Shown one piece after another: positions 1 through 64,000 of a stretch of DNA of 64,000 nt. A program made the position numbers and the translations under genes. Position 1 is the first letter of the stretch. Each line of letters opens with the position of its first letter. The notes below the pieces were generated by a model. That model was given only the letters and a program-made list of their open reading frames with translations, had not been told where the DNA came from and made no database searches. The stretch is taken from NCBI GenBank assembly GCA_004298015.1, contig SCSE01000083.1, forward strand, positions 62,001 to 126,000. The letters are read 5' to 3'. The DNA is from Rhodanobacter sp. (lineage in GTDB: Bacteria; Pseudomonadota; Gammaproteobacteria; Xanthomonadales; Rhodanobacteraceae).

Positions 1-1065
1 GTACGCAGTTGGGGCCCGGACTGGTGGGTGGATCAATACCGCACAGCGCCGTCGCGCGGCCACGCCCGCTTCGTGCGCCGGCTGCCGTTGCCGGCCAGCG
101 GCATCGCGATCACCGGCATCGCCGGCGAACAGGGTCGCAATCAGGCCCTGATCAGCTACAGCGGCTGGACCATTCCCTCCCGCTGGGCGGCGTACAACGC
201 TGTCTCCGGCAGGCTGAAGACCGTGTTCGCGGTGAAGCCGGCCGCCGACTATGCGCGGATCGAGAGCTACCGGATCGATGGGGTGTCGAAGGACGGCACG
301 CGTATTCCGGTGACCGTACTGGCGCGGCGCGGCATCACCCGCAATGGCCGGCGCCCCACCATCCTGTACAGCTACGGCGGCTTCGACATTCCGGTCCGGC
401 CACACTTCGTCGGCGCCGAGCTGGCGTGGCTGGAGCGTGGCGGCGTGCTCGCCTTCGCCAACATCCGGGGCGGCAACGAGGACGGCGAACGCTGGCATGC
501 GCAGGGTCAGCGGCGGCACAAGCAGAACGTGTTCGATGACTTCCACGCCGCCACCCTGGCGCTGTTTCACAGCCACTGGACCGACCGCGCGCACCTTGGC
601 ATCCTCGGCGGCAGCAACGGCGGCCTGCTGATGGGAGCCTCGCTGGTGCAACACCCCGACGACTACCGCGCGGTGGTGTCGATGGTTGGCATCTACGACA
701 TGATTCGCCATGAGACCCACTTCGACAACGGTGCCTACAATGTCACCGAATACGGCAGCGTCAGCAACCCGGCCCAGTTCAGGGCAACCCTGGCCTACTC
801 GCCGCTGCAACAGGTGAAACCGCGCACCGCCTACCCGGCGGTGCTGATGACCACCGGCGCCAACGACCCCCGGGTGGCACCGTGGCAATCGCGCAAGTTC
901 ACCGCGGCATTGCAGAACGCCACCACCTCGGGGCAACCGATCCTGCTGCTGACCCGAGTCGACGCAGGCCACGGCATTGGTGCCCCGTTCAGCCAGCGGG
1001 TGGGCAATACGGCCATCATGCTGACCTTCTTTGCCCACGAACTGGGGCTGCCGGCGGCGAAATGA
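1..1065 (+). CDS. Prolyl oligopeptidase family serine peptidase (S9), C-terminal part
   Basis: The frame is open from the first base of the window, so this is the 3' part of a longer gene; the first ATG seen (28) is internal. The 354 residues visible are the alpha/beta hydrolase catalytic domain of an S9A prolyl oligopeptidase. The nucleophile motif GGSNGG has its Ser at codon 613-615, the Asp lies in NDPRVAP (865-867) and the His in GHG (970-972), so the triad is complete. Family members cleave after proline in short peptides. The usual N-terminal beta-propeller and any signal peptide would lie upstream of the window, so cell location cannot be judged. The next gene starts 58 bp downstream on the same strand. 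Confidence 0.9.
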   Translation, partial: VRSWGPDWWVDQYRTAPSRGHARFVRRLPLPASGIAITGIAGEQGRNQALISYSGWTIPSRWAAYNAVSGRLKTVFAVKPAADYARIESYRIDGVSKDGTRIPVTVLARRGITRNGRRPTILYSYGGFDIPVRPHFVGAELAWLERGGVLAFANIRGGNEDGERWHAQGQRRHKQNVFDDFHAATLALFHSHWTDRAHLGILGGSNGGLLMGASLVQHPDDYRAVVSMVGIYDMIRHETHFDNGAYNVTEYGSVSNPAQFRATLAYSPLQQVKPRTAYPAVLMTTGANDPRVAPWQSRKFTAALQNATTSGQPILLLTRVDAGHGIGAPFSQRVGNTAIMLTFFAHELGLPAAK

Positions 1066-1123
1066 GCCAGCCCGAACCTCGGCCTCCGGCTTGCTGCCCA
1101 CTTACCCGCCACGGACCCCGCGC

Positions 1124-1801
1124 ATGACCCTGCCCGCCGTCGAACACGAAACTGCCGCCGATCCCGTTTGCAGCATCATCTGGCTGCATGGACTCGGCGC
1201 CGATGGCCACGATTTCGCGCCGATCGTGCCGCAATTGGTGGACAAGACCTGGCCGCCGCTGCGCTTCGTGTTTCCGCATGCGCCGGTACGGCCGGTAACG
1301 ATCAACAACGGCATGTCGATGCGCGCGTGGTATGACATCGCCGCGTTTGACCTCAACGCACGCCAGGACGAAGCGGGCATGCGCGCCTCGATCGCCGAGC
1401 TGGAAACCTTGGTCGCTCGCGAACACAGCCGCGGCGTGCCGAGCGAACGGATCGTGCTGGTCGGCTTCTCGCAAGGCGGCGCGATCGCACTGGCCGGCGG
1501 TCTGCGCCATGTGGAAAAGCTGGCCGGGATCGTCGCGCTGTCCACCTACCTGCCGTTGCAGGCGTCGCTCGCCAGTGAGCGCAGCATGGCGAATGCGTCG
1601 ACGCCGATCTTCTGGGGCCACGGCACGGCCGACCCGGTGGTGGCGCTGCAGCGCGGAATCGACTCGCGCGACCTGCTGCAATCGCTGGATTACACGGTGG
1701 ATTGGCACACATACCCGATGGCGCACGCGGTCTGCGCCGAGGAGATCGCCGCACTGCGCGATTGGCTCGGCCAGCAGCTGAAGCCGTTCACGCCGTCCTG
1801 A
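1124..1801 (+). CDS. Phospholipase/carboxylesterase family alpha/beta hydrolase
   Basis: A 225-residue protein of the usual length for the cytoplasmic carboxylesterase family (EstB-like, related to acyl-protein thioesterases). It has the oxyanion-hole motif LHGLGADG near residue 22, GFSQGG with the nucleophile Ser116, GHGTADPVV with Asp170, and His201 in AHAV, a complete triad. There is no signal peptide. It would hydrolyse short acyl or aryl esters; the natural substrate cannot be told. The ATG at 1124 is chosen because conserved sequence starts soon after it, while the longer frame from 1031 would overlap the peptidase gene upstream. Confidence 0.88.
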   Translation: MTLPAVEHETAADPVCSIIWLHGLGADGHDFAPIVPQLVDKTWPPLRFVFPHAPVRPVTINNGMSMRAWYDIAAFDLNARQDEAGMRASIAELETLVAREHSRGVPSERIVLVGFSQGGAIALAGGLRHVEKLAGIVALSTYLPLQASLASERSMANASTPIFWGHGTADPVVALQRGIDSRDLLQSLDYTVDWHTYPMAHAVCAEEIAALRDWLGQQLKPFTPS

Positions 1802-1832
1802 TCCACCACGCGCATGCGGCATACTTGAGCGC

Positions 1833-2882
1833 ATGCGCGTCCTTCCTGCCGCCCGCGGCCCACGCCGCACCGAACGCAGCCCGCTGCCGGATTTCTGTCG
1901 GCTGCCGGAGCTGTTCGCGCTGTTCATGGTCGGCGCACTGACGACCACGGTGATGTGGCTGGCGCGTGACAGCACCCACGACTGGCCCGCTTACAGCGTC
2001 AGCATGCTGTTCGTGACCTGGCTGATCCTGGTGATCGCGGTCAGTGCATGCAAGCTGCGTCCGTGGCTGCAACGCCTGCCGGCGCACCTGCCGTATGTCG
2101 GCGTGTGGCTGCTGATCGTGCTGGTCGTCACCGTCACCAGCGTGCTCGCGCGCTGGTTCGACCTGGCGCTGCAGATGCAATTGATCAACACCGGCATGCT
2201 CGGCTTCGTACGCGACAACGTGATCATCGCAGCCCTGCTCGGCGCTGCCATGCTGCGCTATTTCTACGTGCTGACGCAGTGGCAGATGCGCCTGGCTGCC
2301 GTCACCGGGGCCCAGCTCGAAGCGCTGCAGGCGCGCATCCGGCCGCATTTCCTGTTCAACAGCATGAATACCGTGGCCGCGTTGATCCGGGTCGATCCGG
2401 CTGCAGCCGAACGCACCGTGGAGGATCTGTCCGAACTGTTTCGTGCCGCACTGGGCCAGCATGACACCGGCGACGGCACGCTGGCGGAGGAGTTGGCGTT
2501 GATCGAGCGCTACCTCGCGATCGAGCAGCTGCGACTGGGCGAACGCCTGCGCGTGCGGCGCGACTTGCAGACGCTGCCGACGGACTTCCCGTTGCCGCGC
2601 CTGCTGCTGCAACCGCTGGTGGAAAATGCGGTACGTCACGGCATCCAGCCGCTGCGCGCGGGCGGCGAGATCATCCTGCGCGGCGACCGGGTCGGCAGCG
2701 GTATCCGTATCGAGATCACCAACCCGCTGCCCGCCACGCCGGCCCGTGGCGGCAACGGTCATGGCCTGGACAATGTGCGCCAGCGCATCGCTTACCGCTA
2801 TGGACCCAAGGCCTCGGTCGACGCCGGCCCGCAGGACGACCTTTTCGTCGTTCGCTTGCATCTGCCCGGGGCAAACGGCTGA
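1833..2882 (+). CDS. algZ: LytS/AlgZ-type membrane sensor histidine kinase
   Basis: A 349-residue sensor kinase of the AlgZ/LytS (His_kinase) class. Four hydrophobic segments lie at about residues 27-44, 56-72, 88-106 and 128-145. The phosphoacceptor motif RPHFLFNSMNT follows (His172), then the N-box region LLLQPLVENAVRHG near 255 and a glycine-rich ATP lid with NGHGLDNV near 303. It has no separate DHp helix pair and no PAS domain, as is normal for this class. Its stop overlaps the start of the response regulator (TGATG at 2880-2884), so the two are translationally coupled. In pseudomonads and xanthomonads AlgZ/AlgR controls pili, motility or exopolysaccharide; what it controls here is not shown by the sequence. 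Confidence 0.88.
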   Translation: MRVLPAARGPRRTERSPLPDFCRLPELFALFMVGALTTTVMWLARDSTHDWPAYSVSMLFVTWLILVIAVSACKLRPWLQRLPAHLPYVGVWLLIVLVVTVTSVLARWFDLALQMQLINTGMLGFVRDNVIIAALLGAAMLRYFYVLTQWQMRLAAVTGAQLEALQARIRPHFLFNSMNTVAALIRVDPAAAERTVEDLSELFRAALGQHDTGDGTLAEELALIERYLAIEQLRLGERLRVRRDLQTLPTDFPLPRLLLQPLVENAVRHGIQPLRAGGEIILRGDRVGSGIRIEITNPLPATPARGGNGHGLDNVRQRIAYRYGPKASVDAGPQDDLFVVRLHLPGANG

Positions 2883-3586
2883 TGCGCGTGCTGATCGTCG
2901 ACGACGAGCCGCTGGCAAGGGCACGGCTGGCGGCCTTGCTGGGCGAGTGCGACGGCATCGAGATCGTCGATAGCATCGGCGATGGCGAAGCCGCGCTGGT
3001 GGCGATCAACCAGCAAAATCCGGATTTGCTGCTGCTGGACATCAACATGCCCGGTCTCGACGGCACCACCGTTGCCGCGCGGCTGGCCGGCAAGGCACGG
3101 CCGCAGGTGATTTTCTGCACCGCCTACGAAGGGCATGCGGTAGAGGCCTTCGAACTGGGCGCGGTCGACTACCTGCTCAAGCCGGTGCGGCTGGAACGTT
3201 TGCGCGAGGCGCTGCAGCGCGCGCAGCGGCGGCTCGATGACGCGCCGCGCGAGGCCGCCGTGTGGCTGTACGGCCGACTAGGCGGCGAGGCCGTCCGTAT
3301 CGCGTTGGACGAAGTGATCTGCCTGATCGCCGAGGAAAAATACGTCCTGGTGGAACACGCCGGGGGGGAGCTGTTGATCGAGGAATCCCTGCGCCAGCTG
3401 GAAGACGCCCACCCGGAGCAATGGATCCGCCTGCACCGCAACTGCCTGGCACCGCGGGGCCGCCTGCTCGGCCTGAAAACCCTCGACGACGGGCGCGTAC
3501 TGGCCCGGCTCGACGGCACCGACAACACGCCCGAAGTCAGTCGTCGCAACCTCCCAGCCGTGCGCAAGCTACTGCGTCTTGGCTGA
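2882..3586 (+). CDS. algR: LytTR-family response regulator (AlgR-like)
   Basis: A 234-residue response regulator. The receiver domain (about 1-115) has the acidic pair DDE at 7-9, phosphoacceptor Asp53 in LLDINMPG and the conserved Lys100 in YLLKP. A LytTR DNA-binding domain covers about residues 135-232, with the typical YVLVEHAGGELLIEESL and WIRLHRNCL stretches. It is the cognate partner of the kinase whose gene ends one base into this start codon. In Pseudomonas and many Xanthomonadaceae algR is followed by hemC; here a long inverted repeat and a small membrane protein gene follow instead. Confidence 0.9.
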   Translation: MRVLIVDDEPLARARLAALLGECDGIEIVDSIGDGEAALVAINQQNPDLLLLDINMPGLDGTTVAARLAGKARPQVIFCTAYEGHAVEAFELGAVDYLLKPVRLERLREALQRAQRRLDDAPREAAVWLYGRLGGEAVRIALDEVICLIAEEKYVLVEHAGGELLIEESLRQLEDAHPEQWIRLHRNCLAPRGRLLGLKTLDDGRVLARLDGTDNTPEVSRRNLPAVRKLLRLG

Positions 3587-3675
3587 AAGCCTGAAAAAAT
3601 TTCCCGCCTGCAGCACCCGCCGACACAAACGCTCGGCGACCTTTTCGCTGACGGCGTTCGATAGTTTCGAGCGTC

Positions 3676-3738
3676 CCGGCCGCCGTCAAGCACAGGCCAG
3701 GGGTCTGCGACTGCTGGCCCGCGCTTGACGGCGGCCGG
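3676..3738. repeat. Perfect 16-bp inverted repeat (large stem-loop) after algR
   Basis: The arm at 3676-3691 (CCGGCCGCCGTCAAGC) is the exact reverse complement of 3723-3738. The 31-base loop holds a second pairing, GGCCAG (3695-3700) with CTGGCC (3714-3719), so the whole can fold as one long hairpin. No T-run follows on either side, so it does not look like an ordinary intrinsic terminator. It lies 90 bp after algR and about the same distance before the next gene. It could be an mRNA-stabilising or processing hairpin, or a protein-binding palindrome. Confidence 0.8.
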
Positions 3739-3826
3739 ATGGAGGCAGAGCATCGACAGCGTCCACTGTGACCGGACCCGCCTCGCTTCCGGTCTCGACG
3801 CCCCTGTTTTCCACGGAGTCGATTCC

Positions 3827-3997
3827 ATGAGATATCTCGTCACGTTCGCCTGCCTGCTCGCAGCGTTGGGTTTTTACGCGGCCGGCATGGCCACCGGCAT
3901 CGTGCTTTTTGCCGGCGTCGGTGTGCTCGCCGAAGGCACGTTCTGGTACCGGCTGTTCCGTCGCAAACGTCGACAGGTGTGCGGCCCGGCACGTTAA
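3827..3997 (+). CDS. Small two-helix membrane protein, unknown function
   Basis: A 56-residue protein with two hydrophobic segments (about residues 3-20 and 22-38) separated by a short turn, then a strongly basic C-terminal tail (RLFRRKRRQ). It is probably an inner-membrane protein with the tail in the cytoplasm. The ATG at 3827 is preferred over an in-frame ATG at 3725 because GGAG lies at 3814-3817, the protein then starts with the first helix, and the longer form would run into the inverted repeat upstream. I recognise no family. Confidence 0.6.
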   Translation: MRYLVTFACLLAALGFYAAGMATGIVLFAGVGVLAEGTFWYRLFRRKRRQVCGPAR

Positions 3998-4144
3998 TTG
4001 TCGTACTCAGGGCAAGGTGCTCAAGCCATGCCAGCGCCGCACGATGCGCCACGGCGGTGGCATGGCACGACGCATTCCATCACACGCCGGCGCACCGCCA
4101 TCAGGCATTCCCGGACCTCGCGTCCGACGATTGGGAGATCCATC

Positions 4145-4465
4145 ATGATCAAGGTCAGTGTGATGTACGCAAATACGCCAGGCGCCCGTTTTGACCATGC
4201 GTATTACCGCGACAAGCATATGCCGCTGCTCAAGCAGCGAATGGGCGATGCATGCCTCTATTACACCGTCGACAAGGGACTCGCTGGCGGCGCGCCGGGA
4301 GAACCGGCGATCTATATCGGGATGTGCCACATTTTCTGCGATTCGGTCGAATCGTTTCAGGCCGCATTCGACCCGCATGCCAAGGAGATCATGGACGACA
4401 TACCCAACTACACCGACCTCAAGCCAACCCTGCAGATCAGCGAAGTGGTGGTGGGTCGCGCCTGA
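4145..4465 (+). CDS. EthD family protein
   Basis: A 106-residue protein of the EthD family, small dimeric alpha/beta-barrel (ferredoxin-like) proteins. The features are IKVSVMYAN at the start, the YYRDKHMPLL motif near residue 21 with the family's conserved His, and a C-terminal strand PTLQISEVVVG. EthD was named for its need in ethyl tert-butyl ether breakdown, but most relatives have no known function. The ATG at 4145 gives the normal family length; ATGs further upstream would add unrelated arginine-rich sequence. It is alone on its strand and followed by a repeat element. Confidence 0.82.
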   Translation: MIKVSVMYANTPGARFDHAYYRDKHMPLLKQRMGDACLYYTVDKGLAGGAPGEPAIYIGMCHIFCDSVESFQAAFDPHAKEIMDDIPNYTDLKPTLQISEVVVGRA

Positions 4466-4494
4466 ATCGGTGGCCAAACGTGCAACCCACACCA

Positions 4495-4658
4495 GGCGGC
4501 TGTCGGGCTTTGGCGGTCGCGGCGGAATGTGGCTGCGCGAGGACAGATTTTCGACGATTCGCCAGCCGATAGTCGTTCTATCGGCCAATAAACGGCGGAA
4601 ATTATGGACCGCGCAGGCCGATTTACAGCCGATTCTTCATAAGTCCGACAGGCTCCTA
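4495..4658. repeat. Palindromic intergenic repeat element, copy 1
   Basis: The core at 4543-4658 matches 6269-6383 with six substitutions and one single-base gap over 116 bases. It contains a hairpin (GCCGATAG at 4565-4572, loop TCGTT, CTATCGGC at 4578-4585). It ends in CATAAGTCCGACAGGCTCCTA, whose inverted form is recognisable but diverged at the left end (GGCTGTCGGGCTTTGG near 4496). It fills the gap between two convergent genes. The TAG stop codon of the cytochrome gene (4656-4658, minus strand) is its last three bases. It encodes no protein and looks like a non-autonomous, REP-like or miniature transposable element. Confidence 0.8.
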
Positions 4659-5117
4659 ACGACCCATATCCATCGGCTTGCCTTGGGACAGCGAGGTGAG
4701 ATAGCTGACCAGCTCTGTCATGGTCACGCTGTCGGGTGCCGGAGGCTTGCCGCCCAGGGCGCCGGTCACGCAGGCCCGGATCTGATCCTGCAAGGTGATG
4801 ACGTGGCCGGCCCGGGCGTTGTAGCGCGGAAAGTGCGTGGCGGCGGCATCCAGGCTCGGAAAATGGCCACCGTTCGGGGTCATGGTCGGCCCCTGTCCCG
4901 CTGCGGTATGGCAGGACGAACAGGTCTTGCCGTTGCCGCCGAAGGTGTCGTGGAGAAAGCTCTGCCTGCCGGCAGCAACGGCTTTGGCGATCGGACCACT
5001 GAGCGCGGTCGGCGCCGCCGACGCCATACTCCATCCGCCAAGGCCGGCAAGCAGTATGCCGCCCAGCAGCAGCCCACGACGACGGCCCAGCGTCAATCCT
5101 GCAGATAATCGAAGCAT
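4656..5117 (-). CDS. Periplasmic c-type cytochrome, single haem
   Basis: A 153-residue protein with a signal peptide (residues 1-35, twin-Arg-like GRRRG start, hydrophobic 17-30, cut near ASA-AP) and one haem c site CSSCH (residues 66-70). The flanking sequence GRQSFL...GKTCSSCH and a C-terminal helix of the MTELVSYLTSLSQG type recall small cytochromes of the SoxX/SoxA/thiosulfate dehydrogenase group. The Met near the end could be the distal haem ligand. It probably carries electrons in the periplasm; the partner is unknown and no sox genes are nearby. The ATG at 5117 has GGAGAG about 5-10 bases upstream, while the longer frame lacks an exported start. Confidence 0.82.
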   Translation of the reverse strand: MLRLSAGLTLGRRRGLLLGGILLAGLGGWSMASAAPTALSGPIAKAVAAGRQSFLHDTFGGNGKTCSSCHTAAGQGPTMTPNGGHFPSLDAAATHFPRYNARAGHVITLQDQIRACVTGALGGKPPAPDSVTMTELVSYLTSLSQGKPMDMGR

Positions 5118-5270
5118 TTCAGTCTCTCCTTCAGCGAAAACCCATGGCCAGGATGCGGCCAAAGCCCTGGGCACGCACCACGCCATGCCGAGGGGTTCGG
5201 CCCATCATCTCGCTTGACCTTCGTGAACGCAAAGCCGGCCCGCCACGACCTCACCTTGCGACGCGAAGGG

Positions 5271-6176
5271 CTATTCCGACTTGATCGCGTGACCACCGAA
5301 TTCGTTGCGCATCGCCGACAGCAGTTTGTCGGAGAATGAATCGGCGTCGCGCGAGCGGAAGCGTTCCATCAAGGCCAGCGTGATCACCGGCGCCGGTACG
5401 CTGAGTTCGATCGCCGCGTCCACGGTCCAGCGGCCTTCGCCGGAGTCGGGCACGTAGGGGGCGATGCCGTCGAGGTCGGGATTCTTGCCCAGTGCGTCGG
5501 TGGTCAGCTCCAGCAGCCACGAGCGCACCACGCTGCCATAGCGCCAGATCTCACCGACCTGTTGCAGGTCGAGGTCGAACTCCTGCTTGTGGCGGAGGAT
5601 CGAGAAGCCTTCGGCATAAGCCTGCATCAGCCCATATTCGATACCGTTGTGGACCATCTTGGTGAAATGGCCGGAGCCCACCGGACCAACCCGTCCCCAA
5701 CCCTTGTCCTTGCCCGGCGCCAGCGTCTCGAAGAGCGGCTTGAGCGCATCGACGACCTTCGCCTCGCCACCGACCATCATGCTGTAGCCCTCCTTCAGTC
5801 CCCACACGCCGCCACTGGTGCCACAGTCGACGTAGTTGAGTCCGTTACCCGCGTACTTCTCGGCGTGGCGCAAGGTGTCCTTGTAGTTGGAATTGCCGCC
5901 ATCGACCACGGTATCGCCTTTTTCCAGCAACGGCAGCAGCGCGTCGACGGTGGCGTCGGTGATCTTGCCCGAAGGCACCATCATCCACAGCACACGCGGG
6001 GCGGGCAGCGCCTTGACCAGCGCGCTCAACGAATCCGCTGCATCGACACCCTTGGCTTGCACGGCCTTGCGCGCGTCTGCGTTGGGGTCGAAACCGCTGA
6101 CCTGATGACCACCTTGCTGCAGCCGTTGCGCCATGTTGGCGCCCATCTTGCCCAGACCGATCATGCCGAGTTTCAT
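5271..6176 (-). CDS. gnd: 6-phosphogluconate dehydrogenase, decarboxylating (short form)
   Basis: A 301-residue enzyme of the short (GndA/YqeC-type) 6-phosphogluconate dehydrogenase family, which is often NAD-preferring. It oxidises 6-phosphogluconate to ribulose 5-phosphate and CO2. The N-terminal Rossmann motif is GLGKMGANMA (8-17), followed by MVPSG, the substrate loop DGGNSNYKDT near 97-106, GTSGGVWG near 124, and KMVHNGIEYG with the catalytic Lys near 174. The start has GGAG 10 bases upstream. It gives the oxidative pentose phosphate branch that competes with the edd-eda pathway encoded 17 kb away. Confidence 0.95.
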   Translation of the reverse strand: MKLGMIGLGKMGANMAQRLQQGGHQVSGFDPNADARKAVQAKGVDAADSLSALVKALPAPRVLWMMVPSGKITDATVDALLPLLEKGDTVVDGGNSNYKDTLRHAEKYAGNGLNYVDCGTSGGVWGLKEGYSMMVGGEAKVVDALKPLFETLAPGKDKGWGRVGPVGSGHFTKMVHNGIEYGLMQAYAEGFSILRHKQEFDLDLQQVGEIWRYGSVVRSWLLELTTDALGKNPDLDGIAPYVPDSGEGRWTVDAAIELSVPAPVITLALMERFRSRDADSFSDKLLSAMRNEFGGHAIKSE

Positions 6177-6215
6177 TGCGTTGACTCCGTAGCGGGAAAT
6201 CGATGACCCGGCGCA

Positions 6216-6385
6216 CTAGGCGCCTGTCGGACTTATAGAATCGAAAGCGAAAATTTGCCTGAGCGAGAACAGATTTTCGACGATTCGCCGGCCGATAGTC
6301 GCTCTATCGGCCAAGAAACGGCGGAAATATGGACCGCGCAGGCAGATTTGCAGTCGATTCTTCATAAGTCCGACAGGCTCCTAGC
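6216..6385. repeat. Palindromic intergenic repeat element, copy 2
   Basis: This second copy has intact inverted ends: GCCTGTCGGACTTATAGAATCG (from 6222) at the left and CGATTCTTCATAAGTCCGACAGGC (to 6378) at the right, pairing over about 20 bases. Inside is a perfect 9-bp hairpin, GGCCGATAG (6290-6298), loop TCGCT, CTATCGGCC (6304-6312). The right half is about 94% identical to copy 1. It fills the gap between gnd and the next gene on the minus strand, and its right end encodes the last six residues and the stop of that gene. Confidence 0.82.
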
Positions 6386-7753
6386 GCCAGGTATGTTTGG
6401 ATCCGTTGCTGTCTGGGACCGGCTCTTGTACGCGGCGTTCAACCAGCCGCCGTCGAAGCCGGCCCGGTGCAAGCCATCGACGATCCAGCGGCAGCCGCGC
6501 ATCAGCTCCCACAGCATGCCACTGCGATGGTTTTCCACCATCAGCAGGATCGGCCCCAGGTTGAGTCCGAAAAAGCACGGCGAAACCCAGTCCTCACCAG
6601 CACTGTCTTCCGATGCGTTGACCCAGGTCTTGTTGAAGCTGGCCTTGAAGCCGTAGGGGTGTTGATCGTGCAGCTGCAAACTGTGGATGAAATGGTGCAC
6701 CGTCGGCAACACGATCTCCGGCGCAAACGGCAGCGATGCCACCACCGCCCACGGCGCCAACGTGCCGTCGTCGATGCCATACGGCGCGCCGCGCCCCTCG
6801 TAGTTGTAGAACTGCCGCTGGACACCCTCGATCTTGCGGGTTGCCAGGCCCGGGCCGTCGCTGGCGCTGATGCCCCAGCAGTTCGCCGCATAACATTTGA
6901 AGCCGAGGGGATTGTCGATCGCATAGCGCTGCTGGACCTGCGCCGCACGTCGACTGTTTTCGAAATAGTCGATGCCCTTGTCACGCATGAAGGCATCCTG
7001 AATGCCACGGAAATCGACCCACACGTGCGACAGTTGGTGCGTGAACAAGGGGCCTGCGTACAGATAGTCGATGTCGTAGCAGCGTTTCCATTCGTAGGTG
7101 GATGCCCACGCCGCATAGGCCTTCGGTGGCAGCGGGTGGGTTGGCGAACCGAGCGCCAACAGGTACAGCAACAGACCCTCGTCGTAACCCTGCCACTGGT
7201 GCGGAATGAAGCCGCTTTCCGGCTTCCAGCCATGGCCGATGGTGCCGTCGGCGGATTGCGCCCATGCCCAGTCGGCGCGGCGATAAAGCATGTCGGCAAG
7301 TTCACGGATCTCGCGCTGGGCGGCGGTGTCGTCGTTGAAGTACATCGCCGCGGTCAACATGCCGGCAAACAGCAGCGCACTGTCGATGGTGGACAATTCG
7401 CACTGCCAGGCGCGCCGGCCGCTCTGCATGTCGAGAAAATGGTAGTAGAAGCCGCGATAACCGGTGGCGTCCGGCTCGCTGCCCTGCGGGCTGTCGCGGA
7501 AGAAACGTAGCGTGGTGAGGGTGCGCTTTATCGCCGCATCGCGTGTCATCAGGCCTCGCTCGACCGCGACAGGGTAGCTGCTCAGTGCCAGGCCGGTCGC
7601 CGCAATGCTGGCCGGCCAGTTACGCGCCGTCTTGTCGGCGACCAGGCCGTTGTGCTGGTTTGTCTCGTACTGGAAGTAGGCAAACGCCTTGTTCTGCAGA
7701 TGCTGCAACTGCGGACCGGATTGACGCAGGTGACCGAGCGAATGGGAACGCAT
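6362..7753 (-). CDS. Glucoamylase-domain glycoside hydrolase (GH144-like, possible beta-1,2-glucanase)
   Basis: The protein has 463 residues from the ATG at 7753; in-frame ATGs upstream (7795, 7909) would add sequence unlike the family. It matches the 'glucoamylase' (alpha/alpha)6-barrel family that includes GH144 endo-beta-1,2-glucanases. Features are LQNKAFAYFQYETNQHNGLVADK at the start (hallmark of the family), GFYYHFLD, WKPESGFIPHQWQGYDEG, and the C-terminal GFKASFN and GPILLMVENHRSG. There is no clear signal peptide. It is divergent from a GH94 NdvB-like gene, which supports a role in beta-1,2-glucan metabolism, but the substrate is inferred. The last six residues (RSLSDL) and the stop come from the adjoining repeat element. 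Confidence 0.8.
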   Translation of the reverse strand: MRSHSLGHLRQSGPQLQHLQNKAFAYFQYETNQHNGLVADKTARNWPASIAATGLALSSYPVAVERGLMTRDAAIKRTLTTLRFFRDSPQGSEPDATGYRGFYYHFLDMQSGRRAWQCELSTIDSALLFAGMLTAAMYFNDDTAAQREIRELADMLYRRADWAWAQSADGTIGHGWKPESGFIPHQWQGYDEGLLLYLLALGSPTHPLPPKAYAAWASTYEWKRCYDIDYLYAGPLFTHQLSHVWVDFRGIQDAFMRDKGIDYFENSRRAAQVQQRYAIDNPLGFKCYAANCWGISASDGPGLATRKIEGVQRQFYNYEGRGAPYGIDDGTLAPWAVVASLPFAPEIVLPTVHHFIHSLQLHDQHPYGFKASFNKTWVNASEDSAGEDWVSPCFFGLNLGPILLMVENHRSGMLWELMRGCRWIVDGLHRAGFDGGWLNAAYKSRSQTATDPNIPGARSLSDL

Positions 7754-7940
7754 GATCTCATCGTGATGGCTTGTAAAAAAGCCGGCAGGGTACATCTGCC
7801 ACGACGCACCGCCGGAGAACCTGTAGCCGCTGCATCGTACTCCAAGCCAGGGTGAAGCCGAGGTGGAGTAGCTCCGATCTTGACGCGATGCATGCCTTGG
7901 CCGGCGCATGCTGTGATTTTATGCCAAGGCACACTTTTCC
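7754..7940. promoter_or_regulatory. Divergent promoter region between the GH144-like and GH94 genes
   Basis: These 187 bases separate two divergently transcribed glucan-related genes and must hold both promoters if the chosen starts are right. I could not identify convincing -35/-10 boxes or an operator palindrome. Confidence 0.35.
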
Positions 7941-10900
7941 ATGGCCATGCCGTCTCCCTGCGTTCCACAACCGCCCCGCCATCATCTGCTTTCCAACGGT
8001 CGCTACCACGTGATGCTGAGTAGCAACGGCGGCGGCTACAGCCGCCGGGAAGATCTGGCGATCACCCGATGGCGCGAAGACCCCACCGCGGACAGCTGGG
8101 GCAGCTACCTGCTGTTGCGCGACGAGGAAGATGCCAGCGTTTGGTCGGCAACCCGCCAGCCGTTCGGCCGCATATTGCCGGACGATGCGGTGGCCTTCCA
8201 GCCCGGCCGGGCCGTCTTCAGTCGCCGCCACCATAGCCTGCACAGCCGCCTGGATGTGGCGGTCGCCCACGATGCCGACATCGAGCTGCGTCGGCTCACC
8301 CTCAGCAATCACGGTGACCGTACCCGGGTGCTTTCGATCACCTCCTTCGCCGAGCTGGTGCTGGGGCCGGCGGCCGCCGACAACGCCCATCCGGCGTTTT
8401 CCAAGATGTTCGTGCAGACCGAATTCGACGCACGCCGCGGGCTGCTGCTGGCGACCCGACGGCGACGTTCGGACGACGAGCCCACGGTGTGGGCCGCCCA
8501 CGCGCTTCAGGTGGAGGAGCTCCCGGCCAGCGTGGTGCACGAGTACGAAACCGATCGCGCACGCTTTCTCGGACGTGGTCGCACCCTCACCGATGCCGCG
8601 TCGATGCAGGCAGCCGCCGCGCTGTCCGGCACCACTGGCTGCGTACTCGATCCGGTATTCAGCTTGCGCCAGCAGATCACGCTCGCGCCGGGTAGCAGCG
8701 TACGGATGCTTTGCTGGACGTGTGTCGCCGATTCCCGCGACGGGGCGCTGGCACTTAGCGCGCAGTTCGACAAGCCGCATGCCGCCGAATTGCTGTTTGC
8801 CGATGCGGCCGCGCATGCCGAAAACCTGATACATCGGCTCGAGCTCAGTGCGGCGCGACTGGCCTGCCTCACACCCTGGCTGGATGCACTGCTGAGCAGC
8901 GACCTGGCACAGCGTGCGGCGCCCGACGCTCTGGCACGTGGTCGTGGCGGGTCGCCGACGCTCTGGCCTGCCGGTATTTCCGGGGATCGCCCGATCATCC
9001 TGTTGCGGCTGCGCAGCAAAAGTGGCTTGCCACGCCTGCAGGAGCTTTTGCTGGCGCAACGCTGTTGGCGTGAACAGGGGCTGGCGGTCGATGTGGTATT
9101 GCTCAATACGGCCGGTGACGTGGCGGCGGACGATCTGCAACACGCCGTCGACCCGCTGCTCAGTGCGCACAAGGATCAGTTGAAGGCGGGGGACCATGGC
9201 CCCTTGGCGGAGCTGTTCAGCCTGCGCAATGATGCGATCGGCGATGAGCTTCGCGACGGCCTGCAGTGCGTCGCCCGGGTGGTGCTGGACGAGGTGGAGC
9301 ACTCGCATGCCGGCGATTTCGCCCGGCCTGCCGCGGAACGACCAGCCGCGATACGCGCCGGCACAGCCGCTGCCAGCGCCAGCATGGGCACCGCCACGGT
9401 ACTCGAGTTCGCCAACGGCCTCGGTGGTTTCGACGAGGCCGGGCGGGTCTACCGGATTGAGCTCGATGACGACCGCCACACGCCGGCACCGTGGGTCAAT
9501 GTGATCGCCAACCCGGTCTTTGGTTTCGTGGTTTCGGCCGAAGGCGGCGGCTATGCGTGGTCGCAGAACAGCCAGCAGAATCCGCTGACGCCGTGGCCGA
9601 ACGACCCGGTCAGCGACACACCGCACGATGTGATCTATCTGCGCGACCATGACAATGGCGCGTTATGGAGCGCCACCGCGTTGCCAATCCGGGTTGCCGA
9701 TGCGCACTATGCGATCACCCACGGCAAGGGCTGGAGCCGCTTCGAGAACGACGCCCACGGCATCGCACTGGAACTTACCCAGTGCGTTCCGCCCACCGAC
9801 ACGATCAAGTTGTCGCGCCTGCGCCTGCGCAACGGCTCCGCGCACACGCGCAGGCTGTCGATCACCGGCTACGTCGAGTGGGCGCTTGGCCCGAACGGGA
9901 GTACGCCGGCGCCGTTTGTGGTGACCGCGCGCGACGCCTCTACCGGCGCGCTGTTGGCACGTAACCGCTGGCGCGCCGATTTCGGTGAGCGGGTGGCGTT
10001 CTTCGACGCGGCGGGCCAGCAACACGCGATCAGCGGCGATCGTACTGAACTGCTTGGCCCGCTGGGTTCAGTCAAAAGCCCGATGGCGCTCCAGCATGAC
10101 GCACCCTTGTCCGGACGGATCGGCGCCGGTCTCGATCCCTGCGGCGCACTGCAAACCTCTATCGAGCTGCCGCCGCAAACCCAGATCGAGCTGGTGTTCC
10201 TGCTCGGGGATGCGGCGGACGAGGATGCGGCGCGGGCGCTGATCGGCAAGTACCGGACCACCGGTTTTGACCAGGTGCTGGCCGATCTCGATGCGCAGTG
10301 GCGCGGCACGCTCGACACGGTTCAGGTACACACGCCGCATCGCGCGATGGATATCCTGCTCAACGACTGGTTGCTGTACCAGGTCACGGCCTGCCGGCTG
10401 TGGGCACGCACCGCGTACTACCAGGCCAGCGGCGCCTATGGCTTCCGCGACCAGTTGCAGGATGTGATGGCCCTCTGCGCAAGCCGCCCCGAGCTGACCC
10501 GCGAGCACCTGCTGCGCGCTGCCGGACGCCAGTTTGCCGAAGGTGACGTACAGCACTGGTGGCTGCCGCCGAACGGGCAGGGTATCCGCACCCGGATCAG
10601 CGACGACCGCATCTGGCTGGCCCACGTCGCCATGCACTACGTCGAGGTCAGCGGCGACCGCGCGGTACTGGATGAGCAAGTGCCGTTTCTGACCGGCCAG
10701 GTGCTGGCCGACGATGCCAGCGATGCCTTCTTCCAGCCACAGACGTCGGATCAGCAGGTTTCGCTGTACGAACACTGTGCACGCGCCATCGACTCCAGCC
10801 TCGCGGTCGGCGCGCACGCGCTGCCGTTGATCGGCACTGGCGACTGGAACGACGGCATGAACGCGGTCGGTGCCAAAGGGCGTGGCGAGAGTACCTGGCT

Positions 10901-11822
10901 GGGCTGGCTGCTGCTCACCGCGATCGACGCGATGACGCCGCTGGCGGAGCAGCGTGCCGAGGCCGAGCGTGCGGTGCGCTGGCGCACCCATGCCGACGCG
11001 CTGCGCCAGGCGCTGGAGCAGGCCTGGGATGGCGAATGGTATCGACGCGGCTACTACGACGACGGGACGCCACTTGGCTCACGGGACAGTACGCAATGCC
11101 GGATCGATACGATCGCGCAGTCATGGAGCGTGATCGCCGGTGCCACCGATCGCGCGCACAGTGCCCGGGCGATGGAAGCGGTCGACCGGCTGCTGGTCGA
11201 CCACGACCACGGCATCGCACGGCTGTTCACCCCGCCCTTCGATCAGGATGGTCGCAACAACCCCGGCTACATCAAGGGCTATCCGCCGGGCGTGCGCGAG
11301 AATGGCGGTCAGTACACCCACGGCGCGATCTGGTCGATCTTCGCCTGGGCCGGGCTCGGCGAGGGCGACCGTGCGGCCGGGCTGTTCGACTTGCTCAACC
11401 CGATCAAGCACAGCGACCACCCGGCCGCCGTGCAGCGCTACATGGTCGAGCCATACGTGGTCAGCGCCGATGTCTACTCGGTGGCGCCACATGTCGGCCG
11501 CGGCGGCTGGACCTGGTACACCGGCTCGGCTGCCTGGCTGTACCGGGCCGGGCTGGAGTCGATCCTGGGCTTCCAGCTACGCGGGGACCGGTTGCGCATC
11601 GATCCCTGCATCCCGCGCGACTGGCCCGGCTTCGAGCTCAACTACCGCTATCGCGGCACGCACGCCAGGATCACCACCTACGCGATCGAGGTGGCAAATC
11701 CGGAACGGGTCTGCCGTGGTGTAACGGCCGTGGAAATGGATGGCCAGACGCTCGACCCGGCGAGGGCCGTGGCGCTGCTCGATGACGGCAAGACGCACAA
11801 GCTGCGGGTGGTACTGGGCTGA
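7941..11822 (+). CDS. Large GH94 (glycosyltransferase-36) protein, NdvB C-terminal-like
   Basis: A 1293-residue soluble protein with two related GH94 N-terminal beta-sandwich regions (about 10-280 and 510-790; both carry the GGGY...W..N/D..PT/NDPVSD pattern and a D...LWSAT motif). An (alpha/alpha)6 catalytic domain follows (about 800-1260), with the GDWNDGMN motif at 967-974 that holds the general acid. This is the architecture of the C-terminal half of cyclic beta-1,2-glucan synthase NdvB/Cgs. The GT84 domain and membrane helices are absent. It could be a 1,2-beta-oligoglucan phosphorylase or a chain-length-controlling enzyme. The divergent GH144-like gene fits beta-1,2-glucan turnover. The start at 7941 is the first ATG in frame, with only a weak binding site. 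Confidence 0.82.
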   Translation: MAMPSPCVPQPPRHHLLSNGRYHVMLSSNGGGYSRREDLAITRWREDPTADSWGSYLLLRDEEDASVWSATRQPFGRILPDDAVAFQPGRAVFSRRHHSLHSRLDVAVAHDADIELRRLTLSNHGDRTRVLSITSFAELVLGPAAADNAHPAFSKMFVQTEFDARRGLLLATRRRRSDDEPTVWAAHALQVEELPASVVHEYETDRARFLGRGRTLTDAASMQAAAALSGTTGCVLDPVFSLRQQITLAPGSSVRMLCWTCVADSRDGALALSAQFDKPHAAELLFADAAAHAENLIHRLELSAARLACLTPWLDALLSSDLAQRAAPDALARGRGGSPTLWPAGISGDRPIILLRLRSKSGLPRLQELLLAQRCWREQGLAVDVVLLNTAGDVAADDLQHAVDPLLSAHKDQLKAGDHGPLAELFSLRNDAIGDELRDGLQCVARVVLDEVEHSHAGDFARPAAERPAAIRAGTAAASASMGTATVLEFANGLGGFDEAGRVYRIELDDDRHTPAPWVNVIANPVFGFVVSAEGGGYAWSQNSQQNPLTPWPNDPVSDTPHDVIYLRDHDNGALWSATALPIRVADAHYAITHGKGWSRFENDAHGIALELTQCVPPTDTIKLSRLRLRNGSAHTRRLSITGYVEWALGPNGSTPAPFVVTARDASTGALLARNRWRADFGERVAFFDAAGQQHAISGDRTELLGPLGSVKSPMALQHDAPLSGRIGAGLDPCGALQTSIELPPQTQIELVFLLGDAADEDAARALIGKYRTTGFDQVLADLDAQWRGTLDTVQVHTPHRAMDILLNDWLLYQVTACRLWARTAYYQASGAYGFRDQLQDVMALCASRPELTREHLLRAAGRQFAEGDVQHWWLPPNGQGIRTRISDDRIWLAHVAMHYVEVSGDRAVLDEQVPFLTGQVLADDASDAFFQPQTSDQQVSLYEHCARAIDSSLAVGAHALPLIGTGDWNDGMNAVGAKGRGESTWLGWLLLTAIDAMTPLAEQRAEAERAVRWRTHADALRQALEQAWDGEWYRRGYYDDGTPLGSRDSTQCRIDTIAQSWSVIAGATDRAHSARAMEAVDRLLVDHDHGIARLFTPPFDQDGRNNPGYIKGYPPGVRENGGQYTHGAIWSIFAWAGLGEGDRAAGLFDLLNPIKHSDHPAAVQRYMVEPYVVSADVYSVAPHVGRGGWTWYTGSAAWLYRAGLESILGFQLRGDRLRIDPCIPRDWPGFELNYRYRGTHARITTYAIEVANPERVCRGVTAVEMDGQTLDPARAVALLDDGKTHKLRVVLG

Positions 11823-11944
11823 CACCAGAACGCCCGGAAGTGTGGCGGTACGGTTGAATTTGTCTATCTGCCGCACGCGTCGTCGAACATCCGGTCCGGC
11901 GACGCTCTCGCTACGGCATTCGATATTTTCCCGACCGCTGACGG

Positions 11945-13852
11945 CTACTTGCTGGCCGGGCTGTAACGCAGGGTCAGGTACCAGGTACGGCCGAGCTGGT
12001 TGTAATAGTAGGCTGTCTCGTAGCGGTGATCGAAGGCATTCGACAGCCGCGCCTGCACCTGCCAGGCCGGCGCGAAGTGGTAGCTGGCACGGAAGGCAAC
12101 CGTGCTGTAGCCGCCGAGTCGATGCCGATTGGCCAGATCATCGTAGCTGTGCCCGGCGGCATACAACGTGCCGCCGAGGCCAATCTCGCCAAAGCGACGA
12201 TCCAGATCGATCCGCGCGGTGCGCTCGGGGCGACGCGGCAACCAGTGCCCCCGATCGACGCCACCACGGCTCAGTGGTTGTTGCAGCGTCAGATAGCTCT
12301 GTACGCGCCAACCTTCCACGGTCGTGCCCAGCTGCGCCTCAAGGCCGCGGATTCGCGCCTTGTTGATGTTCTTCGGGTAATAGTGGCTGTCCAGCGTGAT
12401 CAGCTGGTCGATCCGGGTCTGGTAGGCGTTCAACGCCCAGTGCCAGCCATCGAGTTGCTGTGCGAGGCCGAGCTCCGCGCTGCGCGACGTCTCCGGCTTC
12501 AGATCCGGATTGGCCGAAGCGATACCGTAGAACGGCGGGTAGTACAAGTCATTGAAGGTGGGTGCGTGGAAGGCGGTGCCGTAGCTCGCCATCAGCCGCA
12601 GGCCATGATCGAAATGGTAGCCCCAGGCCAGCGCACCGGTAGTGTGATCGCCGAACTGCTGGTTGCGATCGCGGCGCAACGAAAACTGCACTTCGTTGTG
12701 ACCGAAACTGCCCTGGTACTGCGCATAGCCGCCGAGATCGTCGCGGCTGGTGGCAAGGTAGGCAGTGCTGCTGTTGACCTGCTCCTGCTGGTAGTCGACG
12801 CCCACGGTCAACAGTTGGTTGCTGGCCAGACTGATGTCGTTCTGCCATGACCCCTGATTGCGGCGCGAGTTGGTATAGCCGGTGGGCGTGCGCGGATAAT
12901 AGGTACCGTAGTAGGTGCCCTGATAAGAGGTGTCGGACAGGTCCCTGGTCTGGCCCGCGGTCACGGTGACTTGCCAGGCGTCCAGCGGCGAGAAGCTCAG
13001 CCGCGCACTGGCGACACGTTGCTCGTTGATCGCCCGATTGCCGCCGTAGGGGCTGCCGGTGTAGCCGATGTCGTTCTTGCTGCGCAGCCAGTCAACCGCC
13101 AGTTCGGTGCCGTTGTCCCAGCGATAGCCTGCGTTGGCCGCACCGTTCCAGTTGCGGAATGCGTCAGGCCGCGGGTCGTCGACGAAACATCCCGCGCCGG
13201 CTTCGGCCGCGCCCATCCGGCAAGCCGGGATGCCACTGGTGTACTGGCCGCCGAGGCTGAGGTTGTACCAGGCATGCTGGTCACCGCCAGCCACCCCCGC
13301 CTCGCTGCCGAACAGGCCGTGGCTGCCGGCGGTGATGCTCAGCGACGGCGCGACGCCACCGTGGCGGTAGCCGTGGCGGGTAAAAATCTGGATCACGCCA
13401 CCGATCGCATCGGCGCCGTACAGGCTCGAACGCGGGCCGCGCACGATCTCGATCCGCTCGATCTGATCCACCGGAATCTGCTCCAGCGACGCCAGCCCCG
13501 CCGTCGCTGAACCGATCCGCATACCATCAAGCAGCACCAGTGTCTGGGTCGAATTGGTGCCGCGCAAGAACAGCGAGGTCTGTGCGCCGAGACCGCCGGA
13601 TTGGGCAAACGTGACACCGGGCAAGCCCCGCAACAGATCCGCGACCGAGACCGGCTGCAGACGCTCGATGTCGGCACGGGTGATCACGGTGACCGACGAC
13701 AGCGCGTCGTTGACGGTGATCGTGGTACGCGTGGCGGTGACGATCACCGGGTCCAGCACCCGGCTGCCGTCCTGTCCCCTGACGCCCTGGTCGGCGGCAT
13801 GGGCCGCCATGGTGCAACTGAGCAGCGCCGCTGCCAGCAAAGACTTCTTCAT
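11945..13852 (-). CDS. btuB: TonB-dependent vitamin B12 (cobalamin) outer-membrane receptor
   Basis: A 635-residue outer-membrane receptor. The signal peptide covers residues 1-22 (KKSLLAAALLSCTMAAHA), with a TonB box (DPVIVTATR) near 34 and a plug domain about 45-160 (LRGLPGV, SLFLRGTNSTQTLVLLDG, GPRSSLYGADAIGGVI). A 22-strand barrel follows, ending in an aromatic-rich strand WYLTLRYSPASK. Length and plug match BtuB. The cobalamin riboswitch just upstream makes B12 or another corrinoid the likely ligand. Translation starts at the ATG at 13852, which gives a clean signal peptide. It is convergent with the GH94 gene and stands alone; btuCDF are not in the window. Confidence 0.93.
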   Translation of the reverse strand: MKKSLLAAALLSCTMAAHAADQGVRGQDGSRVLDPVIVTATRTTITVNDALSSVTVITRADIERLQPVSVADLLRGLPGVTFAQSGGLGAQTSLFLRGTNSTQTLVLLDGMRIGSATAGLASLEQIPVDQIERIEIVRGPRSSLYGADAIGGVIQIFTRHGYRHGGVAPSLSITAGSHGLFGSEAGVAGGDQHAWYNLSLGGQYTSGIPACRMGAAEAGAGCFVDDPRPDAFRNWNGAANAGYRWDNGTELAVDWLRSKNDIGYTGSPYGGNRAINEQRVASARLSFSPLDAWQVTVTAGQTRDLSDTSYQGTYYGTYYPRTPTGYTNSRRNQGSWQNDISLASNQLLTVGVDYQQEQVNSSTAYLATSRDDLGGYAQYQGSFGHNEVQFSLRRDRNQQFGDHTTGALAWGYHFDHGLRLMASYGTAFHAPTFNDLYYPPFYGIASANPDLKPETSRSAELGLAQQLDGWHWALNAYQTRIDQLITLDSHYYPKNINKARIRGLEAQLGTTVEGWRVQSYLTLQQPLSRGGVDRGHWLPRRPERTARIDLDRRFGEIGLGGTLYAAGHSYDDLANRHRLGGYSTVAFRASYHFAPAWQVQARLSNAFDHRYETAYYYNQLGRTWYLTLRYSPASK

Positions 13853-13995
13853 GTTCGTTCCTCGGCCGCGCACCCGCGCACGGCTCATGCATGCAATGAG
13901 CTGGCAGCTGACGAGGGAGGGGACGGAACAACGGGCAGGGAGGGTCGCCACAGCACGTGGTTCAGCCTCGCCCACCGCGAGCCACCAGGAAATCG

Positions 13996-14200
13996 TCCAG
14001 GCCGGTCTCCGGGCTTGCAAGTGGCATGCGGTGATCCGCCTTGCCCCGAACAGCGCCTTCCCGTGCCGTGCACAGTGGCCTTTCGCTGTTCGACTACTCG
14101 CTTACCGTTGCGGGGGCAGCGCCGGTCTTGCAGTGCATCGCGCACCACGCACCGGCTTCCCGTTTCATCCTTCGGGCATACGCCGTCGGGACACCTGAAC
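13996..14200 (-). ncRNA. Cobalamin (AdoCbl) riboswitch upstream of btuB
   Basis: Read on the minus strand, the leader carries the hallmark blocks of the cobalamin riboswitch in order. These are GGGAAGCCGGTG (near 14165-14150), GCTGCCCCCGCAACGGTAAG (14120-14101, the strongest signature), GGCCACTG (14080-14073), CGGGAAGGCGC (near 14063) and AGCCCGGAGACCGGCC (14016-14001). It lies about 145 bases before the btuB start. Such elements lower expression when adenosylcobalamin is plentiful. The expression platform between 13853 and 13995 is not obvious; I see no T-run terminator, so control of translation is more likely. Confidence 0.95.
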
Positions 14201-14543
14201 TGAACGGGATTTTAACGGCTGCGACCCGTGGTCGCAATGGGATACCCCTAAATCGAGCTCATTGTTCGATAAATAGATTCGATCACGGAGAACGTGACAG
14301 AAAACATGTGATTTCGAAACGGTGTAATCGCATTCGCGATATATTTCTACGAAAACGTAACAATTTGTATTGACGCAAGGTTTTACGAGGGCTTAAGGTC
14401 GAACGACAAGTCAGTCGATACCGCGAAAGATCAAGTGTTTGCACGCGTCATCGAAAGCTTTGGCTGCCGACCGACTTGTTTGCTCATCGCATGAACGTGC
14501 GTTATTCGGCCACTCGGCCTTACTCTGGGGAGAGTCCTTCACA
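14201..14543. promoter_or_regulatory. AT-richer intergenic region between btuB riboswitch and the Oar-like receptor
   Basis: This 343-base gap has no convincing gene. It is clearly richer in A and T than its surroundings. It should contain the btuB/riboswitch promoter reading left and the receptor promoter reading right. A candidate for the latter is TTGACG at 14370-14375, 17 bases, then TTAAGG at 14393-14398. GGGGAGAG at 14527-14534 is the ribosome binding site of the receptor. Confidence 0.45.
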
Positions 14544-17500
14544 ATGACCATTCGAAACAAAAAACGCGCGCCACTCTGGCGCCACACTGCGCTGGCCGTG
14601 GCCTTGGGCATGAGCCTGGGCGGCGTCGCCATGGCACAGTCAACCTCCGGCTCGATCTTCGGGCAGGCGCCTGTCGCATCAGGCGAGACCATCACCGTGC
14701 AGAGCGCTTCCGGAGTGAAGCGCACGGTCGACATTGATCAGTTGGGCCATTACAACGTCGGATCTCTGCCGGTAGGCACCTACAAAGTCACTCTGCAGCG
14801 GGATGGCAAAGTGATCTCCTCGCGCTCTAACGTCGTCATACGCGTGGGTTCTGGCACTGAAGTGTCTTTCTCCAGCGCTTCCGCACCTGAGGGCGTGAAG
14901 AACCTGGACGTGCTCACGGTCACCGCGAATGCGTTGCCGACCATCGATGTGTCAAGCGTCGATTCGCGCACCGTAATCACCTCCCAGCAGTTGCGAGAGT
15001 TGCCACTGGGTCGTTCAACGGAAGCAATCGCGCTGCTAAGCCCCGGTGCGATTGCCGGCAGCACCCGCACCAACCTGACTGGCCCTACGGGCAATCAGCT
15101 GGTTTCATTCGGCGGCGCAGGCGTCACTGAAAACGCCTATTACATCAACGGCATGAATGTAACCGATCCGCTCAATGGCCTGGGTGGCATCGACTTGCCC
15201 TACGGCTCGATAGAACAGGTGGAACTGCTGACGGGTGGTTACGGCGCCGCCTATGGGCGCTCCGACGGCGGTGTGCTAAACCAGATCGGCAAGCGCGGCA
15301 CCAATGACTGGCATTTTGGCGCACGAGTGCTCTATACGCCTGACTGGGCAAAATCGGATCCTGTAAACATCAACTATCCGGCGGCCAATAGCAAGGCAGG
15401 TCAACTACGGCAGTTTCGCGGCGACAACAAAGGCACGACGACCACTGAGAGCGCATATGTTGGCGGCCCTTTGATCCGGGACAAACTGTTCCTTTTTGCA
15501 TCGGTAGAGGCGGAAAAAGCCACGTATAAGAACGTTTCGTCGATGAGCTCCACATCGACGGTCGATCGTTACCAGTACGACAATCCGAAGTGGTACGCGA
15601 AGCTCGATTGGAATATCAACGACAGCAATATTCTTGAGCTCACCGGCGCTTCGACCAAGCACAGTCGCTCCGGCAACACCTACGCCTACGACTACAACAC
15701 CCGCAGTCAGGCGGCTTTCATTTCGGCCGACGAGCATACCAAAGTTGCGGCCAATATGTGGATCGCCAAATACACGGGTTACCTGACCGATAGTCTCACC
15801 CTCAGTGCTCAATATGGTAAACAGGTCACGGACCTGTACAGTCAGCTGCCTGCCGGTTTTGATCCTACGCTGATTTCTGTCATAGGAGGTGGCGAACAGG
15901 ATCCTGCACTTTCGGGCGGTGGCGGCGGCATAACCAATAGCCAGATCATCAGCACAACAGTGACCAATCCTGCGCATCAGACCAAGGGTGCGAATTACCG
16001 TCTGGACGTCACCTATATCCTCGGCGACCACACGATCACCGCAGGCATAGATAACCAACAGACCCAGGATTTGAATGACGGCGATTTCATTCCTACTAAC
16101 GCCGGTTTCGTCTGGGAATATGCCAAGCAAAACAACCCGCAGGAGGACATAAGCTTGGGACAAGTAAGTCCAGCGGGCGGACAAGGTTACTACGTCGACA
16201 AGTACCGCAGGGCTTCGGCGGCTTCGGTGCGGGTTGAACAGCGCGCACAGTACATCGAGGACACTTGGCAAGTTACTGATCGCTGGATAGTGAAGGCTGG
16301 TCTGCGCAACGACCAGTTCACTAACTACAATAGCGACTCAATTCCCTACATCCGCCAGACCAAGCCGCAATGGGCGCCGCGACTGGGAGCGAGCTGGGAT
16401 GTCAACGGTGACTCCAGCTTCAAGGTCTACGCCAACGCCGGGCGCTACTATTTGGCACTTCCGACCAGCGTGGCGCTCCGCGGAGCGTCAGGCTCCCTGT
16501 TCACGCGCGAGTATTACAACTATACGGGAATCGACCCGGTCACCGGCTACCCGACTGGCCTGACTCCCATCAACACAATAAACGGACCAGGTGTACCTTA
16601 CTCCTCAAACAACGAATACGGTCAGGCGCCAGATCCGCGAACCGTGACTGCCACCAACCTTAAAGCACAGTACCAAGATGAATACATCGCTGGCTTCGAC
16701 AAGAAGTTCAATGATGCCTGGACCTACGGCGCGAAGTTGACGTATCGCAGCTTGAAGAACGCCATTGATGACACATGCAACAAGCAGTTGTTCATCTCCA
16801 AGGCACAGTCACAAGGTCTCGACACTACGAATATTCGCGGCTGCTATTTCTTCAATCCGGGGCGCGGCGCTACGTTCCAGGTTCCAAATGGCACCGGAGG
16901 CTATGGGGAACTATCTTTCAACAGCGTCGAACTTGGCTACGCACATGCCAAGCGAAACTACTATTCAGCAAACCTTTTTCTTGAACATCCGTATGACGGA
17001 ACCTGGTATGGCCGGCTGGACTACACCTATGCCCGGAGCTATGGAAACACCGAAGGACAGGTCAAGTCGGATATTGGTCAAAATGACATTGCTGCGACGC
17101 AAGACTGGGACTATCCATCGCTTATGCAATACGCGGGCGGACAGTTGGCGAATAGCCGTCAGCATCAGCTGAAAATCTACGGCAGCTACAAGGTTCTTCC
17201 GGAGTGGACGGTCTCGGGGCTAGTTTCAGTAATTTCAGGCGCTCCGACAGATTGTCTCGGTTATTACGGCCCGAACCAGACTACACCCGCCTACCCGGGC
17301 CCGTACTATCACTGGTGTAATGGCAAGCCGGCCCCGGCAGGCTCGGCCGGCAATACACCTTGGACCAAGACGGTAAACGTCAATCTTGAGTATCGTCCTG
17401 AGTTTGCTGACAAGAAGCTGGCGTTTAACGTGCAGATCAACAACTTGTTCGATGAGCAGGTTCCGACGACATTGTATGCCTACAACACTTCGTTTTACCG

Positions 17501-17561
17501 ACTGGTTCAAGGCACGCAGACTCCGCGCTATGTGCGGTTTGGCGTGACGTACGACTATTAA
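14544..17561 (+). CDS. TonB-dependent receptor, Oar-like
   Basis: A 1005-residue outer-membrane receptor with a signal peptide (1-31, cut after AMA). A carboxypeptidase-regulatory-like beta-sandwich covers about 33-110 (GSIFGQAP...GHYNVGSLPVGTYKVTL), typical of Oar proteins. A plug at about 120-240 (LRELPLGRSTEAIALLSPG, NAYYINGMNVTDP, GGYGAAYGRSDGGVLN) is followed by a long barrel ending in RFGVTYDY. Oar-type receptors take up large or unusual substrates; the ligand is unknown. The ATG at 14544 has GGGGAGAG 9 bases upstream. GC content is visibly lower than in neighbouring genes, which hints at transfer or different selection. A strong terminator follows. Confidence 0.9.
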   Translation: MTIRNKKRAPLWRHTALAVALGMSLGGVAMAQSTSGSIFGQAPVASGETITVQSASGVKRTVDIDQLGHYNVGSLPVGTYKVTLQRDGKVISSRSNVVIRVGSGTEVSFSSASAPEGVKNLDVLTVTANALPTIDVSSVDSRTVITSQQLRELPLGRSTEAIALLSPGAIAGSTRTNLTGPTGNQLVSFGGAGVTENAYYINGMNVTDPLNGLGGIDLPYGSIEQVELLTGGYGAAYGRSDGGVLNQIGKRGTNDWHFGARVLYTPDWAKSDPVNINYPAANSKAGQLRQFRGDNKGTTTTESAYVGGPLIRDKLFLFASVEAEKATYKNVSSMSSTSTVDRYQYDNPKWYAKLDWNINDSNILELTGASTKHSRSGNTYAYDYNTRSQAAFISADEHTKVAANMWIAKYTGYLTDSLTLSAQYGKQVTDLYSQLPAGFDPTLISVIGGGEQDPALSGGGGGITNSQIISTTVTNPAHQTKGANYRLDVTYILGDHTITAGIDNQQTQDLNDGDFIPTNAGFVWEYAKQNNPQEDISLGQVSPAGGQGYYVDKYRRASAASVRVEQRAQYIEDTWQVTDRWIVKAGLRNDQFTNYNSDSIPYIRQTKPQWAPRLGASWDVNGDSSFKVYANAGRYYLALPTSVALRGASGSLFTREYYNYTGIDPVTGYPTGLTPINTINGPGVPYSSNNEYGQAPDPRTVTATNLKAQYQDEYIAGFDKKFNDAWTYGAKLTYRSLKNAIDDTCNKQLFISKAQSQGLDTTNIRGCYFFNPGRGATFQVPNGTGGYGELSFNSVELGYAHAKRNYYSANLFLEHPYDGTWYGRLDYTYARSYGNTEGQVKSDIGQNDIAATQDWDYPSLMQYAGGQLANSRQHQLKIYGSYKVLPEWTVSGLVSVISGAPTDCLGYYGPNQTTPAYPGPYYHWCNGKPAPAGSAGNTPWTKTVNVNLEYRPEFADKKLAFNVQINNLFDEQVPTTLYAYNTSFYRLVQGTQTPRYVRFGVTYDY

Positions 17562-17586
17562 GTAGCACGCAAATGTGATCCAAAAA

Positions 17587-17617
17587 CGCCGGGGCTATGC
17601 TCCGGCGCTTTTTTTTC
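17587..17617 (+). terminator. Rho-independent terminator after the Oar-like receptor gene
   Basis: CGCCGGGGC (17587-17595), loop TAT, and GCTCCGGCG (17599-17607) form a 9-bp stem with one G-T pair. A run of nine T follows from 17609. It starts 25 bases after the receptor stop. Confidence 0.92.
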
Positions 17618-17714
17618 GCCGGTGACAAGTCCAGGCGTGACTATGGGGCCCACGATGGAGCGCTCCAACGGCACGTGTCTCGCAATGCTCGCCTGGCGCG
17701 CCACCGATTGCGAT

Positions 17715-18860
17715 CTACCTTGCCAGCGCCTCTCCACCAATCCAGCTACGCAAGATGCTGAAATCATCATCCATCACCAGCAGATCGGCCCGGTATCCTG
17801 CGGCGATGCGACCGTGGCTATCGCCCAGGCCGAGGAAATCGGCGGGGTAGGTACTGGCCATACGCACCGCCTCGTCCAGCGGCAGGCCGAGTAATTGCAC
17901 GGCGTTGCGCACCGCGCCGGCCATGTCCAGCGCAGACCCTGCCAGCACGCCTTGAGCGGTCTGGCACACGCCGTCTTTCGCGGTGATGGTCTCGCCGTTG
18001 AGCACGAAATCGGGATGTTCCGCACCGACCGGCGGCATCGCGTCGGTAACCAGCAGCATCTTGCCGCGTGGCTTGGCGGCGATCGCCACGCGCAGGCTGG
18101 CCGGGTGCACATGGTGGCCGTCCACGATCAATCCGCACCAGCTGTCGGGATCGTCCAGCGCGGCTCCGACCACACCGGGTTGGCGACTGCCGAACGGACT
18201 CATCGCATTGAACAGGTGGGTGAAACCACGTACACCGGCACGGAGCGCCGCCGCGGTGCAAGCGAAGTTGGCCGCGGTATGGCCGGCACAAACGATCACG
18301 CCGGCGTCGGCCAGTGCGCGGATGTCCTCCAGCGCCACCTGCTCGGGCGCCAATGTCAGCAGGCGCACGCCACGACGCGGGGCGCACAGCAGGGCGAGTT
18401 CGTCGCGGCCAGGAGGATGGAAATACGTCGGGTCGTGCACGCCTTTGCGGGGCGGCGCCAGGTATGGACCCTCCAGGTGGATACCGAGCACGCCTGGCAC
18501 GTCTTCAGCCTGCGCCTGCGCGACCGCCGCCAGCGCCGCGCGCATCACCTGCACATCGTCGCTGATCAGGGTCGGCAGGAAGCCGGTGGTCCCGTAGCCG
18601 CGATGAGCCGCGCCGATCCGTCGAATCGTCTCCACCGTCGGTGCGTCATTGAACAATGCCCCACCGCCACCGTTCACCTGCACGTCGATGAACCCCGGCA
18701 GCAGCAGCATGCCATCCAGATCCTCGCGTGACATGGCACCCAGGCGCGGATCGGATAGCGGCAGCAGCTCGGCAATGCGGGGGCCATCGAGCACCACCGC
18801 GAGATCGTCACGCCAGCCGTCCGGGGTGAGTACACGCGCATGGGTGAGGGCAGTCGTCAT
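17715..18860 (-). CDS. nagA: N-acetylglucosamine-6-phosphate deacetylase
   Basis: A 381-residue amidohydrolase that removes acetate from GlcNAc-6-phosphate, the first committed step of amino-sugar breakdown and of cell-wall recycling. It has PGFIDVQVNGGGG near residue 53, the metal-binding HLEGPYLAP near 122 (Glu ligand), AGHTAANF near 187 (His), GFTHLFNAMSPF near 208 (His), VDGHHVHP near 242 and the catalytic Asp in LVTDAMPP near 266. The ATG at 18860 is chosen over one at 18869 for better spacing to ACGGA. A GntR regulator gene lies just upstream. No nagB or transporter is in the window. Confidence 0.93.
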   Translation of the reverse strand: MTTALTHARVLTPDGWRDDLAVVLDGPRIAELLPLSDPRLGAMSREDLDGMLLLPGFIDVQVNGGGGALFNDAPTVETIRRIGAAHRGYGTTGFLPTLISDDVQVMRAALAAVAQAQAEDVPGVLGIHLEGPYLAPPRKGVHDPTYFHPPGRDELALLCAPRRGVRLLTLAPEQVALEDIRALADAGVIVCAGHTAANFACTAAALRAGVRGFTHLFNAMSPFGSRQPGVVGAALDDPDSWCGLIVDGHHVHPASLRVAIAAKPRGKMLLVTDAMPPVGAEHPDFVLNGETITAKDGVCQTAQGVLAGSALDMAGAVRNAVQLLGLPLDEAVRMASTYPADFLGLGDSHGRIAAGYRADLLVMDDDFSILRSWIGGEALAR

Positions 18861-18889
18861 GACGAACATCCGTAGTGCAAGAAGGTCGA

Positions 18890-18971
18890 TGTAGGAGCGC
18901 ACCCTGTGCGCGATGCCTTGATGTCGACAAGAGCAAACAAGAAGCATTCGCGCACAGGGTGCGCTCCTACA
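18890..18971. repeat. REPIN: perfect 24-bp inverted GTAG-type REP pair
   Basis: Arms at 18890-18913 (TGTAGGAGCGCACCCTGTGC plus GCGA) and 18948-18971 are exact reverse complements around a 34-base loop. Each arm has the GTAG tetranucleotide and GC-rich palindrome of REP sequences moved by RAYT transposases in gammaproteobacteria. It lies in the 115-base gap between nagA and the GntR gene. No RAYT gene is in the window. Confidence 0.9.
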
Positions 18972-18975
18972 GAAA

Positions 18976-19728
18976 TCAGTCAGTCTGCAGTTCGGCAACA
19001 AAATCGTAGATGTCGCCGCGGTACCAGGAACTGGTGAACTCGACTACGCGGCCGTCATCCAGGAAGCTGCGTCGCTCGATGCTCAGCCCCGCACTCCCCA
19101 CATTGACGTGTAGCAGCCGTGCCTGCTGCGCGTTCAACGACACGGCGCGCAACCGTTGCAGCGCACGGCGCGGCCGACAGCCGAGTTTTTCCAGCGCCTC
19201 ATACAGTGAATCCTGCACCAGCATCGGGTCCGGCAACAGACTGGCCGGTACCACGCTGCGCTCGATCGCCAGCGGCTCGTCCTGGCCGTAGCGCACCCGG
19301 TGCAGGCGTACCACCAGCGAGCCTGGGGACAGATTCATCGCCATCGATTCCTCGGGTGTCACCTCGCCGATAACCCGTTCGAAGAATTCCGACCTCGGGC
19401 GCAGCCCGCGTTCGCGCAGATCCTCGGTGAAGCTGGTCAGCCGCGACATCGGTTTCACAATGCGCTCGGCGATAAAGGTCCCGGCCCCGTGGCGCTGGGT
19501 CAGCAAGCCCTCCTCGACCAGGCCAGCGATCGCCTTGCGCACGGTCACCCGTGAAAGCTTCAACACCAGCGACAGGTCGCGCTCGCTCGGCAACGCCTGA
19601 CCCGGCTCGATATCGCGATGATCGACCACGTTGCGGATGGCCCGGCGCAAACGCAGGTAGGCCAGCGGCTGATGGGCTGCCGGATCCTGGCAAATGCGAC
19701 GATACTCGTTGGCCAGGGCGGTCTGCAT
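18976..19728 (-). CDS. nagR: GntR/HutC-family transcriptional regulator (probable NagR)
   Basis: A 250-residue regulator with an N-terminal winged helix-turn-helix (about 18-86; PSERDLSLVLKLSRVTVRKAI and LVEEGLLTQRHGAGTFIAE are classical GntR) and a C-terminal UTRA ligand domain (about 105-245). It belongs to the HutC subfamily, whose NagR/DasR members sense GlcNAc-6-phosphate or glucosamine-6-phosphate. Its position directly upstream of nagA on the same strand supports that role. The ATG at 19728 is used because the extra sequence in the longer frame is not conserved-looking. TGGTAT copies at 19852 and 19863, and inverted ATACCA at 19738, in the gap to zwf could be operator half-sites (speculative). 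Confidence 0.85.
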   Translation of the reverse strand: MQTALANEYRRICQDPAAHQPLAYLRLRRAIRNVVDHRDIEPGQALPSERDLSLVLKLSRVTVRKAIAGLVEEGLLTQRHGAGTFIAERIVKPMSRLTSFTEDLRERGLRPRSEFFERVIGEVTPEESMAMNLSPGSLVVRLHRVRYGQDEPLAIERSVVPASLLPDPMLVQDSLYEALEKLGCRPRRALQRLRAVSLNAQQARLLHVNVGSAGLSIERRSFLDDGRVVEFTSSWYRGDIYDFVAELQTD

Positions 19729-19940
19729 GCCGCTAAGATACCAATAGCAAACCAGTGGACGCAAGCCTCTCGACATCAGGTAGCCACACCTACCTTGTCG
19801 AGATAAATCAAGGCTAAAACTGCTGCAAACGTATGCAGCCCGATGGCCTGTCTGGTATTTCACTGGTATGATCGAAACTTACCGGGGCGTTGCGCTTCAG
19901 CGCCATGCCCACCCTCCAGCGCCACGTCCGAGGTGAATGC

Positions 19941-21404
19941 GTGACTGTTACTTCCCAACCGGTCGAATCCTTCGACCTGGTCATTTTCGGCGGCACCGGC
20001 GACCTTGCGGTACGCAAGTTGTTGCCGGCGCTGTTCCATCGCTTCCTCGACGGCCAGATCCCGGCCAGCAGCCGGATCATCGGCACGGCACGCGAGGCGC
20101 TGGATGACGAGGGTTACCGCACCCAACTGCGCGAGGCCCTGGCCGGCAGCGGCGACGACACCCGGCTCGAGCCGTTTTTGCAGCAGGTCCACTACCGTCC
20201 GCTGGACGCGCGCAAGCCGGAAGGCTGGGCCGACTTTGCGGCGCTTGTCGGCGAACAACCCGACCATGTCAGGGTGTTCTATCTCTCCACCTCGCCGGAG
20301 CTGTTCGTCGACATCTGCGCGCGGCTCGGTGAGTACGCTCTCAATGAGGGTGCGTCACGGGTGGTGATGGAAAAGCCGATCGGTCGCGACCTGACCAGCG
20401 CCAACCAGATCAACGACGCCGTGGGCCGCGTATTCAGTGAATCGCAGACCTACCGTATCGATCACTACCTCGGCAAGGAAACGGTGCAGAACCTGCTGGC
20501 GCTGCGCTTCGGCAACGCGCTGTTCGAGCCGCTGTGGAATGCCGGACACATCGACCACGTGCAGATCACCGTGGCCGAGACCCTCGGCGTCGGCCATCGC
20601 GCCGCGTATTACGATCGCGCCGGCGCACTGCGCGACATGCTGCAGAACCACATGCTGCAGCTGCTGTGCATGGTTGCGATGGAACCGCCGTCCTCGCTGT
20701 CGCCAGACGCGGTGCGCGACGAAAAGCTGAAGGTGCTGAACTCGCTGCTGCCGATCGAGGGCAGCCAGGTCGCCCAATACACGGTCCGTGGTCAGTACCG
20801 TGCCGGGGTCGCCGACGGTGCCAGCGTGCCGGGTTATCTGGACGAATTGGGCGACGCCAAGTCCAACACGGAAACCTTTGTGGCGCTGAAGGCGGAGATC
20901 GGCAACTGGCGCTGGGCCGGCGTGCCATTCTATCTGCGCACCGGCAAACGCCTGCCACATCGCGTATCGGAGATCGTGGTCGCCTTCAAGCCGGTGCCGC
21001 ATTCGATCTTCGGTACCGCCACCGGACCACTGGCGCAGAACCGCCTGGTACTGCGGCTGCAGCCGGATGAGGGGGTCAAACTGTGGTTGACCATCAAGCA
21101 CCCGGGACCCGGCGGCCTGCGCCTGCGGCATGTCCCGTTGGACATGAGCTTTGCCGAGGCTTTCGGCGTACAGCAACGGGACGCCTACGAACGTTTGCTG
21201 CTCGACGTGGTACGTGGCAATCCGACCCTGTTCATGCGCCGCGACGAAGTCGAGGCGGCGTGGCGCTGGGCCGATCCGATTCTGGAAGCCTGGGCCGCCG
21301 GTGGCGAATCGCCACGACCGTATGCCGCTGGAAGCTGGGGGCCCAGCGCCGCCGTGGCCTTGATCGAGCGCGACGGCCGCACCTGGAACGAGGAGAGTGA
21401 CTGA
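19941..21404 (+). CDS. zwf: Glucose-6-phosphate 1-dehydrogenase
   Basis: A 487-residue enzyme that oxidises glucose 6-phosphate to 6-phosphogluconolactone with NADP or NAD. It has the nucleotide motif FGGTGDLAVRKLLPAL near residue 13, MEKPIGRDL near 143, the active-site signature RIDHYLGKE near 172 with the catalytic His, and RTGKRL near 333. The start is taken as GTG at 19941 because GAGGTG sits at 19930-19935, ideal spacing; upstream TTG (19890) and ATG (19905) codons lack a site. It heads a zwf-pgl-edd-eda block. Confidence 0.95.
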   Translation: MTVTSQPVESFDLVIFGGTGDLAVRKLLPALFHRFLDGQIPASSRIIGTAREALDDEGYRTQLREALAGSGDDTRLEPFLQQVHYRPLDARKPEGWADFAALVGEQPDHVRVFYLSTSPELFVDICARLGEYALNEGASRVVMEKPIGRDLTSANQINDAVGRVFSESQTYRIDHYLGKETVQNLLALRFGNALFEPLWNAGHIDHVQITVAETLGVGHRAAYYDRAGALRDMLQNHMLQLLCMVAMEPPSSLSPDAVRDEKLKVLNSLLPIEGSQVAQYTVRGQYRAGVADGASVPGYLDELGDAKSNTETFVALKAEIGNWRWAGVPFYLRTGKRLPHRVSEIVVAFKPVPHSIFGTATGPLAQNRLVLRLQPDEGVKLWLTIKHPGPGGLRLRHVPLDMSFAEAFGVQQRDAYERLLLDVVRGNPTLFMRRDEVEAAWRWADPILEAWAAGGESPRPYAAGSWGPSAAVALIERDGRTWNEESD

Positions 21405-21508
21405 CCCATGTTGTTGACCATCACTTCATCGGACGCTGTCGGCAACTGCGACAGACGGCCGCCACGCTCACCGCGCCACGCGCGACTGACTGCCGACGCC
21501 ATTTCATC

Positions 21509-22222
21509 ATGATGACCCAGCTCGACCTCATCACCCACAGCTTCACCGATTGTCAGGCCCAGGCCAGTGCGCTGGCCGAACATATCGCCGAACGCCTGCG
21601 CGAAGGGCTTGCTGCCCGCGGCAATGCGGTGCTTGCGGTATCCGGCGGAAGCACGCCAAAAGATTTTTTCGCCTGCCTGTCGCGTGAAAAGCTGGACTGG
21701 GCCAAGGTGAAGATCACCCTGGTCGACGAGCGCTGGGTCGCAGAAGGCGACGCCCGCTCCAATGCCGGCATGGTGAGGGCACGGTTGCTGCAGCACGAGG
21801 CCAGCGCGGCGACGTTGGTGCCGCTGTACACCCCGACGGCAACACCCGAGGATGGCCTGGACGAGGTCACGGCGCGCATCACGGCGTTGCCGCGGCCGTT
21901 CGATGCGGTGGTGCTGGGTATGGGCGAGGACGGTCATACCGCTTCGTTCTTCCCCGGCGGCGACCATCTGGCCGAGGCCATTGATCCGCATGGCAACGCA
22001 CCACTGTGGCCGATGCGCGCGCCCGGCGCCGGCGAGCCACGGATGACGTTCAGTCTCCCGGCGCTGCTGCAAAGCCGGGCGCTCTACCTGCTGATCACCG
22101 GCCACGCCAAACGCGACCTGCTGGCCGATGCCCGGCTGGGCCTTGGCGCCGCCCGGCACTACCCGATACGCGCGGTGTTGACCCAGTCACAGGTGCCGGT
22201 CTCGGTGTACTGGTGCCCCTGA
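21509..22222 (+). CDS. pgl: 6-phosphogluconolactonase
   Basis: A 237-residue DevB/SOL-type lactonase that hydrolyses 6-phosphogluconolactone to 6-phosphogluconate. It shows [11 protein letters not shown] near 45, VDERWV near 73, and [14 protein letters not shown] near 147. It follows zwf by 104 bases and precedes edd by 100. A second ATG at 21512 is an equally possible start. The gap after it holds an 11-bp inverted repeat, GAAAAACGCGT (22227-22237) with its complement at 22280-22290, without a T-run in coding sense. Confidence 0.93.
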
Positions 22223-22322
22223 GGGCGAAAAACGCGTTCCGGGAAGCGAGAAATGCGTGGCCGGTGCCGAACCCACCCGACGCGTTTTTCACGCCTCTTC
22301 ACTAACTTCTGGATTAAACGTC

Positions 22323-24140
22323 ATGAATACCCTGCATCCCGTTGTTGCCGAAGTCACCGCGCGCCTGCGCGAGCGCAGCCGTGACACCCGCGCGGCCTAC
22401 CTCAAGCGCATCGACGCGATCGATCGCGGTGGCCCACAGCGCGAACACCTGTCCTGCGGCAACCAGGCCCATGGCTTTGCCGCTTGCGGCAGCGATGACA
22501 AGACGGCGTTGCGCAGCGGCCATCGCGCCAATCTTGCAATCGTCACTGCCTACAACGACATGCTGTCGGCGCACCAGCCGTATGAGCGCTACCCGGGCCT
22601 GATCCGCGGCATCGCACGCGAAAGCGGCTTCAGCGCGCAGGTCGCCGGTGGCGTGCCGGCGATGTGCGACGGCGTGACCCAGGGTCAGCCAGGCATGCAG
22701 CTGTCGCTGTTCTCGCGTGATCTGGTGGCGATGGCGACCGCGGTGGCGTTGGCGCACGACATGTTCGACGGCGCGCTGTACCTGGGCATCTGCGACAAGA
22801 TCGTGCCGGGCCTGCTGATCGGCGCGCTGAGCTTCGGCCACCTGCCCGGTGCCTTCGTGCCGTCGGGGCCGATGCCAAGCGGGATCCCCAATGAGGAGAA
22901 ATCCAAGGTGCGCCAGGCCTGGGCCGACGGCAAGGCGAGCAAGGACGAGCTGATGGAAGTCGAGGCCGCCTCCTATCACGCACCGGGCACCTGCACCTTC
23001 TATGGCACCGCCAACTCCAACCAGATGCTGATGGAGATCATGGGCCTGCACCTGCCCGGCGCCAGCTTCGAGGCACCGGATACGCCGCTGCGCGACGCGC
23101 TCACCGCTGAGGTGGTGCGCCGGGTCGCCAGCAACAGCGCCCTGGGCGAGCACTACCTGCCGGTCGGGCACATCATCGACGAGCGCGCGATCATCAACGG
23201 CGTGATCGGTTTGCACGCCACCGGCGGATCCACCAACCACCTGCTGCACCTGGTGGCGATTGCGCAGGCTGCCGGCATCCAGTTGCGCTGGGACGACTTC
23301 GACGCCTTGTCCGCCGTGGTTCCGCTGCTGGCGCGGGTGTATCCGAACGGCTATGCCGACGTGAACCAGTTCCACCAGGCCGGCGGCATGGCGTTTCTGA
23401 TCGATCAGCTGCTCGGCGCGGGCTTGCTGCATGGCGACGTCAGTACCGTCTTCGGTACCGGCATGGAAGGCTACGCACAGATCCCGCAGCTGGACCAGGG
23501 CGGCAACCTGCACTGGGCGCCGGTGGCAAAGCAGAGCGGCAACCGTGGCGTGCTGCGCGGTACCGACGAACCCTTCCGCAGCGATGGCGGCCTGCGCATG
23601 TTGCAGGGTAACCTCGGTCGTGCCGTGATCAAGGTCTCCTCGGTGCCCGAGGACCGCCAGTTGATCGAGGCTCCGGCCATCGTATTCCACGATCAGGACC
23701 AAGTCGTCGCGGCATTCAAGCGTGGCGAGCTGGATCGCGACTTCATCGCCGTGGTGCGTTTCCAGGGACCACAGGCCAACGGCATGCCGGAGCTGCACAA
23801 GCTGACCCCGACGCTGGCACTGCTGCAGGATCGCGGCCATCGTATCGCCTTGCTCACCGACGGGCGCATGTCCGGCGCCTCCGGTCGCGTGCCGGCGGCA
23901 ATCCATGTCACTCCCGAGGCCGTGGCCGGCGGCGTGATTGCCAAGATTCGCGACGGCGACATGATCCGGCTTGATGCCGCCAATGGACGTCTGGACGTCC
24001 TGATGGAAACGCACGAGCTGGATGCCAGGATGCCGGTCGCCGCGGATCTTTCCAGCGAACACAGCGGCATGGGCCGCGAGCTGTTCGGCCTGTTCCGGCA
24101 GGCCGCGACCAGCGCGGACATGGGCGCCGGTGTGCTGTAG
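22323..24140 (+). CDS. edd: Phosphogluconate dehydratase
   Basis: A 605-residue iron-sulfur dehydratase of the IlvD/Edd family. It turns 6-phosphogluconate into 2-keto-3-deoxy-6-phosphogluconate. Cys residues likely to bind the cluster lie in [21 protein letters not shown] and [13 protein letters not shown], and [12 protein letters not shown] near the C-terminus is the second family signature. Length is normal. The start at 22323 follows the pgl gap. A second IlvD/Edd family member, ilvD, is encoded at 43.8-45.5 kb. Confidence 0.96.
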
Positions 24141-24242
24141 CCCGCGACCGATAACCGCAGGGCGGGCCATACCCGTCCCCACGAGTCTTGGCGCGTTCCC
24201 CCGGCGCCTGACCAATCAACCTCCCCTTCAGCGAGCGATGCC

Positions 24243-24899
24243 ATGACCAGCCCCATCGAACAGAAGCAGCAGCAGATCGAAGCCACCATGCGCCTGGCGC
24301 CGGTGATCCCGGTGGTGGTGATCAACGACGCCAGGGCGGCGGTGCCGATGGCTCGCGCACTGGTTGCCGGCGGCGTCCCGGCGATCGAAGTCACGCTGCG
24401 CACGCCCGCCGCACTGGAGGCGATCCGTGCGATTGCCGCCGAGGTGGAAGGCGCCATGATCGGCGTCGGCACCGTACTCAGCGCCAACGACCTGCAAGCC
24501 GCGCAACGCGCCGGCGCCCGCTTTGCCGTGTCCCCGGGTATCTCGCCGCGGTTGCTGGATGCCGCCGACGACTGCGAGCTGCCGCTGCTGCCCGGCGTTG
24601 CCACCGCCAGCGAGGCCATGCATTTGCTCGAACGCGGCTACCGCCATCTGAAGTTCTTCCCGGCGGTACCCGCCGGCGGGCACAAGCTGCTCGGCGCCTG
24701 GGCCAGCCCGCTGCCCCAGATCCGCTTCTGTCCCACCGGCGGCATCAGCCTGACCAGTGCTGCGGATTTCCTCGCACTGCCCAACGTCATTTGCGTCGGT
24801 GGTTCCTGGCTGACGCCGGCGGGCAAGCTCGAGGCAGGCGACTGGGCGGGCATCGAGCTGCTGGCCCGCGAGGCCGCCGGCCTGCGTCAGCAGGCCTGA
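24243..24899 (+). CDS. eda: KHG/KDPG aldolase
   Basis: A 218-residue class I aldolase that splits 2-keto-3-deoxy-6-phosphogluconate into pyruvate and glyceraldehyde 3-phosphate. It has IEVTLRTPAA near residue 47 with the catalytic Glu, and RHLKFFPA near 136 with the Schiff-base Lys. It ends the Entner-Doudoroff block. The glk gene found between edd and eda in Xanthomonas is missing here. Confidence 0.95.
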   Translation: MTSPIEQKQQQIEATMRLAPVIPVVVINDARAAVPMARALVAGGVPAIEVTLRTPAALEAIRAIAAEVEGAMIGVGTVLSANDLQAAQRAGARFAVSPGISPRLLDAADDCELPLLPGVATASEAMHLLERGYRHLKFFPAVPAGGHKLLGAWASPLPQIRFCPTGGISLTSAADFLALPNVICVGGSWLTPAGKLEAGDWAGIELLAREAAGLRQQA

Positions 24900-24950
24900 C
24901 CCGATGACGGCACAACGGTTCGCGCCGCCCGGCCACCGAACGCTGTTTCG

Positions 24951-25772
24951 GTGAGTATCGGCCCGCTTCTGCTTTCGACCGCCGTGCTGGCGCTACTGTT
25001 CGGTGTGATCGCCGGGATGGCGGCGGCCGGCTTTCTGCGCCGCCGCGGCCATGCCGATGCCGGCAATGCGCTGTTCATGGCGCTCGGCGGCGGCCTGCTG
25101 CTGGCACGGCTGGGGTATATCGTGCGCTGGTGGCCACAATACGTACAGCAACCCGCGAGCATGTTGAACATCCGCGACGGCGGCTTCAGCGTGCTGGCCG
25201 GACTGCTGGGCCTGCTGCTCAGTGGACTGCTGATTGGCTGGCGACGGGCGCCGCTGCGACGTCCGCTGGCGCTGGGCTTGCTGGTCGGCGTCAGCGCCTG
25301 GGGCTTCGCCACCCTGACCGCGAATCAGCTGATCGAAGCCTCGCACCCGGCCCTTCCGAATCTGGTGCTGCACGACCTGGCGGGTCACGACGTCGCGATC
25401 CGCGCATGGCGCGGCAAGCCCACGGTGATCAACCTGTGGGCCACCTGGTGCCCACCGTGTCGCCGCGAGATGCCGGTGCTGGTTGCGGCACAGCGCCGGC
25501 TGCCAGCGATCCGTTTCGTGTTCGCCGATCAGGGCGAGTCTGCCGCAGCGGTGAAGCACTTCCTGAAGATAGAAGGCCTCGCCCCGACCCATGTGCTGAT
25601 CGACGACGGCATGCAGCTGTCACAGCATTACGCCGCCCGCGGCTATCCCACCACCTTGTTTCTCGACGCCCACGGTCACCTGCGCGACATGCATATCGGC
25701 GAGCTGTCGCGCGCTACCCTGGCGGAACGACTCCAGCGCATCGCACCGCCCGCCGACCCCGGGTCAGGCTGA
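24951..25772 (+). CDS. Membrane-anchored thioredoxin-fold protein (TlpA-like) with Lgt-like N-terminus
   Basis: A 273-residue protein. Residues 1-130 hold four hydrophobic helices, and the stretch NIRDGGFSVLAGLLG resembles part of prolipoprotein diacylglyceryl transferase, but far too little for an active Lgt. Residues about 135-268 form a TlpA/DsbE-type thioredoxin domain with WATWCPPCRREMP (CPPC active site) and a cis-proline in GYPTTLFLD. It is likely a periplasmic thiol-disulfide reductase fixed in the inner membrane, perhaps for cytochrome c or envelope protein maturation. The start is a GTG at 24951 with a weak binding site; the first helix begins immediately, which supports it. Confidence 0.8.
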   Translation: MSIGPLLLSTAVLALLFGVIAGMAAAGFLRRRGHADAGNALFMALGGGLLLARLGYIVRWWPQYVQQPASMLNIRDGGFSVLAGLLGLLLSGLLIGWRRAPLRRPLALGLLVGVSAWGFATLTANQLIEASHPALPNLVLHDLAGHDVAIRAWRGKPTVINLWATWCPPCRREMPVLVAAQRRLPAIRFVFADQGESAAAVKHFLKIEGLAPTHVLIDDGMQLSQHYAARGYPTTLFLDAHGHLRDMHIGELSRATLAERLQRIAPPADPGSG

Positions 25773-25814
25773 CCGCCAAGGCCGGCTCATGCGGCGGGCC
25801 GGTGCGTTGTCAGC

Positions 25815-26069
25815 TCAGCTGCCGGTCTTGGCACCCAGCAGGACGCGTGCCTTGCGCTCCATCGTGTCGGCGGCATCAAGCAGGGCACGGGCAAAGCTGC
25901 GCACCTCGCTCGGCGGCAGCGCATACCAGGGGCCCGGCTTGCTCGCCCCCGCGGCGGCGCTGTTCATGCGTACCACGCAATGCGGCCGGAAAATCACCAT
26001 CCCGGTCATCGACTCCGAGTTGATGTCAGCCGAAACAATCTGCAGATGACTCTCGTCGTCTTTCTTCAT
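25815..26069 (-). CDS. Small conserved-looking protein of unknown function
   Basis: An 84-residue soluble protein beginning MKKDDESHLQIVSADINSES and ending in an amphipathic helix (SEVRSFARALLDAADTMERKARVLL). The start at 26069 has an excellent binding site, GGGAG, 7 bases upstream, better than the longer frame from 26102. The two-part layout (beta-rich start, helical end) faintly recalls the enterobacterial BssS family, but I would not name it so. It lies on the same strand as the S9 peptidase gene upstream, 71 bases after it. Confidence 0.65.
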   Translation of the reverse strand: MKKDDESHLQIVSADINSESMTGMVIFRPHCVVRMNSAAAGASKPGPWYALPPSEVRSFARALLDAADTMERKARVLLGAKTGS

Positions 26070-26140
26070 GGGGTTCTCCCGCGCAACGCTGCGCGTACCC
26101 ACAGGATAGCTGATGCCGGGTTCGCAACATGTTCACGGCC

Positions 26141-28582
26141 TCACATCGGCGGCGGTGCGCGCCGCACGGGTTTGACGTAGGTATTGAACAGTACGTCGAT
26201 GCGGCGGTATTCGTCGTACCAGGAATCGGCGTGCTTGAAGCCGTGGCGCTCGAGCGGATACAACGAAATCCAGAAATGCTTCTTGTGCAGCTCGATGAAG
26301 CGCTGGTAGAGGCGAAGCGAATCGCTGGCCATTACGTTGTCGTCGATAAGCCCGTGTTCGATCAACAACGGATCGCGCAGGTTGGCGGCGTATTCGATCG
26401 GCGAGCTGATCTTGTAGGCCTGCGGGTCGAGTTGTGGATCGTTGAGGATGTTGGAGGTGTATTCGTCGTTGTAGCTGGTCCAGTCCGCGGGTGCGCGCAG
26501 CGCAGCGCCCGCGGCGAATTCACCCGGCGCACGCAGTAACGCCATCTCGGTCATGAAGCCACCGTAGCTGCCGCCGTAGATGCCCACCCGCTTTGGATCG
26601 ACGCCATGGTGCTTGACCAGCCAGGCCTTGCCGTCGAGCAGGTCCTGCAATTCGGGATGCCCCATCTGTCGGTAGATCGCAGTGCGCCAGGCACGGCCAT
26701 AACCTTCGGAGGCGCGATAGTCCATGTCCAGCACCACGTAGCCCTGCTGCACCAGCAGGTTGTGAAACATCTGCTCGCGGAAGTAGTAGGTGGCACCAAG
26801 GGTCACGTCCTGCAAATAGCCGGCGCCATGCACGAACAGCACCGCCGGACGCGACGCCGGCGCATCGGTCTCGTCGGCCGGGCCGTAGTACTTCGCGTAG
26901 ATCATGCCGGCGCCATGGCTGGACGGGACCTCGACGATCTTCGGCGCGATCCAGTGCCGCGCGGTGAAAGCCGGTTTCATGGTGTGGGTGAGTTCCTTCG
27001 CCGGCCCGCCAGCAGCCGGTTGCACCGCCAGTTGCGCCAGCAGGTAAGGGCCCGCGTGCAACACGGCCAGCTGGCTGCCGTCGGGCGACAGCGCGAATGC
27101 CTGCATGCCCTGGTCATGGCTGATGCGGGTAAGCGCGCCGCCGCTCATCGGCACCCGATAGACGTCGTAGCTGTAGGGCGCGACCCGGTTGCTGCGCAGG
27201 TAGAACCAGCGGCCATCCGCGCTGAGCTGCGGATGGCTGACCTCGAATTTTCCGGAAGTCAGCGCCCTTGCCTTGCCGTTGAGGGGCTTGCTGTAAAGCT
27301 GCGAAAAACCGCTCTGTTCACTCAGGTACCACAACGTGTGGTTGTCCGTAAGCCAGCCGAAATCGTTGAAGTTCCAGTTGATCCAGGCCGGATCGGTGAG
27401 CCGTTGCTGCGGGACCAGGGTGTGGCGGGCGAAGTCGACGCTGGCAATCCAGCGATCCTTGTTGTCGATTGCGCGCAACTGCACTGCCGCCTGGCGCCCG
27501 TCCCGGCTCCATACGATACCGCCGCCGCTGCCTTCGTCGGCGATGGTCACCGGGCGCAGCTCCGGTGCCTTCAGCGCCTTGGCCTGATCGGTCTCGCCGG
27601 CCTTCTCCAGCGCGGCAACCGTCTGCCGGCGCAGCGCTTTGAGCGGATCATCCCGGATGCCCGGCAAATGTCCGGTACCCAGCGGGTACGACGCATGCTT
27701 GAGCAGATCCAGCAACAGCAGCGACTGCGGCGCCGGATCGTTGCGCCCGACATAGGTCCGCGCGTGTTGCGGCTCGGTATAGCCGCTGTCGGTGACATAG
27801 TGGTTGACCAGCGGCGCCTTGCCCGCCTTGTAGTCCTTCGGCGCGGTGATCACCAGCATCCAGCGCCCGTCCGGTGACAACGCGGTATCCAGCGCCTTGA
27901 GCTTGTCCCCGAGCCAGAACGGTGCAGGCGCGCGGCCGGGGTCGGCCGCCTGCAATGCCTTGTCGTGCGCGCGCACCGCCTGCTTGTCGGCCTTGATCTC
28001 GCGCAAGGTTTTGAACAGGCTGAGCTGCAGCGCGCCGAGTTGGTCCGGCTTTTTTGCCTGCGGATCATCGGCGAATTTCAGTATCGCGACCGGCGCGGTG
28101 ACGGCGCTGGCCAGATCGTAGCTGTACCAGTCGTTGCCGACGCGGAATTGCAACGCCCGACCATCGGCGGAAAACTGCGGCGACGACTCGGTTTGCGGCG
28201 TACGCGTCACCTGCTGTCGGCGACCACTGGCCAGGTCCAGCAGAAACACGTCGCCGTGCAGGATGAAGGCCGCGTGGCGATGGCTTCGATCGAACACCGC
28301 CGGCCCGTCGGCCTGCGCCATCGCTGCCGGATCGAGTTTCACGCTGTCACCCGTCCTCGGATCGACCCGATACAGATCACGCACCGGGCTGCCGTCGCGT
28401 TGCAGCGCGTAATACACGCTGTGGCCGTCTGCACTCCAGTAAGGCGATTCCACCGCATGGCCGACCCAGTCCGGATTGGCCATGATGGTTTCCATGTCCA
28501 GCGGACGCGATGTCGCGGACATTGCGGACGCCAGCGGGGCAACACACAAGGCCAGCAGACCGGCAAGCAGGATTCGATGCAT
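26141..28582 (-). CDS. S9 family peptidase, dipeptidyl-peptidase IV/acylaminoacyl-peptidase type
   Basis: An 813-residue exported peptidase. Residues 1-20 are a signal peptide (MHRILLAGLLALCVAPLASA), followed by a WD/PD40-like beta-propeller (about 30-540; repeated SPDGR, SADGR blocks). An alpha/beta hydrolase domain has GIYGGSYGGFMT (nucleophile Ser), LIDDNV (Asp) and ERHGF (His), all intact. It probably releases dipeptides or acyl-amino acids in the periplasm. The ATG at 28582 is supported by AGGGGA about 13 bases upstream and by the signal peptide. It is a different S9 subgroup from the peptidase at the start of the window. Confidence 0.9.
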   Translation of the reverse strand: MHRILLAGLLALCVAPLASAMSATSRPLDMETIMANPDWVGHAVESPYWSADGHSVYYALQRDGSPVRDLYRVDPRTGDSVKLDPAAMAQADGPAVFDRSHRHAAFILHGDVFLLDLASGRRQQVTRTPQTESSPQFSADGRALQFRVGNDWYSYDLASAVTAPVAILKFADDPQAKKPDQLGALQLSLFKTLREIKADKQAVRAHDKALQAADPGRAPAPFWLGDKLKALDTALSPDGRWMLVITAPKDYKAGKAPLVNHYVTDSGYTEPQHARTYVGRNDPAPQSLLLLDLLKHASYPLGTGHLPGIRDDPLKALRRQTVAALEKAGETDQAKALKAPELRPVTIADEGSGGGIVWSRDGRQAAVQLRAIDNKDRWIASVDFARHTLVPQQRLTDPAWINWNFNDFGWLTDNHTLWYLSEQSGFSQLYSKPLNGKARALTSGKFEVSHPQLSADGRWFYLRSNRVAPYSYDVYRVPMSGGALTRISHDQGMQAFALSPDGSQLAVLHAGPYLLAQLAVQPAAGGPAKELTHTMKPAFTARHWIAPKIVEVPSSHGAGMIYAKYYGPADETDAPASRPAVLFVHGAGYLQDVTLGATYYFREQMFHNLLVQQGYVVLDMDYRASEGYGRAWRTAIYRQMGHPELQDLLDGKAWLVKHHGVDPKRVGIYGGSYGGFMTEMALLRAPGEFAAGAALRAPADWTSYNDEYTSNILNDPQLDPQAYKISSPIEYAANLRDPLLIEHGLIDDNVMASDSLRLYQRFIELHKKHFWISLYPLERHGFKHADSWYDEYRRIDVLFNTYVKPVRRAPPPM

Positions 28583-28703
28583 CGCGATGGGTCCCCTGAA
28601 AAACACCAGCATAACCGAGCCCGCCGGGCCGCGGCATGCCCTCGGGCACCACCGTGCGCCGACGCGGCATGGGTTACATTGCCCGCTCCAAGCGAGGTGC
28701 CAT

Positions 28704-29273
28704 ATGCAACGTTGCGACTGGGCAAACCACGATCCGCTGCTACGCGAATACCACGACACCGAATGGGGCGTGCCGCTGCACGATGATCGCGCACTGTTTG
28801 AGTTCCTCTGCCTGGAAGGCGCCCAGGCCGGGCTGTCGTGGCGCACCGTGCTGGCCAAGCGCGATCACTACCGGCGGGTTTTCCACCGGTTCGAGATCGC
28901 CCGGGTGGCAGCGATGGAGGATCGCGAACTGGAAGCCTTGCTGATCGATCCGGGCATCATCCGCAATCGACTGAAGGTGTGGTCGACCCGGGACAACGCC
29001 ATCGCTACGCTGGACGTGATCGCGGAATTCGGCAGTCTCGACCGTTATCTGTGGTCGTTCGTCGACAACGTACCGATCCAGAACCGGTGGCACGAGGCGG
29101 CCGAGGTACCACCCAGCAACGCGCTTTCCGAGCGCATGAGCAAGGCACTCCGGAAGCGCGGCTTCCGTTTCGTCGGCAGCACCATCTGCTACTCGCTGCT
29201 GCAGGCGACCGGCATGGTCAACGACCATCTGGTCGGTTGTTTCCGGCACCCGGTGTGCCGCGAGCGCAGCTGA
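28704..29273 (+). CDS. tag: DNA-3-methyladenine glycosylase I
   Basis: A 189-residue base-excision repair enzyme that removes 3-methyladenine from alkylated DNA. The zinc-binding residues of Tag are present: Cys4 (MQRCDW), His17 (YHDTEWG), and the C-terminal His and Cys in NDHLVGCFRH. The motifs LCLEGAQAGLSWRTVL and GFRFVGSTICYSLLQATGMVNDH are typical. The start at 28704 has GAGGTG 6 bases upstream. It is divergent from the S9 peptidase and convergent with the CLC channel gene. Confidence 0.96.
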   Translation: MQRCDWANHDPLLREYHDTEWGVPLHDDRALFEFLCLEGAQAGLSWRTVLAKRDHYRRVFHRFEIARVAAMEDRELEALLIDPGIIRNRLKVWSTRDNAIATLDVIAEFGSLDRYLWSFVDNVPIQNRWHEAAEVPPSNALSERMSKALRKRGFRFVGSTICYSLLQATGMVNDHLVGCFRHPVCRERS

Positions 29274-29318
29274 CAGCCGGGGTACACGCGGGTTCGAGCC
29301 ACGGCCACCCGGGGCGCT

Positions 29319-31166
29319 TCAGCGCGCGGAAGCACGGCCGATATGTCGCGTCACCAACCGCGCTTCGCGCAATCGCCGGGCGTGCGCGGCAAGCAGGTCG
29401 GCGCGGGTGATGATGCCGACCACCCGATGCCTGTCGCTGGCATCCATCACTACCAGGCGGCCCACATTGGCCTCGACCATGTGGTCGGCGGCTTCACGCA
29501 GCGAATGATCCTCGTGCACAACCAGCGGCGGACCCTGAATGAGGTCGACAAGGGTGGAGTCGGCGGCTATTTTCGCCGCGAACAAAAGACGGCGCGTCAC
29601 CACCCCCAGCAGTTGGCCGTTGTCGTCGATCACCGGAAAGCCTTGATGGTGCGCATCCGGGCTGTCCTCGTTCAACCAGTTGCGCACGTCGATCACCCGC
29701 TGATCACCGCGCAGGCTTACCACTTGGCGGCAACAAGCGTCGCGTACCTGCACCTGATCGAGGTAGTCGGCGGCGTAGTCGGACGGCACGCGCACGCCGC
29801 GGCGCTCGATCTTCTCGGTCATGATGGTATTGCGCATCATCAGGCCGGATACCAGGTAGGCCGCCACGCAGGCACCCAGCAGGGGCAGCAGCGCGTGGGG
29901 CTGCTGGGTAGCCTCGAAGGCAAATACCACCGAGGCAAGGAAGGCGCGCGACGCGCCGGCGAAGATCGCCGCCATGCAGACCAGGGCCGCCAGATGCGGA
30001 TCGACATGCAACCATGGCGCCAGCGTGACCAGGCCGATCCCCAATGCACCACCGAGCGCGCCACCGATGGTGAACAAGGGCGCCAAGGTGCCCCCTGAGG
30101 TGCCGCTGCCCAGCGCCACCGACCAGGACAGCAGCTTCAGCAGGCCCAGCGCAAGCAGCGCGCTCAGGCCCAGCTGTCCGGAGATCACGGCAGTAATATT
30201 GGTATAGCCCACACCCAGCGTCTGCGGCATCAGGTAACCAACCACGCCCACTACGATACCGCCCAGTGCCGGCCACCACATCCAGTGAATCGGCAGCTTC
30301 TCGAAGGCGTCCTCAATCCCATAGGTAAGCTTGGTCACCCCCACGCTGACCACACCGAGCAAGGCCCCAAGCAGCACATAGGTAACCATCGCTGCCGTAC
30401 CGGCTGTCGCCACATGCGGCATCGGGAACATAGGCGCGCTGCCTTCCAGCACGAAGCGAACGGTGGTGGCGGCCACTGCGGCCAGCGCGACCGGAATGAG
30501 GGAACGGGCACGTCGTTCGAACAGCAACAGTTCCACCGCGAGCAACACTGCCGAGATCGGCGTGGCGAATACTGCCGCCATGCCGGCCGCGGCGCCGGCC
30601 GCGAGCAGAGTCTTGCGCTCGTCCGCGGTGACGTGGATGAGCTGGCCTATCAGCGAGCCAAGCGCGCCGCCGGTGGCAATGATCGGGCCTTCCGCACCGA
30701 ACGGCCCGCCGGTACCGATCGCAATCGCCGAGGAGACCGGCTTGAGCCAGGTCACCCGGGGCGGGATCCGGCTCTCGTTGAGGAGAATCTGTTCCATCGC
30801 TTCCGGAATGCCGTGGCCACGAATGGCGCGCGAGCCCCAGCGTGCCATCACACCCACGATCAGGCCGCCGACCACCGGCACGGCGATCATCCATGGGCCG
30901 AGATGGTTGGCTGCCGGGCTGATGAAGTCGAAGCTCCAGCGGCCGTAGAACGCCAGGTTCGTAATCAGGCCGATAAGCCCCTTCAACGCCCAGGCAATCA
31001 TCGCCGCGGCCACACCGAGCAGAATCGCCAGCGCAGCCATCCCGAACACGCGTCGGTCCAGCGGCCGAAACTGCCGCGGCATGTGCGCCGCCACCAGGGT
31101 GTCGTCGAGCGACGGCGACAGCGGCAACGAAGCGCGTGAGCGGGTCTCTGGGTCGGTGTCTGGCAT
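29319..31166 (-). CDS. CLC family chloride channel/transporter with two CBS domains
   Basis: A 615-residue membrane protein. Residues about 40-450 form the CLC core with GHGIPEA (GSGIP-type filter), GPFGAEGP (GxEGP, with the gating Glu present) and GSGTSGGTLAPLF (GxFxP-type). The C-terminal part (about 475-605) holds a CBS pair (DVRNWLNED...FPVIDDNGQLLGVVTRR and GRLVVMDASDRHRVVGIITRADLL), which usually binds adenine nucleotides. The gating Glu suggests a Cl-/H+ exchanger. The ATG at 31166 is chosen because upstream in-frame sequence reads through an unrelated gene region on the other strand. Confidence 0.92.
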   Translation of the reverse strand: MPDTDPETRSRASLPLSPSLDDTLVAAHMPRQFRPLDRRVFGMAALAILLGVAAAMIAWALKGLIGLITNLAFYGRWSFDFISPAANHLGPWMIAVPVVGGLIVGVMARWGSRAIRGHGIPEAMEQILLNESRIPPRVTWLKPVSSAIAIGTGGPFGAEGPIIATGGALGSLIGQLIHVTADERKTLLAAGAAAGMAAVFATPISAVLLAVELLLFERRARSLIPVALAAVAATTVRFVLEGSAPMFPMPHVATAGTAAMVTYVLLGALLGVVSVGVTKLTYGIEDAFEKLPIHWMWWPALGGIVVGVVGYLMPQTLGVGYTNITAVISGQLGLSALLALGLLKLLSWSVALGSGTSGGTLAPLFTIGGALGGALGIGLVTLAPWLHVDPHLAALVCMAAIFAGASRAFLASVVFAFEATQQPHALLPLLGACVAAYLVSGLMMRNTIMTEKIERRGVRVPSDYAADYLDQVQVRDACCRQVVSLRGDQRVIDVRNWLNEDSPDAHHQGFPVIDDNGQLLGVVTRRLLFAAKIAADSTLVDLIQGPPLVVHEDHSLREAADHMVEANVGRLVVMDASDRHRVVGIITRADLLAAHARRLREARLVTRHIGRASAR

Positions 31167-31460
31167 CGAGGTGGGCAGGTGGTTTGGGCTGGCTGAGGCT
31201 ACGCGGATGCCGCGACAAAAGCTGGCTGCGAGCTGAATGCCGTACTCGGGGTCATTGAGTACTTGTTCGGCGCTTCGCGCAGATGCCGTGGCGTCCGAAG
31301 CCGCGCGATGCAGGGCTGATCCGGGCCGCAGTGACAAGTCCCTGGATCCCGCTCGTTCACCACCGCGGGTTCGCGGTTGCTCGCCCCGCTTCAGCAAGGG
31401 CATCATCGGCCGGCAGGTCTGCAGCGGGCCTGCTCCCAAACCGCCCATCAGGACAAGCGC

Positions 31461-31919
31461 ATGACCCTGCATCACCGCATCACGTTCGGCAGCCTGTGCG
31501 CACTCGCGCTGATCGCACCACCACTGTTCGCCCGCAACCAGCCGGGCAACCTGATGCAGTTGACCATCACCAGCAGCATGCAGATTCCCGACATGGCCCA
31601 GTTGCCGCCGCACACCTTTACCAAGCAAGTGTGCACCTCGGCCAGCAAGCCCGACCCACGACAGATGCTGAAGCGGAGCAAGCAGTGCGTGGTCGGTGAC
31701 TACCACCAGGCCGGAGACACCATCACCTATCACATGAGCTGCACTGGCCAAGTGCCTATGCATGGTGACGGCCGGTTCCATCAACTGCCTGGCGGCAATT
31801 TCAGCGGCGAGATGCGGATGACCAGCCAGCTCGGCCAGCAGACCATGACGATGCATACGCGCTACCACGGCGAGCGCCTGAAAAGCTGCACCTACACGCC
31901 CACCGGAAACCGTTTTTAG
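31461..31919 (+). CDS. DUF3617 family periplasmic protein
   Basis: A 152-residue protein with a signal peptide (1-24, cut near LFA-RN) and four Cys residues in the mature part (QVCTS, KQCVV, MSCTG, KSCTY), probably two disulfides. The pattern PGNLMQLTITSSMQIP...GDGRFHQLPGGNFSGEMRM fits the DUF3617 family, exported proteins without known function. AGGACA precedes the ATG by 6 bases. It is divergent from the CLC gene across 294 bases in which I see no other gene. Confidence 0.78.
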   Translation: MTLHHRITFGSLCALALIAPPLFARNQPGNLMQLTITSSMQIPDMAQLPPHTFTKQVCTSASKPDPRQMLKRSKQCVVGDYHQAGDTITYHMSCTGQVPMHGDGRFHQLPGGNFSGEMRMTSQLGQQTMTMHTRYHGERLKSCTYTPTGNRF

Positions 31920-31926
31920 GCACCTG

Positions 31927-31973
31927 CACGGACCGTGCCCGGCCGGTCTGCGAATCTGCGGGCACGGTCCGTG
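31927..31973. terminator. 15-bp perfect hairpin between convergent genes, probable terminator
   Basis: CACGGACCGTGCCCG (31927-31941) pairs exactly with 31959-31973, followed by TTT on the plus strand. It lies 8 bases after the DUF3617 stop and 65 bases from the end of bioC on the other strand. Its symmetry suits termination from both sides, though the T-tracts are short. Confidence 0.6.
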
Positions 31974-32037
31974 TTTCCGCGGGGAACATCAAAGCCCGAC
32001 CGCCTCCCGGACCCGCCAGGCGGCAGCCGGCGTCGTA

Positions 32038-32916
32038 TCAACGCCGCGATCCGCGCAACCTGTCGACCGAAAAACTGGCAATTTCGCCACCGCCCGAGGT
32101 CCGTCGCGGCTGCCCGACCGGTGGACCCCAGGCGTGGGCGGAGGTCACTTCCCAGGTCGCCGGGATGCGGCCCTCGACACGCATCGTCTCGTAAGCCTCC
32201 AGCATCCGGCGATACCGGGCCTTGCCAGTGAGGCCGCGTTCACGGCTGCTGTCGGCATTGGTGGCGCCAAGACCCTGAAGTTCCTGCAGCAGCTTGCGCG
32301 GCTCGCTGTAGGTGAGGGTATAGCGGAATACATCCAGTACCGGGTCCCGCAGACCCGCCGCCAGCATGGCATCGCCGACGTCGTGCATGTCGAGGAAACG
32401 GCTGACATGCGGTTGCTGGTCGGCCAGCGCCCAGGCGGCGCGCAACTCCTTGAGCGTATCCGGACCGAAGCTGGAGAACAGCAACAGGCCGCCAGGTTTC
32501 AGTACCCGTACGCACTCGCCAAACAGGCTGGGGAGATCGTCGATCCACTGAAAGCACAGGTTGGAATGCAACACGTCGACGCTGCGGTCGGCAAGCGGCA
32601 GCGCGCTTGCCTCGGCGCAGACGCGGGCGAAAGGATGGCGCCAGCTGGTGTGCGATTTCGCGGCACGCAGCATCGGCAGCGCCAGGTCCATGGCAATGAT
32701 CTGCGCCTTGGCATAGCGTCTTGCCAGCAGGGCGCTGCCGCGACCGGTGCCGGCACCGAGATCGACTACCCGCAACGGTTGCTGCTGGTAGAAATCCAGA
32801 CGCTCCAGCAGTTGGGTCTGCACCTCACGCTGCAGTACGTCGTGCTGTTCGTAGGTGCGTGCGGCGCGACCGAAGTTGCGGCGGACCTGGGGGCGGTCGA
32901 AGTGAAATTCAGTCAT
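32038..32916 (-). CDS. bioC: Malonyl-ACP O-methyltransferase
   Basis: A 292-residue SAM-dependent methyltransferase. It methylates malonyl-ACP so that fatty-acid synthase can build pimeloyl-ACP methyl ester for biotin. It shows the BioC N-terminus VRRNFGRAARTYEQHDVLQREV, SAM motif I VVDLGAGTGRGS near 50, and post-motif LHSNLCFQWIDD near 117. Its start overlaps the bioH stop by 8 bases, so the two are coupled. It is the last gene of the bio operon. Confidence 0.94.
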   Translation of the reverse strand: MTEFHFDRPQVRRNFGRAARTYEQHDVLQREVQTQLLERLDFYQQQPLRVVDLGAGTGRGSALLARRYAKAQIIAMDLALPMLRAAKSHTSWRHPFARVCAEASALPLADRSVDVLHSNLCFQWIDDLPSLFGECVRVLKPGGLLLFSSFGPDTLKELRAAWALADQQPHVSRFLDMHDVGDAMLAAGLRDPVLDVFRYTLTYSEPRKLLQELQGLGATNADSSRERGLTGKARYRRMLEAYETMRVEGRIPATWEVTSAHAWGPPVGQPRRTSGGGEIASFSVDRLRGSRR

Positions 32917-33739
32917 CGAGGCGGGCCATCACGGGCGAACCGTCAGCGGGGGAGTCTGACGCGGTGGAAACATCATCTGCACGAAACAACGGCATCAACG
33001 CCTGCCGCAGCGCTGCGACATGGCCGAAGAAGGGCGCGTGACCGGCTTGCGCGATCTCGCTGTAGTGGCCACCGCACTGACTGGCCGACCAGGCCATCGC
33101 CGGCGGCGGCACCAGCCGGTCGCGGCGCCCGGCGATCCACACGCTAGGGACCTGAAGATCCGGCAAGGCGGCGCGCCGATCGGTGTTTTCCAGCACGGCG
33201 ATGCCTTCCTGCAGCACGCGCAGCTCCGGCTCGCCGCGGGCAAACACCAGCTCGCGCAGCTGACGCAATTCAGCACGCGGATCGGCACTGCCCATCGCCT
33301 CGAGGGCGAGGAAGCGCTCCAGGGTCGCGTGATAGTCGGTTTCCAGCTCGGTCGCCAACTGGCGCACCAGAGCCGGGTCGCTGCCATGCGGCCAGCTGCC
33401 GTCGCGTACGAACCGCGGTGTCGCGCACAGCATCGCCAGCCCACGCACCTGCTGCGGCTGTTCGAGTGCAGCCGTCAGCGCGATCAATCCGCCCAGCGAC
33501 CAGCCCAGCCAGTACGCTGGTGGCGTGGCTGCCGCGATCGCCTGGACACAGGCATGCGGCTCCAGCGGCAGCTTGCAGTGGCGCGAGTGACCATGGCCGG
33601 GCAAATCGACCAGATACATCGTGCAATGCTCGGCCAGTGCATCAACCAGTGGCTGCAACACGCCGCCATGCATCGCCCAGCCATGGATCAGCACCAGCTG
33701 GACCGGGCCGTAGCCGGTCCTTTCGATAAAAAGACTCAT
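32909..33739 (-). CDS. bioH: Pimeloyl-ACP methyl ester esterase
   Basis: A 276-residue alpha/beta hydrolase that removes the methyl group from pimeloyl-ACP methyl ester. It has LIHGWAMHGG near 18 (oxyanion hole), GWSLGG near 79 with the nucleophile Ser, Asp in AGRRDRLVPP near 204, and His in AGHAPF near 232. The start at 33739 overlaps the trhO stop. The C-terminus is about 15 residues longer than usual and runs into bioC. Confidence 0.93.
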   Translation of the reverse strand: MSLFIERTGYGPVQLVLIHGWAMHGGVLQPLVDALAEHCTMYLVDLPGHGHSRHCKLPLEPHACVQAIAAATPPAYWLGWSLGGLIALTAALEQPQQVRGLAMLCATPRFVRDGSWPHGSDPALVRQLATELETDYHATLERFLALEAMGSADPRAELRQLRELVFARGEPELRVLQEGIAVLENTDRRAALPDLQVPSVWIAGRRDRLVPPPAMAWSASQCGGHYSEIAQAGHAPFFGHVAALRQALMPLFRADDVSTASDSPADGSPVMARLDD

Positions 33740-34608
33740 GCGTTCGCCTCGTCTCCCCGACGGGGAGAGGGTTGAGGTGAGGGGCGGGTGCTCGCGGGGA
33801 AGCTTCTCGAAGCACGCTCCGATTCAGCCTCATCGCCAGATTGCCCTCGCGTTCCATCGCTTTCTGCCTCCAGGCGTGGGGGCGATGCGCGGAGCCGCTT
33901 GTCCACCGCCACCCGCTGATCGAACACGAAGCACCCGCCCTGCCAATGCGTGGCCGGGGTCTGTTCCAGATACGTCAGGATGCCGCCCTCGAGCTGGTAG
34001 ATGTGCTCCATCCCGAGGTCAAGCATGTGCAGCGCGGCCTTTTCACAGCGGATACCGCCGGTGCAGTACGAGACCACGGTCTTGCCCGCGTAGCGCTCGC
34101 GATCGGCGGCGATGGCGGCGGGGAAACCGGTGAAGCTGGCGAGCTGGTAATCGATCGCCTGGGCGAATCTGCCTACCTCGGTTTCATAGTCGTTGCGCGT
34201 ATCCAGCAGCACCACTTCGCGGCCCTCGTCGTCGTGGCCATGATCCAGCCAGCGCTGCAGGGTGGAGGCGGTGACCCCCGGGGCGCGACCGCCTGCGGGA
34301 CGGATCGTCGGCATGCGCATGGTGATGATTTCGCGCTTCAGCCTTACCCGCATGCGCCCGAACGGCACCGCGGCGGAGAGCGACTCCTTCGGCACCACAT
34401 CGGCGAATCGTGCGTCTTCCCGCAGCTTCGCCAGGAAGCCGTCGATCGGTGCGCGCGGACCGGCCAGAAACAGGTTGATGCCCTCCGGAGCGAGCAGGAT
34501 GGTGCCCTTCAGCGCCAGCGCCTCGCAGCATTCAAACAGCCGCTCGCGCAACGCCGCCAGGTCGTCGAGACGGATGAACTTGTAGGCAGAGATGTTGACG
34601 ATCGACAT
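33736..34608 (-). CDS. trhO: tRNA uridine(34) hydroxylase, rhodanese-like
   Basis: A 290-residue YceA/TrhO protein, which hydroxylates uridine 34 of certain tRNAs. The N-terminal domain (1-95; YKFIRLDDL, GTILLAPEGINLFLAG) and the rhodanese domain (about 115-215; LLDTRNDYETEVGRF, SYCTGGIRCEKAA with the active Cys) are complete. The last 14 or so residues (STRPSPQPSPRRGDEANA) are encoded by a dispersed repeat, so the C-terminal tail is a late addition. It sits between bioF and bioH in the biotin operon, with 49 bases before and an overlap after it. The ATG at 34608 begins the conserved domain. Confidence 0.92.
   Translation of the reverse strand: MSIVNISAYKFIRLDDLAALRERLFECCEALALKGTILLAPEGINLFLAGPRAPIDGFLAKLREDARFADVVPKESLSAAVPFGRMRVRLKREIITMRMPTIRPAGGRAPGVTASTLQRWLDHGHDDEGREVVLLDTRNDYETEVGRFAQAIDYQLASFTGFPAAIAADRERYAGKTVVSYCTGGIRCEKAALHMLDLGMEHIYQLEGGILTYLEQTPATHWQGGCFVFDQRVAVDKRLRASPPRLEAESDGTRGQSGDEAESERASRSFPASTRPSPQPSPRRGDEANA
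33741..33795. repeat. 55-bp dispersed repeat, copy A (inside the 3' end of trhO)
   Basis: It matches 47371-47425 with three mismatches over 55 bases and contains the palindrome CTCCCCGACGGGGAG. This GGGAGAGGGTTGAGGTGAGGGG type of element is widespread in proteobacterial genomes. Here it is translated as the tail of TrhO. Confidence 0.85.
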
Positions 34609-34657
34609 GCGTGGGTATCGCAGAAGCAAACGGATCATTATACGCAGCGCGCCTGAC

Positions 34658-35857
34658 TCAGCTGTCAGTACGCGACAAGGGCAGGCTTTCCAGCGCAGCC
34701 AGCAGTCGGTCCACATGCGCCTCCTCGTGCGCGGCCGACAGCGTGATGCGCAGCCGCGACTGCCCGGCGGGCACGGTCGGCGGGCGAATCGCACTGACCA
34801 GCAGACCCTGTACCTGCAATGCCTGCGTCGCCGCCAGGGCCGTCTCGGCCTGGCCCAGCAACAACGGCTGGATCGCGCTGGTGGAGGCCATCAGCGGCAG
34901 CCCGAGCTCGGTGGCGCCTCGGCGAAAGCGCGCGATCAGCGCGCTGAGCTTGTCGCGCCGCCACGTCTCCGACTGCGCCAGTTGCACCGCCGCCAGTGCG
35001 GCTGCCGCCAGTGCCGGCGGCATCGCGGTGGTGTAGATATACGGTCGGGCGAACTGGATCAGGCCCTCGATCAACGCCGCCGGCCCGGCGACGAAGGCAC
35101 CGCTGCAGCCGAGTGCCTTGCCCAGCGTGGCCATCAGCAGCGGGACCTCGTGCTGGCTGAGGCCGACGGCCAGCACGCTGCCGGCACCGTGCTCACCCGA
35201 TACGCCCAGGCCGTGTGCGTCATCGACCATCAGCGTGCTGTGCTCACGACGACACAAAGCCGCCAGTTCGCGCAGCGGCGCCACATCCCCGTCCATGCTG
35301 AATACACCGTCAGTTGCCAGCAGCGCGGCAGCGTCACCTGCCGAAGCCAGCTGACGGGCCGCGGCCGCCAGGTCCGCATGCGGATAGCGCTTCAGCGCCG
35401 CGCCGGAAAGGCGGGCACCGTCCAGCAGGCAGGCATGGTTGAGCTTGTCCTGCACGCACATGTCGCCCTTGGCCAGCAACGTCTGCAGCACGCCGAGGTT
35501 GGCCATGTACCCGGTCGAAAACAGCAGCGCGCGGTCCCGGCCGGTCCACAGCGCCAGCGCCTCTTCCAGTTCTGCATGTTCGGCGCGGTGGCCGCAGATC
35601 AGGTGCGCCGAGGTACTGCCGACGCCTTCATCGCTGGCGACGCGCTTGAGCGCAGCCACCAGTTGCGGGTGTTGTGCCAGTCCGAGGTAATCGTTGCTGC
35701 AGAACGACAACAGGCGCTGGTCGCCGATCTGCAACCACGGACCGTCGGCGTGTTCGATCGTGCGCAGGCGACGCAGCAGTTGATCGCTCTCCCGCACGGC
35801 CGTCTGCGCGGCCAGCCGGTCGATCAGGTCAGGACGCGTTGCTGCAGCCACAGCCAT
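34658..35857 (-). CDS. bioF: 8-amino-7-oxononanoate synthase
   Basis: A 399-residue PLP enzyme that condenses pimeloyl-ACP with alanine. It shows [13 protein letters not shown] near 53, [12 protein letters not shown] near 80, STGYMANLG near 116, [15 protein letters not shown] near 210, and [12 protein letters not shown] near 243 with the PLP Lys. The ATG at 35857 is used (a TTG 21 bases upstream is possible); it overlaps the bioB stop by 29 bases. Confidence 0.95.
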
Positions 35858-36878
35858 GTCCGCAGGCTGCCTCGGCAAGCACCGGCTCGACGATGTCGGC
35901 GTGCACGGTCCCCGCGCTCTCGACGACTTCCAGCGGATGCAGGTCGAGTCGACGGAACAGGGCCCGATCGGCTTCCACGTCCGGATTGCCGGTCGTCAGC
36001 AGTTTCTCACCGTAGAAGATCGAACCGGCGCCGGCGAAGAAACACAACGCCTGCACCGCATCGTCCATCTGCTGGCGACCGGCCGACAGACGCACGATCG
36101 AGTTCGGCATCAGCAGCCGCGCGACCGCAATCGTGCGCACGAACTCGAATGGATCGAGCGTGTCGGCGTTGGCCAGTGGCGTACCCGGCACCGGCACCAA
36201 CTGATTGATCGGCACCGACTGCGGGTGCGCCGGCAAGTTGGCCAACGCCTGCAACAGGCCGGCGCGCTGGTCACGGGTTTCGCCCATGCCGACGATGCCG
36301 CCACAACAGGTTTTCAGGCCGGCGTCGCGCACTTGCTCCAGGGTACCGAGGCGATCCTGGTATTCGCGGGTGTGGATGATTTCGCCGTAGAACTCCGGCG
36401 CGGTATCGATATTGTGGTTGTAGTAGTCGAGGCCGGCATCCTTCAAGGCCTGCGCATGGCCGTTGCCCAGCAGCCCCAGCGTAGCGCAGGTCTCCAAGCC
36501 TAGATCCTTCACCGCGCTGACGATGGCGGCGACCTTCGGGATGTCGCGGTCCTTCGGGCCGCGCCACGCCGCGCCCATGCAGAAACGACTGGCCCCGGCC
36601 GCCTTGGCGGCCTTGGCGCGCTCCAGCACCTCATCGATTTCCATCAGTTTCTGCGCTGCCACGCCGGTGTCGTAACGCGCCGCCTGCGGGCAATAGGCAC
36701 AGTCTTCCGGGCAGCCTCCGGTCTTGATCGAAAGCAGGGTCGATACTTGCACCGCGTTCGGATCGTGATACGTGCGATGCACCTCGTGCGCACGATGCAG
36801 CAGGTCGTTGAACGGCAGGTCGAACAGCGCACGCACCTCGTCGCGGCTCCAGTCGTGGCGGGTGAGGGCATTGACCAT
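35829..36878 (-). CDS. bioB: Biotin synthase
   Basis: A 349-residue radical SAM enzyme that inserts sulfur into dethiobiotin. The cluster motif CPEDCAYC has Cys56, Cys60 and Cys63, followed by the [21 protein letters not shown] and RLSAGRQQM signatures. The C-terminus is Cys/His-rich (CGHGCGCS). The ATG at 36878 has GGAG 13 bases upstream and gives the normal family start; an ATG at 36938 would add a Pro/Ala tail. First gene of the bio operon; bioA and bioD are not in the window. Confidence 0.96.
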
Positions 36879-37017
36879 GAGACGACGACTCCGAGGCGTG
36901 GGGGCGGAAAGTGTGGAAGCCGGCAGGGCAGCTGTCAACCGAGGTTGTCCATCTCAGGTTGACGCCGCCGGCGAGCGTATCCCGCTACCATCACGCGGGC
37001 ACGGCAGGGGAACACGG

Positions 37018-37746
37018 ATGATGATTGGCACGGGTGGATGGCGTGAACGGTTGCCGCGCGTACAGCGCTTCGTGCTGCCGTTGCGCTGCCTGTTATGCGG
37101 CGGCGCGGGCGCGGCCGACATGGATCTGTGTGCCGCATGTGCCACCGAATTGCCACGCAACCGCGCGTGTTGCAGCCGCTGCGCGCTGCCGTTGGCGACT
37201 TCGGCGGCGCTCTGCGGCGAGTGCCAGCGACGGCTCCCGCCGTGGGATGCGGCGTGGGCCCCGTTCCGCTACGGCTGGCCGCTGGACCGGCTGGAGTCCC
37301 GTTTCAAGTTCGGCGCGGATCTTGCCGCCGGACGGGTGCTGTCGCGCCTGTGGCTACGCGAGCCTTGTCCGATCCCGTTGCCACCTTGGCTTGTCGCCGT
37401 ACCGTTGCACCGGAGCCGACTGCGCCAGCGCGGTTACAACCAGGCGCTGGAATTGGCGCGCCCGCTGGCGCGCGAGTTCGGGATATCGCTGCGGCATGAC
37501 GTGCTGCGCCGGTTGCGCCGTACCGACCCCCAGACCGAACTCGATGCCCGCGCGCGGCGGCACAATGTACGCCGTGCTTTCGCGCTGCATCCCGGCCTGC
37601 AGATGCCGACGCACGTGGCGATCCTCGATGACGTGATGACCACCGGAGCCACCCTTGCGGAGTGCACCAGACTGCTCAAGCGCCACGGTGTGCAGCGCGT
37701 CGATGTGTGGGCGCTGGCGCGGGCGCCGCGACCGAGGGGTGGCTGA
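37018..37746 (+). CDS. comF: ComF family phosphoribosyltransferase-like protein
   Basis: A 242-residue ComF protein. The N-terminal part has paired Cys motifs (CLLCGG, CAAC, CSRC, CGEC) that form zinc knuckles. The C-terminal phosphoribosyltransferase domain has VPLHRSRLRQRGYNQALELA and the PRPP-binding loop ILDDVMTTGAT. ComF homologues aid uptake of transforming DNA, at the inner membrane. Two ATGs are adjacent (37018 and 37021); AGGGGA lies just upstream. It is divergent from bioB across 139 bases, as in many gammaproteobacteria. Confidence 0.92.
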   Translation: MMIGTGGWRERLPRVQRFVLPLRCLLCGGAGAADMDLCAACATELPRNRACCSRCALPLATSAALCGECQRRLPPWDAAWAPFRYGWPLDRLESRFKFGADLAAGRVLSRLWLREPCPIPLPPWLVAVPLHRSRLRQRGYNQALELARPLAREFGISLRHDVLRRLRRTDPQTELDARARRHNVRRAFALHPGLQMPTHVAILDDVMTTGATLAECTRLLKRHGVQRVDVWALARAPRPRGG

Positions 37747-37812
37747 AGCCAGGGGCCGATGAAGCCGCGGTCTTGCCACGGCGTTGCCATGGTGGCGTTG
37801 CCTCGGATGCGC

Positions 37813-38841
37813 TCAGCGCAGCGCCATCGCCAGCACGATACCCACCCACAACGCCAGGCCCAGCCAGTTGTTGTGGCGAAACGCAGCCAGGCATGCCTCC
37901 CGGGCACGCGCGCGAATCAACCACAGCTGATAGCCAAACAGGCCGGCGGCGACCAGCAACGCCAGCCAGTACGGCCAGCCCAGCATCGCGCGCTGACCGA
38001 CAAACAGCATCGCCAGCAGAAACGTCCCCATCAACATGCCGAGTATCGGCAGGTCGGCGTCACCGAACAGGATCGCGGTGGATTTCGCGCCAGCCTGAAG
38101 GTCTTCGTCGCGATCGACCATCGCGTATTCGGTGTCGTAGATCACCGACCACACGATGTTGCCCAGGAACAGCAGCCAGCCCAGCACCGGAACGCCGCCG
38201 GTCACCGCAGCGAACGCCATCGGGATCGCCCAGCCGAACGCAGCGCCCAGTACCACCTGCGGCAGGTAGGTGTGGCGCTTGGTGAACGGATACGCCGCCG
38301 CCAGCGCGGCACCGACAAACGACAGCTTGATGGTCAGCGGGTTGGTGAACAGCACCAGCACGAATGCAAACACCAGCAGAACGGCGAACACCAGCAGCGC
38401 TTCACGCGGGCTGACGCGCCCGCTTGCGATCGGTCGACCCGCGGTACGTGCCACCTGCGGATCCAGCTTGCGATCGGCGAAATCGTTGATCGCGCAGCCC
38501 GCAGCCCGCATCGCGAACACACCAAGGGTGAAAATGACCAGCGGCTTCCAGGGTGGAAAATCACCCGCAGCCAGCCACAATGCCCACCAGGTCGGCCACA
38601 ACAGCAGCAACGCGCCCACCGGCCGGTCCATCCGGGTCAATACCAGGTAGTCGAACGCCTTCTCGCGATAGTGCGCAGGCAGTTTCTGCAGCAGCCAGCC
38701 GAGCACGCGCGTGGCGCGGCTCGAACTGTCGGCCGGGCGCGCAGGCGAAGGCCCTGCAGCCACGCGCGTCACCCCGGGTCGCGGACGGGTGGCGGGTTCG
38801 GGTGTCGGTTTGCGCAGTTTGCGCTTGCGGGTGGATGGCAT
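37813..38841 (-). CDS. ubiA: 4-hydroxybenzoate polyprenyltransferase
   Basis: A 342-residue membrane prenyltransferase that attaches the polyprenyl chain to 4-hydroxybenzoate in ubiquinone synthesis. The two Asp-rich motifs are NDFADRKLD near residue 117 and DTEYAMVDRDED near 239; eight or nine hydrophobic segments follow the usual pattern. The first 45 residues (Lys/Arg/Pro-rich) are extra compared with the ~290-residue family norm, so a later start is possible, but no other in-frame ATG lies before the first helix except Met70. It is convergent with comF and 71 bases downstream of ilvA. Confidence 0.93.
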   Translation of the reverse strand: MPSTRKRKLRKPTPEPATRPRPGVTRVAAGPSPARPADSSSRATRVLGWLLQKLPAHYREKAFDYLVLTRMDRPVGALLLLWPTWWALWLAAGDFPPWKPLVIFTLGVFAMRAAGCAINDFADRKLDPQVARTAGRPIASGRVSPREALLVFAVLLVFAFVLVLFTNPLTIKLSFVGAALAAAYPFTKRHTYLPQVVLGAAFGWAIPMAFAAVTGGVPVLGWLLFLGNIVWSVIYDTEYAMVDRDEDLQAGAKSTAILFGDADLPILGMLMGTFLLAMLFVGQRAMLGWPYWLALLVAAGLFGYQLWLIRARAREACLAAFRHNNWLGLALWVGIVLAMALR

Positions 38842-38912
38842 GGCGCCAGTTTAGCCCGAGCCAGCGCAGCCGGTCGCGTGACGCGCCTCGCGAAACAAGC
38901 AAACACCCCGCG

Positions 38913-40535
38913 CTATGTCGCTCTGACGGCGGTCGCAGTAGGCGGGTGACTTTCCCCAGCCGCTCTGCCCTTTAGCAGCAGCCGATAGGCCGGGTGTTCG
39001 CTCTCGTCGCGATACGGGTAACCCAGCGTATCGAGAAAGCGCTGGAACAGTCCCCGCTCCTGCGGTGGCACCTGGATACCCACCAGGATGCGACCGTAGT
39101 CGGCACCCTGGCTGCGATAGTGGAACAAGCTGATGTTCCAGTCCGGATGCATCTGGCCGAGAAAGCGGACCAGGGCACCAGGGCGCTCGGGAAATTCGAA
39201 GCGGTACAGCAACTCATGCTGCGCCAGCGGCGACCGGCCACCGATCATGTGCCGCAGATGCAGCTTGGCCAACTCGTCGTCGGTAAGGTCGAGCACGCCG
39301 AACGCCTGGGTGTGGAATGCGGCGACCAGTTCCTCCCGTTCGCTGCGACTGGCGGTCTGCACGCCAACGAAGATATGCGCCTCGTGGGTATCGGCGATGC
39401 GGTAGTTGAACTCGGTCAGGCTGTGGTCGCCGAGCGCGGCGCAGAAGCGGCGAAAACTGCCGCGTTGCTCGGGGATGGTGACCGCGAATACCGCCTCGCG
39501 CTGCTCGCCGACCTCGGCCCGTTCGGCGACGAAGCGCAGGCGGTCGAAGTTCATGTTCGCACCGGAAACGATCGCCACACACGCACCTTCACCGGGTCCG
39601 TGCGTCTCCAGGTATTGCTTGAGACCTGCCAGCGCCAATGCACCGGCCGGTTCCGGCACGCTGCGGGTCTGCTGGTAAATGTCGCGGATCGCCGCACAGA
39701 GCGCATCGGTATCCACCCGCAACATGGCGTCGACGTGGCGGCGGCACAGCTCGAAGGTCAGCGCGCCCACCTGCTTTACCGCGGTCCCGTCGGCGAACAG
39801 GCCGACCTCGTCCAGCACGATGCGGCTGCCGGCCTCGAGTGAGCGTGCCATGGCGTCGGAATCGGCGGCCTGGACACCGATCACCGCCACCTCGGGTCGC
39901 AAGGTCTTGATGCAAGTGGCCACGCCAGCCAGCAGACCGCCGCCACCGACCGGTACGAAAACCGCCCGCAACGGGCCTGGATGCTGGCGCAGGATCTCCA
40001 GACCCACGGTGGCCTGGCCGGCGATCACCAGCGCATCGTCAAACGGGTGCACGAAGGTAAGCCCGTGCTCGGCCTGCAGGTCGGCCGCCACCGCTTGTGC
40101 GTCGCTGTAGGAGTCGCCATCTAGCACGATCTCCACCATCGCACCGCCGAGGCGGCGCACCGCATCCACCTTCATCCGCGGTGCGGTCACCGGCATCACG
40201 ATCACCGCACGGATCCCCAGTTTCGCCGCGGCCAGCGCCACCCCTTGCGCATGGTTGCCCGCCGAGGCGGCAATCACGCCACGGTCACGCGCGGCCGGGT
40301 CAAGCTGCACCATCCGGTTGTAGGCACCGCGCAGCTTGAACGAGAACACACTTTGCCGGTCCTCGCGCTTGAGCAACACCGGTTGCCCGAATCGGGCCGA
40401 CAGCTCCGGTGCGGACTCCAGCGGTGATTCGCTGGCCACGTCATAGACGCGGGCGCCATGCGCCAGGCGCAGCAACTCGTGGTCGAGCAGGCGGGCGGGT
40501 GGATCGTGCAAGTGCGAGGCTGCCGCGGCAGTCAT
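38913..40535 (-). CDS. ilvA: Threonine dehydratase (deaminase), biosynthetic
   Basis: A 540-residue PLP enzyme that converts threonine to 2-oxobutanoate, the entry to isoleucine. The catalytic domain (1-345) has [12 protein letters not shown] with the PLP Lys near residue 66, [12 protein letters not shown] near 89 and the [10 protein letters not shown] loop near 196. Two ACT-like regulatory domains (about 350-520) are the site of isoleucine inhibition. Its start overlaps the ilvM stop (ATGA). It is the last gene of the cluster and links the threonine operon to isoleucine synthesis. Confidence 0.95.
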
Positions 40536-40780
40536 GCCGCTTCGGGCCGCGCCGGATGATGCACTTCCAGCACATCGACCAGTTTGCGCGTCTGTTGCAG
40601 GATCTGCGCGATGCTGGCGTCATCGCCCTGCAAGGTCAACGTCAGCCGCGAGACCGACGGGTCGGCGGTGGCGGCGACCATCAAGGTATCGATGTTGTAG
40701 CCGCGCGCGGCAAACAATCCGGCCACGCGCACCAGCGCACCGGCTTCGTTCTGCATCAGGATGGTGAGGGTGTGGTTCAT
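40532..40780 (-). CDS. ilvM: Acetolactate synthase small subunit, short ACT form
   Basis: An 82-residue protein consisting of a single ACT domain ([36 protein letters not shown]). It is the regulatory subunit of acetohydroxyacid synthase. Its length matches IlvM-type subunits, not the ~160-residue IlvH/IlvN. The ATG at 40780 is preferred over one at 40825, which overlaps the large-subunit gene and adds unrelated residues. It is followed by ilvA with a 4-base overlap. Confidence 0.88.
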
Positions 40781-40821
40781 GATCGATCTCGCTGGCGGGT
40801 GCCGGGTTTCGACGGCGCCGG

Positions 40822-42690
40822 TCAAAACATCGCCGTGGGCGTGTCTTGAGTGGGTTCGGGGGCTTCTCGCGAGGCAATGAAATCGCCGGTGATCATCTGC
40901 GCATAGCTGGCGCCGGGACCGACCATCGGGTAGACACCGGCGTCCGGATCGATCATCACCTCCAGGAACGCCGGACCTTCAAAGGCGAGAAAGCGGGCGA
41001 TCACAGACTCCATCTGCGCCGGGCGATCCAGTCGTTCCGCCCAGGCGAAGCCGTCCGCCTGCGCGGCCTTGACGAAGTCCTTCGAATGCAGGCTCTTGTC
41101 GGACGAGGCGAAGCGGCCCTTGAAGAACAGCTTCTGCCACTGCCGCACCATGCCGTCACCGCAATTGTTGAGCACCACCACCTTCACCGGCAGGCCGTAG
41201 GTGGTGACGGTCTCCATCTCGCCGATGTTCATGCGGATGCTGGCATCGCCGTCGATGTCGATTACCAGCGCATCCCGACGGGCGAACTGCGCCCCGATCG
41301 CGGCCGGCAGGCCGAAGCCCATCGTGCCCATCGAACCGGAAGTGAGCCACTGCCGCGGCTCGCGGAAATCGAGATATTGTGCGGCCCACATCTGGTGTTG
41401 GCCGACACCGGTGCTGACCACCGCACGCCCCTCGGTATGGCGGTTGATCGCCTCCAGCACCGCATAGGGCTGGATCAATGCGCTGGCGCGATCATAGTTG
41501 AGCGCGTGCACCCGCTTGAGTCGGGCCACGTGCGCGTGCCAGTCGGCATAGCGCCGATCGGCTTGCGGATGAAACCCGTGCGCCTTGCCGTAGCGCAGCA
41601 AGCGCTCCAGCGCACGTACCAGCGGTCCGCAGTGATACCACTGTACCGCCTTGACCTTGCCGATTTCGGCAGGATCGATGTCGATCTGCGCAATGAACTT
41701 CGCCGCCGGCGCAAACTTGTCCGGTACCCCGGCCACGCGGTCATCGAAGCGCGCACCGAGGGCCAATACGAAATCGCAATCCTCGACCGCGTAGTTGGCG
41801 TAGGCGGTACCGTGCATGCCGAGCATGTGCAACGCCAGCGGGTCGGTAGTGTCCACTGCGCCAAGACCCATCAGCGTGGTGGTGACCGGCAAGCCGAAGG
41901 CTTCCACGAAGGCGCGCAAGGCCGGTGCCGCCTGTGCCGCAATAACCCCGCCACCGGCATAGATCAGCGGCCGTCCCGCCCGCCCCAGCGCCTTGAAGAA
42001 GGCGGCGCACTCCGCATCGCTCAACGTCGATTGCTCGACCGCGCGCATTCTCGCGCGATAACCGGGAATCGCCAGGGTGCCCTCACCCTCGAAGCGCAGC
42101 AGGACGTTCTGCACATCCTTGGGAATGTCCACCACCACCGGTCCCGGACGACCACTGCGGGCGATTTCGAAGGCCGTGCGCAAGGTCGCTTCGAGCCGCT
42201 GCGCCTCGGTCACCAGGAACACGTGCTTGGCGCAGGCGCCCATGATGTTGCTGATCGGCGCCTCCTGGAACGCATCGCTGCCGATCGAGGCGGTCGGTAC
42301 CTGGCCGCAGATCACCACCAGCGGGATCGAATCGGCCATCGAGTCGCGCACCGGCGTCACCATGTTGGTGGCACCGGGACCCGAGGTGACCACGGCTACC
42401 CCGACCTTGCCCGAGGCTCGCGCATAGCCGGCCGCCATGAAACCCGCGCCCTGTTCGTTGGCCGGCACGATCAACGGCATCGGCTCGCCGCCATCCTCTC
42501 GGGGATGCTCCATGTTGTAGCGGAACACCGCGTCGTAGACCGGCAGGATCGCACCGCCGGAGTAACCGAACATCACGTCCACGCCGACATCGGCGAGCAC
42601 CTGCACGATGATCTCGGCACCGCTCATCGACTGTCCCGCCAGCGGGTGGCGGGCAATCCCACTTTCGGCTTTCAACGTTTGCACATTCAC
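40822..42690 (-). CDS. ilvG: Acetolactate synthase large subunit
   Basis: A 622-residue TPP enzyme that makes acetolactate and acetohydroxybutyrate, the shared first step of valine and isoleucine synthesis. It has [16 protein letters not shown] near 39, the catalytic Glu in [13 protein letters not shown] near 78, [11 protein letters not shown] near 185, and the TPP/metal motif [21 protein letters not shown] near 487. The pairing with an IlvM-type subunit suggests the ilvG name; ilvB or ilvI would describe the same activity. An inner ATG (Met22) is an alternative start. Confidence 0.94.
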
Positions 42691-42757
42691 TGGATCGGTT
42701 TCCTCGACACATGGGCGATACGTGCACGCCGGCTGCCAGCAGGCGGCGTGCCGCGCA

Positions 42758-43777
42758 TCAGCCTGCTTTCTTCAATGGCGTTGCAGCCTTCTCGACAGCC
42801 TCCGGCTGCAGCCACGGCATCCGCGCGCGCAGGGCGGCCCCGACCTGCTCGATCGGATGATCGAGATCGGCCTGCTTGAGCTTCTTGTAGTTCGGCAAGC
42901 CGGCCTTGTACTCCTCGGTCCAGTTCTTCGCGAAGGTGCCGTCCTGGATGTCGCGCAGCACGTCTTTCATGCGCGCCTTGACGCCGGCATCGATGACTCG
43001 CGGTCCGCTAACGTAGTCGCCGTACTGGGCGGTTTCGGAGACAAATTGCAGCATCTTGGTCAGACCGCCCTCGTAGAACAGGTCGACGATCAGCTTCAGC
43101 TCGTGCATCACTTCGTAATAGGCAATCTCCGGCTGGTAGCCAGCCTCGACCAGGGTCTCGAAGCCCGCAATCACCAGCTCGCTGGCACCACCGCACAGCA
43201 CCGCCTGTTCACCAAACAGATCGGTCTCGGTCTCTTCCTTGAAGTCGGTGGCGATGATCATCGCGCGGCCACCGCCGATACCGTCGGCATAGGCCTTGGT
43301 GATGGCCTCGGCCTGGCCGCTGACATCCTGGTGCACCGCCCAGATGCACGGCACGCCGCGACCACGCTCATATTCGCTGCGCACCAAGGCACCAGGCCCC
43401 TTGGGCGCGACGAGAATCACGTCGATGTCCTTGCGCGGCACGATCTGGCCGAAGTGCACGTTGAAACCATGGGCGAACAAAAGCGCCGCGCCGGCCTTGA
43501 TGTTGGGTTCGATCGACGCCTTGTACAGGGTCGGCTGCACCATGTCCGGCGTCAGCACGGCCACCAGGCCGGCACCTTTCACGGCCTCGCCAGGCTCGAC
43601 CACGGTGAAGCCGTCGGCCTCGGCCTTGTGCCAGGTCGGGCCGTTCGGGCGCAGGCCGACCACCACATCGAGACCGGAGTCGCGCAGGTTGAGCGCATGG
43701 GCGCGGCCCTGGCTGCCGTAACCGAGTACGGCGATGCGCGCCTTGGCGAGGGGATTGGGGTTGCTGTGGGTACTCAT
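42758..43777 (-). CDS. ilvC: Ketol-acid reductoisomerase, class I
   Basis: A 339-residue NADP-dependent enzyme that isomerises and reduces acetohydroxy acids. It has the cofactor motif [14 protein letters not shown] near 17 and AHGFNVHFG near 107 with the active His. The metal-binding residues are in [12 protein letters not shown] and the E...[14 protein letters not shown] segment. Length fits the short class I enzyme. Its start overlaps the ilvD stop by 4 bases. Confidence 0.96.
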
Positions 43778-45492
43778 GCGGTAACTCCTTGATCGACTGT
43801 TGTGCTTGATGAATTGGCCGTCTGGGCGGCCGAACTTGTGGAAGTTTGAAGATGGGTTGTGGCGCCATCGGAGGCAGAACCGACCAAGCGTGCGTACTTG
43901 GCCAAAGCGCCGCTGGTGACCTTGGCCGCGGGTGGGTTCCAGCCGGCGCGGCGAGCCTCGAGATCGGCCGTGGTGGAAAGCTGGCGACTGGCGGCGTCAA
44001 TCACGATCGGGTCGCCATCGCGCAGCAGGGCGATCGGACCGCCACGCACCGCTTCGGGTGCCACATGGCCGACCATGAAGCCGTGAGTGGCGCCGGAAAA
44101 ACGGCCGTCGGTGATCAGACCGACGTCATTGCCGAGTCCCCGGCCAACCAGTGCCGCGGTGACGCCGAGCATTTCGCGCATGCCCGGGCCACCGGCGGGA
44201 CCTTCATTGCGGATCACGATCACGTCACCCTTGGCGATGCTGCCGCCTTGCACGGCGGCAAAGGCCTGCTCCTCGCTCTCGAACACCCGGGCGACGCCCT
44301 CGAAGTGGCTGGCACCCTTGCCGGCGAGTTTCAGGATGCAGCCTTCCGGGGCCAGGTTGCCGTACAGGATCGAGTAGCCGCCGCGCGGTTTCAACGGAAT
44401 ACTCACCGGATGCACGACCTCCTGTGCCTCGGCACGCGGTGCCGCAGCGACCTCTTCGAACAGCGTGCGACCGGTGACAGTCGGTCCGTCTTGCAGCATG
44501 CCGGCGGCGATCAGCTCCTGTGCTACACGGGCACTGCCGCCGGCACCGAACAACTCCACCGCGGTATAGCGACCGGCCGGCAGCAGGTCCGCGATCACCG
44601 GGGTATGCACCGAGGCCGGCTCGAAATCCTCGATCGTCCATGGCACCCCGGCCTCCCGCGCGATCGCCAGCAGGTGCAATATCGCATTGGTCGAACCCGC
44701 GGTGGCGGCAACCATGCGCGCCGCGTTGCTCAACGAGGTCCGGTTGAGCATTTCGCGCGGCGTGCGATTGGCCTGCAGGCATTCCATCACCAGTTCGCCA
44801 CAGCGAAACGCCGCCGCACCCTTGGCCGGGTGGGTGGCCGGGATATCGTTGAAGCCCATCGGCGACAGGCCCAGCGTCGACAGCACCATCGCCATGGTAT
44901 TGGCGGTGAACTGGCCGCCACAGGCACCTGCGCCGGGACAGGCGTCGCGTTCGACCGCGGCCAGTTCCTCATCGTCGATCTTGCCGGCACCATGTGCACC
45001 GACCGCCTCGAACACCTGCTGGATGGTGATCGGATGGTTGTCGTGGGTACCGTGCGCGATGCTGCCGCCGTACAACGCGACACCGGGAATGTTCAGCCGC
45101 GCCAGCGCCATCGCGGCGGCCGGGATGGTCTTGTCGCAACCGCACAGCACCACCATCGCATCGAGGCAATGGCCGTCCACCGCCAGCTCGATCGAGTCGG
45201 TGATCACCTCGCGGCTGACCAGCGAGGCGCGCATGCCCGAGGTGCCCATCGCGATGCCATCGGTGACGGCGATCGTGTTGAACTCGATCGGGGTACCGCC
45301 GGCGGCGCGGATACCGGCGGCCGCCTCGACGGCCAGGTCGCGCAAGTTGAGGTTGCACGGACTGACGTTGGACCAGGTATGCACCACGGCGACCAGCGGG
45401 CGCGCGATCGCCGCGTCGTCCAGTCCGGTGGCGCGCAACATGGCGCGGGCGGGGGCGCGGTCGGGGCCGCTCTTGATCACATCACTGCGCAT
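43774..45492 (-). CDS. ilvD: Dihydroxy-acid dehydratase
   Basis: A 572-residue iron-sulfur dehydratase that forms the 2-keto acids of valine and isoleucine. Cluster Cys residues lie in [11 protein letters not shown] near 42, [15 protein letters not shown] near 115 and [16 protein letters not shown] near 185; [13 protein letters not shown] is near 468. The ATG at 45492 has GGAG 6 bases upstream. The C-terminal ~25 residues (Ser/Thr-rich) extend beyond the family. A 162-base gap with a long inverted repeat separates it from leuB. Confidence 0.95.
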
Positions 45493-45521
45493 GAAAACTC
45501 CAAAATCCGTCGAGGTGGATG

Positions 45522-45607
45522 TCCCCCTGCGTGCAGGCCGGGAACGGGTGGCGCGGGGAGTCGTGACGCCAAGGGGGCACGTTCGCCAGCGCATGCACGC
45601 AGGGGGA
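45522..45607. repeat. 14-bp perfect inverted repeat in the leuB-ilvD gap
   Basis: TCCCCCTGCGTGCA at 45522-45535 pairs exactly with TGCACGCAGGGGGA at 45594-45607, 58 bases apart. It starts 30 bases before the ilvD start in transcription sense. It may be an mRNA processing or stability hairpin that separates the leu and ilv parts of the transcript. No T-run is present. Confidence 0.75.
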
Positions 45608-45654
45608 GCAAGTGGCGGACGCGGCAAGCGTCCGGAAAAGGAATGGCGCCTCGA

Positions 45655-46752
45655 TCAGCCGCATGCGCGTGCACCGCTGAAAAAGGCGTGATGGGTACGG
45701 GCGTGGTCTTCCACTGCGACCAGCACGGCATCGCGTACCGCGACCGTACCGGCCTGACCGCCGATATCCCGGGTGCGCGGACCGTGTTCCAGCACATGGG
45801 TGACGGCAGCCTCCACCGCCTGCGCCTCGGCTTCCAGTTGCAGCGAATGACGCAGCAGCAACGCGGCAGAAAGTATCGCGCCCAGCGGGTTGGCCACGCC
45901 CTGCCCGGCAATGTCCGGGGCCGAGCCGTGGATCGGTTCATACAGGCCGCGCCGACCCTCGCCGAGCGATGCCGATGGCAGCAAGCCGAGGGAGCCGGCC
46001 AGTGCCGCAGCCTCATCGGTCAGGATGTCGCCGAACAGGTTCTCGGTGACCACCACGTCGTAGCGCGACGGCTGGGTCAGCAGCAGCATCGCCATCGAAT
46101 CGACCAGCTGATGCTCGACCTTGACGTCGGGGTAGTCGCTGGCGACGCGCTGCACCGTGTTGCGCCACAGCCGCGAGGTTTCCAGCACGTTGGCCTTGTC
46201 CACCGAGGTGAGATGGCGACGGCGATCGCGCGCCAGCGCGAAGGCGCGACGCACCACCCGCTCGATTTCGACCACGGTGTATTTGCACTCGTCGGTAGCG
46301 GTGTCGGCGGTGCGTGTCTTGGCACCGAAGTAGGCACCACCGGTGAGCTCACGAACAAACAGCACGTCGACATCCTTGAGCCGCTCGTTCTTCAGTGGGG
46401 ACAGCGACGCCAGTGCCGGATGCACCTGCAGCGGCCGCAAATTCGCGTACACGCCGAGCGCGGCACGCAGCGCCAGCAGACCTTGTTCCGGCCGCACTGG
46501 GGCATTCGGATCGGACCATTTCGGTCCGCCGACCGCGCCCAGCAACACCGCATCGGCACCCTGGCACGCCGCCAGTGCCCCGGCCGGCAACGGCTCGCCA
46601 CAGGCATCGATGGCGGCGCCGCCGATCGCATGTGGTTCAAAGCTGAAGTCATGTTCGTAGTGGCTGGCGACGGCTTGCAGCACAGCGACTGCCACTTCAG
46701 TGACTTCAGGACCGACGCCATCGCCGGGCAAGGTAACGATACGCGCCTTCAT
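45655..46752 (-). CDS. leuB: 3-isopropylmalate dehydrogenase
   Basis: A 365-residue NAD-dependent enzyme for the third step of leucine synthesis. It shows LPGDGVGPEVT near 8, GAVGGPKWSD near 73, VRELTGGAYFG near 135, SVDKANVLETSRLWR near 185, the metal-binding DSMAMLLL and TENLFGDILTDEAAAL stretch, and EPIHGSAPDIAGQ near 276. The start at 46752 overlaps the leuD stop (ATGA). Confidence 0.96.
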   Translation of the reverse strand: MKARIVTLPGDGVGPEVTEVAVAVLQAVASHYEHDFSFEPHAIGGAAIDACGEPLPAGALAACQGADAVLLGAVGGPKWSDPNAPVRPEQGLLALRAALGVYANLRPLQVHPALASLSPLKNERLKDVDVLFVRELTGGAYFGAKTRTADTATDECKYTVVEIERVVRRAFALARDRRRHLTSVDKANVLETSRLWRNTVQRVASDYPDVKVEHQLVDSMAMLLLTQPSRYDVVVTENLFGDILTDEAAALAGSLGLLPSASLGEGRRGLYEPIHGSAPDIAGQGVANPLGAILSAALLLRHSLQLEAEAQAVEAAVTHVLEHGPRTRDIGGQAGTVAVRDAVLVAVEDHARTHHAFFSGARACG

Positions 46753-47348
46753 GCTGCCTGCTCCTGCTGGAAATGATCTGCTTGCTGTTCGTAATGCGTG
46801 ATCGCGTCGGCGTGCTGCAGCAGGTAGCCGAGCTGGTCGATGCCGTTGAGCAGGCAATGGCGCGCGAACGGTTCGAGGGCGAAGCTGATTCGCCCGCCAT
46901 CGGGCAGCACGATGTATTCGCCGCGTACGTCGATCGACAACTCGACCCCGGGGTGATCGAGCAGCCAGCGGTGCTCCGCCTCGCTGACCATGATCGCCAG
47001 CAACCCGTTCTTCAACGCGTTGTTGCGAAAGATGTCCGCGATCTCGCTGCACAGCACGGCCTGGATGCCGTAGTCGAGCAAGGCCCATGGCGCATGTTCG
47101 CGTGACGAGCCGCAACCGAAGTTGCGTCCGGCGACCAGGATCGCGCAGCCGCTGGCCTGCGACCGGTTCAGGGGAAACTCGGGGTTGTCGCTGCCGTCGG
47201 CCTGATAGCGCCAGTCGTGAAAGCACAGCCGACCCAGGCCGTCGCGCGTAGTGGTGGTGAGGAACCGCGCCGGAATGATCCGGTCGGTGTCGATGTTCTC
47301 GTCTGCCAATATCGCGGTACGGGATTGAACGCGGGTGATCGGGCGCAT
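46749..47348 (-). CDS. leuD: 3-isopropylmalate dehydratase, small subunit
   Basis: A 199-residue subunit of isopropylmalate isomerase. It has DENIDTDRIIPARFL near 17, GRNFGCGSSREHAPWAL near 70 and FRNNALKNGLL near 106. The ATG at 47348 is preferred (GAGGAG 11 bases upstream); the frame is open to 47531, but that extension is encoded by the dispersed repeat. Confidence 0.96.
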   Translation of the reverse strand: MRPITRVQSRTAILADENIDTDRIIPARFLTTTTRDGLGRLCFHDWRYQADGSDNPEFPLNRSQASGCAILVAGRNFGCGSSREHAPWALLDYGIQAVLCSEIADIFRNNALKNGLLAIMVSEAEHRWLLDHPGVELSIDVRGEYIVLPDGGRISFALEPFARHCLLNGIDQLGYLLQHADAITHYEQQADHFQQEQAA

Positions 47349-47370
47349 CAATGAAACTCCTCGCTTCTTG

Positions 47371-47425
47371 CGTTCGCCTCCTCTCCCCGTCGGGGAGAGG
47401 ATTGAGGTGAGGGGCGGGTGCTCGC
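47371..47425. repeat. 55-bp dispersed repeat, copy B (leuC-leuD gap)
   Basis: It matches 33741-33795 with three mismatches and contains the palindrome CTCCCCGTCGGGGAG. It lies 22 bases upstream of leuD, inside the 226-base gap after leuC, the largest gap among the leu genes. The rest of the gap holds no gene I can support. Confidence 0.85.
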
Positions 47426-47574
47426 CATGGGGTGGATCGAAGCCCGTTCCGATGTTGCGGCAAGGCAAGCGAGCCTCCTCACCTCGGTCCTCGACAATGG
47501 CTCCTTGCATGGCTCGAGCTCCTGCATCCATGCAGTCGCCTCCGAGCCGGGAAGCGGAACAACAGCGTGAGCGC

Positions 47575-48987
47575 TCATGCCGCCACCTCCACCAGATACT
47601 CGCGTGGATCGGCGATGTGACCGGCCAGCGCGGAGGCCGCAGCCGTTGCCGGGCTGGCCAGCACGGTACGCGCGCCCTTGCCCTGGCGACCCTCGAAATT
47701 GCGGTTGGAGGTACTCACCACCAGCTGGCCCGGCTGGGCCAGATCGCCGTTCATCGCAATGCACATCGAACAGCCCGGCACCCGCCACTCGGCACCGGCA
47801 GCGGTGAAGACCTCATGCAGGCCTTCGCGCTCGGCCTCGCGGCGTACCGCCTCGGAACCGGGCACCACCAGCATGCGGACCCATGACGCCACCGTCCGAC
47901 CGCGCAGCACGCTGGCGGCTTCGCGCAGATCGGACAGGCGCGAATTGGTGCAGCTGCCGACGAACACCACATCGATCCGCGTGCCCTGCATCGGCTTGCC
48001 CACCTCGCTTTTCATGTAGTCGAGTGCGCGCCGCTCCTGTGCGTTGCGCGCGGCGGGTACCGGCGCGTCCATCGCAATCGCCATGCCCGGATGGGTGCCG
48101 TAGGTGACGGTCGGCGTAACCCGGCTGGCGTCGATCCGTACCTCACGGTCGAAGCTGGCGCCCGCATCGCTGTGCAGACCGCGCCAGCGCGTCACGGCGG
48201 CATCCCACGCCTCACCTTGCGGGGCCTGCGGTCGCCCCTTGAGCCAGGCGAAGGTGGTTTCGTCCGGTGCGATCATGCCCGCCCGCGCACCCGCTTCGAT
48301 CGACATGTTGCAGACCGTCATGCGCTCTTCCATCGACAGCGCCTCGATCGCCGCACCGCGGTATTCGATGACATGCCCGGTGCCGCCGTCGACACCGATC
48401 TGGCCGATGATGTGCAGGATCAGGTCCTTGGCGCCGACCCCGGCCGGCAGCTTGCCGTCGACGTGAATCGCCAGCGTCCTGGGCTTGCGCTGCAACAGGC
48501 ACTGGGTGGCCATCACATGGCCGACTTCGGTGGTGCCGATGCCGAAGGCCAGCGCGCCGAACGCCCCGTGGGTCGAGGTATGACTGTCGCCGCAGACGAT
48601 GGTCATGCCCGGCTGGGTCGCGCCCAGCTCCGGGCCGATCACGTGCACGATGCCGCGAGCGGCGCTATCCCAACCATGCAGCTCGACGCCGAATTCGCGG
48701 CAATTGCTTTCCAGCATGCTGACCTGCGCCTGCGCCTGATCGTTTGCATACGGACGCACGCCGTCGGCGCCGGCGGGCAGGGTTGGGGTGGAATGGTCAA
48801 GCGTGGCCAGCATGCGATCGGGACGACGCAGGGGCAGTCCGCGCTGACGAAGCTCGCTGAACGCCTGCGGCGAGGTGACTTCATGCACCAGATGCAGGTC
48901 GACGTACAAGACCGCCGGAGTGTCGGCGCTCTCGGCAGCCACCACGTGCGCGTTCCACACTTTCTCGAACAGGGTTTTTGCGCTCAT
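47575..48987 (-). CDS. leuC: 3-isopropylmalate dehydratase, large subunit
   Basis: A 470-residue aconitase-family subunit with a 4Fe-4S cluster. It has [13 protein letters not shown] at the start, [31 protein letters not shown] near 131, the cluster Cys in [13 protein letters not shown] near 345, and GCSMCIAMN near 408. Its start overlaps the ilvE stop (ATGA). Confidence 0.97.
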
Positions 48988-49940
48988 GCCGCCACCTTCT
49001 TGTCGGTCGCGGTTTCATCGGCAACACCCACCAGGTCCAGCCAGCCCCAGCGATCTTCCGTACTACCGTCAAACAGACCGAAGAAGGCCTTCTGCAGGTC
49101 GCGGGTGAGCGGACCGGGCTTGCCGGCGCCGACGGCTTTGCGATCGACCGAGCGCACCGGGGTGATCTCGGCCGCGGTACCGGTCATGAAGATCTCGTCG
49201 GCGCTGTACAGCGCCTCGCGCGGCAAGTCCCGCTCTTCCACCGACAGCCCCAGGTCGGTGGCCAGGGTGATCACCGCATCGCGGGTGATGCCCGCCAGGA
49301 TGCCGGCGCTGCTCGGCGGCGTCAGCAGCTTGCCACGCCTGACCAGGAACAGGTTCTCGCCGGCACCCTCGCTGAGCAGACCGTTGCTGCCCAGCGCGAT
49401 GCCCTCGTCATAGCCGCCACGACGCGCTTCCAGGGCGATCAGCTGGCTCGACAGGTAGTTGCCGCCGGCCTTGGCCCAGCTCGGCACGGTATTCGGTGCC
49501 GGTCGGTTCCAGGTCGACACGCAGACATCCGCGCCGCGCTCCATGGCGTCGCCGAGGTAGGCACCCCAGTCCAGCGCCATGATCGCCACATCCACCGGCG
49601 CGTTGCCGGCGGCGGGAATCACCCCCAACCCGCCGGCACCGCGAAACACGATCGGGCGTACATAGGCCGAACGCATGTGATTGACGCGGATCAGCTCCCG
49701 GCATGCGGCATTGATCTGCTCTTCGCTGTAGCCGATCTCGATCTCATACACCTTGGCCGACTCGAACAACCGGCGCGTGTGTTCGGCCAGGCGGAAATAC
49801 GCCGGACCTTGCGGGGTCGCATAGACCCGCTCGCCCTCGAACACCGAGGAGCCATAGTGCAGGGCGTGCGTGCTGACGTGGACGGTGGCCTCGGCCCAGG
49901 GTTTGACCTGACCGTTGTGCCACAGGAAAGCGGTACTCAT
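48984..49940 (-). CDS. ilvE: Branched-chain amino acid aminotransferase
   Basis: A 318-residue fold-type IV PLP enzyme that makes valine, leucine and isoleucine from their keto acids. It has [16 protein letters not shown] near 27, the PLP Lys in [20 protein letters not shown] near 158, [14 protein letters not shown] near 192 and [13 protein letters not shown] near 254. It lies between leuA (15 bases upstream) and leuC (overlap), so the final step for all three amino acids is placed in the leucine part. Confidence 0.96.
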
Positions 49941-49955
49941 GAATGACTCCTCGAC

Positions 49956-51542
49956 TTACAAATGGGCGACGGCGACCGGCGGACGAACCGGGGCCTGTCG
50001 CTCGATGCGGTTGACGATGGCGAGTGCGGCCAGCGCGGTCGCCTCGACGATGTCGGTGCTGACGCCATGACCGTTCCAGTCGCGCTTGCCGTGGCGTGCG
50101 GTGAGCTGTGCCTGACCCTGGGCATCGCCGCCTTCACTGACCGCGCGCACGTTGAAATCGGTCAGTTGCAACTCGTTGCCGGTGGCACGCTCGATGGCGC
50201 GCAGCACGGCATCCACCGGCCCGTCGCCGATCGCCGCCTCGCTGGCTTCGCGGCCGTCCTCGTGTGCAAGCTGCACTGAAGCCGAGGCGCTGCCGCCGAG
50301 GTGCGTGGCGCTGGTGAGCTGGACGATCCGCCACGGGCCGGTGGCATCCGGGTCCTGACCCAGTGCGATCGCCTCCAGGTCTTCGTCGTGAATCTCGCGC
50401 TTCTTGTCGGCCAGGGTCTTGAAGCGTGCAAAGATGCCATCCATCTCGGCGTCGACCGGACGGTGGCCCAGTGCCTGCAGGCGCTGGCGCAGCGCGGCGC
50501 GACCGGAGTGCTTGCCCAGTACCAGGCGGGTTTCGGCGATACCCACATCCTGCGCGTGCATGATTTCGTAGGTGCCGCGATGCTTGAGCATGCCGTGCTG
50601 ATGGATGCCGGCTTCATGCGCGAAGGCGTTGTCACCGACGATCGCCTTGTTGCGTGGCACCGCCTGCCCGGTCAGCTGCGTCAGCAGGCGCGAGGTGGGA
50701 TACAGCTTGCGGGTGTCGATGCGGGTGTCGACACCGAAGTGCGGCGCACGCACCTTCAACGCCATCACGATTTCTTCCAGCGCCGCGTTGCCGGCACGCT
50801 CGCCAATGCCGTTGATGGTGCATTCGACCTGGCGCGCGCCGGCACTGATTGCGGCCAGGCTGTTCGCCACCGCCATGCCCAGATCGTCGTGGCAGTGGCT
50901 GGAAAAGATCACCTTGTCCGCGCCGGCAACGTGACGCCGCAGGTACTCGAACAACTCGATGATTTCCGCCGGCGTGGTGTAACCGACCGTGTCGGGTGCA
51001 TTCAACGTGGTCGCGCCGGCGGCGACCGCGGCGCTGAACACCTCGACCAGGAAGTCAGGTTCGGTGCGCAGCGCATCTTCGGCCGAGAATTCCACTTCGT
51101 GGCACAGCCCGCGTGCCCGCTCCACGCCAGCCACGGCGGTATCCAGTACCTGCGCCTTGCTCATGCCCAGCTTGTGCTCGCGGTGCAGCGGACTGGTCGA
51201 CAGAAACACATGGATGCGTGAACGCTGCGCTGCCTCCAGCGCCTTTCCGGCGGCGTCGATGTCGACCGACTGGCAACGCGCCAGGCCGCAGACGGTGGTC
51301 GATTCCAGGGTGCGCGCGATTTCGGCGACCGCGGCGAAATCATCCGGCGACGCCTGCGGAAAGCCCGCTTCAAGTACGTCCACGCCAAGCGCCTCCAGCG
51401 CCTGCGCCATGCGCAGCTTGGCCTTTCGGTCCATCGAAAAGCCCGGTGCCTGCTCTCCATCGCGCAAGGTGGTGTCGAAAATGCGCACGCGCTCAGCCGC
51501 TACGTCGGCATCCTCGTGATGGCTATCTGCTATGGGGTTCAT
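49956..51542 (-). CDS. leuA: 2-isopropylmalate synthase
   Basis: A 528-residue enzyme that condenses acetyl-CoA and 2-ketoisovalerate, the first step of leucine synthesis. The TIM barrel has FDTTLRDGEQAPGFSM near 21 and the metal-binding HCHDDLGMAVANS near 212; the C-terminal LeuA allosteric domain (about 400-515) is the site of leucine feedback. The ATG at 51542 has GGAG 9 bases upstream and is preferred to codons at 51563 and 51566. First structural gene of the cluster, 32 bases after the attenuator hairpin. Confidence 0.96.
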   Translation of the reverse strand: MNPIADSHHEDADVAAERVRIFDTTLRDGEQAPGFSMDRKAKLRMAQALEALGVDVLEAGFPQASPDDFAAVAEIARTLESTTVCGLARCQSVDIDAAGKALEAAQRSRIHVFLSTSPLHREHKLGMSKAQVLDTAVAGVERARGLCHEVEFSAEDALRTEPDFLVEVFSAAVAAGATTLNAPDTVGYTTPAEIIELFEYLRRHVAGADKVIFSSHCHDDLGMAVANSLAAISAGARQVECTINGIGERAGNAALEEIVMALKVRAPHFGVDTRIDTRKLYPTSRLLTQLTGQAVPRNKAIVGDNAFAHEAGIHQHGMLKHRGTYEIMHAQDVGIAETRLVLGKHSGRAALRQRLQALGHRPVDAEMDGIFARFKTLADKKREIHDEDLEAIALGQDPDATGPWRIVQLTSATHLGGSASASVQLAHEDGREASEAAIGDGPVDAVLRAIERATGNELQLTDFNVRAVSEGGDAQGQAQLTARHGKRDWNGHGVSTDIVEATALAALAIVNRIERQAPVRPPVAVAHL

Positions 51543-51573
51543 CGTTTGGCTCCGCTGGCGCATCACCGGGGCA

Positions 51574-51607
51574 ACAAAAAACCCCGCTCCGTTTCCGGTG
51601 CGGGGTT
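51574..51607 (-). terminator. Attenuator terminator of the leu-ilv operon
   Basis: On the minus strand AACCCCGC (51607-51600), A, CCG, loop GAAA, CGG, A, GCGGGGTT (51587-51580) form a long stem with one A-A mismatch, followed by a T-run (51581-51576). It lies between the leader peptide stop (51652) and leuA (51542). The first arm can instead pair with the 3' end of the leader peptide gene: GGTGCGGG (51663-51656) with CCCGCACC (51604-51597). That supplies the antiterminator pairing of a classical attenuator. Confidence 0.9.
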
Positions 51608-51651
51608 CTTCGGGAGTCTTCAGGTTTTTCTAGTTACCTGGACACATGCCC

Positions 51652-51741
51652 TCAGCCCGCACCTCCGTTGGTAATGAGGAGGACGAGTACAAGAATGAGG
51701 AGAAGCGTGCCGCGATGCTGCAGCAAGCCGTGGACCGTCAT
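51652..51741 (-). CDS. leu-ilv operon leader peptide
   Basis: A 29-codon gene encoding MTVHGLLQHRGTLLLILV and continuing LVLLITNGGAG. Eleven of the twelve residues from 13 to 23 are Leu, Ile or Val, so ribosomes will stall when these amino acids are short. AAAGGA (51754-51749) lies 7 bases before the ATG, an ideal site. An in-frame ATG at 51789 has none. A terminator hairpin and competing pairing follow before leuA. Stalling at the Leu/Val/Ile run should favour the antiterminator. No function beyond regulation is expected. Confidence 0.93.
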   Translation of the reverse strand: MTVHGLLQHRGTLLLILVLVLLITNGGAG

Positions 51742-51795
51742 CTGACGATCCTTTCTGGCGATCTTGCGGGGGCTGCTGCGTTGCGACATGAACCG

Positions 51796-51825
51796 ACCAT
51801 AAGACAGCTTGCGAAGCGGCGTCAA
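51796..51825 (-). promoter_or_regulatory. Promoter of the leu-ilv operon
   Basis: TTGACG (51825-51820) and TATGGT (51801-51796) are 18 bases apart, placing the start of transcription near 51788, about 47 bases before the leader peptide. The same arrangement and much of the same sequence precede the thr operon. Confidence 0.75.
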
Positions 51826-51916
51826 CAGTTTCATTTGTAATCGCTTCGATGAAACGAGACGGACGTCCAGATGTCCAGATGTCCGGATGCTGCCTTGGCC
51901 GGGTTGTCGATGGCAC

Positions 51917-51985
51917 GTAAGCGCACCCCTGGCGCGAATGCTTTCTCGAAACATCCGCAAGAGCATTCGCGCACCGGGTGCGCTA
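51917..51985. repeat. Diverged REPIN overlapping the thrC stop
   Basis: The left arm GTAAGCGCACCCCTGGCGCGAATGCT (51917-51942) and the right arm at 51962-51985 are imperfect inverted copies, and the right arm ends GTAG on its own strand. It resembles the perfect REPIN at 18890-18971 (same GTAG-GCGCACC...GCGCGA plan). The TAG stop codon of thrC (51985-51983) is the TAG of its GTAG. It lies between thrC and the leu-ilv promoter. Confidence 0.75.
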
Positions 51986-53296
51986 CGAGGGTTGCCGCGC
52001 CAGCCAGTCGCGCAGGGCCGCATCGACAGCGGCCAGGGGTTCGGCGCTTGCGGGACGCGCCAGCATCGCCGCGAGAGCCGGCGGGACGGTCACAGGCTGT
52101 CCTGTCAGCGGTTCGACGACCGTTTCGAACTTGGCCGGATGGGCCGTCGCAACCACCGCCCAGTGCTCCGCGTCACCTGCTTTGCGCTGCTGATCAAGCT
52201 GATGGACGGCCGTCGCCGTGTGTGGACAGAAGACGTCGCCATACGCTCGCGCGTGACCCGTAATGGTCTGGCGGATGGCGTCGTCGTCGACACTGTGCGC
52301 CTGCAGCAGACGGCGCAGCGTGTTGCCATCGGGGAAGGTCCAGCGCAGTCGTTCGTAGTTGCTTGGCGCGCCCACGTCCATCGCGTTGGCAATCGTCGCC
52401 ACCGCCTCACGCGGCATGTAGTCGGCACCGGCAAAGAAGTCCGGCAAGGTGGCATTGGCGTTGCAGGCCAGTCGCACCTTCCCGATCGGCAAGCCCACGG
52501 CACGCACCCACAGGCAGGCCATCGCATTGCCCAGATTGCCGGTGGGCACGATCACGTTCAACGGCGTACCGTGCTGATACCACCAGCCAAGCGCGGCGTG
52601 CGCGTAGTAGCTCATTTGCGGCAGCAGTCGGCCCAGGCTGATGCTGTTGGCCGAGGACAACGGCACGGTCGCCTGCAGCGCCGGGTCGGCCAGGGCAGCC
52701 TTGACCATGCGTTGGCAGTCGTCGAAGCGCCCTGCCACCCGCAATGCGTACACGTTGTCACCGAAGCACCCGAGCTGATGTGCCTGACGTGGCGAGACCA
52801 GGCCGTCCGGATACAGGATCACCACGCGCAAGCCGGGTTTCCGATGAAAGGCCGCCGCGACGGCCGCACCGGTATCGCCTGAGGTGGCGACCAGGATCGT
52901 CAGCACACGGTCATCCGCACGCGGCAGACGCGACATGCAGGCAGCGAGGAAGCGGGCGCCAAAATCCTTGAATGCCGCCGTGGGCCCGTGGAACAGCTCC
53001 AGCACGCTGGCATTCTGCTGCGGCAGCGTGCGCAACGGGGTATCGAGGCCTAGCGCCTCCGCGCAGATCCGGGGGAGTTCGTTTTCCAGCGCATCACCGG
53101 CAAAGAACGGCGCGAGCAGTGTGGTCGCCGTAGCCGCCAGCGTGCCATCGCGAGCGAATGCCTCCAGTTCCAGCCGCGGCAATGCCTCGGGCACGTAGAG
53201 CCCGCCATCCGGTGCCAGCCCACGCGCGATTGCCGGCCCGATCGAAACCGCCGGGCTGCGGCCACGGGTACTGAGGTAACGCATCACCCGGGTCAT
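51983..53296 (-). CDS. thrC: Threonine synthase
   Basis: A 437-residue PLP enzyme that converts O-phosphohomoserine to threonine. It has YLSTRG near 6, [11 protein letters not shown] near 29, [17 protein letters not shown] near 103 with the PLP Lys, [14 protein letters not shown] near 136, and [11 protein letters not shown] near 249. The ATG at 53296 overlaps the thrB stop; Met5 (53284) is an alternative that begins the conserved MRYLSTRG. Last gene of the thr operon. Confidence 0.95.
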
Positions 53297-54306
53297 GCGC
53301 TTGCCGCTCCGGCCGGCCCATCGACCAGACTGGCGGGCGGCCCGTCGACTGCAGCGACGAAGCGGTCGCTGTCCAGACCTGTCTCGGCGAAGGCCGTCGA
53401 CATCGCGTCCGCGGCGGCGACTGCCGCGGCGCGCGTTTCGTACCAGCCAAACACACTGGGTCCTGCACCCGAGATACTGGCACCCATGGCACCGTGATCC
53501 AGTGCCGCCTGCTTGACGCGGGCGAAATTCGGTATCAGCGCTGCGCGCCTCGGTTCCACCAATACGTCTTTCAGCCCCTCGCGCACCAAGGCGGCGTCAC
53601 CGTTCCAGCAGCCAGCCAGCACCAGCGCCAAATTGCCACTTTGCGCCACGAAGTCGGCCAGGGCGTAATCGCCGACCAGCGCCGCACGAGCCTTGCGGGT
53701 TTCCAGTACCGCGTGTGGATGCACCACGGCGCAATGCCATGACGGTGGCACGGGTATGCGCAGCAGGCGATCATGGGTAGCCAGTACCAGGCCGCCAAGC
53801 AACATCGCGCCCAGGTTGTCGCCATGACGGCCACCGCTGGCTATGGCCTCCCCATCCAGCGCGAAGCCGTACAGTGCCTCGCGCGGGAGCGGTTGCGCCA
53901 GCAACGCGTTGGCCGCCACCAGTGCCGCCACACAGGACGCCGCCGAACCGCCCATGCCCGAGCCGAGCGCGATGCCTTTGTGCAGCACCAGCTCGAATCC
54001 ATGCTGCAAACCCAGGGCCTTGCGCAGCGCCAGCAGCGCCACCCCGGCGGTGTTCTGCCGCGGGTCTGTCGGTAGCGCCGCAACGCAACCGCGAATCGCG
54101 GCAATGCGCACTACCGGCTCATCGATCCGGCGCACCTCGGCACGGTCGCCGATACCGGCCATGCTGTGTCCAAGCAGATCGAAGCCGACGGCGACGTTGC
54201 CGACGCTGGCGGGAGCGAAGGCACAAGACCAAAGCGATGTTGGAGCGGGAGGCGAAGGCAACATGACGGGTTCCAGCAGTTCGACACGCATGGGGGCGGC
54301 ATTCAT
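53293..54306 (-). CDS. thrB: Homoserine kinase
   Basis: A 337-residue GHMP-family kinase that phosphorylates homoserine. It has [18 protein letters not shown] near 31, the ATP-binding [19 protein letters not shown] near 110, [15 protein letters not shown] near 157 and [12 protein letters not shown] near 283. The start overlaps the hom stop. The first ~25 residues before the conserved part are extra, so the true start may be later. Confidence 0.94.
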
Positions 54307-55457
54307 GCGCGCGCCTCCAGCGATTCGGCTATCCGCAAAAGATCGGCAAACACACCGGCGGCGGTAACTTCAGGACCGGCACCCGGCCCCTGCACCAGCA
54401 GCGGATTATCGCAGTAGCGGCGGGTGGTGAATTGCACCACGTTGTCGGTAAGGCGGCTATGGGCGAACGCGTGGGCCGCGGGCAGCACCTTCAGTCGGAC
54501 GCTGGCCCGACCCTGGCGATCCAGATGCGCGACATGACGCAGCACGCCTCCGCTGGCCTTCGCCGCAGCCAGTCTGGCAGCCATCGGCGCGTCCAGCTCC
54601 GCCCATCGCTGCATGCAGGCTTCCAGCGGCAAGTCCGCGAGGGCCGGCGGCACCAGGCTTTCCACGGCGACGTCTTCCATCGACAACGGCCAGCCGGCTT
54701 CACGCGCCAGAATCACCAGCTTGCGGGCTACATCGGTACCGGAAAGGTCATCACGCGGGTCGGGTTCGGTATAGCCCAGGTCACGTGCTTCGCGCAGCAG
54801 TGCGGAAAAGGGTTGAGCGCCATCGTGGCGGTTGCACAGCCAGGCCAGGGAGCCGGAGAACATGCCTTCAACAGCCAGCAGCTCATCGCCGGTGTCGAGC
54901 AGATCGCGCAGCGTCTGCACCACCGGCAAACCGGCGCAGACGGTGGCTTCGTAGCGAAAACGGGCACCACCGCTGCAGGCCGCGCGGATCGCCTGCCAGC
55001 GCGCCAGCGGGCCGCTACCGGCCAGTTTGTTCGGCGTCACCACATGCAGGCCTGCGGCCAGCCAGCGCGGATAGTGCGCGGCCACGTCATCGTTCGCACT
55101 GCAGTCGATCAGCAGCGCGTGGCGACCCTCGTTGCCGGCGACATGGGCAGCGAAGGCGTCGAGGTCGCTGGGCCGCCATGTCTGGGCCCCACCCAGGCGG
55201 CCGTTCAGTTCGGTATCGTCGCAATCCATCCACATGCGTTTGCTGGCTACCACGCCACAAAGCGTCAACACCAGGCCGCTGTCGCGTGCCAGCCGGGCCT
55301 GTGCCGCGCGCAGCTGGTCGAGCAGGGCGCTGCCGACCCGACCGGGACCGATCAGGCCCACAGCGAGGACGCGCCGACGCGGCGACGCCAGCCCGGCGGC
55401 CGGGACCCGAAGTCGCGGCGGCAGGTGTTCGGCGATGGGGGATACACAAGTGTTCAC
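54303..55457 (-). CDS. hom: Homoserine dehydrogenase, monofunctional
   Basis: A 384-residue enzyme that reduces aspartate semialdehyde to homoserine. It has the nucleotide motif [17 protein letters not shown] near 33, [15 protein letters not shown] near 140, [10 protein letters not shown] near 168, and the signature [29 protein letters not shown] near 227. The sequence is closest to the C-terminal half of bifunctional ThrA, but no aspartokinase domain precedes it: the gene opens directly after the leader region. The start is GTG at 55457 with GGAGG 6 bases upstream, and that site lies within a hairpin. Confidence 0.93.
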
Positions 55458-55461
55458 GATT

Positions 55462-55477
55462 GCCTCCAGGGGGAGGC
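55462..55477 (-). promoter_or_regulatory. Hairpin hiding the hom ribosome binding site
   Basis: GCCTCC (55477-55472), loop CCCT, GGAGGC (55467-55462) form a 6-bp stem that contains the whole GGAGG of hom. A further strong hairpin lies upstream at 55508-55533 (CGGCCC-GCC with GGCGGGCCG), but without a T-run. The pair suggests control of translation, not termination, after the Thr/Ile leader peptide. Confidence 0.6.
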
Positions 55478-55550
55478 CCGTGCTCGCTGGCGTTTCGGCT
55501 GGTGCGCCGGCCCGCCTGTCGAGGGCGGGGCCGTTGCGCTGCTGAAAAGT

Positions 55551-55628
55551 CTATTCGCGCACGGACACCCACCCCGACCGGGTCGTAATCGAGGTCGTGG
55601 TGGTAATCGTGCGGATGAAGGGATGCAT
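55551..55628 (-). CDS. thrL: thr operon leader peptide
   Basis: A 25-codon frame, MHPFIRTITTTTSITTRSGW and a short tail, with nine Thr/Ile codons plus a Ser between residues 7 and 16. It resembles the E. coli ThrL pattern of Thr and Ile runs. It lies 94 bases before hom and behind a good promoter. The Thr run is certain; the start is not, since GGCGGT lies too close to the ATG at 55628 and an in-frame ATG at 55712 is nearly at the expected transcript start. Confidence 0.8.
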   Translation of the reverse strand: MHPFIRTITTTTSITTRSGWVSVRE

Positions 55629-55718
55629 ACCGCCATGAGCATCATGGATGCCCGGATGACCGGCGAGGAGCCGATCGGGGTGTATCCGTGCTGGCGCGGC
55701 GGGTAGCGACATGGGTCG

Positions 55719-55748
55719 ACCATAAATCGGTTGTTGCAGTGCGGTCAA
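55719..55748 (-). promoter_or_regulatory. Promoter of the thr operon
   Basis: TTGACC (55748-55743) and TATGGT (55724-55719) are 18 bases apart, as in the leu-ilv promoter. Flanking bases are shared too: CAAATGAA.CTGTTGAC before, and TTATGGTCG...CATGTCGC after. Transcription should start near 55711. Confidence 0.75.
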
Positions 55749-55840
55749 CAGATTCATTTGCAACTTTCGCCCCGCGGCGGATCTTGACCGGCCCGATGGC
55801 AGCGGCAAAGCTGCGCGATAGTCCTGTGGAGATTTTCGTC

Positions 55841-56263
55841 ATGCAAGAACGTCCGCCGTTTCACCTTGCCTTCCCGGTAACTTCGCTGGCGGCAGCGCGT
55901 GCCTTTTACGGCGATCTGCTCGGCTGCCCCGAAGGTCGCTGCAGCGACAGCTGGGTCGATTTCGATTTCCACGGTCATCAGATCGTGGCCCACCTGGCAC
56001 CCGAGGAAGCGCGTGCATCGACGACACACGAGGTGGACGGGGACCAGGTGCCGGTGCGCCACTTCGGTCTGGTACTGCCGCTGGACGCGTGGCAGGCACT
56101 CGCGAACCGCTTGCAGGACTGCGGCACGCGCTTCGTGGTTCCACCGCATACGCGTTTCCGGGGGCTGCCGGGCGAGCAGTCCACCATGTTCCTGCGCGAC
56201 CCCTGCGGCAATGCGCTGGAGTTCAAGGCGTTCGCCGACCCATCGGGGTTGTTCGCCAGGTAG
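55841..56263 (+). CDS. VOC/glyoxalase-fold family protein
   Basis: A 140-residue single VOC domain: FHLAFPVTSLAAARAFYGDLLGCPEGR at the start (with a His in the metal position), DFHGHQIVAHL near 42, VRHFGLVLPLDAWQAL near 70 with the second His, and FLRDPCGNALEFKAF near 117 with the Glu ligand. It could be a small dioxygenase, lyase or resistance protein; nothing nearby tells which. The ATG at 55841 has GGAG 12 bases upstream. It is divergent from the thr operon. Confidence 0.82.
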   Translation: MQERPPFHLAFPVTSLAAARAFYGDLLGCPEGRCSDSWVDFDFHGHQIVAHLAPEEARASTTHEVDGDQVPVRHFGLVLPLDAWQALANRLQDCGTRFVVPPHTRFRGLPGEQSTMFLRDPCGNALEFKAFADPSGLFAR

Positions 56264-56330
56264 CGGCGGACATAAGGACCGCACGGACCACGTCGCAGAC
56301 CGGCCGGGCAAAGTCTGACAAACTTCCACA

Positions 56331-56543
56331 ATGGAAGCGCAAGACCTGCAGCGACTGGTGAACGTTCGCATGCCCTACGGCAAGTATCAGGGGCGGCTGA
56401 TCGCCGATCTGCCCGGCGCCTACCTGGCGTGGTTCGCCCGCGAAGGCTTCCCGCCCGGGCAGCTGGGGCGGCTGCTGGCGCTGATGCTGGAACTCGACCA
56501 CAACGGTCTGTCGTCTCTGCTTGACCCGCTGCGCACGCGTTGA
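56331..56543 (+). CDS. DUF3820 family small protein
   Basis: A 70-residue protein with the family pattern MPYGKYQGRLIADLPGAYLAWFAREGFPPGQLG. Members (including PA2899-type putative quorum-regulated virulence factors) have no proven biochemical role. No clear ribosome binding site is visible before the ATG. It lies 67 bases after the VOC gene and about 100 before the ligase gene. Confidence 0.8.
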   Translation: MEAQDLQRLVNVRMPYGKYQGRLIADLPGAYLAWFAREGFPPGQLGRLLALMLELDHNGLSSLLDPLRTR

Positions 56544-56647
56544 GCCGCAGCGGCCCGGCAGGGCGGAAGGCGCAAACCGGCACCGCGGATCGACAGCTGA
56601 GAGGGCATACTCCAGCACAAGGATCACCCTTTTGCCGAGGCGTTGCC

Positions 56648-58276
56648 ATGTTCGGATTGATGCAGCAGCACCCGTTATCGATCGCCTCGCTGCTGATGCA
56701 CGCCGAGCGCCATCATGGCGCGCAGGAAATCGTCTCGCGCCGGGTCGAGGGCGATATCCATCGTACCGATTACGCCACTCTGGCCGCACGTTCGCGGCAG
56801 CTTGCCAAGGTCGTGGCGGCACTCGGGGTTGGCATCGGCGGGCGGGTGGCGACGCTGGCCTGGAACGGCTATCGCCATATGGAGTTGTACTACGCCATTT
56901 CCGGATCGGGCGCGATCCTGCATACACTCAATCCGCGATTGCATGCCGACCAGCTGAGCTACATCGCCGGTCATGCAGAGGATCAACTGCTGTTTTTCGA
57001 CCTGAGCTTTCTGCCCCTGGTGGAGGCGGTAGCCGAGCGCCTGGAAACGGTCAGGCATTTCGTGCTGATGACCGACCGGGAGCACATGCCGGCATCGAGC
57101 CCGATACCTGGCCTGCTCTGTTACGAGGAGCTTGTCGCCGACCAGGATGACCGCTACGACTGGCCGCAGCTTGATGAAAATCTGGCCAGTTCGCTGTGCT
57201 ACACCAGTGGCACCACCGGCCACCCCAAGGGGGTGCTGTACAGCCATCGTTCCACCGTGCTTCACGCCTTCGCCGGCGCGCTGCCTGACGCCCTGAATTG
57301 CTCCGCGCGCGACGTGATTTTGCCGGTGGTGCCGATGTTCCACGTCAATGCGTGGAGTCTGCCCTATGTGGCCTGCATGGTCGGCGCCAAGATGGTCTAT
57401 CCCGGCCCCGGACTCGACGGCAAATCGCTGTACGAACTGTTCGAGGGCGAGCAGGTCACGATGTCGGCGGGCGTACCCACGGTATGGCAGGGGCTGCTGG
57501 ACTACGTGGACGCCGGCAAGCATCGGTTCAGCACGATGAAACGCACCGTGATCGGCGGATCGGCGTGTCCGCCGGCGATGATTCGCCGCTTCGAGCTGGA
57601 CCACGGTGTGCACGTGCTGCACGCGTGGGGAATGACCGAGATGAGCCCGCTGGGCACGGTATGCAGCTTCCGCAACAAGCATCTGGCGCAGACCGCGGAG
57701 CAGCGACTGGCGCTGCAGAACAAGCAGGGGCAGGCGATCTACGGTGTCGACATGAAGATCGTCGACGCCGACGGGACGGAGTTGCCCTGGGACGACGTCA
57801 GCAGTGGCGAGTTGCTGGTGCGCGGACCGTGGATCGCCCGCGGCTACTACCGGGACGAAGGCGGCGACCCGCTGGTGGATGGCTGGTTTCCGACCGGCGA
57901 CATGGCAACCATCGACGCCGATGGCTACATGCACATCACCGATCGCGCCAAGGACGTGATCAAGTCCGGAGGGGAGTGGATCGGCTCGATCGATCTGGAG
58001 AACATCGCAAGTGCACACCCGCAGGTGGCGATGGCCGCCTGTATCGCGGTGCGACACCCGAAATGGGACGAGCGCCCACTGCTGATCGTGGTGAAGAAGC
58101 CGGGTGGCGAGCTCAGCCGCGAGGCGTTGCTGGCGTTCTACCGGGACAAGGTGCCCTCATGGTGGATCCCCGACGATGTCGTCTTCGTCGACAGCATCCC
58201 GCTGGGTGCGACCGGCAAGATGCAGAAGATCAAGTTGCGGGAACAGTTTCGCGACTACGTGCTGCCCACATCCTGA
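56648..58276 (+). CDS. Fatty acyl-CoA ligase (AMP-forming)
   Basis: A 542-residue ANL-superfamily ligase, medium/long-chain fatty acid type. It has the P-loop [16 protein letters not shown] near 180, [11 protein letters not shown] near 232, [12 protein letters not shown] near 323, [33 protein letters not shown] near 416 and the C-terminal Lys in [13 protein letters not shown] near 521. It activates carboxylic acids to acyl-CoA through an acyl-AMP. The ATG at 56648 has GAGG 9 bases upstream. It is monocistronic as far as seen. Confidence 0.92.
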
Positions 58277-58496
58277 GCCTGCGCCATGCGATCAGGTCGC
58301 GATCGAACCCGGACCCAGGATGGTCTGCGGAGAGCGTATGCTCGCGCTGGTACGACCACGCACTCGCCCCGTCTTGAACATCAGTCCGCTGCCGTCCGGC
58401 CGATGGCGCGTGTTGCAACCCTCCCCATGTGCCTGGCCCGGCAAGCCCTGCACGGGATGAGCGATTCCGCGATCCCACGCACGGCCAGAGCACTCG

Positions 58497-59111
58497 ATGA
58501 TGCAACCGACGGACGATTTCACCGTGGCGGCGAAGGCACTCGCTGCCGACGGCTGGTGCAGCATGCCGCAGCTGATGTCGATGGCGCAGACTCGCGCCCT
58601 GGCACAAGAATGCGCAGCCCTGCATGAAGGCAAGGTCATGCTCCCTGCCGGGACGGGTCGGGCGCATAGCCGATCGCCACTGCGCGGCGATCACACCCTC
58701 TGGTTTCCGACGGCTGCGCTCACTGCGCCTCAGCAGGTATTTCAGCGCCGTATCGACAGCTTGCGCATAGCGCTGAATCGCAGCCTGTTCCTGGGCCTGG
58801 TGGACACCGAGTCGCATTACGCTGTGTATTCGCCCGGCAGCGGTTACGCGCGCCATCTCGATCGCATTCACGACAGCGACGCCCGGGTGATTTCGGCCGT
58901 GTTCTATCTCAACGACCACTGGCGGGAATCCGACGGCGGCGCACTGCGACTGTATCTTCCGGACCAGTCCAGCCGCGACATCTATCCGCATGCCGGCACC
59001 TTGCTGTTGTTTCTCTCCGCGCAATTCGAGCATCAGGTGCTGCCAGCGACGCGGCAGCGCATGAGCATCGCCTGCTGGATGCGGCAACAAGGAGTCGGGG
59101 CCACCTGCTGA
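58497..59111 (+). CDS. 2OG-Fe(II) oxygenase family protein
   Basis: A 204-residue protein with the prolyl-4-hydroxylase-like double-stranded beta-helix. The iron ligands His and Asp are in YARHLDRI near residue 121, the second His in FEHQVLPATRQRMSIACW near 182, where the following Arg binds 2-oxoglutarate. AVFYLNDHW...GGALRLY is typical of the family. The substrate is unknown. Two ATGs are adjacent at the start. The 220 bases before it hold nothing recognisable. Confidence 0.87.
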   Translation: MMQPTDDFTVAAKALAADGWCSMPQLMSMAQTRALAQECAALHEGKVMLPAGTGRAHSRSPLRGDHTLWFPTAALTAPQQVFQRRIDSLRIALNRSLFLGLVDTESHYAVYSPGSGYARHLDRIHDSDARVISAVFYLNDHWRESDGGALRLYLPDQSSRDIYPHAGTLLLFLSAQFEHQVLPATRQRMSIACWMRQQGVGATC

Positions 59112-59158
59112 TCGCCTTGGCCTGCTGCGGATATGGTCCGCAGCGACCAGGTGCCGAA

Positions 59159-60160
59159 TCAACCGGCGATCGCGTTGAACCGCGCCGCGATATAGTCGTC
59201 GGTGAAACTGGCCATGCCGTAGCCGCGAATGAAGCCGCAGTGCCCACCATGTCGGGCAATATCCAGCTCCACGTTGCTGGGCAATTGCAGTTTCTCGAAT
59301 GCTTCGACCGGGATCACCGGATCATCGCGCGCCGTGAGTATCGTGGCGGGAATCTGCATCCCGGCCAGCGCATCCCCGGCCACCGAATAGCCATCCAGAT
59401 AGGCTTGCAGGGAACCGAAGTCGGTATGCCGCAGGACCAGTGCCTCGGTCAGTCCGCGCAGGCTCTGCTTCAGCTCGGACAATTCAAAGTATCGCTGCTG
59501 CGGAAATGCCGCCTGCTTGGCACGCAGCGAATGTCGCCATTTGTGCATGAAGTAGGCCTGATAGAACCAGGGCGCCTGCTGCTCCAGGGAAAAAAGGCCT
59601 TCGCCCGGATCGATGATCGGACACACTGCCACCACCCCAGCCAGCGGGATGCCCAGGCGCGAGGTCTGCAATCCCGCGCGCAGCGCGAAATTGCCGCCCA
59701 GTGAAAATCCCGCCAGCACCATCGGGCGGGCGGGCCAGCGTCGGGCAATGTCGTGCAGCGCGTGCACCACTTCATCGATGCGGCAGGAATGGAACAAGGC
59801 CTCGTTCAGCGGATGGCTGTTGCCATGGTCGCGGAAGTTCAGGCGGAACACATCCCAGCCATCGCGCAGCAGACGACTGCCGGTTTGCAGCACATAGGTC
59901 GAATCGACACTGCCCTCCCAGCCGTGGAACAACACGGCCAGACCGCGCGACGCGGGCCGGCTGGTCTGCGCCGTATAGGCTCCGGTAAGACGAACCCCCT
60001 CGCCGCCATCGACCACCACAGCCTCGGCACCCTGCAGCACGGTTTGCGCCGCGCGCGGCAGCAGCAGGCGACGCACGCCGCTGGAGGAAAGCATGGTCTG
60101 CACGTGGCCACTGCGTAGCGGCCACGGCGGATCAAAATCGGCACCACGAAGCAGACTCAT
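59159..60160 (-). CDS. YheT-family alpha/beta hydrolase
   Basis: A 333-residue hydrolase of the YheT/abhydrolase family: HVQTMLSS near 19, the oxyanion-hole LFHGWEGS near 77, GFSLGGNFALRAG near 150 with the nucleophile Ser, and DDPVIPVEAF and HGGHCGF with Asp and His. The substrate is unknown; lipid or ester hydrolysis is likely. Its start overlaps the stop of the acyltransferase gene (ATGA), so the two are probably co-translated and may act on related lipids. Confidence 0.9.
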   Translation of the reverse strand: MSLLRGADFDPPWPLRSGHVQTMLSSSGVRRLLLPRAAQTVLQGAEAVVVDGGEGVRLTGAYTAQTSRPASRGLAVLFHGWEGSVDSTYVLQTGSRLLRDGWDVFRLNFRDHGNSHPLNEALFHSCRIDEVVHALHDIARRWPARPMVLAGFSLGGNFALRAGLQTSRLGIPLAGVVAVCPIIDPGEGLFSLEQQAPWFYQAYFMHKWRHSLRAKQAAFPQQRYFELSELKQSLRGLTEALVLRHTDFGSLQAYLDGYSVAGDALAGMQIPATILTARDDPVIPVEAFEKLQLPSNVELDIARHGGHCGFIRGYGMASFTDDYIAARFNAIAG

Positions 60161-60969
60161 GCGTCGGCGTCACCCGGGCGCTCGATAGCCAACGCCGCCG
60201 CGATACGCTCGCGCGACAGCTCGGCCATGCGGCGGCGCGCATCCGGGCTGGCTGGCACTGGCGCAAGGAAGTGCACTTCGGCATCCATCGGCGGCCCGCC
60301 GAGCAGGCGCACGATATTGGCCATGAAGCTCTCGTGCTCGCGAAATCCGGCGTCGATAATGCGACGCCCATGGCGGGTAAAGCGCAACGCCACCGGCTGT
60401 ACCGGCACCTCGGCATCCAGTGCGGCCTGGAAGATCCGCGCATGAAAAACCTTGAGCACGCCATTGTAGCCGCTGCCGCCCTCGGGAAACACGCCCACCG
60501 AGCGACCAGCTCGCAATCGCTCCACCATCACCTGCATGACCGCCGACAGCGAATGGTTGTTTCCGCGCCGATGGAAGATGGTGCCACCGGCGGCAGCCAG
60601 CCAGCCGACCAGCGGCCAGCGGGCGATCTCCGCCTTGGCGACGAAACAGGCCGCACGCTGACTGTGCAGCAGCTCGATATCGGTCCAGGAGGTGTGATTG
60701 GCGACAAACAGCACCGGGTCGGACAGAGGTTCGCCATAGCGCACCGAGCGCAGTCCGAAGATACGCAGCAGGGTGCGTGACCACCAGCGAATCATCCGAT
60801 GAACCCCGGGTTCCCGTCCGTGCGTCATGACAGCGTGCTTGTTCCAGCTGAGAATCGAAGCGCACACGATGCCGAGTACGATATGCAGCAGAATCAGCGG
60901 CACCCGCCACGTGTAGCGCAGCGGGCGAATCCAGTCGCGTTCGGGGGTGATGGTGGTATCGAAGCTCAT
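60157..60969 (-). CDS. 1-acyl-sn-glycerol-3-phosphate acyltransferase family protein (PlsC-like)
   Basis: A 270-residue membrane acyltransferase. An N-terminal helix lies at about 23-41, followed by the catalytic NHTSWTDIE (HX4D) near 92, the PlsC motif VFPEGGSGYNG near 160 and VQPVALRF near 190. It transfers acyl chains to lysophosphatidate or to another lipid such as an ornithine lipid; which cannot be told. First gene of a two-gene unit with the YheT-type hydrolase. Confidence 0.9.
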   Translation of the reverse strand: MSFDTTITPERDWIRPLRYTWRVPLILLHIVLGIVCASILSWNKHAVMTHGREPGVHRMIRWWSRTLLRIFGLRSVRYGEPLSDPVLFVANHTSWTDIELLHSQRAACFVAKAEIARWPLVGWLAAAGGTIFHRRGNNHSLSAVMQVMVERLRAGRSVGVFPEGGSGYNGVLKVFHARIFQAALDAEVPVQPVALRFTRHGRRIIDAGFREHESFMANIVRLLGGPPMDAEVHFLAPVPASPDARRRMAELSRERIAAALAIERPGDADA

Positions 60970-60989
60970 CGGTTCGGGCCAGTTTAACG

Positions 60990-61481
60990 TCAGTCGATGC
61001 CGTTGCGGGTGGTCAACTGGTTCAGTGGCAACGAGGGCGAGCGTTTGACCGTGCGCAACACGAAGCTTGAGTTGACGTCATCCACGCCGCTGGCGTTCAG
61101 AAGATGATCGAGCAGAAAGCGTGAAAAATCCTTGAGGTCGGCGACATGTATGTGCAACAGATAGTCCATGTCGCCGGTCAGCGCATGGCAGGCGACGACT
61201 TCGTCCCAGCCATTGACCTGATGCACGAAATTCTCGATCGCCACGCTCTCGTGCTTGCTCAGCTGCACCCGCACGAAGGCCTGCAAGCCGAGCCCGACCG
61301 CCTGCGGATCGACCTGCGCGGCGTAGCCGGTAATCACCCGGTCTGCTTCCAGTCGCTGCAGCCGTCGCAGACATGCCGAGGCCGACAGACTGACCCGCGC
61401 CGCCAATTCGGCATTGGTGATGCGTCCCTCGCATTGCAATACAGCCAGCATGCGAAGGTCGGTGCGATCCAGGGAGGTCAT
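60990..61481 (-). CDS. Lrp/AsnC family transcriptional regulator
   Basis: A 163-residue regulator: an N-terminal winged helix (LDRTDLRMLAVLQCEGRITNAELAARVSLSASACLRRLQRLEADRVITGY, residues 3-52) and a C-terminal RAM domain with GDMDYLLHIHVADLKDF near 108. It is divergent from phhA, 141 bases apart, and so probably regulates it in response to phenylalanine or another aromatic amino acid (inference). The ATG at 61481 follows AGGT-rich sequence; a TTG 6 bases earlier is less likely. Confidence 0.92.
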   Translation of the reverse strand: MTSLDRTDLRMLAVLQCEGRITNAELAARVSLSASACLRRLQRLEADRVITGYAAQVDPQAVGLGLQAFVRVQLSKHESVAIENFVHQVNGWDEVVACHALTGDMDYLLHIHVADLKDFSRFLLDHLLNASGVDDVNSSFVLRTVKRSPSLPLNQLTTRNGID

Positions 61482-61622
61482 GCGCAAGATATTTCGGTTT
61501 AATGATCTTCAAGAAGCATAATAGTGCATGAAGTCATGGAATGCCGAAGTAGAACACACGCTTGATGCGGGCAATCCGCCGTATGCTGTTGTCTGATCAA
61601 CCTAATCTCCCGGAGCAACCCG
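61482..61622. promoter_or_regulatory. Divergent promoter region between the Lrp-type regulator and phhA
   Basis: This 141-base gap has an AT-rich stretch (about 61495-61545, including AAGAAGCATAATAGTGCATGAAG) that would suit an Lrp-family binding region and both promoters. GGAG at 61611-61614 is the phhA ribosome binding site. I cannot fix the boxes. Confidence 0.45.
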
Positions 61623-62513
61623 ATGGACACCCCCCGCAAAGTCGAACACCAGCAGACCGACCGCGGCTACGTGCCGGTTTACGCCACCGGCGTGGTGGAG
61701 CAGCCTTGGTCAAGCTACAGCCGTACCGACCATGAGGTCTGGGACACCTTGTTCAAGCGCCAGCGCGAGCTGCTGCCCGCTCGCGCCTGCGCCGAATTCA
61801 TGGCGGGCGTCGAGCGCTTCGGCCTCGGTGATGGTGGTATTCCGAAATTTTCCGAGCTGAATGCGGTACTCGGCGCAAGCACCGGTTGGGAGGTTGTTGC
61901 GGTGGAGGGGCTGCTGCCGGACGAGGTGTTCTTCGATCATCTGGCCAACCGGCGCTTTCCGGTCAGCTGGTGGATCCGCAAGCCCGACCAGCTCGATTAC
62001 CTGAGCGAGCCGGATCTTTTCCATGATCTGTTCGGCCATGTACCGCTGCTGCTGAATCCGGTCTTTGCCGACTATATGCAGGCTTACGGCCGCGGTGGCA
62101 TGAAGGCGTTCGCCATCGGCCCCGAGGCCCTGATGAATTTGACGCGGCTGTACTGGTACACCGTGGAGTTCGGCTTGATCGACACGGACCAGGGTTTGCG
62201 TATCTACGGCGCCGGCATCGTCAGCTCCAAGGGTGAATCCATCTATGCGCTGGACTCGCCTTCACCGAACCGGATCGGCTTCGATCTGGAGCGTGTCATG
62301 AGTACCCGTTATCGCATCGACAGTTACCAGCAAAGCTACTTCGTGATCAACGGCTTCGAGCAGTTGTTCGAGGCGACCATGCCGGATTTCACCCCGATCT
62401 ACGCCCGGCTGCGGGAGCAAGCTGCCCATGCCGCCGGCGAGGTACTCCACGACAGTGATCGGGTATTCCAGTACGGCGACCGTCAAGGCTGGGCCGACAA
62501 CCCGGATACGTGA
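61623..62513 (+). CDS. phhA: Phenylalanine 4-monooxygenase (hydroxylase)
   Basis: A 296-residue pterin- and iron-dependent enzyme that converts phenylalanine to tyrosine, the bacterial single-domain form. The iron ligands are the two His in PDLFHDLFGHVPLL near 138-143 and the Glu in LYWYTVEFGL near 184. WWIRKPDQLDYLSEPD is the conserved stretch before them. GGAG lies 9 bases before the ATG. Divergent from an Lrp-type regulator, as in related bacteria. Confidence 0.96.
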   Translation: MDTPRKVEHQQTDRGYVPVYATGVVEQPWSSYSRTDHEVWDTLFKRQRELLPARACAEFMAGVERFGLGDGGIPKFSELNAVLGASTGWEVVAVEGLLPDEVFFDHLANRRFPVSWWIRKPDQLDYLSEPDLFHDLFGHVPLLLNPVFADYMQAYGRGGMKAFAIGPEALMNLTRLYWYTVEFGLIDTDQGLRIYGAGIVSSKGESIYALDSPSPNRIGFDLERVMSTRYRIDSYQQSYFVINGFEQLFEATMPDFTPIYARLREQAAHAAGEVLHDSDRVFQYGDRQGWADNPDT

Positions 62514-62535
62514 ACCCGAAGCGGGAAGTGCAGCA

Positions 62536-62573
62536 GCCCACCGGCGATCGATCGTCGTGGGCGGGCGATTTTT
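62536..62573 (+). terminator. Possible terminator after phhA
   Basis: GCCCAC (62536-62541) pairs with GTGGGC (62557-62562), and five T follow at 62569-62573. The stem is short with a 15-base loop. It lies between two convergent genes, phhA and yidC. Confidence 0.4.
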
Positions 62574-62583
62574 CTCAGCTTCT

Positions 62584-64000
62584 TCAGGCCGCGGCCTTGG
62601 CAGCTTCCTCGCGGTCGACATGGTGCGTGATCCACCATTGTTGCCCGAGGCCGACCAGGCCGTTGACCGCGTAGTACAGGCACAAGCCTGAGGGGTAGAA
62701 GGCGAACAGCACCGTGAACAGCAACGGCATCACCTTCATCATCTTGGCCTGCGCCGGGTCCATGCCGGCAGCGGCAGGATTGAGCCATTGCGTACCCAGC
62801 ATCACCGCGGCATAGACGACCGGAAGGATGTAGAGCGGGTCCGGAGCGCTGAGGTCGGGGATCCACAGGAACGCCGCATGACGCAGCTCAAGACTGTATT
62901 CGAGCACGTAGAACAGGCCCAGGAACACCGGCATGGTGATCAGTACCGGCAGGCAGCCGCCCATCGGGTTGATCTTTTCCTTCTTGTACAGCTCCATGGT
63001 GGCCTGCTGCATCTTCACCTTGTCGTCGCCGTAACGCTCCTTAAGCTGCTGGATGCGTGGCGCCAGCTTGCGCATCCGCGCGCTGGAGCGGTATTGCATC
63101 GCGGTCAGCTTCCAGGTGGCCAGCTTGATCAGCAGCACCAGCAGGATGATCGCCAGACCCCAGTTCTGGGCGATCCGGTGCAGTTGCGAAAGCACCCAGT
63201 GCATCGGCACCGCAATCGCCTTGAACATGCCGTAATCGATGGTCAGGTCCAGGCCCGGTGCGATCGCGTCGAGGGTGCCTTGCAGATTGGGCCCGACATA
63301 CAAACGCGACTGCGTGCTGACGGTCTTTCCGGGCGCCACCGAGAGTGCGGGACCCACCGCACGAATGAGGTAGCGCGGCTGCGCGCTGTCCGGGTTGATC
63401 GTGGCGGTGACGTAATGGTCGGTCTGGTTCGCCGGTGGAATCCAGGCGGCGAAGAAGTACAGCCTGAGCATCGCCGCCCAGCCACCCTTGATCTGGCTAT
63501 CCAGTCGGTCTTTTTTGTCGCTGAAGTTCTTGAATTCGAGCTTCTCGAATTTTTCGCCGGTATACCAGGCGGCACCATGGAAACTGCGTGACTCCGGATC
63601 GGTGAAATGCTTCAGCCAGTTGCTCGGCGTCGGCGGCGGCACCCCCTGCAACTGCAGATAGGGATTGCCCTGCCAGGCCTGACTACTGCCGTTGTCGATC
63701 TGTTGGGTCAGCCCGATCACATAGCTGCCGCGCTTGAAACTGTAAGTCTTGGTGACCTTCAGACCCGCGGCATCGCGCCAGGTGAGGTTGACGTTCAGCG
63801 TGTCCTGACCCTTGGCCAGGGTGTACGAGGTGCGGGCGCTGTCGAACAACGCCAGATGATCCGGCTGATCTGCCTTCGCGGTATCACTGCTGCTGACCAG
63901 GCCATCTTGCGCCACGAAATAGCGACTGGAACTGTTGTTCAGCAGCACGGTCGGCGGCGGGTTGGGGTTCTTGTGGCTGGGGGCGGAGGCGGGGTAGGCC
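62584..64000 (-). CDS. yidC: Membrane protein insertase YidC, C-terminal part
   Basis: The frame stays open to the right edge of the window, so the N-terminal helix and part of the periplasmic domain lie outside; 471 residues are seen. The visible part has the end of the periplasmic beta-sandwich (LNNSSSRYFVAQDG, FHGAAWYTGEKFEKL) and the five-helix core: ALSQLHRIAQNWGLAIILLVLLIKLATW, the MRKLAPRIQQLKERYGDDK coiled coil, NPMGGCLPVLITMPVFLGLFYVL and two more helices. It inserts proteins into the inner membrane with or without SecYEG. It normally follows rpmH-rnpA, which would lie to the right. Confidence 0.96.
   Translation of the reverse strand, partial: AYPASAPSHKNPNPPPTVLLNNSSSRYFVAQDGLVSSSDTAKADQPDHLALFDSARTSYTLAKGQDTLNVNLTWRDAAGLKVTKTYSFKRGSYVIGLTQQIDNGSSQAWQGNPYLQLQGVPPPTPSNWLKHFTDPESRSFHGAAWYTGEKFEKLEFKNFSDKKDRLDSQIKGGWAAMLRLYFFAAWIPPANQTDHYVTATINPDSAQPRYLIRAVGPALSVAPGKTVSTQSRLYVGPNLQGTLDAIAPGLDLTIDYGMFKAIAVPMHWVLSQLHRIAQNWGLAIILLVLLIKLATWKLTAMQYRSSARMRKLAPRIQQLKERYGDDKVKMQQATMELYKKEKINPMGGCLPVLITMPVFLGLFYVLEYSLELRHAAFLWIPDLSAPDPLYILPVVYAAVMLGTQWLNPAAAGMDPAQAKMMKVMPLLFTVLFAFYPSGLCLYYAVNGLVGLGQQWWITHHVDREEAAKAAA

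Follow-up and report, generated by a model that had tools for sequence, protein, structure and literature searches.

The window (the whole stretch of DNA that was analysed, 64,000 nt in length) carries on its minus strand ten reading frames that match NCBIfam models for leuA, ilvE, leuC, leuD, leuB, ilvD, ilvC, ilvG, ilvM and ilvA, with ilvG and ilvM corresponding to the large and small subunits of acetolactate synthase. These matches support the same-strand cluster, leu genes ahead of ilv genes, that had been described in an earlier reading of this DNA made from its letters only (the sequence-only reading). Neighboring genes overlap or lie no more than 67 nt apart, except between leuC and leuD (226 nt, 47574-47349, as measured from the leuD start implied by the NCBIfam leuD model) and between leuB and ilvD (162 nt, 45654-45493). 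The leuC-leuD gap contains an inverted repeat (CCTCTCCCC/GGGGAGAGG), possibly a dispersed repeat or else a processing site. Among named sequences, the nearest LeuA is that of a Rhodanobacter MAG at 92% identity, followed by those of Rhodanobacter, a Lysobacterales MAG and Dyella. Among the named loci L103-L122, leuA-ilvE-leuC-leuD comes first in 20 of 20 and leuB is next in all 19 whose contig extends (the contig of L112 stops after leuD); in the same set, L118 gave no ilvD hit. A consensus scan of 38.5-52.1 kb returned a single promoter, 51825-51796, at the leader described below, a result that proves little by itself since 1.2 matches are expected in shuffles. We infer that the ten genes are co-transcribed.

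Table 1 Features of the leader element, the operon downstream and the threonine leader.
Feature	Position	Strand	Remark
-35 hexamer TTGACG	51820..51825	(-)	
-10 hexamer TATGGT, spacer 18	51796..51801	(-)	
Leader ORF from promoter-proximal ATG 51789, 45 codons + TGA, MSQRSSPRKIARKDRQMTVHGLLQHRGTLLLILVLVLLITNGGAG	51652..51789	(-)	98/101 family loci, 32/40 other-family loci
Internal ATG of 29-codon ORF, AAGGA at 51753-51749 ahead	51739..51741	(-)	non-conserved
Sensing codons LLLILVLVLLI = CTT CTC CTC ATT CTT GTA CTC GTC CTC CTC ATT	51673..51705	(-)	
Region 1 (CTCGTCCTCC), partner of region 2	51678..51687	(-)	
Region 2 (GGAGGTGCGGG), within final codons of leader ORF	51656..51666	(-)	
Region 3, terminator 5' arm	51596..51605	(-)	
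Region 4, terminator 3' arm + six-T run 51581-51576	51576..51591	(-)	
leuA, first structural gene	49956..51542	(-)	NCBIfam model match
ilvE, leuC, leuD (start ~47348), leuB (start ~46752), ilvD, ilvC, ilvG, ilvM, ilvA	38913..49940	(-)	
Threonine-operon twin, TTGACC-N18-TATGGT-6 nt-ATG 55712, 53-codon leader with ITTTTSITT	55551..55748	(-)	

The DNA in front of leuA combines a short ORF rich in leucine, isoleucine and valine codons, an intrinsic terminator, and a 2:3 pairing that is mutually exclusive with the terminator and is joined by a 1:2 pairing (Table 1). In the ORF, the eleven residues LLLILVLVLLI are followed by T, such that eleven of twelve consecutive codons are for Leu, Ile or Val; only one other stretch with at least 10 such codons in 12 occurs in the six frames of the 64 kb, at 63156. 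The terminator consists of the stem CCCCGC (51605-51600)/GCGGGG (51587-51582), an A-A mismatch above it, a GAAA loop and six T residues. It was absent from the output of a mechanical terminator scan because the mismatch breaks the stem. The sequence GGTGCGGG (51663-51656) is the exact complement of CCCGCACC (51604-51597) over eight bases. The codon run, the terminator with its loop and T-run (on the minus strand) and the eight-base alternative pairing had all been pointed out in the sequence-only reading and were confirmed. Folding, which it had proposed as a check, was likewise in its favor, as the 176-nt fold has an energy of -71.9 kcal/mol (z -3.6) and none of 200 dinucleotide shuffles was equally stable. 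When the whole window was scanned with Rfam, no cis-regulatory leader family matched the leader at the gathering threshold; a cobalamin riboswitch (13983-14213, minus strand, 102.4 bits) was all that the scan recovered. Judged by its sequence, the leuA-ilvE-leuCDB-ilvDCGMA operon of this Rhodanobacter-like genome is predicted to be controlled by leader-peptide transcription attenuation, a regulatory mechanism of a known kind.

The leader was compared within the window's family using 117 genomes, 101 of which had a LeuA match while 16 did not; weak second LeuA-like hits in four genomes (G008, G032, G050 and G061) were left out. A TTGAC-N17/18-TAnnnT promoter with a downstream ATG that shares the frame of the Leu/Ile/Val run was present at 98 of the 101 leuA loci, spanning 25 genera. 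Because the search pattern fixed TTGAC, TAnnnT, the ATG and the frame, these four do not count as independent evidence within the family. The distance between the -10 and the ATG was free to vary from 3 to 11 nt, and only 6, 7 and 8 nt were seen (18, 68 and 12 loci, respectively). In the window, ATG 51789 lies 6 nt past the -10 of the TTGACG-N18-TATGGT promoter. The usual start distance of sigma-70 RNA polymerase is 6-8 nt past the -10. Since this gap recurs in 98 of the 101 family loci, transcription is predicted to begin on the A of ATG 51789 or no more than 1-2 nt from it, giving an mRNA with almost no 5' UTR. The 98 leader ORFs take twelve different lengths between 38 and 57 codons. The three family loci with no leader element before leuA (L100-L102) have an ilvA-like frame directly upstream of leuA as judged by eye, and the gene order in a Dokdonella locus (L134) is ilvD-ilvC-ilvG-ilvE-ilvA-leuA-leuCDB. 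Where an ilvA-like gene adjoins leuA on its upstream side, the leader may sit before ilvD instead.

Transcription could alternatively begin well upstream of the ATG, with some other cause behind the 6-8 nt gap. In favor of this, some pairing with the anti-Shine-Dalgarno sequence does exist 5' of the leader ATG, with a median of -3.25 kcal/mol and 37 of 98 leaders at or below -4. This falls between the pairing at leuA, which is stronger (-5.8 kcal/mol, 84 of 91 at or below -4), and that in a control stretch, which is weaker (-2.1, 6 of 98). An upstream start does not explain, however, why promoter positions outside the search pattern are conserved. The sixth base of the -35 is A in 90 of 98 leaders, and the fourth and fifth bases of the -10 are G in 79% and 76% of 78 leaders, while no column of the spacer exceeds 58%. 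Nor does it account for the recurrence of the promoter-ATG geometry in other families (see below), and we regard it as improbable. The element is instead, with good probability, a transcription attenuator of the ribosome-mediated type, with a leaderless mRNA as the template for its leader peptide. The bases that follow the -10 (51795-51790 in this leader, 55718-55713 in the threonine leader) are nearly always CG (C 96% and G 91% in 78 family leaders with a spacer of 18). A GC-rich discriminator of this kind would not be expected where the stringent response induces an amino-acid operon.

The sequence-only reading had placed the start of the leader peptide elsewhere, at ATG 51741, from which a 29-codon ORF (51741-51652, 29 codons plus stop) would be translated via an 'ideal ribosome binding site' as in a classical attenuator with a 5' UTR. 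The AAGGA lies 7 nt ahead of this ATG and its anti-Shine-Dalgarno energy of -5.4 kcal/mol makes a fair ribosome site. However, in L103, the closest named relative, whose LeuA is 92% identical, the AAGGA is kept while a CTG replaces the ATG. No in-frame ATG other than the promoter-proximal one exists in 83 of the 98 family leaders and, apart from the window itself, the 14 leaders that do have a second one carry it at other codons. The start at 51741 was rejected on these grounds of conservation, and a classical attenuator of this form appears slightly less probable even than an upstream transcription start. With the promoter-proximal ATG present at 98 of the 101 loci, a CTG at the 51741 position in L103 and no second ATG in 83 leaders, the start of the conserved leader is thus assigned to 51789. 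The comparison with leaders of related genomes, which had also been suggested, therefore upheld the element and not its proposed start. ATG 51741 could be a second start in its own genome, and internal starts are conceivable in some leaders because 41 of the 98 contain an internal ATG, GTG or TTG ahead of their final 20 codons. The likely leaderless start, region 1, the choice of rare codons and the twin leader of the threonine operon had all been missed in the sequence-only reading.

The codons of the sensing region are strongly biased. In the 98 leaders, CTT and CTC make up 573 of 598 Leu codons, ATT 147 of 158 Ile codons and GTA 163 of 202 Val codons; in six operon genes of the window, the same codons account for 47 of 238, 18 of 124 and 19 of 238, respectively. 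CTT and CTC are read by one tRNA type, so that what the leader senses would be a minor isoacceptor for leucine. The 1:2 pairing may instead account for some of the codon bias.

Selection on the peptide was examined by pN/pS in the 59 of 98 leaders that are 45 codons in length, using 813 non-independent pairs as well as 28 disjoint pairs. With the 813 pairs, pN/pS was 1.06 for codons 2-7, 0.93 for codons 8-16, 1.11 for codons 17-27, 0.98 for codons 2-27 and 0.53 for the Leu/Ile/Val part; with the disjoint pairs, it was 0.98 for codons 2-7, 1.01 for codons 8-27 and 0.53 for the Leu/Ile/Val part. At both kinds of site, codons 2-7 have changed about a third as much as codons 8-16. Since their pN/pS is close to 1 despite this slow change, their conservation looks like a signal at the nucleotide level, ATG-NCG-CAN-CGC-ANC-ANC, rather than one in the peptide. 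The N-terminal part of the peptide looks unselected, and over codons 2-27 of the 59 leaders pN/pS detected no selection outside the sensing codons. A function of the peptide in trans like that of peTrpL in Sinorhizobium meliloti, with the start MSQRNSH as a functional motif, would suit the strong conservation of codons 2-7 and the identity of the peTrpL small ORF's ATG with the RNA 5' end reported in PMC7298713, but it finds no support in the pN/pS values of codons 2-7 and 2-27 or of the disjoint pairs and is very unlikely.

The three pairings expected of an attenuator were evaluated in 45 of the 98 family sequences. For 3:4, 88.4% of cells were paired and there were 30 double-change cells, with double changes in 7 of the 10 pairs; none of 500 shuffles scored as high. 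Two upper pairs of this stem, 108-121 and 109-120, were each unpaired in 20 of the 45 sequences. The 2:3 pairing was 96.9% paired and had four double-change cells, all in one pair (columns 42-108, U-A to A-U in four sequences). A single double-change pair was reached by 235 of 500 shuffles, while the cell count or the score was reached by none. For 1:2, 88.7% of cells were paired, with four double-change cells in two double-change pairs, as reached by 91 of 500 shuffles; its score was reached by seven. When the registers of the pairings were slid, no more than 62.4% of cells paired. All three pairings are conserved in these alignments; 3:4 shows clear compensatory changes, which are sparse in 1:2 and 2:3. 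Since the paired stretches also belong to coding sequence or the terminator, conservation alone is no proof of 1:2 and 2:3. Region 1 coincides with the sensing codons L-V-L-V-L-L-I. These rank with the best-conserved codons of the peptide, I at codon -7 being present in 97 of the 98 leaders.

The behavior of the switch was simulated with a folding model in which the ribosome covers 13 nt from the A site and a pairing is called likely if its mean pair probability exceeds 0.5. With the ribosome at the stop codon, 3:4 was likely in 97 of the 98 leaders and 2:3 in none. With a stall at codon -10 and region 4 not yet made, 2:3 was likely in 89. At equilibrium with region 4 included, the terminator was likely in 83 despite the stall, and because of this the switch, as modelled, must be kinetic. 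With no ribosome and before region 4, 2:3 was likely in 59, so that the protection of region 2 by 1:2 is incomplete in the model.

From the parts, the conserved start and frame, the conserved pairings and the codon choice recognised by sequence comparison, we infer a course of events that runs from transcription start and leaderless initiation to stalling and read-through. Transcription would begin at or beside A 51789 and the ribosome would load on the AUG with no need for a Shine-Dalgarno site. About 27 unselected codons would then serve as a spacer, after which comes the run of rare codons for Leu, Val and Ile. With charged tRNAs in ample supply, the ribosome would proceed to the stop codon and cover region 2, the 3:4 terminator would form and the polymerase would halt near 51576. 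In a shortage of Leu, Val or Ile tRNA, the ribosome would stall over region 1, leaving 2:3 to form before region 4 is made, and the polymerase would continue into the ten-gene operon. When no ribosome is present, 1:2 may sequester region 2 and so favor termination.

A second leader of the same layout precedes the threonine operon, 4 kb upstream of the leu leader (Table 1). The layout was found at 10 of the 11 loci among L103-L122 that have a hom gene; the exception is L109, where hom starts at the contig end. A strict pattern, TTGAC-N18-20-TAnnnT-N6-8-ATG, has two matches in the 3.93 Mb of the window's own genome, the leu leader and the threonine leader at 55712. The number itself is unremarkable since the reversed pattern also matches once, whereas it is remarkable that both are amino-acid leaders. 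Across 27 family genomes the strict pattern was matched 108 times and the reversed pattern 61 times, a ratio at which chance may explain most individual matches. Sixteen of the 27 genomes have a second strict match 3.8-8.3 kb away from the leu match, as expected for the threonine leader; in three (G013, G022 and G014), the paired second match is 18-31 kb away. Similar read-through upstream of the two leader peptides (MKLLTPLRKLSYGR / MNLLTALQQPIYGR) raised the possibility of their common ancestry. This was dropped because the likeness precedes the promoter-proximal ATG in both and is that of a shared promoter. After the threonine leader, at 55551-55457 on the minus strand, the sequence contains a hairpin with no T-run (CGGCCCCGCC...GGCGGGCCG), which among L103-L121 is kept in most of the 11 aligned sequences. 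The ribosome site of hom, GGAGG, stands opposite a largely conserved GGGCC(T/C)C in this region. A hairpin that lacks a T-run and a GGAGG that faces GGGCC(T/C)C suggest that the threonine leader may act by translational rather than terminator-based attenuation.

To follow the leader beyond the family, a covariance model built on the element's 3' part was run on 151 genomes of the order. It matched 103 at E <= 0.001, with 24 in the window's family and 79 outside it. Forty of the latter were examined, hand-picked and mostly the strongest full-length matches. The first recognised downstream gene at these loci was ilvD in 19, ilvC in 14, leuA in five and ilvG in two. The loci were scored with a promoter matrix derived solely from the window's family, and in 32 of the 40 the top-scoring promoter was followed, 5-9 nt past its -10, by an in-frame ATG. 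In 25 rounds of shuffling of the upstream DNA, such cases averaged 0.24 and never exceeded 1 of 40. The 32 loci fall under eight family labels besides the window's own, and some have weak promoter scores (1.6 for L237). The layout was not found in eight of the 40, which were six of nine loci under one label (f8) and both under another (f12, one of them with masked bases). Outside the order, the model matched seven of 114 class genomes at 1e-5; two of the seven are from the order, the window's own genome included. No convincing leader was seen among the five non-order matches, four of which had no in-frame ATG at the promoter. The fifth (L250) has an in-frame ATG 7 nt past its best promoter, but that promoter scores -0.4 and the Leu/Ile/Val count is 5 of 10, and the locus was discounted.

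The textbook leader-peptide attenuator is drawn with a 5' UTR and a ribosome binding site. If the leaders described here are leaderless, initiation on the nascent RNA would require little beyond the first AUG. The layout would be one that several families within a single gammaproteobacterial order keep while the first gene varies among leuA, ilvC, ilvD and ilvG. Conserved leaderless starts would then extend beyond the published alphaproteobacterial and actinobacterial cases that we encountered. Leader ORFs in this order would be mis-called wherever a Shine-Dalgarno site is required, and the leaders of 38-57 codons offer a natural series for the timing between ribosome and polymerase. It may be speculated, with the odds against it, that in this lineage the branched-chain and threonine attenuators have leaderless leader ORFs, with the nucleotide initiation signal ATG-NCG-CAN-CGC in the branched-chain leaders; because whole 70S ribosomes are expected to load on a leaderless AUG, the switch would then also read the state of the ribosome pool or initiation stress beside tRNA charging.

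A survey of proteobacterial amino-acid attenuators by Vitreschak et al. from 2004 probably covers leu/ilv and thr attenuators of Xanthomonas. In an open-access-heavy literature search, itself weak evidence of absence, we found no paper on a Xanthomonas/leuA leader-peptide attenuator and none that links leaderless transcripts, transcription start sites and leader peptides in Xanthomonas. The mechanism of a leader-peptide attenuator is known; among the matches listed, no title concerned a leaderless one in the window's order, again weak evidence.

In E. coli, leuL, ilvL and thrL work by leader-peptide attenuation. Like the leader in the window, they encode a peptide rich in the regulated amino acids with rare control codons before the first structural gene, and leuL has four CTA codons in a row. 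The two differ in the position of the promoter. The TTGACA-17-TAACTC match of leuL ends 34 nt before the ATG, which has a Shine-Dalgarno energy of -5.6 kcal/mol, whereas the gap in the window is 6 nt. No unambiguous promoter match was obtained for E. coli thrL or ilvL; one of those for thrL lies 19 nt before the ATG. The ilvBNC operon of Corynebacterium glutamicum shares the branched-chain type of attenuator; two papers describe three hairpins with a discussion of leaderless initiation (PMC11857589) and a uORF of 15-17 codons (PMC10272879), in another organism and another operon. Leaderless short ORFs rich in cysteine have likewise been presented as amino-acid-responsive attenuators in mycobacteria, as far as a title cited in PMC13236596 indicates, and these respond to cysteine. 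In S. meliloti trpL (rnTrpL), the leader ORF is reported to lie at the 5' end of the RNA (PMC7298713). This leader concerns tryptophan, has 14 codons and yields a peptide that is active in trans, whereas the peptide encoded in the window bears no sign of selection.
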